Assembly (NCBI GenBank): GCA_020847635.1
Contig: JADLBQ010000086.1
Span: 1 to 64,000, forward strand
Direction of reading: 5' to 3'
Source of the DNA: Bacteroidia bacterium
GTDB taxonomy: Bacteria; Bacteroidota; Bacteroidia; AKYH767-A; OLB10
Length of the DNA stretch: 64,000 nucleotides
In this document: one piece after another, positions 1 through 64,000 of the stretch
Position numbering within the stretch: position 1 is the stretch's first letter
How the letters are laid out: every line of letters starts with the position of its first letter
The notes under the pieces: generated by a model
Databases searched by the model: none
The model's input: only the letters and a program-made list of their open reading frames with translations
Told to the model about the DNA's origin: nothing
Position numbers and translations under genes: made by a program

Positions 1-90
1 GAACTGGAGTTACCCCCGTCCAGCGGATTATATATTCTGGAAGTACAGACAGGTGAACAGAAGACAATGGTTAAGGTCGTGAAAGAATAA
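1..90 (+). CDS. C-terminal end of a protein truncated by the window edge, probable T9SS type A sorting domain
   Basis: Frame 1 reads ELELPPSSGLYILEVQTGEQKTMVKVVKE* ; 'SGLYIL...G....KVVK' resembles the end of type A T9SS C-terminal domains. Confidence 0.6.
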   Translation, partial: ELELPPSSGLYILEVQTGEQKTMVKVVKE

Positions 91-265
91 CCTTCAGTAC
101 ACAGCAATAAGCCCATCTGATGCCTGAAGTCAGTGTGGCTTGTTGATTTTAGCCTGAACGTGTAAACTTTAAACGAAAATAGTAATGGATAAGACAAAAA
201 GGAGGAATAGGAAAATTCTTTTGTCTGTTATTTGTATTTAGTACACTATCTTTTTTCCGAAGCCT

Positions 266-273
266 TACTTTTG
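266..273 (+). promoter_or_regulatory. Bacteroidetes -7 element TACTTTTG upstream of asnB
   Basis: Perfect TAnnTTTG, 23 nt before the asnB ATG. Confidence 0.5.
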
Positions 274-296
274 AAGACTGATTTTCAACATCTGCA

Positions 297-2195
297 ATGT
301 GTGGTATTAATGGCTTTTATAATTTTTCCAGACAACAAATTCACGATCCCAAAAATCTGATTAAAAGGATGAACCATTCTGTTTCCCATAGGGGACCGGA
401 TGATTCGGGTGAATGGAGTGATGAACAGGAACAAGTCTTTTTTGGACATCAGCGTCTTAGTATTATTGACCTTTCGCAAACCGGTCACCAGCCCATGATC
501 TCTCAGCAAGGCAATGTAGTTACTTTTAATGGTGAGATTTATAATTACCGTGAGCTAAGAAAGCAAGTAAGTGATTATCAGTTTAAGAGTCAAAGTGATA
601 CTGAAGTTCTACTTGCTTTATATGAAAAATCAGGGTATTCGTGTTTGCAGCAATTAGACGGAATGTTTGCTTTTGCACTATGGGATTGTAAAAGGAAGGA
701 ATTATTCCTGGCAAGAGACCGGGCTGGAGAGAAGCCGTTATATTATTCAGTTGATAACGGAATTTTTGCCTTCTCATCAGAATTAAAGTCGCTGCTCCAG
801 CTTCCATGGATTAAAGCTGACCTTGATGAAAAGGCATTTTATCATTTTCTGACGTTTAATCAGTTGGCACCTCCTTTTACAATGTTTAAGGGAATCAGTA
901 AAATGCCACCTGCAACCATGATGACTGTTGATGCCAGCGGAATCCGTTTTTTTAAACCCTATTGGGAAGTTGAGTACTTTGATTACAGGCAGGTTTCTAA
1001 ACAGGAACTGGCAGAAAAAACTTATACTCTACTTAAGCAGTCTGTGCATAGTCAGATGATAAGTGATGTTCCGGTCGGAGCGTTTCTGAGTGGCGGTGTA
1101 GATAGCAGTGCGGTTGTTGCATTAATGAGTCAGAAAAGTTCAGGTAATATTAAAACCTATTCAATCGGCTTTGAAAATCAGCCTGATTACGATGAGCTGA
1201 AATTTGCAGCTTCAGTCTCGAAACAATTTAATACCGAACATTTTGAAAGAATTGTAACAGCATCTGAGATAACCGAGTTTGTTCCGCGAATGGCTGAGAT
1301 TTTTGATGAACCCCTGGCTGATTCAACCTGTATTCCAATCTACTTTATTGCTCAAAAGGCAAGAGAGGAAGGTACCATTGTGGTGCTAACCGGTGACGGA
1401 AGTGATGAAATTTTTGCCGGTTACAGGAATTACAACCGGTATTTAAAGCACTATCGTCATTATCATAGATACATCCGATTGCCACAGTCTGTTAAAAAAC
1501 TGATAGCATGTGCTGCCGGATTTCTAAAAGAGACATCACCGGCAACTGAAATGTTTCACAGAGCAGCTTTAAACCAGGAATTTTTCTGGGGAGCGGCACG
1601 TAGTTTTAAGGAAAGTCAGAAGAAAAAGTTTCTGAGTGAGAAGTTTCAGAAACGATCAGCCTTATGGTCATCTTATGAGATTATTGAAGGATATAAACAG
1701 CAATTTGAAAATCTGCAAAAAGCTGAGAAAGATGACCTGGACTGGATGTGTTATCTGGGTTTTAAAATGAATGATACCAATCGCTATTTGTTCAGAGCTG
1801 ACCGTTTAGGAATGGCTGCATCGGTTGAGACACGGGCTCCGTTTTTAAATTATAAATTGGTGAATCATGCTTTAAGTATTCCTTCTGATTTGAAGATTCA
1901 TAATGAAGAACCAAAGTATATTCTGAAGAGATCACTAGAGAAAATACTTTCAACAGGAATCCTTTACCGGAAGAAAATGGGATTTTCAGTTCCACTGCGT
2001 GAGTGGGCAGGTGGCTATATGACTGATTATGTTGAAAAACATCTTGCGTCATTTTGTACAAATACGGGTCTGTTTGATCAAACCGGATTAAGGAAGCTAG
2101 TGAATACAATAAGGAGCGGAGATAAAAACGTAACCAATGATCTTTTTACTATCTATTTTCTGATGTCCTGGTTTAAGAAATGGATGAATGTCTAA
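297..2195 (+). CDS. asnB: asparagine synthase (glutamine-hydrolysing)
   Basis: N-terminal MCGI nucleophile Cys, HRGPDDSG, FNGEIYNY, and SGGVDSS PP-loop. Confidence 0.95.
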   Translation: MCGINGFYNFSRQQIHDPKNLIKRMNHSVSHRGPDDSGEWSDEQEQVFFGHQRLSIIDLSQTGHQPMISQQGNVVTFNGEIYNYRELRKQVSDYQFKSQSDTEVLLALYEKSGYSCLQQLDGMFAFALWDCKRKELFLARDRAGEKPLYYSVDNGIFAFSSELKSLLQLPWIKADLDEKAFYHFLTFNQLAPPFTMFKGISKMPPATMMTVDASGIRFFKPYWEVEYFDYRQVSKQELAEKTYTLLKQSVHSQMISDVPVGAFLSGGVDSSAVVALMSQKSSGNIKTYSIGFENQPDYDELKFAASVSKQFNTEHFERIVTASEITEFVPRMAEIFDEPLADSTCIPIYFIAQKAREEGTIVVLTGDGSDEIFAGYRNYNRYLKHYRHYHRYIRLPQSVKKLIACAAGFLKETSPATEMFHRAALNQEFFWGAARSFKESQKKKFLSEKFQKRSALWSSYEIIEGYKQQFENLQKAEKDDLDWMCYLGFKMNDTNRYLFRADRLGMAASVETRAPFLNYKLVNHALSIPSDLKIHNEEPKYILKRSLEKILSTGILYRKKMGFSVPLREWAGGYMTDYVEKHLASFCTNTGLFDQTGLRKLVNTIRSGDKNVTNDLFTIYFLMSWFKKWMNV

Positions 2196-2235
2196 AAACG
2201 AGAAAAGGCTGTATTAATACAGCCTTTTCTCGTTT
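2196..2235. terminator. Bidirectional terminator-like 40-bp perfect palindrome between convergent genes
   Basis: AAACGAGAAAAGGCTGTATT|AATACAGCCTTTTCTCGTTT, starting right after the asnB stop. Confidence 0.8.
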
Positions 2236-2250
2236 ACCTAGTTAGAGAAA

Positions 2251-3717
2251 TTACTTGGCAACTTCAAACTCAACCCTGCGGTTCATTGCTTTATTACCTT
2301 TTGCAAATTGCTCAGTCTTTCCACGGGATTCGGTAGTCAGTCGTGAGCCATCAATTCCATAAACCTTAATCAGGTTATCTTTAACAGCATCTGCTCTGCG
2401 CTGTCCAAGTTTTTGATTGTAAGATTCACCGGCATCAATGTCAGTATGGCCGATAATATTGAGTTTCAGCTTATCATTTTTCTTGAGCATGCGGGCAACA
2501 ATAAGAATACGGTCTTGCTGGTTGGATTTGATATTGGATTTATCAGTATCAAAGAAAATTGAAGGAAGCCATCCGCTTGCATAGGAACCGGCACCACCGG
2601 CAGAAGCCAGGTTATCACCAATTGCGATTCCCTGAAAGTTGACAAGTGAACCTTTTGGTGTATTGGGTTCAAGATCCCGGCTGTCCGGAACTCCGTCACC
2701 ATCGGTGTCAATTTCAGCACCAGTTGCATCAACTGTTGCACCTTTTGTGCTGAAAGGATCAGAATCTAAATGATCAGGAATACCGTCACCATCGGTATCT
2801 ACTGCTGTTCCGTCACCATAAACTTTTACACCTTCGGGAGTAGAATTGTCCTTGTCAAAAATGTCAGAAACTCCATCTTTATCCTTATCGCCTGAAAGCA
2901 AATCCATCTTATCCTTTAATTCAGCCATATCGTTGTAAACAATCTCAACAGGATTGACCCATTCCATCTGCTGGTTTTTCTTGCCAAATGTATAGTTAAT
3001 ATTCAGGTTCAACATTGAATAGTTATCACTTTCTGTCGTAGGCTTGTTTATTCCATCAACTTTATCGGTAAAAGTTTTTCTGAAATCATAGGTCAAACCG
3101 GCATCAAAACGTTTTCCCAGCCGGTATTTAAAACCTAGCCCGAGCGTCATCATCCCTTCAGTAACATTTCCGGTTTGAACAGCCAGAAAGGGATTGCTTG
3201 GTGATGCTCCGATTTTTGGATCAATATTTTTGAGTTCACCATCAAAGTTGAATATTCCGATACCAATGGAACCCAATAAGTGAAACTTTTTGTTTCTTTT
3301 TAAATAGCTGATATTTCCGGATGTAAACACAAAGTCAATAAAATACTCTTTTACCGGGCTTTCATAGGTATAAAGGTATTCTTTCATGCCTGAACGAATG
3401 GCCTCTTCACTTTCACCAGAAAATTTTCCAAAAGTTGCTCCTGCCCGGATTGCTGAAGTATGCGTAAACTGATAAGCAACATGGGCTCCATACATCAGAT
3501 CAAATGGAAGCTCTTTTAAACTGTTATTATTTTCTGAGTTCTTTTGAATATCACCCTGAAAATAGTTTGGACCGACATGAACACCAATTGACCATTTGTC
3601 AAAATCATTCCGGTTTGGCAAGCCATACCGTGAAGAAGATGATGATGTGCTTTGAGCAATAATTGCTGAACTTGTAATCAGCATTAAAAAAGAAACCAAT
3701 ATAATTTTTAATTTCAT
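2251..3717 (-). CDS. OmpA family outer membrane protein with thrombospondin type-3-like calcium repeats
   Basis: Signal peptide, beta-barrel-like N-terminus, DTDGDGIPDHLDSDP/DTDGDGVPDSRDLEP repeats, C-terminal OmpA motif (NIIGHTD...GQRRADAVKDNL). Start at MKLKIILVS preferred over the track start at 3750. Confidence 0.9.
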   Translation of the reverse strand: MKLKIILVSFLMLITSSAIIAQSTSSSSSRYGLPNRNDFDKWSIGVHVGPNYFQGDIQKNSENNNSLKELPFDLMYGAHVAYQFTHTSAIRAGATFGKFSGESEEAIRSGMKEYLYTYESPVKEYFIDFVFTSGNISYLKRNKKFHLLGSIGIGIFNFDGELKNIDPKIGASPSNPFLAVQTGNVTEGMMTLGLGFKYRLGKRFDAGLTYDFRKTFTDKVDGINKPTTESDNYSMLNLNINYTFGKKNQQMEWVNPVEIVYNDMAELKDKMDLLSGDKDKDGVSDIFDKDNSTPEGVKVYGDGTAVDTDGDGIPDHLDSDPFSTKGATVDATGAEIDTDGDGVPDSRDLEPNTPKGSLVNFQGIAIGDNLASAGGAGSYASGWLPSIFFDTDKSNIKSNQQDRILIVARMLKKNDKLKLNIIGHTDIDAGESYNQKLGQRRADAVKDNLIKVYGIDGSRLTTESRGKTEQFAKGNKAMNRRVEFEVAK

Positions 3718-3783
3718 CTTAAAATGTTTTAGGTTTATGAATGGGTGCAAGTATAAATAATGTTATCCTATTATGAAAAAAAA

Positions 3784-4431
3784 TTATTGACTTGATACTG
3801 AATTATTAACAATATCAACTGAAGCCATGATCTGATTTACAACCTGTGTGAAAGCCAGAATATCATGTTTAAAGTCAAGATGGTTACTCTCAATCGTCAA
3901 AGATGGAATACCGCAATGCTGCAGGTCATTTAATAATACTACATATGCAGTATTAAGTTGCTCAAGGTATTCATTACTAATCCGGTTCTCAAAGGAACGG
4001 CCTCGCTTTTCAATGTTTTTTTTTAATATAGGAACATCCTTCTTCAGGAAAACAATCAGGTCGGGTTTAGGCAATTGAGCCTCAAGTAATTCATAAAATT
4101 CACGAAAAAGGCGGAATTCCTGAGAGGATAAATTTATTTGAGAAAAGAGAAGACACTTCCTGAAATAGTAATCAGATACAATGATTTCCCTTTTATCCTT
4201 TTTATTAAAAGTGTGAGAAAGTTGCCTGTAGCGTTCTGCCAGAAATGACATTTCTAAGGGAAAGGCAAACCGGGAAGGATCGTTATAGAATTGAGCCAGA
4301 AAAGTGTTCTCAGAAAAGGATTCCAGAATGAGTGAAGTATTAAATTTGAGCGCCAACATTTCTGCCAGAGTTGTTTTCCCAGCTCCAATATTTCCTTCAA
4401 TAACAATGTAATTTCCTGCTTTCAGACTCAT
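3784..4431 (-). CDS. deoxynucleoside kinase family protein
   Basis: IEGNIGAGKTTLAEML P-loop, dNK-like body; ATGA overlap with the folK stop. Confidence 0.85.
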   Translation of the reverse strand: MSLKAGNYIVIEGNIGAGKTTLAEMLALKFNTSLILESFSENTFLAQFYNDPSRFAFPLEMSFLAERYRQLSHTFNKKDKREIIVSDYYFRKCLLFSQINLSSQEFRLFREFYELLEAQLPKPDLIVFLKKDVPILKKNIEKRGRSFENRISNEYLEQLNTAYVVLLNDLQHCGIPSLTIESNHLDFKHDILAFTQVVNQIMASVDIVNNSVSSQ

Positions 4432-4943
4432 GTTTTCTGCGTGGTAATTAAATTCAATTTTTTCACAGTACACTTGTCCTGGCATTCATTTAAAAGGGTA
4501 TTAACCGCTTTCTTGAACACCGGATGAATAAAGGAAGGGATTAGTTCATTCAATGGCTCAAGTACAAACCGCCTTTCATGCAAATGAGGATGAGGAATAT
4601 TAAGGGATGGAGAACTCAAGGTCAGGCTGTTGAAAAAAAGGATATCAATATCCATTTCCCGTTGACCCCATTTTGTGAGGCAGGTTCTGCCTGAATAAAT
4701 TTCAGCTTTTTTCAAAGCTACTAATAAAGGTTGAGGGTTAAGTCTTGTTTTGGCTAACCAAGCCTGGTTTATGAAATCAGGTTGATTGCTGTTTCCCCAA
4801 GGGGAGGTCTGGTAAAAGCCCGATTCCAGGTAGATGGTAAGGTCCATGCGTTCAAGAAATTCCCTGGCTTTTGAGAAGTTTGCCATACAATTACCTTTAT
4901 TGCAACCTGCAAGCAAAACCACTTCGTTTGTAATAACCGACAT
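4428..4943 (-). CDS. folK: 2-amino-4-hydroxy-6-hydroxymethyldihydropteridine pyrophosphokinase
   Basis: Motifs W-G-QREMDIDILFF and IPHPHLHERRFVLEPL. Confidence 0.92.
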   Translation of the reverse strand: MSVITNEVVLLAGCNKGNCMANFSKAREFLERMDLTIYLESGFYQTSPWGNSNQPDFINQAWLAKTRLNPQPLLVALKKAEIYSGRTCLTKWGQREMDIDILFFNSLTLSSPSLNIPHPHLHERRFVLEPLNELIPSFIHPVFKKAVNTLLNECQDKCTVKKLNLITTQKT

Positions 4944-4947
4944 TGCA

Positions 4948-4955
4948 CAAAAGTA
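4948..4955 (-). promoter_or_regulatory. -7 element TACTTTTG, 4 nt upstream of the folK ATG
   Basis: Plus-strand CAAAAGTA; predicted TSS falls at or within a few nt of the start codon. Confidence 0.6.
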
Positions 4956-4982
4956 TTGACCTTTTACAATTTCTTATTTTGA

Positions 4983-4990
4983 TAAGTTTG
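4983..4990 (+). promoter_or_regulatory. -7 element TAAGTTTG upstream of sppA
   Basis: Perfect TAnnTTTG, about 55 nt before the sppA ATG. Confidence 0.45.
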
Positions 4991-5045
4991 CAGATGAATA
5001 GAACAAACAAACCTTTGTTTTTTCTCTTTGATAATCTTTAGTTTT

Positions 5046-6812
5046 ATGAAACAATTCTTCAAATTCTTCTTTGCTTCTGTACTTGGTGTTATTGTTGGAA
5101 GCATTCTCTTGTTTTTCCTACTAATTGCTTTTCTGTCTTTTGTTTTCTCATCCTTCAGTTCTGAAAAAAGTGTAACTCTGAAAACTCCACATGTACTTGA
5201 GATTAAACTGAATCAGCCGATAAAAGAAAGGTCATCAAAGAATCCATTATCCAACTTTGACTGGCAGACTCTGAAAGCCAACACCCAGCCCGGTCTTTAC
5301 GAAATTATTAATTGCATTAATAAAGCAGCAACGGATGACAATATCAAGGGTATTTATCTGCATAGCGCAACGGTTTCAGCAGGATTGGCCAGTATTGAAG
5401 AAATCAGAAATGCGTTAAAAAGATTTAGGGCTTCCGGAAAATTTGTCTTTAGTTATGCCGATTACTATGACCAAGGTGCATATTACCTGGCTTCGGTTGC
5501 AGATTCAATATTTATGAACGACCAGGGAGCAGTTGATTTCAGAGGCTTTTCAATTGAATTAACATTTCTGAGGGGCCTTTTTGATAAACTGGATATTGAT
5601 CCGCAACTAATCCGGCATGGTAAATACAAAAGTGCAGGAGAAAGTTATACTGAATATAAAATGAGTCCTGAAAACAGGTTGCAATTAGAAACAATGGTAG
5701 ATGCATTCTGGAAGCACTCAGTAATGGAAATAGCAGCTTCCCGGAAACTTTCGCCTGAAGCTGTTCAGTTAGCTGCTGACAGTGTGGTGGGTATGGATCC
5801 CCAAAAGGCATTAGCAAGCAAATTGATTGACCGGTTAACTTATGAAGACCAGGTTATTGCAATTCTTCAGAACCAAACCGGTAAAAAAGCAACTGAAAAG
5901 CCCGATTTAATCTCGCTTGCTAAGTACCAACATGTTCCAAAGAAGGATTTGAAGTATCAAAAAGACAGAATCGCCTTTATTTTTGGAACCGGAGCTATTG
6001 CATCAGGAGATGGAGATGACGAATCAATTGGTTCAGATAAGATTGCTGATGCAATTCGTGTTGCCCGGAATGACGATAAAATAAAGGCAATTGTGTTTAG
6101 AGTGAATTCGCCCGGAGGAAGTGCGCTTGCTTCGGATGTGATCTGGCGGGAAATTAAACTGGCTAAAGCGGAAAAACCTGTTGTTATCAGTATGGGTGAT
6201 GTAGCTGCTTCCGGTGGATATTATATCAGCTGTGCAGCCGATTCAATCTTTTCAGATCCAAATACAATTACCGGTTCAATTGGTGTTATTGGTTTAATAT
6301 TTAATATACAAAATTTTTTGAAAAATAAGCTTGGTGTTACAACAGATAGTTATAAAACGGGGGAATTTGCAGATTTGGGACTGATGACACACCCCTTATC
6401 TCCGGCTGAGCGGAATAAGATTATGAGTATGATTGAAAGGATTTATGACGAGTTTACCCGTAAAGTAGCTGAAGGAAGAAGGCTGGATCAGGCATTTGTT
6501 GACAGTATCGGCCAGGGGAGAGTATGGGCAGGTTCAGATGCACTGGGTATTGGTCTGATTGATCGTATTGGAGGATTTACAGATGCAATTGAATGTGCTG
6601 CAAGAATGGCCGAGATCAGTGAATATAAAGTTGTTGAATTGCCCGAGCAGGCAGATCCGGTTAAAGAATTATTGGCTGGTATGACGGCTGAAGCGAAATT
6701 ATCGTTTTCAGGTTTTGACAAACAGGAGAGACAGTTAATTCAAACTGTCAGAAAGTATTTCGGACAATCTGGAGTTCAAGCCATATTACCATTTGAATAT
6801 GACTTAAAATAA
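5046..6812 (+). CDS. sppA: signal peptide peptidase SppA, 67K type
   Basis: N-terminal TM, duplicated S49 domains, VNSPGGSALASD and DVAASGGYYISCAAD motifs. Confidence 0.93.
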   Translation: MKQFFKFFFASVLGVIVGSILLFFLLIAFLSFVFSSFSSEKSVTLKTPHVLEIKLNQPIKERSSKNPLSNFDWQTLKANTQPGLYEIINCINKAATDDNIKGIYLHSATVSAGLASIEEIRNALKRFRASGKFVFSYADYYDQGAYYLASVADSIFMNDQGAVDFRGFSIELTFLRGLFDKLDIDPQLIRHGKYKSAGESYTEYKMSPENRLQLETMVDAFWKHSVMEIAASRKLSPEAVQLAADSVVGMDPQKALASKLIDRLTYEDQVIAILQNQTGKKATEKPDLISLAKYQHVPKKDLKYQKDRIAFIFGTGAIASGDGDDESIGSDKIADAIRVARNDDKIKAIVFRVNSPGGSALASDVIWREIKLAKAEKPVVISMGDVAASGGYYISCAADSIFSDPNTITGSIGVIGLIFNIQNFLKNKLGVTTDSYKTGEFADLGLMTHPLSPAERNKIMSMIERIYDEFTRKVAEGRRLDQAFVDSIGQGRVWAGSDALGIGLIDRIGGFTDAIECAARMAEISEYKVVELPEQADPVKELLAGMTAEAKLSFSGFDKQERQLIQTVRKYFGQSGVQAILPFEYDLK

Positions 6813-6853
6813 ATAAATTCTGATTTTTGCCTTGGAATCGCTACAAAAAGGAA

Positions 6854-7414
6854 ATGAAAGGTATTTTAACATTTATTCTTGCATGCTTTACACTGGTAGC
6901 TCAGGGTCAACGTCCAACGGCAGCTGCTGTTTATTCTCAGATGAAAAAGGCAGAATCCAGGATTGATAGTTTGTCAGAGCTTAATGCCCAACTGACCGAC
7001 CAGCTTACGAGGGCGCATCAGACTATTAGCCAGCAAACTGCCCGTCTTACTGACCGGGACTCAACTATTGATGCCATGCAATCTGAGAATGATGCACTTA
7101 ACACCAGGCTTAGTCAGTTTAAGGAACATAATCTGAAACTTGATCAAAGTAACCGTATCCTGATTGTATTTAATTCAATTGTTGGATTTCTCTTGCTGAT
7201 TACCCTGGTATGGTTTGTCAGAAATCTAGGTAAAAAGAAATCTTCGGTAATGCCCGAAACTAAGAATACTGCTGACAAAGGCAGCAACGCTGTAAACAGT
7301 CTTAGAAATATAGAATCCAAGCTAGAGCAACTTGAAAGATTAAACAGGCTTCGGGAAAAAAATATCCTGACTGAAGGCGAATTTGAAAATGAAAAGAGGC
7401 AAATTTTAGGATGA
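6854..7414 (+). CDS. hypothetical secreted/membrane protein with coiled coil, TM helix and SHOCT-like C-terminus
   Basis: Signal peptide MKGILTFILACFTLVAQG, coiled coil, TM, and 'LEQLERLNRLREKNILTEGEFENEKRQIL' typical of SHOCT-like ends. Confidence 0.7.
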   Translation: MKGILTFILACFTLVAQGQRPTAAAVYSQMKKAESRIDSLSELNAQLTDQLTRAHQTISQQTARLTDRDSTIDAMQSENDALNTRLSQFKEHNLKLDQSNRILIVFNSIVGFLLLITLVWFVRNLGKKKSSVMPETKNTADKGSNAVNSLRNIESKLEQLERLNRLREKNILTEGEFENEKRQILG

Positions 7415-8175
7415 ATCAAAACGGAAGTGTCGAAGTACATCAGAAGGCAGGAGTTGCGTATATTACTTTTTTTCATCCGCAAAGCAATTCACTGCCCGGA
7501 AGCCTGCTTATTGATTTAGCTAAAGAAATTACTGCTTCGGGGAATGATGCCAGTGTTAAAGTAATCGTACTTCAAAGTAAAGGTGAAAAAGTTTTTTGTG
7601 CCGGTGCCTCATTTGATGAATTATTGCAAATTGAAAATGAAGAGCAGGGAATGACTTTCTTTTCAGGCTTTGCTAGAGTAATAAATGCTATGCGTAAAGC
7701 ACCTAAGTTTATTGTTGTTCGTATTCAGGGAAAAGCTGTTGGTGGGGGGGTTGGACTTGCAGCATCAGCCGATTATGCAATTGCACATTCTTCTGCTTTT
7801 GTAAAACTGAGCGAACTGGCAGTTGGTATTGGCCCGTTTGTCGTTGGCCCGGCAGTAGAAAGAAAGATGGGTAAATCAGCATTTACTAAATTAACTGTTC
7901 ATGCTACCCAATGGCAATCGGCTCAGTGGGCAGAGCAGCATGGATTGTTTGCTGAAGTCCATGATACAATTGAGAAGGTGGACCTAGCAGTGAGTAAACT
8001 AGTGGAAAATCTGAAATTCAGCAATCCGGAAGCAATGAAAATGCTGAAAAAAATATTTTGGGAAGGTACTGAGAGCTGGGATACCCTATTACCGGAAAGA
8101 GCAGGGATGAGTGGTCAGCTTGTATTGTCTGCATTCACCAGAAATGCAATTGAAGCCTTTAAGAAAAAATCTTGA
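7411..8175 (+). CDS. enoyl-CoA hydratase/isomerase family protein
   Basis: Crotonase motifs: FCAGASFDEL, IQGKAVGGGVGLAASADYAIA. Confidence 0.9.
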   Translation: MNQNGSVEVHQKAGVAYITFFHPQSNSLPGSLLIDLAKEITASGNDASVKVIVLQSKGEKVFCAGASFDELLQIENEEQGMTFFSGFARVINAMRKAPKFIVVRIQGKAVGGGVGLAASADYAIAHSSAFVKLSELAVGIGPFVVGPAVERKMGKSAFTKLTVHATQWQSAQWAEQHGLFAEVHDTIEKVDLAVSKLVENLKFSNPEAMKMLKKIFWEGTESWDTLLPERAGMSGQLVLSAFTRNAIEAFKKKS

Positions 8176-8180
8176 GTCCG

Positions 8181-9305
8181 TTATCTCTTCAATGAGTTGT
8201 AAAGACTCAACAGTTCGCCTTTAAATCGCGGCCATGACAAATCGTTTTTAAGCTTCCTGAAATTCTCTTTCAAGGCAATAGGGTCTTTGGGTGCAAAAAG
8301 ATTCTCAATTGTTTTAGCAAAACTTGCCGGATTCAGTTCGGAGCAGATCAAGCCGGTCTTATATTGCTCTACCTGCTCGTACAAGCCACCAACACGTGTA
8401 ACAATGAGCGGCACCTCGTAATACATAGCAATAGCAGCTACTCCGCTCTGGGTAGCCTGCAAATAAGAGAGTGTACACGCATCAGCTGCTGAAAAAAGCA
8501 GAGTTGTTTCTTCCATTCCAATGTATCGGTTCAGAAAGATAATGCGATCTGATAAGCCCAGGTGGCTGATCTTTTCTTCAGATGATTTTGAGTCCTCGTA
8601 CCATTCTCCTGCTATAATCAGCTGGTATGAGTTATCCAGTTTTGAGAATGCTTCAAGCAATAAATCCAGTCCTTTGTATTTTCTGACAAATCCATAATAT
8701 AGCAAGATCTTTTTATCAGGATCAATGTTGAGTTTCCGACAGGCTTCATCTCGCGAGACCTTACTTCCAAAATGATCATAAAGCGGATGAGGAGAAGATC
8801 GGAATTGCGCATCAGACTTTAATTTTCTCAAGTCTTCGGCAACCTGCGAACTCATGACTAAAAATCCGTCATGTCTGTTCAGAAAGTACTTAGTTAATAA
8901 CAGGTCACCGGCATGCCTTTCATGAGGAATGACATTGTCGAGTATAGCAATCCGGATACATTTCTTTTTTAAAAATGAAGCAACTGTGCCGAAAGCCGGA
9001 CCGAAGAACGGCATCCATAATCTGGAAATAAACAATTCGGGTTGCCACTTTTGGATGAGTGATGCAGTTCTGTACCAGCTCAATGGATTAACCGCATCCA
9101 GCGATCTTTCGGTTACCATACTGCCGGAAGCATCATTCTGCTGAACAAATTGTGTTTTACCCGGAAATAAAAAGGAAGGGTACTGTCTTGAAAAATTAAA
9201 AGCTTTTATTTCATGTTCTTTCTCCAGTTCTCTGAATAATCTGCCGCTGAATTGTGCGATTCCTCCGCGGTAGGGATAAAAAACAGAGAGCATTGCAATT
9301 TTCAT
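8181..9305 (-). CDS. glycosyltransferase (GT4-like)
   Basis: YPYRGGIAQFSGRL, KILLYYGFVRKYKGLDLLLEAF, C-terminal GT-B pattern. Confidence 0.88.
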   Translation of the reverse strand: MKIAMLSVFYPYRGGIAQFSGRLFRELEKEHEIKAFNFSRQYPSFLFPGKTQFVQQNDASGSMVTERSLDAVNPLSWYRTASLIQKWQPELFISRLWMPFFGPAFGTVASFLKKKCIRIAILDNVIPHERHAGDLLLTKYFLNRHDGFLVMSSQVAEDLRKLKSDAQFRSSPHPLYDHFGSKVSRDEACRKLNIDPDKKILLYYGFVRKYKGLDLLLEAFSKLDNSYQLIIAGEWYEDSKSSEEKISHLGLSDRIIFLNRYIGMEETTLLFSAADACTLSYLQATQSGVAAIAMYYEVPLIVTRVGGLYEQVEQYKTGLICSELNPASFAKTIENLFAPKDPIALKENFRKLKNDLSWPRFKGELLSLYNSLKR

Positions 9306-9349
9306 AGGAACAACTCAGCAGATAATAAAGGTATTTTCATGATGGTGGT

Positions 9350-10015
9350 TCAAGGTACTGTAATCTTCTGGTTTAATGCAGAGATGACATCAGGCTTGAG
9401 TTCATGTTTCCCGTCAAAACGAAACGGAATAAAAGGAATTTTATGATGTCGGAGATATTCAAAATCCTTTTCAAATACTTCCTCATCAACAAATTCATCT
9501 TGATTGCTGTAAACAAACCATATTCTTGACTTCTTTGCAAATTGTAGAATTATATTTTCATCAATGTCTTTTGGAAATTCACATGAATGAATAATCAGTT
9601 CATCTACCCGTTTGTCCGTCAGGAAAGCCCAACGGGCGGCAGCAGCACCTCCTTGTGAGAATCCAAATACAATAATCTTATCGGGGATTCCTTTTAATCG
9701 TTTCAGAAGATCATTATAAAGTAAATCAAGGTAGCGGATATTATCAGTAATGTCATCCATACGCTCAACTTTAGTCATCCACGAGGCTCCTACATTTCCG
9801 AAATATCCTTTCATATAGAAGCGTGACAAGGCTTCGGGTGCAGCAATGAGGATACCCGGTTTGATAACAGGTTCAAAATTTAGAATAAACGAAGGTGCCA
9901 GCTGAGAGTAACCGTGCAAAACAATCCAAAGGTTGCTGACAGGCTGCTTCAGGTCACCTGAAATTGTATAACGGGCTGTTTTTGAAACTTCAATCCGATA
10001 GTTGTGATCCGACAT
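9350..10015 (-). CDS. alpha/beta hydrolase (phospholipase/carboxylesterase-like)
   Basis: GFSQGGAAAARWA nucleophile elbow, DGKHEL near the C-terminus. Confidence 0.8.
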   Translation of the reverse strand: MSDHNYRIEVSKTARYTISGDLKQPVSNLWIVLHGYSQLAPSFILNFEPVIKPGILIAAPEALSRFYMKGYFGNVGASWMTKVERMDDITDNIRYLDLLYNDLLKRLKGIPDKIIVFGFSQGGAAAARWAFLTDKRVDELIIHSCEFPKDIDENIILQFAKKSRIWFVYSNQDEFVDEEVFEKDFEYLRHHKIPFIPFRFDGKHELKPDVISALNQKITVP

Positions 10016-10018
10016 GAA

Positions 10019-10669
10019 TCAGATTTCGTCCGATTGGTTGGAAATAATCTGAAACAGAAATTCCCTAGCTCTGAATAATTGTGCTTTTACTGTTCCTAAA
10101 GGAAGTTTCATGATTTCAGCAATTTCTTCGTACGAATATTCCTTAAAATAGCGAAGCTCCACTAATTGACGATAGCGGGGTTTAAGTTGCTCAACTACTT
10201 CACGCATAATTTTGATTTTCTGTTCACGGATTAATTCTTCTTCAGGTGTCATTCGCTCAGACCTGACCTCGATTATGATTTCTGACCCGTCATTGGTTGT
10301 GATTGTACGGTCGTAGGTCATAATCATTTTCTTTTTTTTCCGGATAAAATCTATACAGTTATTGGTTGCAATCTTAAACAGCCATGTACTGAAAGCAAAA
10401 TCCGGAGTGTACTGTCTTAGTTTCTTAAAAGCTTTCCCGAATGCTTCAATAGTAAGATCATCAGCATCATCGCGGTTGTTAACCATCTTTAACAACATAA
10501 AATAAATTGAATCACGATAGCGATCCATCAGTTCTGCATACGCAGACTGGTCAGCATTATTCAATGCCTGCTGAATCAACTGGTAATCATGAGCCGCTTT
10601 TTCAGAGAAATTCGGTTTCATTGTCTCAGTAACTGTTTTTTTTGGAGCGGCTTTCTTTTTCACTTCCAT
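10019..10669 (-). CDS. ECF-type RNA polymerase sigma factor
   Basis: DADDLTIEAFGKAF region 2 and YSYEEIAEIMKLPLGTVKAQLFRAREFL region 4. Confidence 0.9.
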   Translation of the reverse strand: MEVKKKAAPKKTVTETMKPNFSEKAAHDYQLIQQALNNADQSAYAELMDRYRDSIYFMLLKMVNNRDDADDLTIEAFGKAFKKLRQYTPDFAFSTWLFKIATNNCIDFIRKKKKMIMTYDRTITTNDGSEIIIEVRSERMTPEEELIREQKIKIMREVVEQLKPRYRQLVELRYFKEYSYEEIAEIMKLPLGTVKAQLFRAREFLFQIISNQSDEI

Positions 10670-11787
10670 TTATATTTTTTATTAATCAGGTTCGACAATG
10701 CCAAAATAGGGTAGATTAGTGTAATAAAAGCATCAAAGAATACAGTAAATATCAACAATCCTTTTTCTTTAAGTTTTGCTAATGACAATGCCGTAACAGG
10801 CCATTGAACCAGCATCCGTACTGCAAAAACACCGGCTGCTAACCGGTAATCAGCTTTCAGAATCAGCAAAGCAATAAAAGAAGCATAAAATAAAAAGTGT
10901 GACAAAAAAAACAAACCTAGCAACCAGCGATGGCTTATTTTGTAATAAGCAGAAGTACTTAAATGCCTGCGCTTTTGAGCCCACCATTGAAAAAAGGATT
11001 TTTTGGCTATTGAATAGGTAAACGATTCCGGTTGAAGCTGAATAACAGTATTTGATTTTGTTGCAGTAAGGTTTACAAATAGGTCATCATCTCCTGAAAG
11101 AATGTGCTGATGCCTGGCAAAACCTTTGTTTTTAAAAAACAAGGATTTTGTATAAGCCAGATTTCTGCCTGTGCCCATGTAGGGCATGCCTGCCAGTGCA
11201 AAGGAGAGATATTGCATTGCATTAAATGCCGTATCATAACGGATCCAGTAGTTCAGGAAATTGGATTCCCTGCGGTACGCACCGTATCCAAGAACAATCT
11301 GCGTTGTATCGCCTAACGGTGAGGCCATAAGTGAAGCCCATTTTGAAGATGCCGGATAGCAGTCAGCATCGGTAAAAACCAGCTTTTCGTTTTCTGCACC
11401 TTTAATTCCGATGGCTATGGCAAATTTTTTCCCATGCCTGTATTTTTCCTGCTCAATCAGGGTTATGACTTTTAACTGGCTGTAGGCATCAGCATATTCT
11501 TCCAGTGCTTTTTCTGATCCATCCCATGAACAATCATTTACAACTACAACCTGAAAGGTTTCGTGTTCCTGTTCAAGTACCTGGCTAAGAAAATTACGAA
11601 GATTGTTCAACTCATTTTTAGCAGCAATGATGATTGAAAATGGTTCCGGATTCACTGTTTTCTGTTTTGGCCTGTAAAAGGCAAGTTTGCTGAAAACAGT
11701 CAGGTAGTAAACAAGCTGAATTAAGGCAGCACTGCATGCCACTAGGAAAATAATGCGGATAACCGTATCTTCAGGAAGAAACATCAT
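10660..11787 (-). CDS. family 2 glycosyltransferase, membrane
   Basis: FSIIIAAKNELNNL, FTDADCYPAS, QKRRH, several TM helices. Confidence 0.88.
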   Translation of the reverse strand: MMFLPEDTVIRIIFLVACSAALIQLVYYLTVFSKLAFYRPKQKTVNPEPFSIIIAAKNELNNLRNFLSQVLEQEHETFQVVVVNDCSWDGSEKALEEYADAYSQLKVITLIEQEKYRHGKKFAIAIGIKGAENEKLVFTDADCYPASSKWASLMASPLGDTTQIVLGYGAYRRESNFLNYWIRYDTAFNAMQYLSFALAGMPYMGTGRNLAYTKSLFFKNKGFARHQHILSGDDDLFVNLTATKSNTVIQLQPESFTYSIAKKSFFQWWAQKRRHLSTSAYYKISHRWLLGLFFLSHFLFYASFIALLILKADYRLAAGVFAVRMLVQWPVTALSLAKLKEKGLLIFTVFFDAFITLIYPILALSNLINKKYKWK

Positions 11788-11794
11788 TGATGGA

Positions 11795-11802
11795 CAAAGC
11801 TA
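11795..11802 (-). promoter_or_regulatory. -7 element TAGCTTTG, 7 nt upstream of the GT2 ATG
   Basis: Plus-strand CAAAGCTA. Confidence 0.55.
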
Positions 11803-11828
11803 CTGGTGCATCACTGACAGATGCTTCA

Positions 11829-11836
11829 TACATTTG
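11829..11836 (+). promoter_or_regulatory. -7 element TACATTTG upstream of tgt
   Basis: Perfect TAnnTTTG, about 26 nt before the TTG start. Confidence 0.5.
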
Positions 11837-11862
11837 GCAAAATATCAACAAGCTGTTTTTAG

Positions 11863-12999
11863 TTGAAAACGAATTTCTCAATAGAAGCTACTGATTCAGA
11901 AAGCTGGGCCCGTGCTGCTGTCTTTACTACTGCTCATGGCAGAATTCAGACTCCCATATTCATGCCTGTCGGGACAGCAGGTACGGTAAAAAGCATTGAT
12001 CAGCATGATCTGATTGAAGATGTTAAAGCTCAGATTATTCTTGGAAATACCTATCACCTGATGCTGCGTCCGGGCACTGAAGTTCTTGCTAAAGCAGGAG
12101 GCCTGCACCGCTTTATGAACTGGAATCAACCGTTGCTGACAGATAGTGGTGGATACCAGGTATTTTCACTTAGTCAAACGAGAAAGATTACCGAAGTTGG
12201 TGTAAAGTTCAATTCTCACATTGACGGGTCCAAACAGTTTCTCTCGCCCGAAACATCAATTGATATTCAACGAATCATAGGTGCGGATATAATTATGGCT
12301 TTTGATGAATGTACAGCCTATCCTGCCTCGCATCTTCAAGTCCGGAAATCCATGCAGTTGACACATCGCTGGCTGTCGCGTTGCTGCGTTCATTTTGATG
12401 CACAACAACCATTGTATGGCTTTCATCAGATGCTGTTTCCAATTGTGCAGGGAGGTGTTTATAGTGATCTGAGAAGGGAATCAACAAAAGTAATTTCAGA
12501 TTTTGACCGAGAGGGAAATGCAATTGGCGGGCTGTCGGTGGGTGAACCTGCTCAGTTAATGTATGAAATAACCGAATTAGTCTGCCATGAACTGCCCAAG
12601 GGAAAGCCCCGGTACCTGATGGGAGTTGGAACACCGGCAAATATTCTGGAATGTATTGCCCTGGGTGTAGATATGTTTGATTGTGTGATGCCAACCCGTA
12701 ATGCGCGAAATGGAATGCTTTTTACACGAAATGGGATTATGAATATGAGGAATAAAAAATGGAAAGATGATTTTTCAGCTATCGAGGAGGGGGGAGCATC
12801 TGTTGTAGATGAATCCTATTCAAAAGCATACCTCCGGCATTTGTTCGTTAGTCATGAACTGCTAGCAGCCAGAATAGCTACACTTCATAATCTTGCTTTT
12901 TACAGGTGGCTGGTTACAGAATCACGGCAACGCATTATCAATGGAACTTTTTCCAGCTGGAAAAATGAAATGGTAAATCGGGTTGGTCAGCGCCTCTGA
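11863..12999 (+). CDS. tgt: tRNA-guanine transglycosylase
   Basis: TPIFMPVGTAGTVKSI, LTDSGGYQVFSL, GGLSVGEP, RNARNGMLFT; TTG start. Confidence 0.95.
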   Translation: MKTNFSIEATDSESWARAAVFTTAHGRIQTPIFMPVGTAGTVKSIDQHDLIEDVKAQIILGNTYHLMLRPGTEVLAKAGGLHRFMNWNQPLLTDSGGYQVFSLSQTRKITEVGVKFNSHIDGSKQFLSPETSIDIQRIIGADIIMAFDECTAYPASHLQVRKSMQLTHRWLSRCCVHFDAQQPLYGFHQMLFPIVQGGVYSDLRRESTKVISDFDREGNAIGGLSVGEPAQLMYEITELVCHELPKGKPRYLMGVGTPANILECIALGVDMFDCVMPTRNARNGMLFTRNGIMNMRNKKWKDDFSAIEEGGASVVDESYSKAYLRHLFVSHELLAARIATLHNLAFYRWLVTESRQRIINGTFSSWKNEMVNRVGQRL

Positions 13000-13319
13000 T
13001 TACTTTTTTCAGGTTCTTTCTCAATAATCAGAAAGATATCCTCATTCTCTTTTTTCATCAAGTATTTTTCACGGGCAAACTTTTCCAGTTTCTTTTTGTC
13101 ACCCATCAGCGCATCCAGATCTTGTTTGTTCTTTTCTATTTCGGTCAGATAATAGGCTTTCTTTTCTTCCAGTTCGTTAAGTTGTTTCCGGTATCGGTAT
13201 TGAGTAATCAGGCTGTTTTGATCAAAAAATGAAATCCAGACTAAAAACAGGATAAGGGTAATAACGTATTTGTTTTTTAGGTATGGAAGTGCTTGTTTTA
13301 ACCTGTCCTGAATTCTCAT
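12987..13319 (-). CDS. septum formation initiator (FtsB/DivIC-like)
   Basis: Single TM followed by coiled coil and FAREKYLMKKENEDIFLI. Confidence 0.88.
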   Translation of the reverse strand: MRIQDRLKQALPYLKNKYVITLILFLVWISFFDQNSLITQYRYRKQLNELEEKKAYYLTEIEKNKQDLDALMGDKKKLEKFAREKYLMKKENEDIFLIIEKEPEKSNQRR

Positions 13320-13417
13320 AAGTCAAAATTAAACGCAGCCTGCATAAAAGTATTGGCCGGATGAATTAGAAATTAACAAAAGCAATGTTGGTAAAGCGAC
13401 TTGTATAGCAAGTGCTT

Positions 13418-14452
13418 TTAAGAGGCAACCTGGCAGTCCAAACAGAATCTCATTGTATTCAAACCATCGGCATAGTCTTCTAATCCGGGTTGCTGAGTCT
13501 TACCAAAAGGAATATCACCGGGCTGTTGTGAAACAATGCATTGGATCAGTTCAGAATGATCAGATAGCCATTGTCGGAGTGCTTTCTCATTCTCATAATA
13601 ACTGAAGTGCAGTACTGAAACAGGGGATGCAATGCTCACATCTTCTTTGAGAATTACAAAGTTGTTAGTCAAAAAGCTAATTTTATTGAGCAGGAATACA
13701 GCTCTGTAGTAATCGTAGTTATTCATGTAGCGGTTATGCTGCATTAAACCACCCCACGACTGCAACACTTCAAAGAGGTTATTAAAGGAATAACCTGGCG
13801 GAACGTATAGCTTTGAAACATTCCGGCAACCCAGTCCGAAATAATCCAGAATGTCATGTCCCAGAGCAATCAGCTCTTCTTTGCTTTCCTTTCCGGTTAG
13901 TATGGCAACTCCGTTTCTGTTTTTTCGGATAATATGAGGAATGGACGAGAAGTAATACTGAAAATACCTGGCAGTGTTATTGCTTCCGGTTACAATAACT
14001 GCATCGGGTTTATGAATTTTCTCAACCCACCATAAGGAGTCTTTCCAGTTTTTATAATGTGAGACCAGCAACTCACCCAACCATTTAACAAGGATAGAAT
14101 CATCTGAAGAAAGTTTGACACTTGCCTGGTTACCCGAACTCAGAACACATAATAAATCGTGAAACCCAACAGCAGGAATATTACCTGCCATGATAATTCC
14201 AATATTTTTTTTCTGTGATGAGAATGGACGTTCAGCATACTGAGCCAGCCAGTTCTTTAATTTATTTTCTTCGAGCATGGCAGTAATTGACTCCAGCATC
14301 CGTAACTGATTCTCTGGAGTAAACCAGCTGTTTTTTGAATAGGCACGGCCGATGACTTCAGCTAGGGCACAATCAACCTGGCTGCGATAATTCTGAACTC
14401 CGAGCATCAGTGAATCTCTGAACTCAGACAATACAGGCAGGAGTGATGTCAT
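13418..14452 (-). CDS. acyl-CoA reductase, LuxC-like
   Basis: IIMAGNIPAVGFHDLLCVL, GLGCRNVSKLYVPPGY resembling LuxC/acyl-CoA reductase family. Confidence 0.75.
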   Translation of the reverse strand: MTSLLPVLSEFRDSLMLGVQNYRSQVDCALAEVIGRAYSKNSWFTPENQLRMLESITAMLEENKLKNWLAQYAERPFSSQKKNIGIIMAGNIPAVGFHDLLCVLSSGNQASVKLSSDDSILVKWLGELLVSHYKNWKDSLWWVEKIHKPDAVIVTGSNNTARYFQYYFSSIPHIIRKNRNGVAILTGKESKEELIALGHDILDYFGLGCRNVSKLYVPPGYSFNNLFEVLQSWGGLMQHNRYMNNYDYYRAVFLLNKISFLTNNFVILKEDVSIASPVSVLHFSYYENEKALRQWLSDHSELIQCIVSQQPGDIPFGKTQQPGLEDYADGLNTMRFCLDCQVAS

Positions 14453-14459
14453 TATTTTT

Positions 14460-14467
14460 CAAAAGTA
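14460..14467 (-). promoter_or_regulatory. -7 element TACTTTTG, 7 nt upstream of the LuxC-like ATG
   Basis: Plus-strand CAAAAGTA. Confidence 0.6.
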
Positions 14468-14501
14468 GAAAAGATCAGCCTGTCAGCAGAAACAATAAAA
14501 T

Positions 14502-15887
14502 TTATTTTCCGATACAAAAGTGGCTAAAGATATGATCCAGCAGGTTTTCTGTGGTAATGGTACCTGCAATCAGACCAAGCTGATTCAGGGCATGCCGCAG
14601 ATCTGCTGCAATCAAATCGTGTGAACGGTGGTCTTTTAATCCCTGCAGAGCAGCTTCAAGTGAAGCTTTTGTCTGAATTAATGCTTCGTAGTGTCGTGAA
14701 TTGGTAATAACAAGCGGCCCGGCTTCCTTTATTCCAAGCAGAAAGGGTTCTGACAATTTTCTTTTTAATTCTTCAATTCCTTTTTCATATTTGGCTGAAA
14801 TGAAAAGACCGTTCAACGATTGGAATTTCTTTTTTATATCCTCTGAAACGAGATCTGATTTATTGGCACAAGTGATAAATTCAGTATGAGCAGATGCCGA
14901 TGATTTCAAACTCTGAATTTCATGTTCAACCTCATCAACTGTCATTTCATTCATATCAAAGAGATAAATAACAATACGGGCTTGTTTTATTTTCTCAAGA
15001 GTTCGTTCAACTCCGATTTTTTCGATTTCATCTTTTGCATGACGGATTCCGGCAGTATCAATAAATCTGACCCGGATTCCATCAAAAATCATTTCTTCTT
15101 CAATGGTATCGCGGGTAGTACCGGCTATGGGAGAGACAATGGCTCTTTCATCCTGAAGCAGGTTGTTTAGCAGAGTTGACTTCCCTGAATTGGGTCTTCC
15201 GGCAATTACAACCGGGATTCCGTTACGGATTGCATTTCCGGTTTCAAATGAGTGGATCAACATCTGAATCCGGTTAAGTGTTCTTTCGATGGTAAGCTCA
15301 AGCTGTTTACGGTCAGCAAATTCAATATCTTCTTCGCTAAAATCTAATTCAAGTTCAATGAGCGAGGCAAAACCAATCAGTTCATCACGAAGCAGGCCAA
15401 TGGCTTTTGAGACCCCCCCTTTCATCTGATTCAGAGCCAGCTGATGAGCAGCTTCGGAAGATGAAGCAATCAGATCTGCCACAGCTTCTGCCTGCGAGAG
15501 ATCCATTTTCCCGTTTAGAAATGCTCTTAATGTAAATTCACCCGGATTGGCTGTACGGATTCCGTTGTTTAACAGCAGTTTTATTATTTTCTGAATAATA
15601 AAGGGAGATCCATGACATGAAATCTCTATGATATCTTCACCGGTAAAAGAGTTTGGAGATTTAAAAGCAGTAATTAATACCTCGTCAATAATGGTATCAG
15701 CATCAACCAATGTACCTAGGTGAACGGTATGCGAGTCAATCTGAGTGAAGCATACAGGTTTATTTTTTTTTCTGAAAATCTTTTCAATTACAGGAAATGC
15801 TTCTTTTCCTGAAATACGAATTACAGCAATAGCTGCTTTGCCTGGTGCAGTTGCAAGAGCGGTAATGGTATCGTAGTTCGGAAGCAT
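14502..15887 (-). CDS. mnmE: tRNA modification GTPase MnmE
   Basis: DTITALATAPGKAAIAVIRISG, GRPNSGKSTLLN, DTAGIR, C-terminal CIGK. Start at MLPNYD preferred because a -7 element overlaps the longer start. Confidence 0.95.
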   Translation of the reverse strand: MLPNYDTITALATAPGKAAIAVIRISGKEAFPVIEKIFRKKNKPVCFTQIDSHTVHLGTLVDADTIIDEVLITAFKSPNSFTGEDIIEISCHGSPFIIQKIIKLLLNNGIRTANPGEFTLRAFLNGKMDLSQAEAVADLIASSSEAAHQLALNQMKGGVSKAIGLLRDELIGFASLIELELDFSEEDIEFADRKQLELTIERTLNRIQMLIHSFETGNAIRNGIPVVIAGRPNSGKSTLLNNLLQDERAIVSPIAGTTRDTIEEEMIFDGIRVRFIDTAGIRHAKDEIEKIGVERTLEKIKQARIVIYLFDMNEMTVDEVEHEIQSLKSSASAHTEFITCANKSDLVSEDIKKKFQSLNGLFISAKYEKGIEELKRKLSEPFLLGIKEAGPLVITNSRHYEALIQTKASLEAALQGLKDHRSHDLIAADLRHALNQLGLIAGTITTENLLDHIFSHFCIGK

Positions 15888-15896
15888 ATCAGCAGA

Positions 15897-15904
15897 CAAA
15901 GGTA
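15897..15904 (-). promoter_or_regulatory. -7 element TACCTTTG, 9 nt upstream of the mnmE ATG
   Basis: Plus-strand CAAAGGTA. Confidence 0.55.
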
Positions 15905-15927
15905 TCTATCTGCTGTTGGAAAATTTA

Positions 15928-16947
15928 TCAGAATGGACTACTTAATGCCGGATTATTCAGAAAAACAGTATCTGTCATTGTGTTCAGAAACTGAACCAGG
16001 CAATACTTGTCATAAGCCGTTAAACCCAGTCCGTTTTCTTTTCCCGGTTTTGTCATAATCGGATCCAGTGATGGAGAATGCTTAACCCCGCTGTTGTAAA
16101 ATTCAACAACTTCTTCAAGTGTTGAAAACCGGTTATCGTGCATAAATGCTGACTGTAAAGCAACATTCTTAAGGGATGGAGTTCTGAATTTTCCGAGATC
16201 AGCCGGGTTACCGGAGTTTGCATAATGACCCACATTCACTCCGTTAAAAACAGAATCTAAACCGATATTATGTAACTGGTAGTCAGAAGTAAGAGGAATT
16301 GAATGACAATGAAAGCAGTCAGCTTTTTCGGTAAAAAACATATTGAATCCAATGGCTTCTTCCATTGTTAAAACAGTCTGATGCCGCAGGAATTTGTCAA
16401 ATTTTGAATCACTGGAAATCATCGTTCTAAAAAACTGAGCCAGTGCTTTGGCTGCATTTTCAGCGGTAGGGGTTGAACTCCCGAATGCTTCAAAAAATAA
16501 CCGGGGATAATCCGGATGATTCTGGAATTTGCTCATGTCAGCCTGAAAGAAGTCATTAACTTCAAATCGCATGGCATCTTCCAGTGTTCCGCTAATCATT
16601 CCATTCCATAGAAAATTATTACTATAAATCAGGTTCACATGTGGCATCACTTCATTTGTTGGAGTACAAAATCCGAATTCCTGAAAATGGCAACTTGAAC
16701 AGGACATTGAGTTAGTCGGGTGAAGCAGCGGATCATAATAGAGCATTCTGCCAAGTTTTACCCCTTCAACAGTAGTGGCATTTGAAGCAGGAATTATCGG
16801 TTGAGGAAAATGGGCAGGAATAGTAATTGAATAGGGGGTAGGGTTATATGGAGCCCCGTTAAAATTAGTATCATCCTTTTCTTTTTTACAAGAAGTAACA
16901 ATTAGCAAACTGACAGCTGCTGTGAGAAATATAATTTTTTTTACCAT
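15928..16947 (-). CDS. diheme cytochrome c peroxidase / MauG-like (MbnH-like) protein
   Basis: Two CXXCH heme motifs (CSSCH, CFHCH), lipoprotein-like signal, FRTPSLKNVALQSAFMHDNRFSTLEEVVEFYN. Confidence 0.9.
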   Translation of the reverse strand: MVKKIIFLTAAVSLLIVTSCKKEKDDTNFNGAPYNPTPYSITIPAHFPQPIIPASNATTVEGVKLGRMLYYDPLLHPTNSMSCSSCHFQEFGFCTPTNEVMPHVNLIYSNNFLWNGMISGTLEDAMRFEVNDFFQADMSKFQNHPDYPRLFFEAFGSSTPTAENAAKALAQFFRTMISSDSKFDKFLRHQTVLTMEEAIGFNMFFTEKADCFHCHSIPLTSDYQLHNIGLDSVFNGVNVGHYANSGNPADLGKFRTPSLKNVALQSAFMHDNRFSTLEEVVEFYNSGVKHSPSLDPIMTKPGKENGLGLTAYDKYCLVQFLNTMTDTVFLNNPALSSPF

Positions 16948-17690
16948 AGTGTAAATACATCTGTACCGTTTTCAGCAATTTTAGCCATCAATGTATCATT
17001 GGCCATTGTGTAATTCCCGTCCACATCCAGATTATACAGATGAGGATTACGGAACCACTCATTAATATTCATTTTCATATTCAGTTTTTGATTTGATGTA
17101 CTGAATGAGAAATGTTGCAGTATCTTGATCCTGACCAGAAAAGCATTCTTGCCAAGATGGACTGCATAGCCATAGGTTGATGAAGGGGTGTTGAAATTTC
17201 CTTCCATTTTCATAAAATGGTAGCCTCCGCCCATCATTACCGGCCAGGCCATATTGACATTATCAAGTGTATTGGGCAAAGCATCCGTAACATTCAATGA
17301 TGGAGGTAATCCAATGCAAAAGCGGATTTCATCATATTCGCCAAATGGAATTTTTCCCAATGTGAAATTCATTCCTTTATTTTCAAAATAATCAACATAA
17401 ATCGCTGACTCATCAGTAACCTCTGTTCCGTTTGATTGCTTAAATACAAATTCCGAGAGATAGAACTGCAATCTGTTGACAGAATAGTTATTCCCGGCAT
17501 CGTTGGTATAATCAAAAACATCCTTAGTAATTGCTTTACCATCACATTCAAATGAGAGGCTAACCATTACATTGTTGTTTTTAGGCTGGGGGTCATCCTC
17601 TACTTTAGTATCTCTTTTACAGGAAGTCAATAGTACTACACCGGCAAGAAGAGATAAATAAAAACTAAGTTTTGTTGTGTTCATGCGCAT
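16941..17690 (-). CDS. MbnP-like family lipoprotein
   Basis: Lipobox LLTSCK, 'MAWPVMMGGGYHFMKMEGNF' signature-like segment, overlaps the MauG-like gene. Confidence 0.75.
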   Translation of the reverse strand: MRMNTTKLSFYLSLLAGVVLLTSCKRDTKVEDDPQPKNNNVMVSLSFECDGKAITKDVFDYTNDAGNNYSVNRLQFYLSEFVFKQSNGTEVTDESAIYVDYFENKGMNFTLGKIPFGEYDEIRFCIGLPPSLNVTDALPNTLDNVNMAWPVMMGGGYHFMKMEGNFNTPSSTYGYAVHLGKNAFLVRIKILQHFSFSTSNQKLNMKMNINEWFRNPHLYNLDVDGNYTMANDTLMAKIAENGTDVFTLW

Positions 17691-17784
17691 TCATATTGTG
17701 CTGTAAAGAAAACGAAAAGGAAGTGATTTGGTTACCGATATGAATCACATTAAAGTGTGAGCAAAGTCAGTTCTCATTTTTCAA

Positions 17785-18459
17785 TTGTTAGGTAGTTGCA
17801 GTACCTGGCTAAAATTACTTTTATCAGGCGGTTTTCACCATTGGCCAGGCAACGCTTATCTTTACCCGGTGTTTCGGCTGATATACAAATTTTTTTTCCG
17901 GTTAGCTGGTTGGAAAATAAGCGGATCCATTCCGGACGACCTGAAAAAATATGTTATGATTGTTGCTCCCCATACCAGCAACTGGGATTTTATGGTGGGA
18001 CTTGCTGCGCGAAGTATTTTAAAAATTGATACTAAATATCTGGGCAAAAAGGAATTGTTCAGATTCCCGTTTGGCGGGTTATTCCGTTATCTGGGAGGTT
18101 ACCCCGTTGACCGTGCCAGGAGTACTAATATGGTTGATGAGGTGGTGAAAATTTATGATTCACATAACCGGTTTTCGATTTGTATAGCTCCGGAGGGAAC
18201 CCGGGAAAAAACAGAAAAGTTCAAAACCGGATTCTATTATATTGCTGCTAAACTGAATATTCCGGTAGTCATGGTCGGCTTTGATTATGCTGATAAAGAA
18301 GTAAGAATCAGGGAACCATTCGATGTGAGTGGAGAAATTGAAAAGGATATGCTTCACATTCTGGAGTTCTTCAGTACCGTCAAGGGAAAATATCCTGAAA
18401 AGGGTATTCATCCCGGGTATTTAGAAAATATTAGTTTTACACACTCTTTAAAACTATAA
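17785..18459 (+). CDS. 1-acyl-sn-glycerol-3-phosphate acyltransferase-like (PlsC family)
   Basis: APHTSNWDFMVG (HxxxxD variant), APEGTREKTEKFKTGFYYIA; exact start uncertain. Confidence 0.85.
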   Translation: MLGSCSTWLKLLLSGGFHHWPGNAYLYPVFRLIYKFFFRLAGWKISGSIPDDLKKYVMIVAPHTSNWDFMVGLAARSILKIDTKYLGKKELFRFPFGGLFRYLGGYPVDRARSTNMVDEVVKIYDSHNRFSICIAPEGTREKTEKFKTGFYYIAAKLNIPVVMVGFDYADKEVRIREPFDVSGEIEKDMLHILEFFSTVKGKYPEKGIHPGYLENISFTHSLKL

Positions 18460-18466
18460 TACCTAT

Positions 18467-18991
18467 ATGAAAATAGCTCAAATAGTACTTTCAGTAGTTA
18501 GCATCGTTCTGGCTGTTTTGATTTATAAAAGTATTAAGGACCCCATTGACTGGCAGAAGGAAAAGAAAGCACATAATGCAAAAGTGATTGATCGTTTGAA
18601 AGACATTCGTACACTACAGTTGGCTTTTAAGGTTGAAAAGGGTTATTATGCTGACAACTTTGATTCACTGATTGCTTTTGCAAAAACAGGCAACTTTACA
18701 TTAGTGAAGTTAATTGGCGATCCTGAAGATAGTACCGTAGTTGCAATCCGGGATACGAGTTATGTTCCAGTACGTGATTCTCTATTTAAAGGCAGGGAAT
18801 CCTCAATTGATTCGTTACCGGTAATCCCCATGAGTGACGGAGCACGATTTAAACTCTCTGCCGGAAAAATTGAAAAAGGGAATGTAATGGTTGCTGTTTT
18901 TGAGGTAATTGATACTAAACCCTTCGACCCCAACCAGGTACTCAAGGTCGGCTCAATGACTGAACCAACCAATGCAGGAAATTGGGAATAA
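18467..18991 (+). CDS. hypothetical protein with N-terminal TM and pilin-like topology
   Basis: MKIAQIVLSVVSIVLAVLIYKSI then 'VIDRLKDIRTLQLAFKVEKGYYADNFDSLIAFAKTG'. Confidence 0.6.
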   Translation: MKIAQIVLSVVSIVLAVLIYKSIKDPIDWQKEKKAHNAKVIDRLKDIRTLQLAFKVEKGYYADNFDSLIAFAKTGNFTLVKLIGDPEDSTVVAIRDTSYVPVRDSLFKGRESSIDSLPVIPMSDGARFKLSAGKIEKGNVMVAVFEVIDTKPFDPNQVLKVGSMTEPTNAGNWE

Positions 18992-19787
18992 ACTTCTAGT
19001 GCAATCCTTCTATAGTGATGGTTTTGAACATGCTGTTCATTCACTGAGGGGGATAGAAATTTCTGATTCCCGTTTTTCAATTGTTCAGCTTGCAGCCGGT
19101 GAGCCAGTGGCTTACGAAATATGGGAATTGCATCCGGGTTTTAACCATGAAGAGTTAGTTACTCAAAGTAAATTATTATCACTTGTTCTCGAGCAATCAT
19201 CGGTTGTACTGAGTGGATATAAGAATGCGTTGCTAATGCCGCCTGCTTTTTCTGAAAAGGAAGAACTTGTCAGAGCAGGATTAGTGCAGGCCGAACCGGG
19301 GTTTGAATGGATGACAAGTAGAATTCGGGACTTCCCAGTTTCTGTACTTTTCCCATTCCCGGTCCAAAGTCATGCGTTGGTTAGGAAATATTTTCCAGGG
19401 GCATTTATTACGCACCGTTGTATGGCTGTTCTTAAGTGGATGATGAATCATGATAAGTTAAAGGAGGAGAGCATCTACTTTATTCTTGATAACAGTCAAT
19501 TGGAAATTTTTATCATTAAAAATGCGATACCTTTCATGTATAATGTATTTCCTGCAGAGTCTACGGTTGATACGGCTTACTATATCCTGGCAGCTTTGGA
19601 GCAGGCTGAAATTAATCTACTTAAGAGAACGGTTTATTTCTCAGCTCACCCTGAAGATACATCTATTCTTAGAACGCTGCGGTCTTATATCCCCGCAATG
19701 GTTGCAATTGATTTATTGAATCAATCCAGAAATAAGGGATCCGCTTATCTGTTTCCAGCCCTGGTAAATGCCGGATTATGCGAATAA
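18972..19787 (+). CDS. DUF3822 family protein
   Basis: Position directly upstream of rsmD-coaD and overall pattern match the Bacteroidetes DUF3822 family. Confidence 0.75.
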   Translation: MQEIGNKLLVQSFYSDGFEHAVHSLRGIEISDSRFSIVQLAAGEPVAYEIWELHPGFNHEELVTQSKLLSLVLEQSSVVLSGYKNALLMPPAFSEKEELVRAGLVQAEPGFEWMTSRIRDFPVSVLFPFPVQSHALVRKYFPGAFITHRCMAVLKWMMNHDKLKEESIYFILDNSQLEIFIIKNAIPFMYNVFPAESTVDTAYYILAALEQAEINLLKRTVYFSAHPEDTSILRTLRSYIPAMVAIDLLNQSRNKGSAYLFPALVNAGLCE

Positions 19788-20368
19788 TTAGCGGAATGTA
19801 CCGGGGCAGGGGGCTTCCCTCAGGATATTTGAAAGATACCCGCCCAACAACCGATTTTGCTAGGTCAGGATTGTTTAATATGCTGCGAAGCCGGATTCAG
19901 ATCAATGGCATTTCAGCTCTGGATTTATTTGCCGGAACCGGTAGTGTTGGATTTGAATTGGTTTCAGCTGGTGCTGCTCATGTTGTTTTTGTAGATGAAA
20001 GCAAAGAATGCATCAAGTTTATGAAAAAGGCAGCTATTCTTTTTCCCCAGGCAGACATTGAAATTATCCATTCAGAGGTCTTCCGGGTTCTCAAGAACAG
20101 GCAATCTCAGTTTGATATTGTCTTTGCTGATCCGCCTTTTGAATTAAAACGTGAAAAATATAAGTTATTAATCAGTCTGGTATTAAAAACCTGCTTGAAG
20201 CCTGGCGGGCTGTTGATTCTTGAGCATTTTTATAAAGAAAAATTTGACAGTTCACCTGATTTTACTGAATCCAGGAGTTTTGGAAATTCAACCTTCAGTT
20301 TCTTTGCACAACCAAAAAGTAAAAATGAAAACAGCACTCTTCCCGGGTTCTTTCGATCCGATTCATAA
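19778..20368 (+). CDS. rsmD: 16S rRNA (guanine966-N2)-methyltransferase
   Basis: MRIISGMYRGRGL, RPTTDFARSGLFNML, LDLFAGTGSVGFE, FADPPF. Confidence 0.93.
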   Translation: MRIISGMYRGRGLPSGYLKDTRPTTDFARSGLFNMLRSRIQINGISALDLFAGTGSVGFELVSAGAAHVVFVDESKECIKFMKKAAILFPQADIEIIHSEVFRVLKNRQSQFDIVFADPPFELKREKYKLLISLVLKTCLKPGGLLILEHFYKEKFDSSPDFTESRSFGNSTFSFFAQPKSKNENSTLPGFFRSDS

Positions 20369-20777
20369 TGGGCATGTTGATATTGTCATTCGTGCCACAT
20401 CACTGTTTGACCGTATTATTATCGGAATTGGTAATAACTCATCAAAGCAGTATTTATTTCCGATTGATAAACGAAAAAGATGGATTGAGAATATTTTTAA
20501 AAGTTTTCCATCAGTTTCAGTTCAGGAATACCAAGGCCTTACGGTTGATTTCTGTCGCAAAGTACAGGCATCTTTTATCGTCCGCGGACTAAGAAATGGA
20601 ACCGATTTTCAGTTTGAAAGGTCCATTGCCCAAATGAACCAGTCCATGGATTCCGCAATTGAAACTTTGTTTCTTCCATGCAAACCTGAACTTTCGGCTA
20701 TAAGCTCAACCATAATCAGGGATATTATCCGGCATGGCGGAAGTATATCCCTATTTGTTCCGGATGGGATCGGCTAA
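20325..20777 (+). CDS. coaD: pantetheine-phosphate adenylyltransferase
   Basis: MKTALFPGSFDPIHNGHVDIV; real start 20325, not the track start 20220. Confidence 0.95.
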   Translation: MKTALFPGSFDPIHNGHVDIVIRATSLFDRIIIGIGNNSSKQYLFPIDKRKRWIENIFKSFPSVSVQEYQGLTVDFCRKVQASFIVRGLRNGTDFQFERSIAQMNQSMDSAIETLFLPCKPELSAISSTIIRDIIRHGGSISLFVPDGIG

Positions 20778-20799
20778 TTAAATAAGGAGTAATTAATAA

Positions 20800-21645
20800 T
20801 CAGCTATGAAAAAATGCCAGCGATTGTGAGAGTTTTTCTTTCAGTTGCCTGCGGTCAACAATGAAATCGAGGAAACCTTTTTCAAGTATAAACTCGGCAG
20901 TCTGAAATCCTTTAGGCAGATCTTTACCAATTGTTTCTTTTACAACCCGGGGCCCGGCAAAACCGATAAGTGCACCCGGTTCAGAAATATTCAGGTCGCC
21001 AAGCATGGCAAACGATGCTGTAACTCCTCCGGTAGTCGGGTCAGTCATCAGCGATATATAGGGAATTTTCTTTTCAGCAAGCAAAGCCAGCATTGCTGAG
21101 GTTTTAGCCATTTGCATCAGCGACAGCGCTGACTCCATCATACGTGCTCCTCCGGATTTTGAAATGATAACCAGTGGAATATTTTTTGCCAGACAGTACT
21201 GAATAGCCCGTGAAATCTTCTCGCCCATAACAGAACCCATTGAACCACCGATAAATTTGAAGTCCATTGCTGCAATCATCAGTTTTTGGTCATTCAGTTT
21301 GCCATGAGCAGTCCTGATAGAATCTTTTAATCCGGTCTTTTCCTGTGTGTCTTTCAGCCGAACACTGTATTTTTTTGTATCAACAAAATTTAAAGGATCT
21401 CCGGATGTCATACCGGCATTAATTTCTGTGTACTTACCATTGTCAAAGAGAAAAGAAAAATATTCTTCTGAACCAATTCTTTCATGATAATTGCATCCAG
21501 GGCAAACCCAGTACTGTTCGGCATGCTCCTGAGTTGATATGATCTTTTTGCAACCCGGACATTTATACCACAATCCTTCAGGGGTATCCTTCTTCTCTTT
21601 TGTAGAAGTCGTAATTCCTTCTTTAATGCGTTTAAACCATGACAT
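20800..21645 (-). CDS. accD: acetyl-CoA carboxylase carboxyltransferase subunit beta
   Basis: Zn ribbon CPGCKKII...[46 protein letters not shown]. Confidence 0.95.
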
Positions 21646-21660
21646 GGTTTCTGTTTTTGA

Positions 21661-22719
21661 TTAAGCTATTGTAATCTTCTTTTCAAGATAAACATCCTGA
21701 ATGGTATTGAGCAACTCAATACCTTCCTTCATTGGTTTCTGAAAAGCTTTTCGACCCGAAATCAGTCCCTGGCCTCCAGCACGCTTATTAATAACTGCTG
21801 TGGCTGTAGCATCTGCCAGGTCACTTGCACCTTTTGACTCGCCACCAGAGTTAATCAGCCCAACACGACCATTATAACAATTTAAAACCTGGTAACGGCA
21901 CAAGTCTATCGGATGGTCACTTGAGAGTTGTTCATAAACCTTTTTATGAGTCTTGCCAAAATTTAATGCAGTAAACCCACCGTTGTTGGTTGGGAGTTTT
22001 TGCTTAATAATATCAGCCTGAATAGTTACTCCGATATGATTGGCTTGTCCTGTCAGATCTGCAGCGTTATGATAATCAACCCCATCTTTTTTAAATGCCG
22101 GGTTTCTGAGATAACACCATAAGATGGTTGCCATCCCTAATTCATGTGCCAGTTCAAAAGCATTGGCAATTTCAACAATTTGCCGTGAGGATTCATCAGA
22201 ACCAAAATAGATGGTAGCCCCGACTGCTGTAGCACCCATATTATAAGCATCACGAACGGTTCCAAATAGAATCTGATCAAATTTATTGGGATATGTCAGC
22301 AGTTCATTATGATTGATCTTTACAATAAATGGAATCCGGTGGGCATACTTTCGGGCAACCATGGCTAACACTCCATAAGTAGATGCTACTGCATTACAGC
22401 CACCTTCCATTGCAAGGGTTACAATATTCTCCGGATCAAAGAATATCGGGTTAGGTGCAAATGAGGCTCCCCCACTATGTTCAATCCCCTGGTCAACCGG
22501 TAAAATCGAGAGGTAACCTGTCCTGGCCAGTCTCCCATGACTGTACAATCGATTCAGGTTGATTAATACATTGTTGTTTCTGTTTGAATGTGCATAAACC
22601 CGCTCAATGAAATCAGGACCTGGTTGATGCAGTTCCTTTTTGTTGATGGTTTTACACTCATGCTCTAGCAGGCTTGAAGCCCTGTTTCCAAGAAGCGTCT
22701 CAATCTTTTTTAACGACAT
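21661..22719 (-). CDS. class I fructose-bisphosphate aldolase (FbaB-like)
   Basis: [41 protein letters not shown]. Confidence 0.92.
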
Positions 22720-22741
22720 AAAAATACTTAATTAAGGCAGG

Positions 22742-22749
22742 CAAATCTA
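22742..22749 (-). promoter_or_regulatory. -7 element TAGATTTG upstream of the class I aldolase
   Basis: Plus-strand CAAATCTA, 22 nt before the ATG. Confidence 0.45.
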
Positions 22750-22789
22750 ATTGTTTTCACCTTATCTGTGCAGAACTTTAATTTGCAGC

Positions 22790-23407
22790 ATGAAAGATGC
22801 AGGAATTGTTTTCAGCTATTTCCCCACCTTAACTGTTTTGCAGAAGCAACAGCTTGAGCAATTGGGAAGGGTATTCCCTGAAATCAATAAAAGAGTAAAT
22901 CTGATTTCTAGAAATGATATTGAAAATCTTTATGAGCACCATGTGCTTCATTCACTGGCAATTGCCAGAAAACTTTGTTTTAGGGATGGCTCACAGGTGG
23001 TTGATATCGGAACCGGAGGTGGATTTCCGGGTATTCCGCTGGCTGTCCTTTTCCCTCAGGTAAACTTTTACCTGATTGACTCAGTTGCAAAGAAAATCAG
23101 AGCCGTTGATAAAATTGCAACTGAGTTACATCTGAAGAATGTCATTACCTTAAATAACAGAATTGAATTAACGACTGAAAGATTTGATATTGCTGTAAGC
23201 CGAGCGGTTGCGTCACTTAAAGATCTGAAAAATTGGATGAAAGGGAAATTTAAGAATGAGCGACAGGCTGCCATTGTTTGCCTGAAAGGCGGAGATCTGA
23301 GTCGTGAAATGAAAGAGGTTGGAGGCAGAATTGAAGTTACTCCGATTTCTGAGTTTTTTAAAGAAGAGTTTTTCTCAGAAAAATATATTGTGATTTGGCG
23401 TTATTAA
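22790..23407 (+). CDS. rsmG: 16S rRNA (guanine527-N7)-methyltransferase
   Basis: KRVNLISR, HVLHSLAIA, DIGTGGGFPGIPLAVLFP, SRAVASL. Confidence 0.93.
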   Translation: MKDAGIVFSYFPTLTVLQKQQLEQLGRVFPEINKRVNLISRNDIENLYEHHVLHSLAIARKLCFRDGSQVVDIGTGGGFPGIPLAVLFPQVNFYLIDSVAKKIRAVDKIATELHLKNVITLNNRIELTTERFDIAVSRAVASLKDLKNWMKGKFKNERQAAIVCLKGGDLSREMKEVGGRIEVTPISEFFKEEFFSEKYIVIWRY

Positions 23408-23496
23408 GTAAAACTTGCTGAGGCTAATGAACGGATTGAACGGTTAATAACCGGTGAGTTTTCTTTGTCATTCCGAACTTCTTTATTCTTGCAGTT

Positions 23497-24729
23497 GTGA
23501 GACTGTTAACTTCATTTCCGAAAAGGAAAATCAAAATTGTTCTGGCAGAAAACATTCATCCGGCAGCAGCCGGGCTTTTCAATGCAGAAGGCTATACTTT
23601 AGTTGAAACTGTAAAAGAAGCACTTGATGAGAAATGGCTCATTAAAAATGCCAATGCAATTCACATACTGGGTATCCGGTCTAAAACTCTCCTTAAACAA
23701 AACTTTTTTTTACAGGCTTCTCGACTGCTGGCAACCGGCTGCTTTTGCATTGGAACCAACCAAGTTGACGCAGATGCAGCTCTTACAAACGGAACAGCTG
23801 TATTTAATTCACCCTTTTCAAACACCCGTTCAGTAGCTGAATTGGTGATTGCTCATTGTATTCACTTGCTCAGACGAATTCCTGAGAAGAATAAGCAGAT
23901 GCATGCGGGCCAGTGGGACAAAGCAAGCAAAGGCTGCCATGAGCTAAGAGGTAAAACACTCGGAATCATCGGCTATGGTCACATTGGATCACAAGTGAGT
24001 ATCCTGGCCGAAAATATGGGTATGAATGTGATCTTTTATGATATTGTACCTAAACTTATTCTTGGTAATGCCCGGCAGGTGAAATCATTAGAGGATCTGC
24101 TGCGAAAATCTGATATCATTACACTTCATATTCCGGGTAGTTCAGGTAATAAAAACCTGATTAACAGACAACGGATTAAGAATATGAAACCAAATGCACT
24201 GCTGATCAATTTGAGCAGGGGTGATGTTGTTGATCAACTGGCGCTTAAGGAAGCACTGATGAACAAACATCTGAATGGTGCTGCAATGGATGTTTTCCCG
24301 TCTGAACCCCAGTCTAACAATGAAGTTTTTATTAACCCTTTGCAAGGAATGGATAATGTTATTCTGACTCCGCATATCGGAGGATCAACCGAAGAAGCAC
24401 AGGAACAGATTGCCGTTGATGTTGCTACTAAGCTGATCCTGTATATTGAAACCGGTAATTCAACCGGATCATTGACTATTCCTGAAATTTCACTTCCTGT
24501 TTTACACCATGCTCACCGGCTACTCCATATTCATCAGAATATACCTGGCGTTTTAGGTGAAATTAACAGTCGGCTTTCAGCAGCTGAAATCAATATTCTG
24601 GGTCAGTATCTGAAAACCAATGATCGCATTGGATATGTTGTTTTAGATATGGACAGAAAATTCAGTGGTAAGGCATTAAATGAATTGAAAAAAGTTAAAG
24701 GCACGATTCGTGTCAGACCACTCTATTGA
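23497..24729 (+). CDS. serA: D-3-phosphoglycerate dehydrogenase with C-terminal ACT-like domain
   Basis: GKTLGIIGYGHIGSQVS, NLSRGDVVD, TPHIGGSTEEAQ; GTG start. Confidence 0.92.
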   Translation: MRLLTSFPKRKIKIVLAENIHPAAAGLFNAEGYTLVETVKEALDEKWLIKNANAIHILGIRSKTLLKQNFFLQASRLLATGCFCIGTNQVDADAALTNGTAVFNSPFSNTRSVAELVIAHCIHLLRRIPEKNKQMHAGQWDKASKGCHELRGKTLGIIGYGHIGSQVSILAENMGMNVIFYDIVPKLILGNARQVKSLEDLLRKSDIITLHIPGSSGNKNLINRQRIKNMKPNALLINLSRGDVVDQLALKEALMNKHLNGAAMDVFPSEPQSNNEVFINPLQGMDNVILTPHIGGSTEEAQEQIAVDVATKLILYIETGNSTGSLTIPEISLPVLHHAHRLLHIHQNIPGVLGEINSRLSAAEINILGQYLKTNDRIGYVVLDMDRKFSGKALNELKKVKGTIRVRPLY

Positions 24730-24744
24730 ATTACTTTTGAAAGC

Positions 24745-26091
24745 ATGAAAAGCTATGTGATCCGTAATGCAGCAATTGTTAACGAAGGAAAGATTGATTA
24801 CGGAGATTTATTGATTAAAGGCGGCAGAATTGAAAAAACAGGAAAGCAATTGGAGATTCCTGAACAGGTCGAAGAAATTAATGCCGAAGGATTGTATCTT
24901 ATGCCCGGTGTCATTGATGATCAAGTACATTTTCGTGAACCCGGGCTGACTCACAAAGCTGAAATCTATTCCGAATCCAGAGCTGCTGTGGCAGGAGGTA
25001 TTACCTCATATATGGAAATGCCCAATACTTTACCCAATACATTAACTCAACAGCTGCTTGAAGAAAAATACCAGTTGGCTTCAAAAAAATCATTAGCTAA
25101 CTACTCTTTTTATATGGGTGTGTCAAATGACAATCTGAATGAAGTCTTGAAAACAGATTCGACCCATGTTTGTGGAATAAAAATATTTATGGGTTCCTCA
25201 ACCGGTAATATGCTGGTTGATAAAGCTGAAACGCTTGAGGCTGTCTTTTCCAACTCGCCTATGCTGATTGCCACGCATTGTGAAGATGAAGCAACTATCA
25301 GGCATAACTTAGAAAGATTCAAAATGGAATACGGAGAAGATATCCCAATGTGGTGTCATCCGTTAATCAGAAATGAGGAGGCATGTTATTTATCATCCTC
25401 TTTTGCTCTCTCATTGGCTAAGAAGCATGGTTCACGGCTCCATGTCCTACATGTTTCAACAGCTAAAGAAACCGGATTGTTTGACAACATGCATCCCCTG
25501 AAGATGAAGAAAATTACATCTGAAGCCTGCATTCATCACCTTTGGTTTAGTGATGAAGATTACCAGCAACTTGGTAAACTTATAAAGTGGAATCCGGCAA
25601 TAAAAACAAAAGCAGACCGTGACGGGCTTTTAAAAGGATTGCTCGATAACAGGATTGATGTTATTGCAACGGATCATGCTCCGCATACATGGAAAGAGAA
25701 AAACCAACCCTATAGTAAAGCTCCTTCCGGGGGCCCGTTGGTGCAGCATGCCTTACAGGTAATGCTGGAATTGTATAAGCAGGGAAAAATTCCAATTGAT
25801 CGGGTAGTAGAAAAAATGAGTCATGCCGTTGCGGACTGTTTCAGCATTAATGAGCGGGGTTACATTCGTGAAGGCTATTATGCCGATCTTGTTCTTGTAG
25901 ATCTGAATAAAAGACAAAGAGTAACTAAAGAGAATCTGCTGTACAAGTGCAGGTGGTCGCCTTTTGAAGGAACTGAATTTTCTTCAACAGTAACTCATAC
26001 ATTTGTGAATGGCCATTTGGCATTTAATAAGGGTAGCTTTGACGAAGCACAGTTAGGAATGAGAATGACTTTTAGCCCCCACCACTCATGA
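24745..26091 (+). CDS. pyrC: dihydroorotase / amidohydrolase
   Basis: DDQVHFREPGLTHKAEI, HVLHVSTA, IATDHAPH. Confidence 0.92.
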   Translation: MKSYVIRNAAIVNEGKIDYGDLLIKGGRIEKTGKQLEIPEQVEEINAEGLYLMPGVIDDQVHFREPGLTHKAEIYSESRAAVAGGITSYMEMPNTLPNTLTQQLLEEKYQLASKKSLANYSFYMGVSNDNLNEVLKTDSTHVCGIKIFMGSSTGNMLVDKAETLEAVFSNSPMLIATHCEDEATIRHNLERFKMEYGEDIPMWCHPLIRNEEACYLSSSFALSLAKKHGSRLHVLHVSTAKETGLFDNMHPLKMKKITSEACIHHLWFSDEDYQQLGKLIKWNPAIKTKADRDGLLKGLLDNRIDVIATDHAPHTWKEKNQPYSKAPSGGPLVQHALQVMLELYKQGKIPIDRVVEKMSHAVADCFSINERGYIREGYYADLVLVDLNKRQRVTKENLLYKCRWSPFEGTEFSSTVTHTFVNGHLAFNKGSFDEAQLGMRMTFSPHHS

Positions 26092-26435
26092 GAGGATTGA
26101 TCTTTATTCTTTTGCTTGCTGTTCAGGCCAGCTGTAGCCACACAGAAGAACGGGTACCTGATGATATCATTTCACCTGACAGCATGGTTATGATTCTGGC
26201 AGATTTCCATATTGCTGAAGCCATTGCAGGTGATGCTTCATTGTTTCAGCAAAAACCTGATATGAAAAAATCATTTTACAAGTATATTCTAACGCATCAT
26301 CAAATTAATTACCAGAAACTCAAATTGAGTTTGGATTATTATTCAGCCAGACCTAAACAGTTTTCTGCAATTTATGAGCAAGTGCTGAATGAGCTTAGTA
26401 AGCGGCAGGCTGAACAAAAATTTATCTCATCCTGA
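26088..26435 (+). CDS. DUF4296-like lipoprotein
   Basis: VQASC lipobox, 'VPDDIISPDSMVMILADFHIAEA' pattern. Confidence 0.75.
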   Translation: MRGLIFILLLAVQASCSHTEERVPDDIISPDSMVMILADFHIAEAIAGDASLFQQKPDMKKSFYKYILTHHQINYQKLKLSLDYYSARPKQFSAIYEQVLNELSKRQAEQKFISS

Positions 26436-27798
26436 TTCGCCAGCCGGACGGGTAATGATTGTTATAACGTGTTTGAGATTTTCGGGTAAAACCAAGTGGC
26501 AGGCCTTCAGTAAGCATCAGGCAGAATCCATCGGGATATTGAATCTGGAAATTGAAATGGGTTTCACCTCTCAGGTATTTTAATGCATCGGAGTGGCCAA
26601 GTTCAATCTGAGGAAATGCATCCTTTTTGAGGAACTGACTTTGGCTTACAGGATGTGCCGGAATGATTAACCCTGACTTGATTTCAGCAACTTCAACACC
26701 TGCAGTAACTGAATGAAGACTGTCATTAACCTGGTTCAGGACATTCACCAACTGGTCATTCATTGCATAGATCTTAAAGTCACTCTGAAAAAGATTGTAT
26801 CCGTCAGGAAGTTCTACCCAGGAAAGCTGTTTTGTTTCTGTTTCAGAAAGCTTTTTTAATGACTTATTAATCTTTTTTTTAATAGCAGATTTTGAAGGTT
26901 CGGTTTGATTACCTCCTTTGTATAAGGCCGAAATTGTGAAACCCTCGCCTCGAATTAAATGAGGCATTAAGCGATAGATCGGAGTACCATTTATATAAAT
27001 CACTTTAATTCCGTTGGTTGACTCCGGATTTAATCCGGCACTTCCGGCTATTTCAAAATTATCATGAAGGTGTTGAATCACACCCTCATTCTCTATAGTG
27101 TTGAAAGTACAGGTTGAATAAATGAACAAGCCTCCGGGTTTTAATGCTTTCCATGAATCGCTGATAATCCGCTTCTGCCTGGCAGCACACATCTCAACAC
27201 TCCTGGTTTTCCAGTTCATTGCTGATCTTGGATCCTTCCGGTACAATCCTTCGCCCGAACAGGGAGCATCACAGAGAATGATGTCAAACCACTCATGGCA
27301 GCAATTGAAATCAGCAGGATCATTATTGGTTATGATATAGTTGGGGAAGCCCCATTTTACAAGATTTTCCACCAATGCCGGAACCCTGGAACGAATGGCT
27401 TCATTTGAAATAAGAATGCTGTTGGGATGAAGCAGTGAGAGCAAGTGGGTCGACTTGCCGCCCGGTGAAGCACATAAATCAAGAACAGTTAACGGCTTAT
27501 TAGCTAGGTTAAGCTGCAGTATAAACTGCTCCAGAATCATTGAAGACGCTTCCTGGACCAGATAAGCTCCACTGTGAAATGCTGGATCAAGAGTAAATAC
27601 AGGCCGGTCTTTTAAATAATATCCGTATCGGCACCAAGGGACAGGATCCGTGTATTGGCACTCAGTTTGTTTTTCCGGATTTAACCGGATGCTGGTTACC
27701 GGCTTGGCCTGAAGGGAACTGAAAAAAAGTTCTGATTCATTACCTAATAGTGTGCGTATCCGTGCCGAAAAATCAGAAGTGAAATTTTCTGTTACCAT
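26422..27798 (-). CDS. RsmB/NOP (RsmF-like) RNA C5-methyltransferase
   Basis: DLCASPGGKSTHLLSLL, DAPCSGEGLYRKDP, YSTCTFNTIENEGV. Confidence 0.93.
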   Translation of the reverse strand: MVTENFTSDFSARIRTLLGNESELFFSSLQAKPVTSIRLNPEKQTECQYTDPVPWCRYGYYLKDRPVFTLDPAFHSGAYLVQEASSMILEQFILQLNLANKPLTVLDLCASPGGKSTHLLSLLHPNSILISNEAIRSRVPALVENLVKWGFPNYIITNNDPADFNCCHEWFDIILCDAPCSGEGLYRKDPRSAMNWKTRSVEMCAARQKRIISDSWKALKPGGLFIYSTCTFNTIENEGVIQHLHDNFEIAGSAGLNPESTNGIKVIYINGTPIYRLMPHLIRGEGFTISALYKGGNQTEPSKSAIKKKINKSLKKLSETETKQLSWVELPDGYNLFQSDFKIYAMNDQLVNVLNQVNDSLHSVTAGVEVAEIKSGLIIPAHPVSQSQFLKKDAFPQIELGHSDALKYLRGETHFNFQIQYPDGFCLMLTEGLPLGFTRKSQTRYNNHYPSGWRIRMR

Positions 27799-28601
27799 TT
27801 TCCGCCAGCTCCTCCGCCACCAAAAGAACCACCTCCGAAACCACCAAAGCCTCCTGAACTTCCTGAATTAAAGCCGCCATACCGCTTAAAGGAACCACTG
27901 CCTGAGTTAAAAGTATTCCACTTATTACTTTGTATTCTGCGAGCATTGTTTATCAACTGCCATGCAGTCAGAAGGTCAATTCCATTGGTCTTAGCATATG
28001 TTTTTGCCTTTCTATAAGAAGAAATGAAACTAACCAGGAAGATCAGAATAATAATTATCACGATAATTAGAATGGAACTTGGAAAAGGTTCTTTAAGGTT
28101 ATCAGCTTTAAATTCACCGGAGGCCAGTTTCATGATTGTGGTTGTTGCCTCATCAAGTCCACCATAAAAATTATTCGCCCGGAAGGCAGGAATGATTTGT
28201 TTCTCAATAATACGTTTAGCAAGCGCATCCGGAACCGGTCCTTCCAGCCCACGGCCAGTTGCAATAAATACTTCCCGGTCGTCTTTTGCAACCAGAATCA
28301 CAGCTCCGTTGTCTTTTTGCTTTCTGCCGACTCCCCATTTATCACCAAGTTCAAATGCAAACTGACTGATGGGATAGCCGTCTAGTGTCGAAATAATTAC
28401 AACTGTAATCTGGGTGGATGTGGTGTCATTATAAGCTACCAACTTTGCTTCAAGTGCAGTTATCTCAGAAGCACTTAACGTATTGGTAAAATCATTTACC
28501 AGTTGAGGAGGATCAGGGCGGGGAGGTATTTGCTGAGAATAACCACTCTGAAACAGGAAAGTCAGAACGATAAACAGAAAGAATTTTCTCAGCATAATCA
28601 A
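27792..28601 (-). CDS. TPM domain protein with Gly/Ser-rich C-terminus
   Basis: VNDFTNTLSASEITALEAKL, TGRGLEGPVPDALAKRII, C-terminal SGGFGGFGGGSFGGGGAGGKW. Confidence 0.9.
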   Translation of the reverse strand: MIMLRKFFLFIVLTFLFQSGYSQQIPPRPDPPQLVNDFTNTLSASEITALEAKLVAYNDTTSTQITVVIISTLDGYPISQFAFELGDKWGVGRKQKDNGAVILVAKDDREVFIATGRGLEGPVPDALAKRIIEKQIIPAFRANNFYGGLDEATTTIMKLASGEFKADNLKEPFPSSILIIVIIIILIFLVSFISSYRKAKTYAKTNGIDLLTAWQLINNARRIQSNKWNTFNSGSGSFKRYGGFNSGSSGGFGGFGGGSFGGGGAGGKW

Positions 28602-28607
28602 CTTTAT

Positions 28608-29045
28608 TTATTTCAGGCCTAAAAGAATGCTATCCGGGAGTTCATTTTTATCATCCGGTCCAATCGGGAAATGAATAATCAGCTGTTCGACTGCACGGTT
28701 AACAGCATGAATAATTCCTTCCTTTAACTGTCCTGCTGAAAAGAAAACTACCATTTCATTCTTTACCGTATTCCAGAACGCATCCTTTACAACCTGATGA
28801 ATTCCCGAATCTCCGATAATAGCACACTGATGATCATCAATGCTTACATAAATCAGTACGCCATTGCGGTTTATTGTTTTGTGCATATTCAATTTCTCAA
28901 ATGCAAAGGCTGCCCGGTCAAGTACGTTGCCTTTACATCTGGATTCAAGCAGTACCCTGATTTCTGCAGATGTCTTCCTCTCAGCTATTTTGACAGATTC
29001 TTTTATCTCATTTAAAACAGAATCGGGAACTGAATGCCAGCGCAT
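28608..29045 (-). CDS. TPM domain protein
   Basis: ESVKIAERKTSAEIRVLLESR, VLIYVSIDDHQCAIIGDSGIHQVV; start at MRWHSVPDS avoids overlap with lemA. Confidence 0.85.
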   Translation of the reverse strand: MRWHSVPDSVLNEIKESVKIAERKTSAEIRVLLESRCKGNVLDRAAFAFEKLNMHKTINRNGVLIYVSIDDHQCAIIGDSGIHQVVKDAFWNTVKNEMVVFFSAGQLKEGIIHAVNRAVEQLIIHFPIGPDDKNELPDSILLGLK

Positions 29046-29061
29046 ACCAGAAATTCTCACT

Positions 29062-29649
29062 TCAGAACTGAACCTTAGGAGCAGTTGCTGCAGCATCATC
29101 CGCTTTAAAATAACTCTTTGATTGGAAGCCAAAAACTGAAGCCAGCAGATTTACCGGGAAATGCCGAATGTTAGTATTGTAGTTTTGTGATGCCGTATTA
29201 AAATCAGTCCGTGCCTTGGCAATTCTGTTTTCAGTACCTTCCAGTTGAGCCTGAAGTTCAAGAAAATTCTGATTTGCTTTTAAATCCGGATAGTTTTCTG
29301 CTACAGCCAATAACCTGCCTAATGCAGAGCTCATCTGAGATTGAGCAGCCTGAAATTCTTGTAGCTTTTCAGGTGTCAGGTTTGTTGGGTCAACTGTTAC
29401 CTGGGTTGCTTTGGCTCGTGCTTCAACCACATTGGTTAGTGTTGTTTGTTCAAAGTTGGCATAACCTTTAACAGTGTTTACGAGGTTGTCAATCAGATCA
29501 AGCCTCCGTTGATATTGAGTCTCAACATCTGACCAGGCCTTTTTAACGCCCTCATCCAGAGTGACAATCTTATTGTATGCATTTTTTATGAACAAGTAAA
29601 GTGAGAAGGCAAGTAGGACCAGAATGCCAACGGTAATCCATTTTTTCAT
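29062..29649 (-). CDS. LemA family protein
   Basis: YNKIVTLDEGVKKAWSDVETQYQRRLDLIDNLVNTVKGYANFE, YNTNIRHFPVNLLASVFGF. Confidence 0.95.
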   Translation of the reverse strand: MKKWITVGILVLLAFSLYLFIKNAYNKIVTLDEGVKKAWSDVETQYQRRLDLIDNLVNTVKGYANFEQTTLTNVVEARAKATQVTVDPTNLTPEKLQEFQAAQSQMSSALGRLLAVAENYPDLKANQNFLELQAQLEGTENRIAKARTDFNTASQNYNTNIRHFPVNLLASVFGFQSKSYFKADDAAATAPKVQF

Positions 29650-29669
29650 TGTAGTTGATTTTACAGATG

Positions 29670-29677
29670 CAAAAATA
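29670..29677 (-). promoter_or_regulatory. -7 element TATTTTTG upstream of lemA
   Basis: Plus-strand CAAAAATA, 20 nt before the ATG. Confidence 0.5.
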
Positions 29678-30208
29678 TTTAAATGAGAGAATTAAGAAAA
29701 TTCTGTTGCACCTTTATTATTCTTCATGTAAACTACTGCGGTATCGTGTTTGCAGAAGAAAACACAATGGAATTAAGTCTGAGTTTTTAACAACTCTTTC
29801 TCAACTGGTTACCTCAGAAATATGCATTTAATTTTCTGTGCAGTTTAACTAAACGGATTGCCCAGCCTCACTATTACAGAGGGGAAAGAAGTTTTGATTT
29901 AAAAATAACCCTTTGTTACAGATAGAAAATGATATATAAATCAGTTCTAAGTATTTGGCTTGCAATTATTTAGGAGTACAATACAAGTTGCCTTGATTCG
30001 TGGCTGCACTCTGGTAATAATCAGTTACCTGAAGTTCCATCAGTAAAATGAGTTTGATCGTTAGAGATATTTTCAGAGCAGGAACAACGTTACTGACTGT
30101 CGTTTCCGGGAGTGAAAGAGCTGTTAACAACTTGTATGAGGATTGGTGTAAAACCTGATTACAACACTATTTACTTTGACAACACAATCTAAAAAACAAA
30201 AAAACGTC

Positions 30209-30541
30209 ATGGCAAAAAAACCAGCAAAAAAAGCAGCTAAAAAAACAGTAAAGAAAGCAGCTAAAAAAACAGCAAAGCCAAAAGCAAAACGTAAACCGAA
30301 TGCAGCCTTTATGAAGCCGCTGACAATCGGTGAAGCACTTCATCCAATAGTGGGAAGTAAACCAATACCTCGTACCGAAGTGGTAAAAAAACTTTGGGAG
30401 TACATTCGCAAAAACAAACTGCAGGATTCAAAAGAAAAGCGTAATATTAATGCTGATTCCAACCTGCAAAAAGTTTTTGGTGGCAAGAAAACAGTTAGCA
30501 TGTTTGAAATGACCAAGCATGTGAGCAAACACTTATCGTAA
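30209..30541 (+). CDS. SWIB/MDM2 domain protein with lysine-rich N-terminal tail
   Basis: MAKKPAKKAAKKTVKKAAKKTAKPKAKRK then FMKPLTIGEALHPIVGSKPIPRTEVVKKLWEYIRKNKLQD...NADSNLQKVFG. Confidence 0.92.
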   Translation: MAKKPAKKAAKKTVKKAAKKTAKPKAKRKPNAAFMKPLTIGEALHPIVGSKPIPRTEVVKKLWEYIRKNKLQDSKEKRNINADSNLQKVFGGKKTVSMFEMTKHVSKHLS

Positions 30542-30563
30542 TTATTAATAGATAGTAAGTATT

Positions 30564-30594
30564 AAAACGGAAGCTTCGGCTTCCGTTTTTTTTT
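30564..30594 (+). terminator. Rho-independent terminator after the SWIB gene
   Basis: AAAACGGAAGC TTCG GCTTCCGTTTT with T tract. Confidence 0.9.
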
Positions 30595-30729
30595 CCTCCG
30601 TTATGAATACTTTATTGGTGGGTGATGAGTTTTTGTAAAATGCATTTTAATAAGGCCGAAGCGATATGGAAGCCCATTCAACTGGGTAAGTAAGGGGCAT
30701 CTGTCAGTAGGGTAAAAATATTTTTAACA

Positions 30730-30755
30730 GAAACTATGCAAACCAGAATAGTTTC
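30730..30755. promoter_or_regulatory. Candidate TetR operator (inverted repeat)
   Basis: GAAACTAT-N10-ATAGTTTC immediately upstream of the tetR-family gene. Confidence 0.55.
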
Positions 30756-30757
30756 CA

Positions 30758-30765
30758 TAGTTTTG
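30758..30765 (+). promoter_or_regulatory. -7 element TAGTTTTG, 7 nt upstream of the TetR-family ATG
   Basis: Perfect TAnnTTTG. Confidence 0.6.
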
Positions 30766-30772
30766 CACCCCC

Positions 30773-31408
30773 ATGAAAAACAACACCGCGTCAGAAGATC
30801 TGAAATCCAGAATTCAACAGACTGCTGAACTGCTTTTTTTTAGGCATGGTATTAAATCCGTAACGATGGATGATATTGCCGCCCATCTTGGTATTTCAAA
30901 GAAGACATTATACAGGGAATTTAGAAATAAAGATAAGTTAGTTACAACACTGCTGGAAGTTAAATTAAAAGACGAAGTATGTAATTCAGAGAAGATTCTT
31001 CAAGTTGCTGCCAACTCGATTGAATGGTTCATGCTATTAATGCAGCAAACTGAAAACCTGATTAATGCAATTAATCCTGTCTTGTTCTATGAACTCAGGA
31101 AATATCATTTCCAAGCATGGAAAACTTATCTTGATTTCAGAGAACGAGTCATTCGGCAGTCTGTAGTTGAAATGATTAAACGGGGAAAATCAGAAGGATT
31201 GGTTCGTCCTGATGTTGACGCAGAAATAATGGGCCAGTATCGGGTAGTGCAGGTTGATATGCTCTTTGACAATCATTCCTTTCCGTCCGATAAATTCAAA
31301 ATAGCAAGAGTTCAGTTAGTCCTGCTTGAACATTTCCTTTACGGCATTTGTACCTTGAAAGGATACAAACTCATCAATAAGTACAAACAAATTATTGAAG
31401 CAGAATAA
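30773..31408 (+). CDS. TetR/AcrR family transcriptional regulator
   Basis: N-terminal HTH: GIKSVTMDDIAAHLGISKKTLYREFRNKDKLV. Confidence 0.93.
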   Translation: MKNNTASEDLKSRIQQTAELLFFRHGIKSVTMDDIAAHLGISKKTLYREFRNKDKLVTTLLEVKLKDEVCNSEKILQVAANSIEWFMLLMQQTENLINAINPVLFYELRKYHFQAWKTYLDFRERVIRQSVVEMIKRGKSEGLVRPDVDAEIMGQYRVVQVDMLFDNHSFPSDKFKIARVQLVLLEHFLYGICTLKGYKLINKYKQIIEAE

Positions 31409-31412
31409 CTTT

Positions 31413-32750
31413 ATGTTATCAAAACGATTAATATTTAGCATAGCTGTTATACTTAGCAAGCAGCTGCTGCACGCCCAGTCATTCACTGTTCAACAGGCTG
31501 TTGAATTTGCAATTCAGCATGACGTTACAACACAAAATGCAGCAATTGACCGCGAAATAGCTAATAAAAAAGTGAATGAATTGATTGGAATCGGGCTACC
31601 CCAGATTAACATAGAAGCCGACCTCCAGAAATTTCTAAAAATTCCGACTACGTTTGTTCCGGTCGAATTTTTCGGAGGTCCACCGGGTACCTATATGCCG
31701 ATTCAGTTTGGACAGAATTATGCTGCAAATGCCGGAGTCTCTGTCAGTCAGCTTTTATTTGACGGTTCTTATCTGGTCGGGGTTCAGGCATCTCGGATTT
31801 ATGCCGATTTGGCCAGAAAAGGCTATGAGCAAACAAAAATTGAGACTGCCCAGAAAGTGATTAAAGCGTATTATTCAGCTCTGGTCAATGAAGAACACTA
31901 TGAACTGTTAAAGGCAAATACAGAAAGGCTAAAAAAACTAAAAGAGGATACGAAAGCACTTTATGTAAATGGCTTTGTGGAAAAAATGGATATGGACAGG
32001 GTTGAGGTTGCTTATAACAATGTGCTTACAAGCCGTGATCGGACACAACGGCTGATCCTTCTTTCAAAGGCCTTATTGAAATTTCAGATGGGGATGGAGC
32101 CTTCCGCAGAGATCTTGCTTGCAGATAGCCTTCAGTCGGCCAGGCTGGATGAGCAACTGATTGACGAATCGGCCATCCCTTTAAAAACGAGGATTGAATA
32201 CTCCATCCTCGAAACAACACTGAAGCTGCATCAACTGGAACTGAAAAAGAACAGGTTTGAATACCTGCCTTCACTGGCAGCTTATGGAACTTTCAGGTAT
32301 GATGCTTCCAGAAATGACTTTACAATCTTTGATAACTCCTACCGTTGGTTCCCAACTTCCCTTATTGGCCTTAAGCTTACCCTGCCAGTTTTTGACGGAT
32401 TGCAGAAACGATCCAGGATCCAGCAATCAAAACTGAATATTAATAAAATCGAAAACAGTTTTGCTGAATTATCCAGGGGTATTGAACTGGAAAATATGAA
32501 AGCCCAGACGGAACTGCTTAACAGTCTTTCAGCTCTACAGGTTCAAAAGGAGAACCGGAGCCTGGCAGCCGGAGTTGCCCGTGCAGCCAGAATCAAATAC
32601 GAGCAAGGCGTTGGATCAAATCTGGAAGTAATCTCAGCTGAGACTGACTTGCGTGAAGCCGAAACCAACTATTTCGCAGCCCTTTATCAGGCACTCATTG
32701 CTCAGACAGATTATAAAAAGGCCAAAGGGACTTTACTTAACAATTATTAG
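31413..32750 (+). CDS. TolC family outer membrane efflux protein
   Basis: Signal peptide, long helical repeats, YEQGVGSNLEVISAETDLREAETNYFAALY. Confidence 0.92.
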   Translation: MLSKRLIFSIAVILSKQLLHAQSFTVQQAVEFAIQHDVTTQNAAIDREIANKKVNELIGIGLPQINIEADLQKFLKIPTTFVPVEFFGGPPGTYMPIQFGQNYAANAGVSVSQLLFDGSYLVGVQASRIYADLARKGYEQTKIETAQKVIKAYYSALVNEEHYELLKANTERLKKLKEDTKALYVNGFVEKMDMDRVEVAYNNVLTSRDRTQRLILLSKALLKFQMGMEPSAEILLADSLQSARLDEQLIDESAIPLKTRIEYSILETTLKLHQLELKKNRFEYLPSLAAYGTFRYDASRNDFTIFDNSYRWFPTSLIGLKLTLPVFDGLQKRSRIQQSKLNINKIENSFAELSRGIELENMKAQTELLNSLSALQVQKENRSLAAGVARAARIKYEQGVGSNLEVISAETDLREAETNYFAALYQALIAQTDYKKAKGTLLNNY

Positions 32751-32765
32751 CAGAATCTACAATTT

Positions 32766-33893
32766 ATGAGAAAACACATATTAATTATAGCTACCCTAAT
32801 ATCTATAATGCAGGCAGCCTGTAATTCCGGCAATCCTGAAAAACGACAGCAAAAACTTAAAGAACTAAAGGCGAAAGAAGCAGATATTAAACAACAGATT
32901 GAAGCGCTTGAGCATGAATTAGGTAGTTCTGACTCTGCAAGTGCTGTCAGAGGGAAGATGGTAGTAGTTACTGAAATGAAAGAGCAGCCGTTTATCCATT
33001 ATGTAGAAGTTCAGGGAGCTGTGTCAGGAGATCAAGATGTTATTGTTAGTGCTCAGGCAATGGGATCGGTTACTTCAGTATTGGTAAAAACCGGTGATAA
33101 AATAATCCGCGGCCAGCTAATGGCTACTATTGATGACCGAATTATCCGGCAAAGTATGGAGTCAGTTCAGGTTCAGTATAACCTGGCAAAAACAATTTAT
33201 GACCGACAGAAGAACCTCTGGGATCAGCAAATTGGAAGTGAAATTCAGTTTTTGAATGCTAAAACACAAAAAGAATCATTAGAGAAGCAGTTGGCTGCAT
33301 TGCAGGATCAACTGGATTTGACAAGAATCAAATCACCAATTGACGGAACAGTTGATCAGGTTAATGTTAAAGCAGGACAAACCGTTTCTCCGGGAATACC
33401 GGTTTTCCGAGTGGTAAATCTGGAAGAGTTAAAAGTGAAAGCTGAGGTTGCAGAGTCGCATATTAATACAGTAAAACAAGGAAACCAGGTAACATTAATC
33501 TTTCCTGACATGAACAAAGAGATTCAAACCCGGCTGGATTATTCCGGAAAGGCTATTAACACACTTAACCGGAGTTTCAATGTGGAAGTTCACTTAAAGA
33601 AATCAGATGGTGTTTTTTATCCAAATCAGGTTGTTGTTGTCAAAATCGCAGACTACCATAATAACAGTGCTTTTGTCATCCCGGTTTCTGCTGTTCAGAA
33701 GACCGGTGATGGTGAATTTGTTTTCATTTCAGAACCAGCCGGAAATAAAACTTACACAGCCAGGCATAAGAAAATCATAACCGGGAGATCCTATAATGGT
33801 AAAGTTGAAGTCCTGTCGGGAATAACTAACGGAGATCTTATCATTACATTCGGAAATCAGAATCTTGTTGAAGGTGATTTAATTAATTTCTGA
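32766..33893 (+). CDS. RND efflux periplasmic adaptor subunit (MFP/HlyD type)
   Basis: Lipobox AACNS, biotinyl-like halves, LTRIKSPIDGTVDQVNVKAGQTVSPGIPVFRV. Confidence 0.93.
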   Translation: MRKHILIIATLISIMQAACNSGNPEKRQQKLKELKAKEADIKQQIEALEHELGSSDSASAVRGKMVVVTEMKEQPFIHYVEVQGAVSGDQDVIVSAQAMGSVTSVLVKTGDKIIRGQLMATIDDRIIRQSMESVQVQYNLAKTIYDRQKNLWDQQIGSEIQFLNAKTQKESLEKQLAALQDQLDLTRIKSPIDGTVDQVNVKAGQTVSPGIPVFRVVNLEELKVKAEVAESHINTVKQGNQVTLIFPDMNKEIQTRLDYSGKAINTLNRSFNVEVHLKKSDGVFYPNQVVVVKIADYHNNSAFVIPVSAVQKTGDGEFVFISEPAGNKTYTARHKKIITGRSYNGKVEVLSGITNGDLIITFGNQNLVEGDLINF

Positions 33894-33913
33894 ATTGTAT
33901 CTAAATTTCTTTT

Positions 33914-36900
33914 ATGCAAGACACTACTAAAGAATTCAGACCCAGTTCCTGGGCTATTGATAACCGGGTTGCTATTTTTGTTTTTACGATTATTCTGCTG
34001 GTTGCAGGTATTATTTCATACAATAAGATTCCTAAAGAAAGTTTCCCTGATATTTCTCTTCCGAATATCTATGTAAGTGTAATTTATGCAGGAACTTCTC
34101 CAACTGATATGGAGAATCTGATTGTAAGGCCGATTGAGAAGGAATGTAAAAGTATTGCAGGAGTTAAGAAAATTAAGAGTAACTCAATGCAGGATTATGC
34201 AAATGTGATCGTAGAATTTAATTCGGAAGAAAACATTACTGAAGCTAAACGAAAAGTTAAAGATGCGGTAGATCGTGCCAGGAAAGATCTCCCAGCAGAT
34301 CTCTCGGAGGATCCGGTCATTGAAGAAATCAATTTTGCAGACTTACCAATTATGTATGTCAACATAAGCGGTCCGTATGAGCTGGCCAGGCTGAAAAAAT
34401 TTGCAGATGAGGCAAAGGATAAAATAGAAAGCTTGCCGGAAGTCAAGAAGGTTGATGTCATTGGAGAACTTGTGCGTCAGATTCAGATTAATGTTGACAT
34501 GTTCAAAATGCAGGCTTCCGGTGTGACAATGGGAGATATTGAACAGGCGGTTAAATATGAAAACCTGACGGTTCCCGGGGGGAGTATTGCAATGGATGGA
34601 GTCCGTAGAACCATGAGCGTAAGTGGTGATTTTAAAAATGTTGATGAAATCCGGAATCTGGTAATTAAATCAATGGAAGGTAAAACAGTTTATCTGAAAG
34701 AGATTGCAGATGTAGAAGACAGTTTTAAAGAACAGGAAAGTTATTCGAGGCTGGATCATAACAATGTAATCACCCTGGCGGTGGTAAAACGACTGGGTGC
34801 CAACCTGATTGAAGCCTCAGATCATATTGTAGAACTGATGGATAAGCTGCAACAGGAGAATTTTCCAGATGATCTGAAAGTTGTTTTAACCAATGATCAG
34901 AGTGAACAAACCCGTACTACCCTTCATGACCTGATTAATACCATTGTTATTGGCTTCCTTCTGGTGGTTATCCTGCTGATGTTTTTCATGGGTCCTGTAA
35001 ATGCCTTTTTTGTAGCACTGTCAGTTCCCTTGAGTATGTGTGTGGCATTTATCATAATGCCGACCATTGGCTTTACCATGAATTTCATTGTGTTGTACTC
35101 CTTTTTATTAGCTCTTGGAATTGTTGTAGATGATGCTATTGTTGTGATTGAAAATACACACCGGATTTTTGCAAATGGGCGTTTACCTGTTACCATTGCT
35201 GCTAAACGGGCAGCAGGTGAAGTATTTATGCCGGTTTTTTCAGGAACACTTACTACGCTGGCACCCTTTATTCCATTGGCATTCTGGACAGGTATTATCG
35301 GAAAGTTTATGTTCTTCCTTCCGATTACTTTAATTATAACATTAATGGCTTCATTGTTTGTTGCATACATTATAAATCCTGCTTTTGCGGTTCAGTTTAT
35401 GAAACCACACAAGCTGGAGTATAACCCGAAAAAAGGATTAAAAATCATGTTAATTATTTTCGGTGGGGTCATTGCCATAAGTTATGCAACGGGGTTAACG
35501 GGGTTGGCAAATTTTGCTGTACTGATCATGCTGCTAAACCTGCTTCATCGTTTTTGGCTTTACAAAATCATTAATAGATTCCGTGAAAAAATCTGGCCAT
35601 CCTTTCAAAACTTTTATGCCCGGATATTGAAGTCGGCCCTTAGCCGGCCTTACACAATGCTGATTGCAACGGTATGCTTGTTTTTTCTTTCAATTGGTAT
35701 GTTGATCGTCAGAAATGGCGGAGTCCGGTTCTTCCCGGAGGCTGATCCGAATTTTATTTTTGTCTATACTTCACTTCCTGTTGGAACGGATCAGGCCTAC
35801 ACTGACAGCATTACCCAGATTGTTGAGAAAAGAGTATATAATGTAATTGGCGAGCATAACCCGTTAGTAAAATCCGTAATTTCAAATGTGGGTGTGGCTG
35901 TAACGGATCCTGTTGATGAAGACCAGGGCTATTATGCCAATAAAAGTAAGGTGACGGTTGCATTTGTAAAGTTCAGCGAGAGAAAGGGTCAGTCAACCAG
36001 AGTTTACCTTGATAGAATCAGGCAGGAGATTAAGGGTATCCCAGGAGCTGAGATTACTGTGGCTCAGGAACAAAGCGGGCCACCGGTGGGGAAACCGATC
36101 AGCATCGAAATTACGGGTGATGACTTTGACTTGCTCAATACCTACAGCAGTTCACTTAAACGGTATCTTGATTCACTTCAGATTCCGGGAGTGGAAGAAC
36201 TTAAATCAGATTTACAGGCGAATAAACCGCAAATTACTTTTAAGATTGACCGTGAGCGAGTTAACCGGGAAAGTATTTTTACTGGTCAGATTGGAAATGA
36301 AATTAACCTGGCAGTTCTCGGACGTGATATCTCTAAATACAGAGAGGATAATGATGAATATGACATTGTTCTGAAGTTTAAGGATGAACAACGGAATAAT
36401 ATTGATCTGGTTACCAATCTAAAAATTATGTACCGGGATATGGCAGCCGGTGGAATGGTCAGAAATGTACCCTTATCAACCTTTGCTGATATTCAATACA
36501 CAGACACCTACGCAACTATTAAAAGAAAAAACCAGAAACGGATTGTTACAATTGCCTCTAATGTTCTTTCCGGATACAATGAACAGGGTGTTGTGGCGTC
36601 TGTTGTATCGGCAGTAAAAAGTTTTCCTGTTGCACCCGGTGTTGAAGTAAAAATGGGAGGAGCCCAGCAGGAACAAGCTGAAACAATGGCATTTCTGTTC
36701 ACCGCTCTGCTGGTTTCTTTTCTGTTGATTATTATTATTCTGGTCGTTCAGTTTAATTCGGTTGGCAAACCACTGATTATAATGGTTGAGATTATGTTCA
36801 GTATCATTGGAAGTTTTCTCGGATTCTCAATTTTTAAAATGGAATTCAGTACGGTAATGTCGGGTATTGGTATTATTGCTCTAGCCGGAATAGTTGTCCG

Positions 36901-37273
36901 TAATGGTATTCTCATTGTAGAATTTACAGATCTGCTTCGCCAGCAAGGAGTCCCATTAATGGATGCAATTGTAGAAGCAGGCCGGATTCGTATGACACCT
37001 GTTGTTCTGACTGCAGCTGCAACTATGTTGGGGCTTGTTCCGCTGGCCATTGGGTTTAATATTGATTTTGTAACACTCTTTACTGAGTTGAAACCCGATA
37101 TTTATTTCGGAGGTGATAGTACTGCTTTTTGGGGGCCCCTCTCATGGACCATGATCTTCGGACTTGGGTTTGCAACCTTTCTCACGTTAATTTTGGTTCC
37201 GGTAATGTACTTGCTTGGATACAGGGTTGTAAACAAAACTCGTCAATGGACTGCCCGTTTAGCAACAGATTAA
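33914..37273 (+). CDS. RND superfamily efflux permease (AcrB-like)
   Basis: 1119 aa, 12-TM pattern, FPDISLPNIYVSVIYAGTSPTDMENLIVRPIE, GIVVDDAIVVIEN. Confidence 0.95.
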   Translation: MQDTTKEFRPSSWAIDNRVAIFVFTIILLVAGIISYNKIPKESFPDISLPNIYVSVIYAGTSPTDMENLIVRPIEKECKSIAGVKKIKSNSMQDYANVIVEFNSEENITEAKRKVKDAVDRARKDLPADLSEDPVIEEINFADLPIMYVNISGPYELARLKKFADEAKDKIESLPEVKKVDVIGELVRQIQINVDMFKMQASGVTMGDIEQAVKYENLTVPGGSIAMDGVRRTMSVSGDFKNVDEIRNLVIKSMEGKTVYLKEIADVEDSFKEQESYSRLDHNNVITLAVVKRLGANLIEASDHIVELMDKLQQENFPDDLKVVLTNDQSEQTRTTLHDLINTIVIGFLLVVILLMFFMGPVNAFFVALSVPLSMCVAFIIMPTIGFTMNFIVLYSFLLALGIVVDDAIVVIENTHRIFANGRLPVTIAAKRAAGEVFMPVFSGTLTTLAPFIPLAFWTGIIGKFMFFLPITLIITLMASLFVAYIINPAFAVQFMKPHKLEYNPKKGLKIMLIIFGGVIAISYATGLTGLANFAVLIMLLNLLHRFWLYKIINRFREKIWPSFQNFYARILKSALSRPYTMLIATVCLFFLSIGMLIVRNGGVRFFPEADPNFIFVYTSLPVGTDQAYTDSITQIVEKRVYNVIGEHNPLVKSVISNVGVAVTDPVDEDQGYYANKSKVTVAFVKFSERKGQSTRVYLDRIRQEIKGIPGAEITVAQEQSGPPVGKPISIEITGDDFDLLNTYSSSLKRYLDSLQIPGVEELKSDLQANKPQITFKIDRERVNRESIFTGQIGNEINLAVLGRDISKYREDNDEYDIVLKFKDEQRNNIDLVTNLKIMYRDMAAGGMVRNVPLSTFADIQYTDTYATIKRKNQKRIVTIASNVLSGYNEQGVVASVVSAVKSFPVAPGVEVKMGGAQQEQAETMAFLFTALLVSFLLIIIILVVQFNSVGKPLIIMVEIMFSIIGSFLGFSIFKMEFSTVMSGIGIIALAGIVVRNGILIVEFTDLLRQQGVPLMDAIVEAGRIRMTPVVLTAAATMLGLVPLAIGFNIDFVTLFTELKPDIYFGGDSTAFWGPLSWTMIFGLGFATFLTLILVPVMYLLGYRVVNKTRQWTARLATD

Positions 37274-37315
37274 GTTTAACTATTTTGAAATTATTCTTTT
37301 TTAGAATCTTATAAA

Positions 37316-38083
37316 ATGGAAATTGGCTTAGTTTTATCCGGAGGAGGAGCACGGGGTTTTGCACATGCTGGTGTAATAAAAGCATTACAAGAATTTGGGA
37401 TAACAATCAACGAAATTTCAGGTGTCAGTGCAGGTTCGGTTATCGGAGCCTATTATGCGGCTGGCTTCAGTATTGATGAAATTATTTCTGTTACAAAAAG
37501 ATTGGAGTTATTCCGTGTGATTGACGTCAGACTGCTACGGCCCGGATTGTTCAGACTGAATTCTATTCGCAAAGGACTTAATACACATTTGAAGGGAATT
37601 TCCTTTGATCAATTAAATATCCCGCTTACAGTTACAGCCACCGATTTTGAGAACGGACTCTCGTGTTTTATTAATTCAGGAAATGTTGTTGAAGCAATTC
37701 TGGCTTCGTCAGCAATCCCTGCATTGTTTGATCCGGTAGCATATGAAGGCCGGAAACTGGTTGACGGAGGATTACTTAATAATTTCCCGGTCGAGCCGCT
37801 TCAAAATAAAAAAATAAAGATAATTGGTGTTCATGTAAACCCGGTTGGTAAAGTTGATGTTTCCCGGCTCAAGATTCCTTCTGTAATCGAACGAAGCCTT
37901 AACCTGGCAATTTCAAATGAAGTAAAAGCAAGAAAAAACGAATGTAATGTTTTTATTGAACCTCCCGAATTGTCTGATTTCGGAGTATTTGATTTTGATG
38001 ATGCCGATCAGATTGTTTCGATTGGTTATCAGCATACGATGAAAATGAAAAATGAGATTGAACACAAAATTCTGGAAGGTTAA
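37316..38083 (+). CDS. patatin-like phospholipase family protein
   Basis: LSGGGARGFAHAGV, GVSAGSVIG, VDGGLLNNFPVEPL. Confidence 0.93.
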   Translation: MEIGLVLSGGGARGFAHAGVIKALQEFGITINEISGVSAGSVIGAYYAAGFSIDEIISVTKRLELFRVIDVRLLRPGLFRLNSIRKGLNTHLKGISFDQLNIPLTVTATDFENGLSCFINSGNVVEAILASSAIPALFDPVAYEGRKLVDGGLLNNFPVEPLQNKKIKIIGVHVNPVGKVDVSRLKIPSVIERSLNLAISNEVKARKNECNVFIEPPELSDFGVFDFDDADQIVSIGYQHTMKMKNEIEHKILEG

Positions 38084-38553
38084 GCAGAAATTTCAAAAGG
38101 TTTATTAATTAACAATACCTTTATACCCGACCAGCTAACCATTAAAAAGCCCCTCTTTTACATTAATCCGGTGTGTCAGATGAACAGATTTTTAGTAGGC
38201 AGGCTTGGTTCCACCTAGTTTCCTGCTTCTTATTATTTAAGCCTTGTTCTAAAAGTTAGAGTTCACAGCTGGTTGAACAACTCAAACAGTTTATCCGGGT
38301 TCACGACAAGAGGTAATTACAGAAAAGTTTTCAAATCAAAGGTGCTAAGCTTTTGTATTTCATTTTGTTCTTTTTGCATAAGGGGGGGTGGTAATAAATA
38401 TAAGCAATCAGATTTTAGCACCAGCTATGGATCTACTTGTTTTATCATTTAAATGGTACTTCTTGTTTACCTGACAAGAAGAAGATGTGCTGAAAATTTC
38501 ATAACTTCAGAAAAGAATAGTCAGAGCAGGATTTACTTTTTTTCCTTAGCTTT

Positions 38554-40083
38554 TTAAAAGGCTGGTTCATCATCTCCCATTTCGTCCATTCTTGATTTAC
38601 GGGTAATGCGATCAGAGATATCAGGCCTGAAATCAGGGAATGCTTCTTCAAAATTATAATTATCAAGATCGGTGAAACGGGTAAGATGATTGATAAACCT
38701 TAAATTGATTTCTCCTATTGAGCCATTACGGTTTTTTGCCAGGATGATATTGGCAATTCCCGTTGTGGGATTCCCGTCTGCATCTTCGGTCATACCATAA
38801 TACTCGGGCCGGTGAATAAATAAGACCATGTCAGCATCCTGTTCAATAGCTCCTGAATCACGAAGGTCTGAGAGCATAGGTTTCTTACTGCCTTCTCTTC
38901 TGGCTTCAACCGCCCGGCTTAATTGAGATAAAGCGATGATGGGCAGGTCAAGCTCTTTAGCAATATTCTTCAGTGACCTGGAGATATAACTGATTTCCTG
39001 CTCACGGGTGCCTGAACGTGATTCATTTCCTGAAACCATCAGCTGAAGATAATCAATAACAACCAGTTCAATGCGGTGTTCGGCTTTCATTCTTCTGCAT
39101 TTTGCCCTGAATTCAAAGACCGATAATGCCGGTGTGTCATCAATATAAATAGGAGCCTGGGAAAGTGCATTAATCTTAGAATTGAGTTGTTCCCATTCGT
39201 GACCTGCCAGCTGACCTTTTCGAAGTTTATCGCTTGAGATTTCAGATTCGGAGGAGATCAGACGGGTAATCAATTGCTTAGATGTCATTTCAAGTGAAAA
39301 GAAAGCAACCGGTTTGTTGAACCGGACTGCTGCATTTCGGGCAAGCGACAGAACCAGCGAGGTTTTGCCCATGGCAGGTCTTGCTGCCAGGATAATCAGG
39401 TCTGACTTTTGCCATCCTAAGGTATAGCGGTCAAGATCTGTAAATCCACTGGGTACTCCCAACACATCGCTTTTCAGGTTACCGGCTGTCTCATATTCTT
39501 TCAATGCTTCCATAACTAAAGCCGGCATTTCATTGTATTTCCGTCTTACATTCATTTCACTGATCGCAAACAAATTTTGTTCGGCTCTGTCAAGAAGATC
39601 CAGTACATCAGTCGTATCTTCATAAGCCAGTTGGATAGTTTCGCTTGAAATACGAATGAGTTCACGCTGAATAAATTTTTGAAGAATAATTCGGGCATGA
39701 TATTCAATGTTTGCTGAAGATGCAACCCGCATCGTAAGCTGAGTAACATAATGTGGTCCTCCAATGATTTCGAGAGTTCCCTGATGCTTCAGCATTTCAA
39801 TGACAGTCAGCATATCAATGGGTTTGGAGATAGCGGCTAAAGCCAGAATAGCTTCAAAAATCTTTTTGTTGGCATCCGAATAAAAACACTCTGCTCTGAG
39901 TATTTCAATCACATGATTCAGTGCATCTTTTTCAAGAAGTAATGCTCCGAGTACAACTTCCTCAAGATCCAATGCCTGGGGTGGTAACTTACCGGTTCCT
40001 GCTAATACTTGTTGCTGTAAAATATTACTGCGGGTTGCACTCCGCTTCTTGCTTACTTCTGTCGTTGTTGATTTGAGTGCCAT
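38554..40083 (-). CDS. dnaB: replicative DNA helicase
   Basis: AARPAMGKTSLVLSLARN, FFSLEMTSKQLITRLI, LRDSGAIEQDADMVLFIHR. Confidence 0.95.
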   Translation of the reverse strand: MALKSTTTEVSKKRSATRSNILQQQVLAGTGKLPPQALDLEEVVLGALLLEKDALNHVIEILRAECFYSDANKKIFEAILALAAISKPIDMLTVIEMLKHQGTLEIIGGPHYVTQLTMRVASSANIEYHARIILQKFIQRELIRISSETIQLAYEDTTDVLDLLDRAEQNLFAISEMNVRRKYNEMPALVMEALKEYETAGNLKSDVLGVPSGFTDLDRYTLGWQKSDLIILAARPAMGKTSLVLSLARNAAVRFNKPVAFFSLEMTSKQLITRLISSESEISSDKLRKGQLAGHEWEQLNSKINALSQAPIYIDDTPALSVFEFRAKCRRMKAEHRIELVVIDYLQLMVSGNESRSGTREQEISYISRSLKNIAKELDLPIIALSQLSRAVEARREGSKKPMLSDLRDSGAIEQDADMVLFIHRPEYYGMTEDADGNPTTGIANIILAKNRNGSIGEINLRFINHLTRFTDLDNYNFEEAFPDFRPDISDRITRKSRMDEMGDDEPAF

Positions 40084-40092
40084 TCTTTACTT

Positions 40093-40100
40093 CAAAGATA
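40093..40100 (-). promoter_or_regulatory. -7 element TATCTTTG, 9 nt upstream of the dnaB ATG
   Basis: Plus-strand CAAAGATA. Confidence 0.55.
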
Positions 40101-40374
40101 AAAAGGGCTTCAAAGTTAATTCAAGCAGATTCTGCTCATGACAGTTTTTACTGGAATAGTTATCAACATGAGCTTTATTCATTTCATTGGTTATCTTCTC
40201 AACTCTTTTTAAGGATAAAATTCAATTTAAATTTATATTGAGATTCAGGCCATTATTGAGAAAAATAATCAAGTGAGTTAAAACCCATATTCCACTGAAT
40301 CTATTTTGTAGAGCCTGTAATTTTAAATTTGAATTATGATTTTGTTTTTAATCCCCAAAACTGATCTGTTTAGC

Positions 40375-41250
40375 TCAGATTAGTCCAATCTTTGCTGCTA
40401 TTTCAGCACTACACAACAGGTAGTTGTAATAATCACTCTTTTGAACTTTTTCGGTTTGCCGGATGGATCCTCTTTCATCAATGTTGAAGTAAAGATAACC
40501 GGCATCTTTCACAAATTCATTTACCTGCTCAGCAATTTTTGTTTCCAGGATTTCAATTATCAGAGTCGGTTTAAATTTCAGAAAATACTCTTTAAACCCT
40601 GCCAGTACTTTTGGTTCGTGTCTTTCAACATCAATTTTGATCAGGCCCATCCTGGTTATACCTTCCTGTCGGATAAATGAGTCGAGTGTTATGGATTCAC
40701 TTCTTACTTCTATCGCCTGGCCGGAATAATCAGAAATGACTGTAAATCCATCTACATCTGACACAGCTTTGTTAATTGGTTTTATATTGAAATGATTCAA
40801 CTGAATATTCATACAAAGCTTGGGGTAGAACATTGATAGTGGCTCAAATGCATAGACCTTTGACCTGGGATTTACCGTTTGAGCTACCAATGAATACACA
40901 CCGGTGTTTGCTCCAACATCAAAGATGATGTCAAACAGTGTACAAAGTTTAATCCAAAGCTTTAAAGATTCTTTTTCCCAACAGTTTTCAATACCATTCC
41001 AGAAAATCTCATTCTCAATTTTATATCCAAAATGATTGATCTTAAATTTCTTTTCTGCATTAATTTTTACTGTGAATACTCCTTGAAAGTGGAGATGTTT
41101 GAACACAGGTTCGCTCGGTTTCCATAGTATTTTTAGCAGGGAGTAAATTTCCTTTTTAAATGGAATATTGGTATAAATTGCCTTTAAAACTGCTTTCATA
41201 AATCTGCTCAAAAGTAAGGATTGAAAGCCACTGAAACAGAAAATGCTCAT
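40375..41250 (-). CDS. FkbM family methyltransferase
   Basis: FDVGANTGVYSLVAQTVNPRSKVYAFEPLSMFYPKL, GLIKIDVERHEPKVLAGF; start uncertain. Confidence 0.85.
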   Translation of the reverse strand: MSIFCFSGFQSLLLSRFMKAVLKAIYTNIPFKKEIYSLLKILWKPSEPVFKHLHFQGVFTVKINAEKKFKINHFGYKIENEIFWNGIENCWEKESLKLWIKLCTLFDIIFDVGANTGVYSLVAQTVNPRSKVYAFEPLSMFYPKLCMNIQLNHFNIKPINKAVSDVDGFTVISDYSGQAIEVRSESITLDSFIRQEGITRMGLIKIDVERHEPKVLAGFKEYFLKFKPTLIIEILETKIAEQVNEFVKDAGYLYFNIDERGSIRQTEKVQKSDYYNYLLCSAEIAAKIGLI

Positions 41251-41288
41251 ACTGAGTTTAAACAGAAGTCAGTTTAGCATTCTGACTT

Positions 41289-41296
41289 TATGTTTG
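41289..41296 (+). promoter_or_regulatory. -7-like element TATGTTTG in the pyrR upstream region
   Basis: Perfect TAnnTTTG followed by a series of inverted repeats; no good -33 seen. Confidence 0.35.
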
Positions 41297-41397
41297 TGTA
41301 ATCATCAGAAGCAGGTAACAGTATCTGATTACAAAAGTTAAAAATCCGCAATGAGCAGTATGCTTTTCGGAGGAATCGTTAACTAACTTATATAACA

Positions 41398-41441
41398 ATT
41401 AGCCGGAATGCCGGTTAGTAAAAGTGTTTTAAACGCTTTTA
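41398..41441 (+). other. Two adjacent RNA hairpins upstream of pyrR
   Basis: ATTAGCCGG-AATG-CCGGTTAGT and TAAAAGTG-TTTTAAA-CGCTTTTA; non-Watson-Crick positions are G.U on the plus strand. Confidence 0.45.
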
Positions 41442-41582
41442 GATTTATATGTGCTTCTGGGGTTGTTAATGTTGTGTTTAAGAGAGTACATTTTATGAAT
41501 AGCTAAAATCTGACTAGAAATCTTTTTTTATAGAGAAGTAAAAGGTGTGTTAACTCCTTATGATTCCATATTTGATAATGTT

Positions 41583-41590
41583 TACATTTG
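41583..41590 (+). promoter_or_regulatory. -7 element TACATTTG, 9 nt upstream of the pyrR ATG
   Basis: Perfect TAnnTTTG. Confidence 0.55.
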
Positions 41591-41599
41591 CAGGGCTGG

Positions 41600-42166
41600 A
41601 TGAAATCAAAACTAATTCTGGATAAAGAGCAATTTGACTTGACGGTTTCAAGGCTTTGCTACCAGCTAATTGAAAATCATGATGGTTTTGACAGCACAGT
41701 TCTGATAGGTCTTCAGCCAAGAGGGATTTTTCTGGCAAACCGGATCAACGTCACCCTAAATAAATTAACCGGCAACAAGGATCTGAAAACCGGTTCGCTT
41801 GATATCACTTTTTTCAGAGATGATTTTCGAAGTAGAGAGAATATGCCGGTTGCTTCAGAAACAAGAATTGACTTTGAGCTGGAGAACCGTAAAGTAGTTC
41901 TGATTGATGATGTTTTGTTCACCGGCCGAACAATACGTGCAGGACTCGATGCGATGCTTTCGTTTGGAAGACCCCGGAAAGTTGAGCTACTGGTATTAAT
42001 TGACCGCAGATTTGCCCGCCAACTGCCCATTGAACCGGATTATTCTGGTAGAAAGATTGATACACGGGCTTCTGACCGAGTCGTTGTTAAGTGGCAACAA
42101 ACAGACGGGCAGGACGGTGTCTGGCTGATAACCGGTTCTGGTGATACTGAAAAAAACAATGAGTAA
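41600..42166 (+). CDS. pyrR: PyrR-type pyr operon regulator / uracil phosphoribosyltransferase
   Basis: GLQPRGIFLANRI, VVLIDDVLFTGRTIRAGLDAM, ELLVLIDR. Confidence 0.93.
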   Translation: MKSKLILDKEQFDLTVSRLCYQLIENHDGFDSTVLIGLQPRGIFLANRINVTLNKLTGNKDLKTGSLDITFFRDDFRSRENMPVASETRIDFELENRKVVLIDDVLFTGRTIRAGLDAMLSFGRPRKVELLVLIDRRFARQLPIEPDYSGRKIDTRASDRVVVKWQQTDGQDGVWLITGSGDTEKNNE

Positions 42167-43094
42167 TATGTTTAAAGCACATCATCTGCTTGGAATCAAA
42201 GACCTCGATACGGAAGACATTGAACATATTTTCAAGACAGCTGATAACTTTAAAGAAGTCATTAATAGACCTATAAAGAAGGTGCCTTCACTTCGTGATG
42301 TCACCATTGTTAATCTTTTCTTCGAGAACTCAACCCGAACCCGTATCTCATTTGAGCTTGCTGAAAAAAGATTATCTGCAGATGTCCTTAATTTCTCAGC
42401 CTCCTCTTCTTCGGTCAGTAAGGGTGAAACACTGATCGATACCGTAAGAAACATTCTTGCTATGAAAGTAGATATGGTTGTCTTGCGGCATCCCATGGCA
42501 GGTGCAGGAGTGTTCCTTTCACGTCATATCAGTGCACGCATTATCAATGCTGGTGACGGGACCCATGAACATCCAACTCAGGCACTGCTGGATGCCTTTT
42601 CTATTCGTGAAAAACTGGGAACGCTGAAAAAAGTTAAAGTTGCAATTGTTGGTGATATTCTGCATTCACGGGTTGCTTTGTCTAATATCTTACTGCTGCA
42701 AAAAATGGGAGCTGAAGTGATGGTCTGTGGTCCGTCAACACTGATTCCTAAGTTTATCAATAAGCTGGGAGTAAAAGTAGAACAGAACCTGAAAAAGGCA
42801 CTGCAATGGTGTGATGCTGCTAACATGTTACGCATTCAGCTCGAGCGCCAGGATATCAGGTACTTTCCTTCATTGCGCGAATATTCAATGCAGTATGGAC
42901 TTAACAGAGAAATTATGAATTCAGTGAATAAGGAGATACTGATTATGCATCCTGGACCAATTAACAGAGGAGTGGAAATAACCAGTGATGTGGCCGACAG
43001 CCCTCATTCCATCATTCTGGACCAGGTTGAAAACGGTGTTGCAATCAGGATGGCCGTGCTTTACTTGCTGGCAGGTAAAAAAGCAACATCCTGA
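42159..43094 (+). CDS. pyrB: aspartate carbamoyltransferase catalytic subunit
   Basis: FFENSTRTRISFELAEKRL, HPTQALLDAFSIRE, MHPGPINRGVEI; start 42159 or 42168. Confidence 0.95.
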   Translation: MSNMFKAHHLLGIKDLDTEDIEHIFKTADNFKEVINRPIKKVPSLRDVTIVNLFFENSTRTRISFELAEKRLSADVLNFSASSSSVSKGETLIDTVRNILAMKVDMVVLRHPMAGAGVFLSRHISARIINAGDGTHEHPTQALLDAFSIREKLGTLKKVKVAIVGDILHSRVALSNILLLQKMGAEVMVCGPSTLIPKFINKLGVKVEQNLKKALQWCDAANMLRIQLERQDIRYFPSLREYSMQYGLNREIMNSVNKEILIMHPGPINRGVEITSDVADSPHSIILDQVENGVAIRMAVLYLLAGKKATS

Positions 43095-43118
43095 TGTTGA
43101 AATTTAATTTTAATTAGC

Positions 43119-43148
43119 TTTGTAATGCGTGTGATTGTACTATTTTTG
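43119..43148 (+). promoter_or_regulatory. Full Bacteroidetes promoter TTTG-N18-TATTTTTG upstream of the STAS gene
   Basis: TTTG at 43119-43122, TATTTTTG at 43141-43148. Confidence 0.6.
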
Positions 43149-43184
43149 ATTCAGTTATAAAAAGCAGACCAGAATCTATTTACC

Positions 43185-43526
43185 ATGAGATACTCTCTTG
43201 ACAAAAACGAAAAGTATGCAGTTTTTAAATTGCACGAACAAAAGCTCAACACACTAATCTCAGCAGAACTTAAATCTGAAATGTTGATTATAAACAGTCA
43301 GGGATTTAATAACATCATTCTTGACTTGACTGATACATTATACTGTGATTCTTCAGGCTTGAGTGCAATTCTTGTTGGCAACCGGGTTTGTCGCAATGCC
43401 AGCGGTCAGTTTATCATAACTGGTTTGTCTGAGAATGTCAGAAAACTAATAACCATTTCACAGCTTGATACGGTTCTGAGTATTAGTGATTCAATTGATG
43501 ATGCTGTAGTTGTTATAAACCAATAA
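43185..43526 (+). CDS. STAS domain protein (anti-sigma factor antagonist-like)
   Basis: IILDLTDTLYCDSSGLSAILVGNRVC with STAS phosphosite-like DSSGLS. Confidence 0.88.
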   Translation: MRYSLDKNEKYAVFKLHEQKLNTLISAELKSEMLIINSQGFNNIILDLTDTLYCDSSGLSAILVGNRVCRNASGQFIITGLSENVRKLITISQLDTVLSISDSIDDAVVVINQ

Positions 43527-43538
43527 TATCAGTTAATA

Positions 43539-44300
43539 ATGAAAAAAATACTTACATTTCTATTGATTTCAATCTTAACGATACCGGCTGTATTCTCTCA
43601 ATGTACACCCGATCCGAATATCACTCAGCCGGGTATTTATCCTGATAGCGCAACCGGACTGGCTCCGGCTATTGTCGGACAGCCTTATAATCAGGTCATG
43701 CAGTTTAAAATCCCGGCTGATACTGCAATTGTCTATAACGGGATTCCATTTGTTGCTACAATCCTTTATTTTAAGTTACTAAATTTTACTGGACTGCCGG
43801 CTGGAATCACCTACAGTTGTAATCCGGCTTCCTGCATTTTCCCAGGTGACTCTAATGGCTGTGTTTTATTGTCAGGGACTCCAACAACTCCTGGTATTTA
43901 TCTATTAAATGCTGAGATTGAAGCTGCTGGTCAGGTGACATTTGCCGGCCAGCCAATTACTATTACACAGACTGAAAATATTGATTATTATTATATTGTA
44001 GTTGGCATTAGCGGGATTGCAGAAATCAATCCTGCTGTGGTTAATCTGGGCCAGAATTATCCCAATCCTGTTACTCAGGGGTTAACGGATATTGATTTTT
44101 ATACACCCCGTTTAGGTGAATTCAGCTTTAAGCTGATTAATTTGCTTGGTAAGGAAGTTATCTCAAGAAAGGTGACTGCTCAGAAGGGAATGAATACAAT
44201 AAAACTTAATGTGAGCAGTATCCCGCCAGGAGTTTATATGTATTCCCTTACCGGGAAAAGTTCTACACTTACTAAACGGATGATTATCCGCAAATTGTGA
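43539..44300 (+). CDS. secreted protein with T9SS type A sorting domain
   Basis: Signal peptide; LGQNYPNPVTQGLTDIDFYTP...GVYMYSLTGKSSTLTKRMIIRKL. Confidence 0.88.
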   Translation: MKKILTFLLISILTIPAVFSQCTPDPNITQPGIYPDSATGLAPAIVGQPYNQVMQFKIPADTAIVYNGIPFVATILYFKLLNFTGLPAGITYSCNPASCIFPGDSNGCVLLSGTPTTPGIYLLNAEIEAAGQVTFAGQPITITQTENIDYYYIVVGISGIAEINPAVVNLGQNYPNPVTQGLTDIDFYTPRLGEFSFKLINLLGKEVISRKVTAQKGMNTIKLNVSSIPPGVYMYSLTGKSSTLTKRMIIRKL

Positions 44301-44307
44301 AATTAGT

Positions 44308-45213
44308 TTGGAGCTGACTATACTTGGCAGTAATTCAGCCGTACCGATATTTGACCGCCATCCATCAGCTCAGGTTCTGGCTGTAGGCAACCATCTTTTT
44401 CTGATTGATTGTGGTGAAGGTACTCAGATGCAGATGATGTACCACAAAGTACGTTATCACCGGATTACCCATGTTTTTATTTCACACCTGCATGGAGATC
44501 ATTACTTTGGTCTCATTGGTCTTTTGTTTACCATGCACTTGCAGGGAAGAACCCAGGAAATTCACCTCTTCGGCCAGCAGGAACTGATGGATACCATTGA
44601 ATTGCAGTTCAGACTTTCGGCTACAGAACTACGTTATAATTTAATCTTTCACCCCATTCGTCACTTTAACTCACAAATCATTTTTGAGGATGAGCAGGTA
44701 AAAGTAAAAACAGTTATTCTCAATCACAGAATACCTTGTACCGGATTCGTTTTTATAGAAAAGCCCGAATCAGGCAAATTGGTTATTGAGAAACTCAAAG
44801 CATATAATGTCCCGGTTGAGCTTTATCACCGGATTAAGGAAGGTGAGTCTTACATTACAGAAACAGGAGAAGAAATTCCATCCTCAGTATTTTGTTTACC
44901 ACCACCGGATGCACGCCAATACGCTTATTGTTCGGATACGCTGTATTCAGAAAGTATCATTCCCGAAATTCAAAATGTTGATCTGCTCTATCATGAGGCA
45001 ACTTTTATGGATGACATGGCTCACCGGGCAGAAACCACCTTTCATTCAACAACCCGGCAGGCTGCTGCAATAGCTGCCAAAGCAGGCGTTAAGAAGCTGA
45101 TCATCGGACATTTCTCATCCCGGTATCGTAATCTGGAACCGCTGCTGGCTGAAGCCCAGGAAATTTTCTTGAATACTGATTTAGCTATTGAAGGCCGGAA
45201 ATGGAAAGTTTAA
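44308..45213 (+). CDS. rnz: ribonuclease Z
   Basis: LGSNSAVPIFDRHPSAQ, FISHLHGDHYFGLIGLL, HSTTRQAAAIAAKAGVKKLIIGHFSSRY; TTG start. Confidence 0.93.
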   Translation: MELTILGSNSAVPIFDRHPSAQVLAVGNHLFLIDCGEGTQMQMMYHKVRYHRITHVFISHLHGDHYFGLIGLLFTMHLQGRTQEIHLFGQQELMDTIELQFRLSATELRYNLIFHPIRHFNSQIIFEDEQVKVKTVILNHRIPCTGFVFIEKPESGKLVIEKLKAYNVPVELYHRIKEGESYITETGEEIPSSVFCLPPPDARQYAYCSDTLYSESIIPEIQNVDLLYHEATFMDDMAHRAETTFHSTTRQAAAIAAKAGVKKLIIGHFSSRYRNLEPLLAEAQEIFLNTDLAIEGRKWKV

Positions 45214-45304
45214 TTCCTTATATAGTTCAGCAATTTTACCCAGCTTTGAAATAATACCGGCAGAATTCATACTGATTTTCTTCTTTTGCTAAAACAATCA
45301 GGTT

Positions 45305-46309
45305 ATGATTAGAATTGCTATTAATGGTTTTGGCCGGATCGGTAGAAATGTTATTAAAATCTTATCAGAAAAAGAGGGCATTGAGGTGATTGCAATCAAT
45401 GATCTTACAGATCCCGGAACTCTGGCACATCTGCTCAAATATGATTCGGTACATGGCAGATTCAACGCTAGGATCGCTGCTTCATCAAATGCTATTATTA
45501 TAAATGGTAAATCAATTCCGGTTTTTACAGAAAAGGATCCTTCCCAATTGCCCTGGAGAGAGCAAAAAGTAGATGTTGTAATTGAATCAACCGGAAAGTT
45601 TACTGATCCCCTGAAAGCACGTGCTCATATTGAAGCCGGTGCAACGAGAGTCATCATTTCTGCACCTGCCAGGGGAGAAGTCAAAACCATTGTCCCGGGG
45701 CTGAATGATGAACTGCTTGACGGAACTGAGGAGATAGTTTCCTGTGCGTCTTGTACCACGAATAATGCAGCTCCGATGATTCAGTTACTGGACGAGAACT
45801 GGGGGATAGAATCAGCTCATATAACAACTGTGCATGCTTACACCGGTGACCAGAACCTGCAAGATGCACCTCACCGCGATTTGCGAAGGGCACGGGCTGC
45901 AGCTCATTCCATTATTCCGACTTCAACAGGGGCAGCCAAAGCGTTGACTATGGTATTCCCGCATCTGGCCGGTAAGTTAGGAGGTGCCGGTATCAGGGTT
46001 CCGGTTATCAACGGCTCCATTACCGATATTACCTGTATCGTAAAGAAAGAAACGGATATTAAGTCTGTCAATCAGGTGTTCAGGGAAGCAGCTGCCGGTA
46101 AGTTTAAAAATATTCTTGAATTTACCGATGAACCAATCGTTTCAGTTGACATCATTGGGAATCCCTATTCCTGTATTTTTGATTCAAAGCTTACCAGTGT
46201 TCTGGGACGAATGGTGAAGGTTGTTGGTTGGTATGATAATGAGATGGGTTATTCTCACCGGTTAACTGAACTGGCTCTTAAGGTGTGGAAAGGTGTGTTG
46301 ATGCAGTAA
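45305..46309 (+). CDS. gap: type I glyceraldehyde-3-phosphate dehydrogenase
   Basis: IAINGFGRIGRNV, SCASCTTNNAAPMIQLL, WYDNEMGYSHRL. Confidence 0.95.
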   Translation: MIRIAINGFGRIGRNVIKILSEKEGIEVIAINDLTDPGTLAHLLKYDSVHGRFNARIAASSNAIIINGKSIPVFTEKDPSQLPWREQKVDVVIESTGKFTDPLKARAHIEAGATRVIISAPARGEVKTIVPGLNDELLDGTEEIVSCASCTTNNAAPMIQLLDENWGIESAHITTVHAYTGDQNLQDAPHRDLRRARAAAHSIIPTSTGAAKALTMVFPHLAGKLGGAGIRVPVINGSITDITCIVKKETDIKSVNQVFREAAAGKFKNILEFTDEPIVSVDIIGNPYSCIFDSKLTSVLGRMVKVVGWYDNEMGYSHRLTELALKVWKGVLMQ

Positions 46310-46710
46310 ACTGGCAGAGCAGGAGATATCCGTAAAGGCATACTAGGGATTAAGAATCGTGATCCATACCAAAAGCTGGTGCTAGCAGTTATAAATCTTT
46401 TAGGATTGCTTAATATTAGATACCAGATCAGCGTATCAATGAAACTTCTGAGTTTACAGAATGTTTTTTAACCTGCAACTGAAATGTTATTTGAGATTAT
46501 CGTTGCAATTTATGTTTCTTAAATCGGTAAGCAAAAAGGGGCGTTACAATAGAGGTATTGTTCGGGATGTGGTTATCAATTCTTCTTGAATTCTTAATGC
46601 AGATGAAAGAGTTGCAGGAATTCAAAAAATAACGGGTTGGTACCGGTTACTTCTGTTGATTATGGTTTAGCCTTCCGGTTTACATGAACAATTGACTATT
46701 CACAAATGCA

Positions 46711-47310
46711 TCAGGCCTGGGTGTATTGAGCAGCGTTAAAAATCAAATCAAGAATACTAAGGTTAGGTTTAAATGCAAACCGGTCTGAATAGACTTGTGC
46801 ATAAGAGATATCACGGGATAAATGCAGAAAATGAGAGCTGTGCTTCAAACTGGCATGCCTTTGGTCATTTTCATAGTTGTCAGTATATTTCTTAGTGAAG
46901 GTAATCAATGGATCCTGCTTAAGGCATTTAAAAATCCATTTTAAGAGCAAATCATTGAATACGGTTAGCCTTTCTGGTGATGAGCAAAATATATTTTCGA
47001 GTTCTTCAAAGTAGAACTGAAAGAAAGCAGCACGGCCATAGGCCGAACGGATTGCATTCAGGTGTTGTCGTTGCCAGGGTTGATCATAGCAGATTCTTAC
47101 CTGATGTACCGGTATTTTAATTTTACTGTGTTTTACCGGAATGGAAAGCTGCAAGATTCCGTTAGCTGATAAAACAGAATAATGATTGCGGATTGTTTGT
47201 TTAACGAAATGTTCATGAATATCAATGACAGCACCTCCCGACTCAAGAATCAGCTTAATGTAACCAATTGGAGGAAGACAGGAAGTTGTCAGAACAGGGA
47301 ACCTTCCCAT
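46711..47310 (-). CDS. WbqC family protein
   Basis: LPPIGYIKLIL, EHFVKQTIRNHYSVLSANGILQLSIPV, QPWQRQHLNAIRSAYGRAAFF. Confidence 0.85.
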   Translation of the reverse strand: MGRFPVLTTSCLPPIGYIKLILESGGAVIDIHEHFVKQTIRNHYSVLSANGILQLSIPVKHSKIKIPVHQVRICYDQPWQRQHLNAIRSAYGRAAFFQFYFEELENIFCSSPERLTVFNDLLLKWIFKCLKQDPLITFTKKYTDNYENDQRHASLKHSSHFLHLSRDISYAQVYSDRFAFKPNLSILDLIFNAAQYTQA

Positions 47311-47323
47311 TCAGCACACAAGG

Positions 47324-48409
47324 TTAATGGTGAATAATATTAAATAGCCGCTTCCATCTTATTTTGTTGAAGAAGTTTCCGTTCTTATCCCAAGACATCC
47401 AGATAAAAACAGCTTTACCAACAATATGATCTTCAGGAACGAAACCCCAGAATCGGGAATCGGCTGAGTTATGCCGGTTATCACCCATCATCCAGTAATA
47501 ATTCTGTTTAAAGGTATATTCATTCGTTTCTTTTCCGTTAATAATGAATTTGCCATTTTCTTCTTTAAGGTCATTACCTTCGTATTTCATAATCAGCCTT
47601 CTGTAAATCGAGATGTTCAGTGAATCAAGTTTTACAGTAACACCTTTTTTGGGAATATAAATCGGTCCGTAGTTGTCCACATTCCACGGAAACCGGGGAT
47701 CATGAGGGAAAATAAAATCCTCATATATACCTGCAGGCTGGATCATTCGTTCTACACTTTTGACATTGGCAAACCCTTTCAGTTTATCAGCATTCTGCTG
47801 AGTCAGAAAATAACGGTAAAGGCCGGGAGCATATCCGGGGCCGCCATCAGTAATTCCCATCTTTTGAAGCGTCATTGAATTGAGTGGAGAACCATCGGTA
47901 TTGACTTCATAAACGAACATACTGTTCTCAGGTGATTTTTCTGGTTTGCCATTAACCCATACCAGCTGATTTTTTATCTGAATGGTATCACCTGCAATAC
48001 CGATGCAGCGCTTAATATAATGGGTCTGCTTATCAATGGGCCTATCATCTTCCATTGGATAATTAAAAACCACAATATCGTCATTCTTGATTTTTGAAAA
48101 ACCCGGCAACCGATAATAGGGAAGTTTGATTGCCTCTGAATAGGCTTTCCCACCAATTAACGGCATCTCCTGATGTGCAAAAGGAAAAGCAAGAGGAGTT
48201 ATGGGGGTACGCGCTCCATAACTAACCTTACTTACGAATAAAAAGTCTCCAACCAGCAATGATTTTTCCATTGATGGTGTTGGTATGGTAAATGCTTCAA
48301 TCAGAAAAGTTCGGATTAAGGTTGCGGCAATTACTGCAAACACAATAGCATCAATCCATTCACGGGTTTTGCTTTTTCTTTTGCTGCTTCGCCAGAATTT
48401 CCAGTTCAT
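47324..48409 (-). CDS. lepB: signal peptidase I (Bacteroidetes long form)
   Basis: FTIPTPSMEKSLLVGDFLFVSK, HYIKRCIGIAGDTI, YYWMMGDNRHNSADSRFWGFVPEDHIVGKA. Confidence 0.94.
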   Translation of the reverse strand: MNWKFWRSSKRKSKTREWIDAIVFAVIAATLIRTFLIEAFTIPTPSMEKSLLVGDFLFVSKVSYGARTPITPLAFPFAHQEMPLIGGKAYSEAIKLPYYRLPGFSKIKNDDIVVFNYPMEDDRPIDKQTHYIKRCIGIAGDTIQIKNQLVWVNGKPEKSPENSMFVYEVNTDGSPLNSMTLQKMGITDGGPGYAPGLYRYFLTQQNADKLKGFANVKSVERMIQPAGIYEDFIFPHDPRFPWNVDNYGPIYIPKKGVTVKLDSLNISIYRRLIMKYEGNDLKEENGKFIINGKETNEYTFKQNYYWMMGDNRHNSADSRFWGFVPEDHIVGKAVFIWMSWDKNGNFFNKIRWKRLFNIIHH

Positions 48410-48636
48410 TTTTTTAGCTTAGGGGGCGAAGGTAAGTTTTAATCATTGGCTTCAAAATAGAATCTTTCTAACTCTGCTATAAAGTTTTGTTAAAGATAAT
48501 GTTAATAGAAGCACTGTTGAATAAAGGCACTTGGAGCTTAAATAGCTGAATTTGACATTATTCTGAAATCCTAAAACAGTGTTAAAAGTTGTTTGTAATC
48601 CGTACACATTCACGGGCAGTTCATAGTTTCAGAATT

Positions 48637-48644
48637 TATTTTTG
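48637..48644 (+). promoter_or_regulatory. -7 element TATTTTTG upstream of the thioredoxin-like gene
   Basis: Perfect TAnnTTTG, 20 nt before the ATG. Confidence 0.45.
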
Positions 48645-48664
48645 CCTGTCAAGTATTTTCGTTT

Positions 48665-50119
48665 ATGAGAACAAAACTGTTTATTCTGATTGTTTCTTTT
48701 GTGATTCTGGCTCCGTTTGCTTCGTTGGCTCAGAAGGGATTCAATATAAAAGTGACTGTTAAGGGAGTAGCCAAAGACTCAATTTGTTATCTGGCTAATT
48801 ATTATGGTGATAAACAGTATCTACTGGACTCTGCTAAAGTAGGTGCTGACGGTTCTGTGACGTTTAAAGCTGATACATTATTACCTGGAGGACTTTATCT
48901 TTTTGTACTACCAGGCAGAAATTATTTTGAAATGGTGGTTGACAAAGAGCAGCGCTTTATAATGGAAACGGATACGGCTGATCTGGTTGCAAATATGAAA
49001 GTGCAAGGTTCAAAAGATAATCAGGTATTCTATGACTACCTCCGGTTTATTGGCTCAATTTCAAAAAGGGCAGAGGCCTATCGGGCTGAATATGATAAGG
49101 CAAAGGAAGGTTCTGCCGAAAGGGAAGCCGCAGAGCAGAAACTCCGGAACCTGAATACAGAAGTTGTTGAAAACAAAACCGAATTTCTGAAAAACAATCC
49201 GGATGCTTTTATGTCAAAGGTATTCCTGGTAACTAAAGAAATTGAAATCCCCGAGGCTCCCAAGAACCCAGACGGAAGCACAGATTCCACATTTGCCTAC
49301 CGGTATTACAAAGAGCATTTCTTTGATAATATTGATATGAAGGATGAACGGCTGATTCGCACACCTGTATTTCATCAGAAAATTGAGCAGTATATCAATA
49401 AACTCACTCCCCAAACTCCTGATTCAATCATTGTATCTGCTGACAGGCTTGTAAGTCTTACACGGCCGAATAAGGAAATGTTCAAATATATTGTTTGGTG
49501 GATTACCAATCATTATGAAACTTCTAACATAATGGGTTTTGATGCGGTTTTTGTTCACATGGCCGAAAAGTATTATACCAAAGATCAGGCTTATTGGGTT
49601 GATTCAACTACCTTGTATAAAATCCAGGAACGGGTTAAAATTCTGAAACCAATACTCATCGGAAAGAAGCTTAGAAACTTGGTTTTAAAAGATACTGCAG
49701 GTGTTTACCGCTCAATGTACGATATTAAAAAGCCGTATACACTGATCTATATATGGGATCCTGATTGTGGTCATTGTAAAAAAGCAACACCCCGGCTCAA
49801 AGTACTTTATGATCATGCTAAGAAATATGGGTTTGAAATTTATGCTATTGATAATGAAGCAGAACATGAAAAGTGGCTCCAGTTTATCCGTGAACATAAT
49901 TTGAACTGGATTAATGTTGCTGATATGGATTTCAGAGATAATTTCAGGTATGAATTTGATATTCACTCAACACCTCAGATGTTTTTATTGGATGCAGAAA
50001 AGAAAATCATAGCTAAAAAAATTGATGTCGAAACACTCAGTAATATTCTGGCGGATAAATTCAATAATCCTGAATTAAAATTAGAACCTGAAAAAAAGGA
50101 TGGTGCAGAACAGCACTGA
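48665..50119 (+). CDS. thioredoxin-like (TlpA-type, DUF4369/DUF5106-like) secreted protein
   Basis: Signal peptide, N-terminal DUF4369-like segment, WDPDCGHCKKATPRLKVLYDHAKKYGFEIYAI. Confidence 0.85.
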   Translation: MRTKLFILIVSFVILAPFASLAQKGFNIKVTVKGVAKDSICYLANYYGDKQYLLDSAKVGADGSVTFKADTLLPGGLYLFVLPGRNYFEMVVDKEQRFIMETDTADLVANMKVQGSKDNQVFYDYLRFIGSISKRAEAYRAEYDKAKEGSAEREAAEQKLRNLNTEVVENKTEFLKNNPDAFMSKVFLVTKEIEIPEAPKNPDGSTDSTFAYRYYKEHFFDNIDMKDERLIRTPVFHQKIEQYINKLTPQTPDSIIVSADRLVSLTRPNKEMFKYIVWWITNHYETSNIMGFDAVFVHMAEKYYTKDQAYWVDSTTLYKIQERVKILKPILIGKKLRNLVLKDTAGVYRSMYDIKKPYTLIYIWDPDCGHCKKATPRLKVLYDHAKKYGFEIYAIDNEAEHEKWLQFIREHNLNWINVADMDFRDNFRYEFDIHSTPQMFLLDAEKKIIAKKIDVETLSNILADKFNNPELKLEPEKKDGAEQH

Positions 50120-50148
50120 AAAAAAAGAGCCCCGCTTGGAGCGAGGCT
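50119..50148 (-). terminator. Rho-independent terminator on the minus strand
   Basis: Minus strand AGCCTCGCT-CCA-AGCGGGGCT-C-TTTTTTTT; the one non-Watson-Crick position is U.G on the minus strand but a C/A mismatch on the plus strand. Confidence 0.75.
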
Positions 50149-50218
50149 GCATAAACGAAAAGACTAACCCTATGAAACCATGTATTTTAAATACGAATAC
50201 GCTGCTTTAAATTGTGTG
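50119..50218 (-). ncRNA. Candidate small RNA of about 100 nt
   Basis: Minus-strand TACTTTTG at 50222-50229, transcript with no sizeable ORF, and a terminator hairpin with T8 tract at 50119-50148. Confidence 0.55.
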
Positions 50219-50221
50219 TGA

Positions 50222-50229
50222 CAAAAGTA
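50222..50229 (-). promoter_or_regulatory. -7 element TACTTTTG of the candidate sRNA
   Basis: Plus-strand CAAAAGTA. Confidence 0.5.
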
Positions 50230-50848
50230 TCCGTAGCTGGAGTGTTTAAACATTCAGATGACTAAGGTTATCAACAGGTTAAAGTTAATTGCAGGATGCT
50301 ATTTTAGGTAATAAAAACTCTTGTTTTTAAATAAAATGCACAACAGCAACTGAGTAGGTAAGAACAAGGTTATGATTCAGGCAGGAACTTGTAGTTTTCA
50401 AAATGCAATTCAGCAAATACAATAACACGAAAGAGTAGCACTGTTTTGATCAACATACTTAGTTGAAACAGCCTGTAAAGCATGTCATTAAACTCACAAT
50501 CTATTCGATTGGCTGAGTAATAAAAGCATATTCAATTAGTGCTACCATCCAGGTGATTAAAACAGATCTGGAATGTTTTGCTTTCATATCAGTTATTTGT
50601 TTTAAAAGTAAGTGACTGTATCAAGCTAAAGTTGAAAAATAATTTTAAACAGAAAGAAGAATTATGAACAACTCTGAATATTCCATTTCCTGGAATACTC
50701 CTTAAAATTTTCTGTTATCCAATCAAACTTAGAGGTTATGCGGAAGATTAAACCTAAACGAACGGATGTGTATTCAAAGTGATGATTTATTCAGGATAAT
50801 AAAAGAACAAAAGCTTAATTGAAACAGTAACAATTACATTGAAGATGT

Positions 50849-51664
50849 TTAGTACTGCTCCTTTTCATTCGGGAAATTCTGTGATTTTACATCTTGAATG
50901 TATTTATCAATGGCTTTGCTGATGTCATCGTAAAGATTCAGGTATCTTCGTAAAAAGCGGGGAGAGAATTCTTTATTAATTCCAAGCATGTCATGAAGAA
51001 CCAGTACCTGGCCGTCAGTATGTTTTCCTGCACCGATTCCGATTGTTGGAATCTTTAGTTTACCTGAGACTTTCTTAGCCAGCACAGCCGGAATTTTTTC
51101 CAGAACAATTGAAAAGCAGCCTGATTGTTCAAGAATCAGTGCATCTTCAATCAATCTGTCAGCCTCTTCTTTTTCCTTTGCCCTTACAACATAAGTTCCG
51201 AATTTGTAAATACTTTGCGGAGTTAGCCCAAGGTGACCCATTACGGGTACCCCAGCAGTCAGTATTCGCTCAATACTGTCTTTAACTTCGCGTCCTCCTT
51301 CCAGTTTAACAGCATGAGCTCCAGATTCTTTCATAATCCGGATAGCAGAATTCAGCGCTTCTTTAGAATTTCCCTGATAAGAACCAAAAGGAAGATCCAC
51401 AACAACCAGTGCCCTTTTAACTGCCCTTACTACTGAGGCTGCATGATAAATCATCTGTTCAAGGGTAATAGGGAGGGTGGTCTCATGGCCTGCCATTACA
51501 TTAGATGCTGAATCACCAACCAGAATTACATCAATACCTGAATCATCCAGGATTCGGGCTAAACTGAAATCATATCCGGTTAGCATGGCTATCTTCGTGC
51601 CAGCCCGTTTCATTTCCTGGAGTGTATGGGTTGTTATTTTTTTAACCTCTTTGTGTGTTGACAT
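50849..51664 (-). CDS. panB: 3-methyl-2-oxobutanoate hydroxymethyltransferase
   Basis: [62 protein letters not shown]. Confidence 0.96.
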
Positions 51665-51693
51665 CCGGTATATTTTGCTGTAAATTTAAATGA

Positions 51694-51721
51694 ATAATTA
51701 ATAATTAATAATTAATAATTA
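51694..51721. repeat. Four tandem copies of the 7-mer ATAATTA
   Basis: Direct reading: ATAATTA x4. Confidence 0.95.
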
Positions 51722-51822
51722 AGAATGGGAATCAGAGAAGCCGTTCATAGATACAACTTTTTTTAAAAATGAGTTGCCAGTTTGAAACTTGAAATATGGT
51801 TGAATAATAAGGTTAGGAAAAT

Positions 51823-52821
51823 TTACCTGCTTCCGGTAAATTCCTGCCATGACTTTTTAAGGTAGATATTCTCACCATAATAAGAAAGTACCATTTTCAG
51901 AAATACCGGAGGTGTAAAATTGGTAATCAGATCAATTCGTTTCAGCTGATTGTCAAAGATCACCATGGTTGGTAGCTGAAATCCTCCTCCGGTTAGTACA
52001 TTGATTACACTGTGAAAAGGATTTCCGTTTTCACCAGGCAGGTATTTTGAATGATTCCACTCAACAGGATGCTTTGATTCAATATCAAAATAAACCAGAT
52101 AGAAATTATCATTGATTAAACGACTAACTGCCGTATCATTGAAAACAGTTTGTTTCATCACTTTGCATCCAATGCACCAATTCGTAAACAAAAAGACAAT
52201 TGTCTTTCTGGACGTGTCTTTTTTTAATGAAGCATATTCATCCAATGAGAAATGCATAGGATCAGGATTATGGGTCTGTTCATAAAAGGTGTTTTGAAAA
52301 GCTGTCCGGAAATCATCATAACCAACAGATCTGAAAATATTTTCGACAACGTAAACAACCAATGGTTCCATATTTTTTACTTCCATATATCCCGGTGCAT
52401 TTATTTGCCGGTAGTCTGGGGTAATAAATACAGTAGTAGGGTAGGATAATTGTTGTCCCAGCATGCGAAGTGCAAAGTCGTGAACCGGCCTGGCACCCAA
52501 CGACCTGTTGACAAACATGGTATCCCTGTAAAATACAGTGTCTTTTGTTTCAGCATTAAACTTTACCGGATAAAACCACTGGTTGATATAGCTTGCAAAG
52601 TCGGGGCTGGAGTAGGTCGTCATCATCATTCTTTTACACCATCCGCACCAATCTGTATAGAAATCTATCAGCAAAGGTTTAGGGGTTTCTCTGACTGCTT
52701 TTTCAGCTTCTTCAAGGCTCATCCATTTAACTAAACTTTGCGGCTCTCCCTGAATCTGAACCTGCTGGGCAAATAGGCTTACTGGTATCAGTAATGCGAA
52801 AAGGATAACTTTAGGTTTCAT
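51823..52821 (-). CDS. secreted protein with two thioredoxin-like domains
   Basis: Signal peptide; WCGWCKRM and WCIGCKVM CxxC motifs. Confidence 0.88.
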   Translation of the reverse strand: MKPKVILFALLIPVSLFAQQVQIQGEPQSLVKWMSLEEAEKAVRETPKPLLIDFYTDWCGWCKRMMMTTYSSPDFASYINQWFYPVKFNAETKDTVFYRDTMFVNRSLGARPVHDFALRMLGQQLSYPTTVFITPDYRQINAPGYMEVKNMEPLVVYVVENIFRSVGYDDFRTAFQNTFYEQTHNPDPMHFSLDEYASLKKDTSRKTIVFLFTNWCIGCKVMKQTVFNDTAVSRLINDNFYLVYFDIESKHPVEWNHSKYLPGENGNPFHSVINVLTGGGFQLPTMVIFDNQLKRIDLITNFTPPVFLKMVLSYYGENIYLKKSWQEFTGSR

Positions 52822-53014
52822 TTGAAAAGAGGTGCTAAGATAATTTCTCTTTTTACGCCAATTTTCGATAAATAGATGCTGTATTACCTATTCTTTCAAC
52901 ACCCGGAAGCATAAATTGACTTAACCAGCTGAATAATTGCCTGATTAGCAAAGAAAAGACTATGGTGCCTTAATCATTTATTCTATTTTCGCACGCTGAC
53001 TTCTAAGCTCAAAG

Positions 53015-56000
53015 ATGAATTCATTTAAAAAAATCAATGACCTTGCAGGATGGGTCATATTTGCCATTGCTGCTTTTGTTTTTCTAAAAACAATTGAGCC
53101 AACAGGCAGTTTTTGGGATTGCGGTGAGTTTATTGCTGCTGCCTACAAGTTGCAGGTTGGTCATCCACCGGGTGCTTCACTGTTTTTGATGATGGCACGC
53201 ATTGCAACCTTGTTTGCTTTTGGAAATACCGAACTGGTTCCGGTAACCGTTAATGCCATGTCAGCACTGGCCAGTGCCTTTGCAGTATTATTTCTGTTTT
53301 GGTCGGTTTCACTTTTAATGCGGAAATTTATAAAAGCTGAAGCTGATAACAAATATTCTGTTTCGCAACTAATTGTTATCCTCGGAAGCAGTGCTGTAGC
53401 CGCATTGGCATACACGTTTTCAGACTCATTCTGGTTTTCAGCTGTTGAAGGAGAAGTTTATGCAACCTCTCAGTTTTTTACTGCTATTGTTTTCTGGGCC
53501 ATGCTGAAATGGGATAATGTAGCCGATGAGCAACATGCCGACCGCTGGATTATCCTCATTGCTTATTTGATGGGTTTGAGTATTGGAGTTCACTTGCTCA
53601 ACCTGTTATGCATCCCTGCACTGGCTCTCATTTATTATTACCGGAAATATACGCCTTCCCGTATCGGGGTATTTACCGCACTGGCAGTTGGTACAATGAT
53701 TCTGGCTGTTGTTCAGTATGGAATCATTGCCGGGTTTATAAAAATCGGAGCAAAGTTCGACCTGCTGTTTGTCAATTCATTTGGTATGCCGTTATGGACC
53801 GGGTTTTTGTTCTTTATCCTGCTCCTGGTTTCCGGAATTATATACGGTTTGCATTATTCCAGGAAAAGGAATAAGCCGGTTCTCAATACAGCTATTCTTT
53901 GTTTTGCATTTATCCTGATCGGATATTCATCATATACTATGACAGTTGTACGAAGTATGGCTAACCCTCCAATGGACGAAAATGATCCTGAACATGCTTT
54001 CAACCTGTTGGGTTACATAAATCGTGAACAATATGGTGACAGGCCCCTCGCTTATGGTCAGTATTACAATGCACGGGTCATTGAACAAGAAAAGGGAGCA
54101 ATGAGTTATACTGTTGCTGACAGTAAATATGTTCCGACTGGTAATAAAATAATTCCTGTTTATGAACCTGATAAATGCACTGTATTTCCCCGTATGTACA
54201 GCAATCAGCCCAATCATATAAGTGCATATAAAGAATGGGCAGGTATTCAGGGTGATGCAACCCCAATCATGAGTCAGAATATGAAATTCTTTTTCAGTTA
54301 TCAGATTGGTTATATGTTCTGGCGTTATTTTATGTGGAACTTTGCCGGCCGCCAGAATGATCAGCAGGGGCATGGCGGCATTCTAAAGGGAAATTGGCTG
54401 AGCGGAGTAAAGGCTATTGATGCTATGCGGCTTGGACCTCAGGATAAACTTCCGGAAAGTATGAAATGGAATAAAGGCTACAATCGTTTTTATTTTTTAC
54501 CACTGATTTTGGGCCTGGTTGGAATGTTTTTTCATTTTAAGCAAGACAAACACGATGCCTCTATCGTGATGCTGCTGTTTATAATGACTGGACTTGCCAT
54601 TGTTATTTATCTGAATCAGACTCCGTATCAGCCCCGTGAACGTGATTATGCGTATGCAGGTGCTACATATGCATTTGCTATGTGGATAGGTATGTCAGTT
54701 GCTGCAGTTGCTCAATGGTTACTTAAGAAAACGAAGGCTAAAGCAGCTGCAGCAGTTTCACTGGCTGTCTGTTTACTTGCCGGACCTCTACTTATGGCCA
54801 GGGAAGGCTGGGATGACCATGACCGCTCTCACCGTTATACACCCAGGGACTTTGCAAGTAACTACCTCAATTCAGTTGCACCGATGGGTACTATTTTTAC
54901 TAACGGAGATAATGATACCTTCCCGTTATGGTATGCCCAGGATGTGGAAGGTATCAGAACCGATGTCCGGATTATCAACCTGAGTTTGCTGAATACTGAC
55001 TGGTATATTGACCAGATGAAACGAAAAGCGTATGACTCTCCTCCGGTACCATTTACCTGGAAGCATGAGCAGTATGTTCAGGGAACCCGGGACTATATCC
55101 CCTTTGCTGATCGCAGAATTGAAGGGTTTACAGATTTAAGGGAAGTAATGAAGTTTATTCTCACCGATAATCCTGCTGCTAAAGTAACCTTAGGAGGTGA
55201 ACAGATGAATTACTTCCCTACAAAGAAATTTTATCTTCCTGTTGATAAGGAAGCTGTAATTAAAAACAAAGTGGTTCAGCCGGAAAATTATCCGAACATT
55301 GTTGATACAATCTTTTTTGAGATCAGCAAAAACTATCTGATGAAGTCAGAATTAATGATTCTTGACCTGATCGCTCATAATGACTGGACCAGGCCCATTT
55401 ATTTTGCTGTAACGGTTGGTAATGACAGTTACCTCAACCTGGAAGAATATTTTGCACTGGAAGGACTGGCTTATCGGTTTGTACCGGTTAAGTCTGATAA
55501 GGGAAGAAGTGGCCAGGATGGTAAGGTGAACTCTACGGTGATGTACGACAACATGATGAATAAATTCAAATGGGGGAATATGGCTGATGAAAGAGTTTAT
55601 CTGGATCAGAATAATCTGAACATGACAATGAATTTCAGAAATAACTTTTCAAGGCTTGCTGATGCACTCCTGGAGGAAGGTAAGAAAGATTCAGCGTTTA
55701 AAGTTCTTGAAAGGTGTCTTGAAGTAATGCCTGATAAGACAGTTCCATTCAATGTATTTATGCTGCGTATAACGGATGGATTCTATACGATTGCCGGAGC
55801 TGATGAATTTTTGGTTTCTGAGAGTAACCTGCCAGAAAGAAATACAAACAGGAAAAAAGCACTGGAATATGCAAATGTAATTGTAAAACGTCTGAGCGAC
55901 ATCCAGGAAGATGATATTGAGTATTACCTTTCATTAAAGGGAACCCCGTTTTTCAAGCAGGTTGATCGCGACCTTAATCAGGCAATGGCCATTCTGAATG

Positions 56001-56089
56001 AACTTGCAAGACAGGCAAGAGCCAATGGTCAAACTGCATTGGCAGACTCGGTTTCTGCACGTTTTAAAGCACTCGAATCAAGACTGTAA
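53015..56089 (+). CDS. DUF2723 family large membrane protein
   Basis: SFWDCGEFIAAAYKLQVGHPPGASLFLM, many TM helices, QPRERDYAYAGATYAFAMWIG. Confidence 0.93.
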   Translation: MNSFKKINDLAGWVIFAIAAFVFLKTIEPTGSFWDCGEFIAAAYKLQVGHPPGASLFLMMARIATLFAFGNTELVPVTVNAMSALASAFAVLFLFWSVSLLMRKFIKAEADNKYSVSQLIVILGSSAVAALAYTFSDSFWFSAVEGEVYATSQFFTAIVFWAMLKWDNVADEQHADRWIILIAYLMGLSIGVHLLNLLCIPALALIYYYRKYTPSRIGVFTALAVGTMILAVVQYGIIAGFIKIGAKFDLLFVNSFGMPLWTGFLFFILLLVSGIIYGLHYSRKRNKPVLNTAILCFAFILIGYSSYTMTVVRSMANPPMDENDPEHAFNLLGYINREQYGDRPLAYGQYYNARVIEQEKGAMSYTVADSKYVPTGNKIIPVYEPDKCTVFPRMYSNQPNHISAYKEWAGIQGDATPIMSQNMKFFFSYQIGYMFWRYFMWNFAGRQNDQQGHGGILKGNWLSGVKAIDAMRLGPQDKLPESMKWNKGYNRFYFLPLILGLVGMFFHFKQDKHDASIVMLLFIMTGLAIVIYLNQTPYQPRERDYAYAGATYAFAMWIGMSVAAVAQWLLKKTKAKAAAAVSLAVCLLAGPLLMAREGWDDHDRSHRYTPRDFASNYLNSVAPMGTIFTNGDNDTFPLWYAQDVEGIRTDVRIINLSLLNTDWYIDQMKRKAYDSPPVPFTWKHEQYVQGTRDYIPFADRRIEGFTDLREVMKFILTDNPAAKVTLGGEQMNYFPTKKFYLPVDKEAVIKNKVVQPENYPNIVDTIFFEISKNYLMKSELMILDLIAHNDWTRPIYFAVTVGNDSYLNLEEYFALEGLAYRFVPVKSDKGRSGQDGKVNSTVMYDNMMNKFKWGNMADERVYLDQNNLNMTMNFRNNFSRLADALLEEGKKDSAFKVLERCLEVMPDKTVPFNVFMLRITDGFYTIAGADEFLVSESNLPERNTNRKKALEYANVIVKRLSDIQEDDIEYYLSLKGTPFFKQVDRDLNQAMAILNELARQARANGQTALADSVSARFKALESRL

Positions 56090-56126
56090 CTAACAGGAAT
56101 AGCATTCCTGAATTATTTATATTAGC

Positions 56127-56741
56127 ATGAATGGATGGCTTAATAAGCGGTTTTTCCCATGCCTGTATCCTTCGTTAACATGGAGTATTCCTACATCTGT
56201 AAATGAAGTATTTCTCACCTTTGATGATGGTCCCGTTCCTGAAGCGACACCTTTTGTTCTGGATGAACTGGCAAAATTTCAGGCAAAAGCAACCTTTTTT
56301 TGTATTGGCAAAAACATTGATAGTTACCCTGATATTTTTGAGCGAATCAAGGCAGAAGGCCATCGGATCGGTAACCATACCTATCATCATCTGAATGGCT
56401 GGCATACTGATAATAAGTCGTATTTTGAAAATGTTAAACAAGCTCAGGCGCTGATTGGACAGACAGACTTATTCCGGCCACCGTATGGAAAAATCAAACG
56501 CTCTCAAATTAACTTCCTGAAACAGCAATTCAGAATTATAATGTGGGATATACTGAGTTATGATTTTGATAAAACGATGAGGCCCGGTGAATGCCTTCAT
56601 AAGGTAGTTGATCATTCTTCCCCCGGAAGTATAATTGTCTTTCATGACAGTGCCAAAGCTTTTCCTAACTTGAAAGTGATCTTACCGGAAGTTCTTTATC
56701 AATTGAGCAAAAGGCAATTCTCCCTTAATGTTATTCCTTAA
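56127..56741 (+). CDS. polysaccharide deacetylase family protein
   Basis: LTFDDGPVPEATPFVLDEL, IGNHTYHHLNGW, FRPPYGK. Confidence 0.93.
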   Translation: MNGWLNKRFFPCLYPSLTWSIPTSVNEVFLTFDDGPVPEATPFVLDELAKFQAKATFFCIGKNIDSYPDIFERIKAEGHRIGNHTYHHLNGWHTDNKSYFENVKQAQALIGQTDLFRPPYGKIKRSQINFLKQQFRIIMWDILSYDFDKTMRPGECLHKVVDHSSPGSIIVFHDSAKAFPNLKVILPEVLYQLSKRQFSLNVIP

Positions 56742-57640
56742 CGGATTTGATCAAGCCGTTTTTCAATTTGTTTAACTTTATCCTGCTGTTTACGGATATC
56801 ATCACTTTTACGATCCTGATCTTTTAGATTCTGGTTAATATTCCGTTTCTGGTTTTCGATGTCTGAGGCCAGTTTGTCATTTTTTTTACTTAGTGAATTT
56901 TGTTCTTTTTCGAGTTTTCGCTTTTCCTTTTCCAGTTTTTTAAGATTGCTTTTTGCTAGTTGTTCTTCTTCACCTCCGGTGTTGGTAAGCCTGCTGACTA
57001 CTTCCCGCTGCTGCAGCAACTCTTCTTCTTTTGAAGTCAGTAGTTTAATGGTAGTCTCAAGTGATCGCTTATTATTTTCAATGGTTCGTTCTGCCTGTTT
57101 GATTGCTCTTTCCGAACGCTGTTTATCACTCTCCTGGCCTTTGAGCTCATCTTCCATCCGTTTCAGGATTTGTTTTTGGCTGTTTAATTCTTCTTTCACT
57201 GCTTGCCGGTGTTTTTCAATTCCAAAATCACGTAAGTATTTCCGGATAGCTGCTGCTTCCGGAGGATTAGCAGCTGAAGAGAAAAAAATCTGATCATCGG
57301 TTGTAAACCAGCCGGTCAGAATGACTCCATCAGTCACTTCACGTGGCTTTATATAAATATTCAGAGGATCGGCAGTTATGTTTTTTACAACTGCACCTTT
57401 TATATAAAGCTCGCCATTGGCTTCTTCAACTCTTGATTTACTGCCTTTTCTGAGGTATTTGGAAAGATCATTTTTTAGAGACTTGTAAGTCTGTTCAGGT
57501 ATCATCAGTTCATAGCCTGTTACTGTTCCTTTGCTCATTTCTGAGATAATTTCATTAACAACCACCTGGGGGTCATTTTGTGCCTGAGAACCGGTAAAAA
57601 GGATAGTAAGAATAAATGGAAGAAAAAGATATTTTTTCAT
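56738..57640 (-). CDS. hypothetical secreted coiled-coil protein
   Basis: Signal peptide MKKYLFLPFILTILFTGSQAQ, C-terminal half a long K/E/Q-rich coiled coil. Confidence 0.8.
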   Translation of the reverse strand: MKKYLFLPFILTILFTGSQAQNDPQVVVNEIISEMSKGTVTGYELMIPEQTYKSLKNDLSKYLRKGSKSRVEEANGELYIKGAVVKNITADPLNIYIKPREVTDGVILTGWFTTDDQIFFSSAANPPEAAAIRKYLRDFGIEKHRQAVKEELNSQKQILKRMEDELKGQESDKQRSERAIKQAERTIENNKRSLETTIKLLTSKEEELLQQREVVSRLTNTGGEEEQLAKSNLKKLEKEKRKLEKEQNSLSKKNDKLASDIENQKRNINQNLKDQDRKSDDIRKQQDKVKQIEKRLDQIR

Positions 57641-57757
57641 AAGATGCTTTAATTTGGCTGCCTAATAAACAGTTGAAATAAATTCAAGCAGGCAAAGGTA
57701 ATAGCAAACTTTTTTATATGCCAGCTTGTTTGACTTGTTTGAAGAGAAGGTACATTT

Positions 57758-58156
57758 ATGGACAGTTATAAGCCAGGTTATTACAATATTGGAATTGCAG
57801 AAATTAGGCTTAGGCAGCGACTACTGAAGATAAGTAGTACAATTTCAGTCATAATTGCCTTCTTTTTTATTTTGAATTGCGAATCCTTATTAATGCAGAT
57901 TTTTCTTTTTTTAACACTTTTTATTTCTGTATTGATTTACCTGCAGATCCGATGTCATTTTTGCATTATGTTTGGAATCTTTGGGTTTCAGAATTTTGGC
58001 AGGCTGGGTGAACTCCAGGAAATTCACTGTCATACATCCCATCACAAGGATCTCATTAAATCTTTGAATCTTATCATTCAATCGTTTCTAATTGCTGCAA
58101 TTTCAAGCGGGCTGGTTTATTTGACTCTACATTATTTAGCTCAATACTACCGCTAA
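57758..58156 (+). CDS. hypothetical membrane protein
   Basis: 132 aa, three predicted TM segments by eye, ends just before guaA. Confidence 0.6.
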
Positions 58157-58167
58157 CTTCAAAAAGT

Positions 58168-58175
58168 TAATTTTG
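58168..58175 (+). promoter_or_regulatory. -7 element TAATTTTG, 6 nt upstream of the guaA ATG
   Basis: Perfect TAnnTTTG. Confidence 0.6.
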
Positions 58176-58181
58176 TGCCCC

Positions 58182-59714
58182 ATGCATCATGAGGCAATCC
58201 TGATTATTGATTTTGGTTCTCAGTACACTCAGCTAATCGCACGAAGATTAAGAGAATTGAATGTTTACTGTGAAATCCATCCGTTTAATCATCTTCCTGA
58301 TACCTGTTCGGGATTTAAAGGAGTCATTCTTTCTGGTGGTCCGGCATCGGTGCGTGATAAGAATTCACCCCGGATCAATCTGAACTGCATATTGAATAAG
58401 GTGCCGGTTTTAGGTATTTGTTACGGTGCTCAATTATTGGCTCAGGAGTTGGGCGGGGAAGTAAAATCCTCGCAGAAACGTGAATATGGAAGAGCCGTAT
58501 TGAATATTGTAAACAGCAATGGATTACTTTTTAAGAAAATAAGAAATCACTCACAAATCTGGATGTCGCACAGCGATTCAATTTCAAGATTACCCAAACA
58601 ATTTGAAACAATTGCTGCAACTGAAGCCATTCCATGTGCAGCTTATCAGGCAGCAGAATTGAAAGTTTTCGGACTTCAGTTTCACCCTGAAGTGGTTCAT
58701 ACAGATGAAGGAAAAGAAATCCTGAAGAATTTTGCTTTTGATGTTTGTCAGTGTACAGGGGATTGGACCCCTGCATCCTTTGTGGCAGAAACAATTCAAT
58801 CACTGAAGATGTCGTTGCATAACGATAAAGTGATTCTTGGTTTATCAGGAGGAGTAGATTCAGGAGTTGCAGCATTGTTGCTACATAAAGCAATCGGTGA
58901 AAATCTCTATTGTATTTTTGTTGATACCGGTTTACTTCGCAAGGATGAAGCAGCACAGGTTATTCAGACTTATGGGAGCATGGGATTACAGATTATTCAG
59001 GTAGATGCTTCCTGGCAATTCTATGGAGCATTAAAAGGGAAGACTGATCCTGAAGAGAAGAGAAAAATTATTGGAAGATTATTTATTGAAGTATTTGAAA
59101 GGAAGGCAAGAGAAATTGAGAACGTAAAATGGCTTGCCCAGGGAACAATCTACCCTGATGTAATTGAATCGGTATCTGTAAACGGTCCATCTGCAACAAT
59201 TAAATCTCATCACAATGTTGGAGGGTTACCTGAAAAAATGAACTTGAAAATAACTGAACCTTTGCGTTTGCTTTTTAAGGATGAAGTCAGGAAAGTCGGA
59301 AACGAGTTAAATATGAAACCGGAAATTCTAAACCGTCACCCATTTCCCGGTCCAGGTCTTGGAATCAGAATACTGGGAGAAGTTAATGCAGATAAAGTCA
59401 GAATGCTGCAGGAGGCTGATCAGGTGTTTATTGAGAACCTCCGGCAAGCTGGTTTATATAATAACGTGTGGCAAGCTGCTGCAATCTTATTACCGGTTAA
59501 AAGTGTCGGTGTAATGGGCGATGAGCGAACCTATGAAAATGTAGTCGTCCTCCGCGCAGTTTCTTCTGTTGACGGAATGACAGCTGACTGGGTTCATCTG
59601 CCTTATGATTTTTTAGCTAAGACTTCAAATGACATTATCAATAAGGTAAACGGAATTAACCGTGTGGTTTACGATATATCTTCTAAACCACCTGCTACAA
59701 TCGAATGGGAATGA
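58182..59714 (+). CDS. guaA: GMP synthase (glutamine-hydrolysing)
   Basis: [61 protein letters not shown]; start MHHEAIL preferred over TTG 58173. Confidence 0.96.
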
Positions 59715-60934
59715 TTAAAAGCTGGTGTGAAATAAAAAGAATTGTTGAGCTGATTGTTGTGCTGACAGCTGTTTTAACAGCATGCAGGCCGGCCAGACCT
59801 GCAGTTGTTTTTACTCCTGTAAGTCATCAGCATGTTGAAGTAGCTCAGACTCCGGATACAATTTTTGATAAACCAGAACCGGTTATTGAGCGATTTAGAG
59901 ATTCAGTCACCCTGGGACTGGTAATGCCTTTTTATTTTGAAGAAAATTTCCCTGAGTCAGTGATTGGGGATTCTGTAGAGATTGATCCACGCTCAAAAGC
60001 GGCACTTCAGTTTTATGAAGGAGCATTGATTGCTGCTGATTCGTTAAGGGCTGCAGGAGTTCACTTCTCAATTCATGTAAGCGACAATGGAAATGATTCT
60101 TTAGCTTATCATTGGATGCTGATGAATTATTCCTGGCTAAAAAAGAATGACTTTAATTTTATTCAATACCCCTCAAACCAATGTGATGCAGTGGCTCAAA
60201 CCGCAGGTCATTTTCATATTCCACTGATCATTGCCCAGTGCAGTCCATTGTCGGACAGCCTCAACTCATTTACTGCCGTAGCAGCACCCTCAACAATAAC
60301 TCAATGCAGGCAAGCCGTAAAGTTACTGGCAAAGAAATTCCCCATGCAGAAGTTTATTGTAATGGCCAGGTCAACTGGTATTGAAGACGTGCTGGCAGGC
60401 TATTTTACAGATGCATTAAATGAGTTTGCACCGGAAAGATTCTCCAGAATTTCGCCATCGGATACTGCTTCATGGGTTAAAAAAGTTAAGACTTCAACTG
60501 ATGAAATCGTTTACATTCTTGCCTCCAGCGATGAATATTTTGTAACTGCAAATCTTAATTCAATTGATCGAATAGGAAGAAACTTGACTGTTATTGGTTT
60601 GCCAACCTGGGATAATTTTGAAACTGTTTTCCTGGGTGGATTTAAAAACCTGGATGTAATCTGTTTTAATTCGATGTGGTTGGATTTTAATGATGCTGAA
60701 GTTCTTGCTTTCAGAAATAAGTATGTTCAGAGTTATTTTAACGATATTACATGGAATGCCTGGAATGGCTATTGTATGGTGATAAAACTTGCCAGGTCTG
60801 TTTATTATAAGACCTCCCTGGATGCACTAAAAGCATTGTTTCCTTCACTTCCGAATGGAGGATATGAAAATAATGACATCAGCCTGATCAGGTATTCCGG
60901 ATTTGATACAATTACCCTGGATTTATCTGAATAG
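59705..60934 (+). CDS. periplasmic-binding-protein-like lipoprotein (type 1 PBP fold)
   Basis: LTAC lipobox, [48 protein letters not shown]. Confidence 0.75.
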
Positions 60935-60978
60935 AATTTTTTCTTAACTTTACTTTCGAGTTTTAATTCAATGTTATT

Positions 60979-61635
60979 ATGGCAAAGAAACTCTTTGTTT
61001 CAAATAAGGATGAAACGGTTAGAATGTTTAGGAATGACTTTCTTGAGAAATTGAGCCATGTGCATTACACAGTCCCGCTTTACATTTTTTTACCGGTTAT
61101 CCTCTATTTCTTGTACAAGAGTATTTTTGTGCTTCAGTTGTCATTCTTCGCTGTTATAGGGAATTTTCTTTTGGGAATTGTGGTATGGACATTTACGGAA
61201 TATATGCTTCATCGTTTTGTTTTTCATCTGGAACTTCCCGGCCGGATCGGCAAGAGAATTCATTTTATTTTTCATGGTGTTCATCATGACTATCCATCTG
61301 ACAGCAAAAGACTGGTCATGGTTCCATCGGTCAGTATCCCGTTAGCTGCTTTATTTTATTTTTTATTCCGATGGATTATTGGTGCTAATGCAGTAGCTCC
61401 GTTTTTCTGTGGCTTTCTTGCCGGATATTTATTCTATGACATGTTGCATTATGCAGTTCATCATTTTAATTTGAAAAGTAAGTTCTGGTTGGAATTGAAG
61501 CACCACCATATGCTTCATCATTATAGCGACAGTAAGAAGGGATTTGGCGTCAGTACGACATTCTGGGATCTTGTTTTCCGGACTATGTTTACCAGCAGAA
61601 AAGACAGAAACCAAACCGATGCAACAGCATCCTGA
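60979..61635 (+). CDS. sterol desaturase / fatty acid hydroxylase family protein
   Basis: His clusters HRFVFH, HGVHHDYP, HYAVHH, HHHMLHH. Confidence 0.92.
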   Translation: MAKKLFVSNKDETVRMFRNDFLEKLSHVHYTVPLYIFLPVILYFLYKSIFVLQLSFFAVIGNFLLGIVVWTFTEYMLHRFVFHLELPGRIGKRIHFIFHGVHHDYPSDSKRLVMVPSVSIPLAALFYFLFRWIIGANAVAPFFCGFLAGYLFYDMLHYAVHHFNLKSKFWLELKHHHMLHHYSDSKKGFGVSTTFWDLVFRTMFTSRKDRNQTDATAS

Positions 61636-61646
61636 GTCAGCCTGGG

Positions 61647-63041
61647 TTAGTTCAGATTTTCAAGGGGTGTTGATTCGACCAGGTTTTCCTGCTTAACGAC
61701 TGTTTTTGAATTTCTTCCTATAATAAAATTAATTCCGACCCGGATGTCAGCATTACGCGAATTTTGTGGGGAAAGAGCTCCATAAATATTATCACTGATT
61801 GCAAAAAACTGATAATCTGCCAGACTTATACAGATTCCTAGTCCCGGGTTTACCAGATTCTTATTGATAATTGAAAATCCCGAAACAATATTAAGCCATT
61901 TCAATGGTTTCCATTCATGCTGGACTGATGTCATCAACTGAAGCTGGTCCTTATATTGAATGAAATGGAGCAGCAGTGAAGCAGCATGCTTATCATTAAT
62001 TTGATAATTTATGGATGTGAAGTTCTGAAATGGTATTTTTAATTTATATGACTTATGAGTATGTTCAATGTTTAATCCGTCTGATAGAGAATCAAGCATG
62101 GTTTGGAAAGTAGAACCGGCCTCACCGGTGTTATCCAGAAACTGGTTCAAATCAATTCCTGAATAGGTGAATTCACTGGCACTTTGATCTGATTGGTAAT
62201 TATCAGTTAGTGAATTCCAGGTGATACTCCCAAAATCATTGAATGAAACTGAAACAGTCCACTTATCATTAATTTTTGAAACAATACCAATGTCCATTGC
62301 CCAACCAGTATTGTTTCTGCCAAACAGATATTGTTTCATAACAAAGTCGTTAAAGGTGTTACTTTCAATCCCCGATGTATTGATCATGATTTCAGGGGTA
62401 GAAGTAATTTCAAGTGTTTGCGGATGCGTATAAATGGAAGCTCTTGCCTTTTCAACTGTGATATTTTCCATACCATATAACCGTTTTAACCGGACACCTG
62501 CAGTTAGCTTACGGCTTAACTCCATTGCATAGGTCAGTGCATAATCCCTACGATGTTCCATTAACAACTCAAGTGCCAGATCAGCTTTTTGCCCAATGTA
62601 TGCACCGTTTCCCCGAATCAGAAATTCAAGAAACTCTTTAGGATATGCCAAATGAATATTTAGTTTTTCCGTTATTGAAAACCCTATGTATCCCTTTTTG
62701 AATTTAAAACCGGCATGCATTAAATCAGTTTCGGCTGTAAGATCAAGGTTGTTGCTATTACTGAGTTTACTGAGCATATTTTCAGAATCAATATACAGCG
62801 AGTCATCAGATGATCTCCGTACTAAATCGGAATATCGAAATGCACTGTTGCTGACCGATAAGCCGGTGTTGGAAATTAGCGGAAGACCAACGGAAACAGA
62901 GCCGTTAAAAAACAATGCAGGATTGGTCATGTTTCTCTGGGGTATATCACTGAGGCGATGGAGCATCAGGTTCGATTGTGCTTCAACAGTATGAATAAAA
63001 ACAGACAGAGTGAGGAATATGGAAATGGTGTATTTAATCAT
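61647..63041 (-). CDS. DUF5723-like outer membrane beta-barrel protein
   Basis: Signal peptide MIKYTISIFLTLSVFIHTVEA, beta-barrel-like body, PAxFFNGSVSVGLP...TGLSVSNSAFRYSDLV. Confidence 0.75.
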   Translation of the reverse strand: MIKYTISIFLTLSVFIHTVEAQSNLMLHRLSDIPQRNMTNPALFFNGSVSVGLPLISNTGLSVSNSAFRYSDLVRRSSDDSLYIDSENMLSKLSNSNNLDLTAETDLMHAGFKFKKGYIGFSITEKLNIHLAYPKEFLEFLIRGNGAYIGQKADLALELLMEHRRDYALTYAMELSRKLTAGVRLKRLYGMENITVEKARASIYTHPQTLEITSTPEIMINTSGIESNTFNDFVMKQYLFGRNNTGWAMDIGIVSKINDKWTVSVSFNDFGSITWNSLTDNYQSDQSASEFTYSGIDLNQFLDNTGEAGSTFQTMLDSLSDGLNIEHTHKSYKLKIPFQNFTSINYQINDKHAASLLLHFIQYKDQLQLMTSVQHEWKPLKWLNIVSGFSIINKNLVNPGLGICISLADYQFFAISDNIYGALSPQNSRNADIRVGINFIIGRNSKTVVKQENLVESTPLENLN

Positions 63042-63051
63042 GCTTTCTGAA

Positions 63052-64000
63052 TTAGAGGTTAACAATGGCAATAACTCCCAGCTGAACTGTAAATGAGTAA
63101 TCTGAATAGATTTTTACATTAACATTTCCGTTTTGGTAGGTAGATGCTTTTGCTTTGATCAAAAGATATTTGGCATGCATAATTCGGCTTATCCTGGCAT
63201 CATCAAGTGAATTATCAGAAACCTGAGAAGAAGGTGCAATAACTTTACCGGTTAACTGATTTACGGTTGCCGAAGGCATAAATAAACTTCCGGTTGTTAC
63301 AAGTGAGTCAAGCGGGAGGTAGTTCTGATCAGCAAAATAGACTTGCCAGTCGGCTTCAAAAGGGAACCCATTCGTGATGAATGAGCGGATGGTCATTTGC
63401 CGGATATTTTTAAGTTGCTGATTATTAAAGTCAACAGTATCCCTGAGTATAAACCCTGAAGCCGTGCCATATAACGGAAGCTTAACCTCAACATCAATGC
63501 TTACAAGAGACGAATCAGTCATAAAATTTAGGCCTGTTCTTCCGTCCGGATTAATCAGACTTTGAATCTGGGTAAGCAGATATTTTGGTTTTGCAGCAAT
63601 TAAGGGTCTTACATTGCTGTTCAAAGAATTCATAGAGAATGTTCCGGTAAGGGTCTGCCCGAACTGACTGAATAAAGGTGAAAGAACAGGAAGAGGGTTC
63701 GGGAATCCGTGAGCAGCAATCAGGTTTGAGAAATTTCCGTTAGCCCCTTGCATATTTGCAACATGGGCACGGATTGGAACACCAATTGAATTGTTAATAC
63801 TGATTAAAATTTCGGGGCTGGCAATATCGAAGTTGCTGAATGCATCCAGATTGTTAAACAGTGAGATATTGATTGTATCGTAATCGCTCATAAAAGATTG
63901 CTGTCCAAAATAGCCGTAGATACTATTAAAGTTAAACCCGTTGATATTACAATTCAGATTCAGTTTGTGATTTGCAGTAACATTTGTTCCTGTATGGGTT
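63052..64000 (-). CDS. hypothetical secreted protein, N-terminus outside the window
   Basis: Frame stays open upstream of the track start to the window edge (THTGTNVTANHKLNLNCNINGFNFNSIYGYFGQQSF-MSDYDT...). Confidence 0.8.
   Translation of the reverse strand, partial: THTGTNVTANHKLNLNCNINGFNFNSIYGYFGQQSFMSDYDTINISLFNNLDAFSNFDIASPEILISINNSIGVPIRAHVANMQGANGNFSNLIAAHGFPNPLPVLSPLFSQFGQTLTGTFSMNSLNSNVRPLIAAKPKYLLTQIQSLINPDGRTGLNFMTDSSLVSIDVEVKLPLYGTASGFILRDTVDFNNQQLKNIRQMTIRSFITNGFPFEADWQVYFADQNYLPLDSLVTTGSLFMPSATVNQLTGKVIAPSSQVSDNSLDDARISRIMHAKYLLIKAKASTYQNGNVNVKIYSDYSFTVQLGVIAIVNL

Follow-up and report, generated by a model that had tools for sequence, protein, structure and literature searches.

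The window analysed here, a stretch of 64,000 nucleotides from a Bacteroidia bacterium, carries on its plus strand a gene for a thioredoxin-like protein (48665-50119; DUF4369, DUF5106 and AhpC-TSA/Thioredoxin_8 domains), whose TGA stop codon occupies positions 50117-50119. The gap that separates this gene from panB (50849-51664, minus strand) spans positions 50120-50848 and hosts, on the minus strand, a unit predicted to specify a small RNA of about 95 nt (50120-50215), with its 5' end placed some 7 nt after a -7 promoter box and its 3' end in a T tract. The box, TACTTTTG (50222-50229, minus strand), follows the Bacteroidetes consensus TAnnTTTG and lies about 74 nt from a hairpin on the same strand, with no open reading frame in between. 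The putative transcript starts with a variable 5' part (50182-50215), continues with a 29-nt core, ATGGTTTCATAGGGTTAGTCTTTTCGTTT (50153-50181), and finishes in an intrinsic terminator, that is, a stem-loop of nine pairs with the loop CCA (AGCCTCGCT-CCA-AGCGGGGCT, at 50148-50128), followed by a C and a T8 tract (50120-50127). One pair of the stem is a U.G pair, and the T tract is present on the minus strand alone. The RNA locus has no coding capacity: no open reading frame of at least 40 amino acids was found at 50120-50229 on either strand, and the core, read on the minus strand as ATG GTT TCA TAG, cannot encode a peptide.

An earlier note on this DNA had pointed to the segment 50119-50229, and its coordinates and letters proved correct, as did its description of the -7 box, the hairpin with one U.G pair and the T tract restricted to the minus strand. 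It had also been right that the terminator abuts the stop codon of the thioredoxin-like gene, since T8 reaches position 50120 and directly adjoins the TGA. Two statements about the layout had to be revised. The RNA had been said to overlap the 3' UTR of the thioredoxin-like gene head-to-tail, but the two are convergent, that is, arranged tail-to-tail; and it had been placed before panB, whereas panB, which lies on the same strand and is the upstream neighbour, ends at 50849, so that the RNA is found about 620 nt downstream of it.

The terminator was also listed by a simple scan of the window. A strict scan, in which a hit needed 7 or more stem pairs (6 or more of them GC) and 7 or more T within a 9-base tail, returned a single terminator of such strength in the 64 kb (both strands), namely that of the RNA, and none in six Markov-1 null sequences of 64 kb, scanned on one strand each. 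The chance that a -7 box of the type TANNTTTG starts within the 26-nt upstream interval was about 0.03 for a single genome. At the level of sequence, the locus combines two features expected of a stand-alone small RNA gene, a promoter-like box and a Rho-independent terminator on the same strand.

A 241-base query was compared with 41 genomes (the window's own, G000, and 40 relatives), and it yielded two matches besides itself, one in a genome of the same genus (G001) and the other in a genome of another genus of the same family (G010). In ungapped comparison the core was identical at 29 of 29 positions in the three genomes, while just upstream only 15-17 of 55 positions agreed (27-31%), which is close to chance, and 16-20 of 60 agreed beyond the terminator. 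Besides the core, the three loci have in common a -7-like box 36-40 nt upstream of it, which reads TACTTTTG in the window (40 nt), TATTTTTG in G001 (36 nt) and TATATTTTG in G010 (40 nt; exceeding the consensus by one base). They also share a terminator, the stem of which has survived changes of base: its arms read AGCCTCGCT/AGCGGGGCT in the window, while they are AGCCTCGC/GCGGGGCT in G001 and AACCCCGCA/TGCGGGGTT in G010. Across the three stems, and with altered pairs in G010, two pairs were changed on both sides (G-C to A-T and T-A to A-T) and the U.G pair was replaced by C-G; these changes were read by hand from three sequences, whose terminators MAFFT misaligned, and no statistic is claimed for them. 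Judging from the sequences, the 29-nt core is under strong purifying selection.

In all three genomes the unit is found at the 3' end of an orthologous thioredoxin-like gene, and antisense to it, the encoded proteins of G001 and G010 being 77% and 54% identical in amino acids to that of the window. This gene is the only neighbour conserved throughout, and panB is absent beside the RNA in G001 and G010. There, the upstream gene (in G001 presumably dnaE, as named from its sequence, with about 250 nt in between; in G010 a large surface-type protein gene) is divergent, and consequently the RNA cannot arise by read-through from it. A transcript ended by the terminator must then start within the intergenic stretch, which calls for an independent promoter. 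The proposal, already present in the earlier note, that the minus strand carries a small RNA gene complete with promoter and terminator is thus supported as the best reading of the locus by the retention of the unit in two genera and by the divergent upstream neighbour in two genomes. Conservation reaching past close strains, the main test named in the earlier note, was confirmed, if narrowly, by a second species from the window's genus and by a single additional genus, and it is very likely, from the sequence comparisons, that the locus is a real, conserved and previously undescribed small RNA gene.

As far as the searches define it, the RNA family is narrow in distribution. Among 85,462 species genomes, the exact core was recovered only in the G001 and G010 records and in one Pseudovibrio match, which was taken as chance. 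The orthologous locus of 20 other genomes of the family contains the thioredoxin-like gene and lacks the RNA, and no copy was found in the viral contigs and plasmids searched. A sequence model of the core, run against 395 genomes of the class, produced no further credible copy, the best of the remaining hits having, by eye, no terminator; when 395 genomes are searched, chance alone should produce per-genome E-values of 0.001-0.01. An Rfam scan, at the gathering cut-off and at a relaxed E-value, matched the RNA to no family. The sole match to RF04319 (FopS) near the locus falls on the plus strand, outside the RNA, and at 14.5 bits, as compared with a gathering score of 56, is at chance level. 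In a separate observation, the sequence behind the stop codon of the thioredoxin-like ortholog at L021 (G011:C58) was densely packed with repeats of the TTAATTAACYACC and GCCGAAGGCGATAT types.

The clue to a possible function came from the complement of the core (CGAAAAGACTAACCCTATGAAACC; AAACGAAAAGACTAACCCTATGAAACC), which is A-rich at -11 to -14 and then reads ATG AAA, so that it resembles a Bacteroidetes translation start lacking a Shine-Dalgarno (SD) sequence. In such leaders adenine is enriched at -3, -6 and -11 to -15 (PMC7366714), and the small RNAs GibS and FopS of B. thetaiotaomicron pair at start codons by means of conserved seeds (PMC7366714, PMC11697453). This resemblance favours a trans-acting RNA that, in the manner of GibS and FopS, would keep ribosomes from entering. 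In the predicted folds the core is mostly unpaired in all three RNAs (fold z-scores of -2.55 for the window RNA, and -1.02 and -1.86 for the others), and the folding energies derive largely from the terminator. We consider it fairly probable, though not certain, that the locus is a stand-alone gene for an RNA of about 95 nt whose core would act as an exposed seed, pairing in trans with mRNA leaders. Such pairing would cover the enhancer and the start codon of the target, and ribosome entry would be prevented on a small set of mRNAs; regulation by start-site pairing is, on this analysis, no more than plausible. A more specific version, in which the RNA is specific to the family and its whole 29-nt core serves as a composite seed, spanning both the A-rich translational enhancer and the initiation codon in SD-less Bacteroidetes mRNAs, can be put forward only tentatively. 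If true, a small RNA with such a seed would offer a direct probe of how SD-less Bacteroidetes leaders are recognised. Few Bacteroidetes small RNAs are known outside gut Bacteroides, and the present one, from an uncultured lineage, has an unusually sharp conserved core and a clear candidate seed. The general picture of small RNA regulation is unchanged by it, and RNAs of this kind can be found from a promoter box, a frozen core and a terminator, without expression data.

Among the systems known, GibS (145 nt) resembles the predicted RNA in being intergenic and in having its own promoter, a largely unstructured conserved seed and an intrinsic terminator. However, the two show no sequence match in Rfam, the conserved block is central in the new RNA and at the 5' end in GibS, and the GibS promoter contains the PM2 motif, whereas that of the new RNA carries the canonical TAnnTTTG box, the consensus used for Bacteroides promoters (PMC7366714 and related papers). 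Pairing at start codons is backed by experiment for GibS and is a proposal for the new RNA. FopS (about 65-70 nt) is likewise short and made from a canonical sigma-ABfr promoter, and its seed lies over start codons, as is proposed for the new RNA, but it is multicopy and different in sequence, while the new RNA is single copy and gives no score at the gathering cut-off for RF04319 or for any other Rfam family. The DonS-type RNAs, mentioned in PMC7366714, are cis-antisense small RNAs of Bacteroidetes associated with PULs; the new RNA is likewise a small antisense RNA of this phylum, but in contrast it has no adjoining susC/susD or other PUL gene, its neighbours being the thioredoxin-like gene and panB.

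In the search for targets, the core did not clearly outperform the controls. Leaving aside the RNA's own locus, sites complementary to the core with at most 3 mismatches numbered 2 in G000 (both stray), 0 in G001 and 3 in G010, not clearly above the reversed-pattern control, and when G-U pairs were allowed (up to 2 mismatches) the counts were 46, 40 and 24, as compared with 46, 37 and 21 for the reversed control. Duplex energies between the core and 353 translation starts of G000 and 294 of G001, sampled from part of each genome (about 460 kb in G000, the window included), were not significantly better than those of shuffled cores (rank 12 and 16, respectively, among 60 shuffles), and no ortholog pair stood out. 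The preference of the core for starts over internal ATGs exceeded all 60 shuffles in G000 but not in G001 (24 of 60), and it was not counted. The sole other exact occurrence of AAAAGACTAACC in G000 lies in the leader of a COX1-type oxidase gene, which was discarded as a conserved target because the leader of the G010 ortholog lacks AAAAGACTAACC. Similarly, an excess of CCCTATGAAACC in G010 (25, as compared with 5 in the control) was rejected as a set of targets, since it comes from genes starting with ATG-AAA-CC and from in-frame TAT-GAA-ACC codons, neither of which is modelled by the reversed control. In several weak class-wide matches, among them L114, L117, L123, L128 and L129, the complement appears by eye to lie at gene starts, as would fit its likeness to a translation start. 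As an observation in its own right, another gene with a thioredoxin fold (DsbH / Thioredoxin_7, two domains) is found in the window just upstream of panB (51823-52821, minus strand). Pairing between its leader and the core is fairly good (-17.7 kcal/mol, a value equalled by 0 of 100 shuffles), although this was one of 60 genes tested.

A different reading would have the RNA act in cis on its convergent neighbour, either as an antisense to read-through mRNA of the thioredoxin-like gene or as a roadblock or stabiliser of the 3' end of that gene. The constancy of this neighbour in the three genomes and the terminator adjoining its stop codon in the window are what such a role would predict, and the phrase 'antisense to a 3' UTR' in the earlier note holds true as geometry. 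In G010, however, over 100 nt intervene between the stop codon and the terminator beyond it, and the same thioredoxin-like gene does without the RNA in the twenty genomes mentioned above. Moreover, any sequence is perfectly antisense to its own locus, so that 29 frozen nucleotides amid drift that includes the terminator are left unexplained; the conserved part resembles a trans seed and not a cis antisense, and we regard a cis role as unlikely, albeit deserving some weight. The possibility that the core is instead the binding site of a sponge or decoy, titrating a protein or another RNA, appears less probable still. A frozen single-stranded block without a detectable mRNA complement would suit a protein site, and the Bacteroides protein RbpB does bind small RNAs (PMC11697453), but 29 fixed bases are unusually long for such a site.

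Two further readings compete with the trans-acting small RNA. It could be that the functional strand is the plus strand, with AAACGAAAAGACTAACCCT ATG AAA CC as the translation start of a small open reading frame after the thioredoxin-like gene: the block does have a start-codon-like layout, and MKPCILNTNTLL, MKPCIF... and MKPLFFMTAAAWAVNQIKI can be read by hand translation. Nevertheless, only MKP of the peptide is conserved, and a leader would not normally stay the same for 19 nt from one genus to another while the coding part drifts. Moreover, all three genomes have both the -7-like box and the T tract on the minus strand, and we hold this explanation to be very improbable. Finally, the core is complementary, with G-U pairs allowed, to the S-box segment GACUGGCCCUGUGAAACC, as if it were an antisense to SAM-I riboswitches, and the near-complements in G038 (L007) and G010:C70 (L052) are indeed S-box sequences. 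The riboswitch of G001, however, did not figure in the set of sites matching with 3 or fewer mismatches, and no SAM-I riboswitch (RF00162) was found in the whole G000 genome, where the core is nonetheless identical. This role was consequently rejected, and we attach hardly any probability to it. In the family at large, by contrast, a SAM-I riboswitch scored over the cut-off in 24 of 26 genomes. At L014:1501-1518 (G010:C1:4897-4914), the leader ahead of a short lipoprotein-like gene also contains GGACTAGCCCTGTGAAACC followed by T6, a sequence that resembles either part of an S-box or the core's complement.
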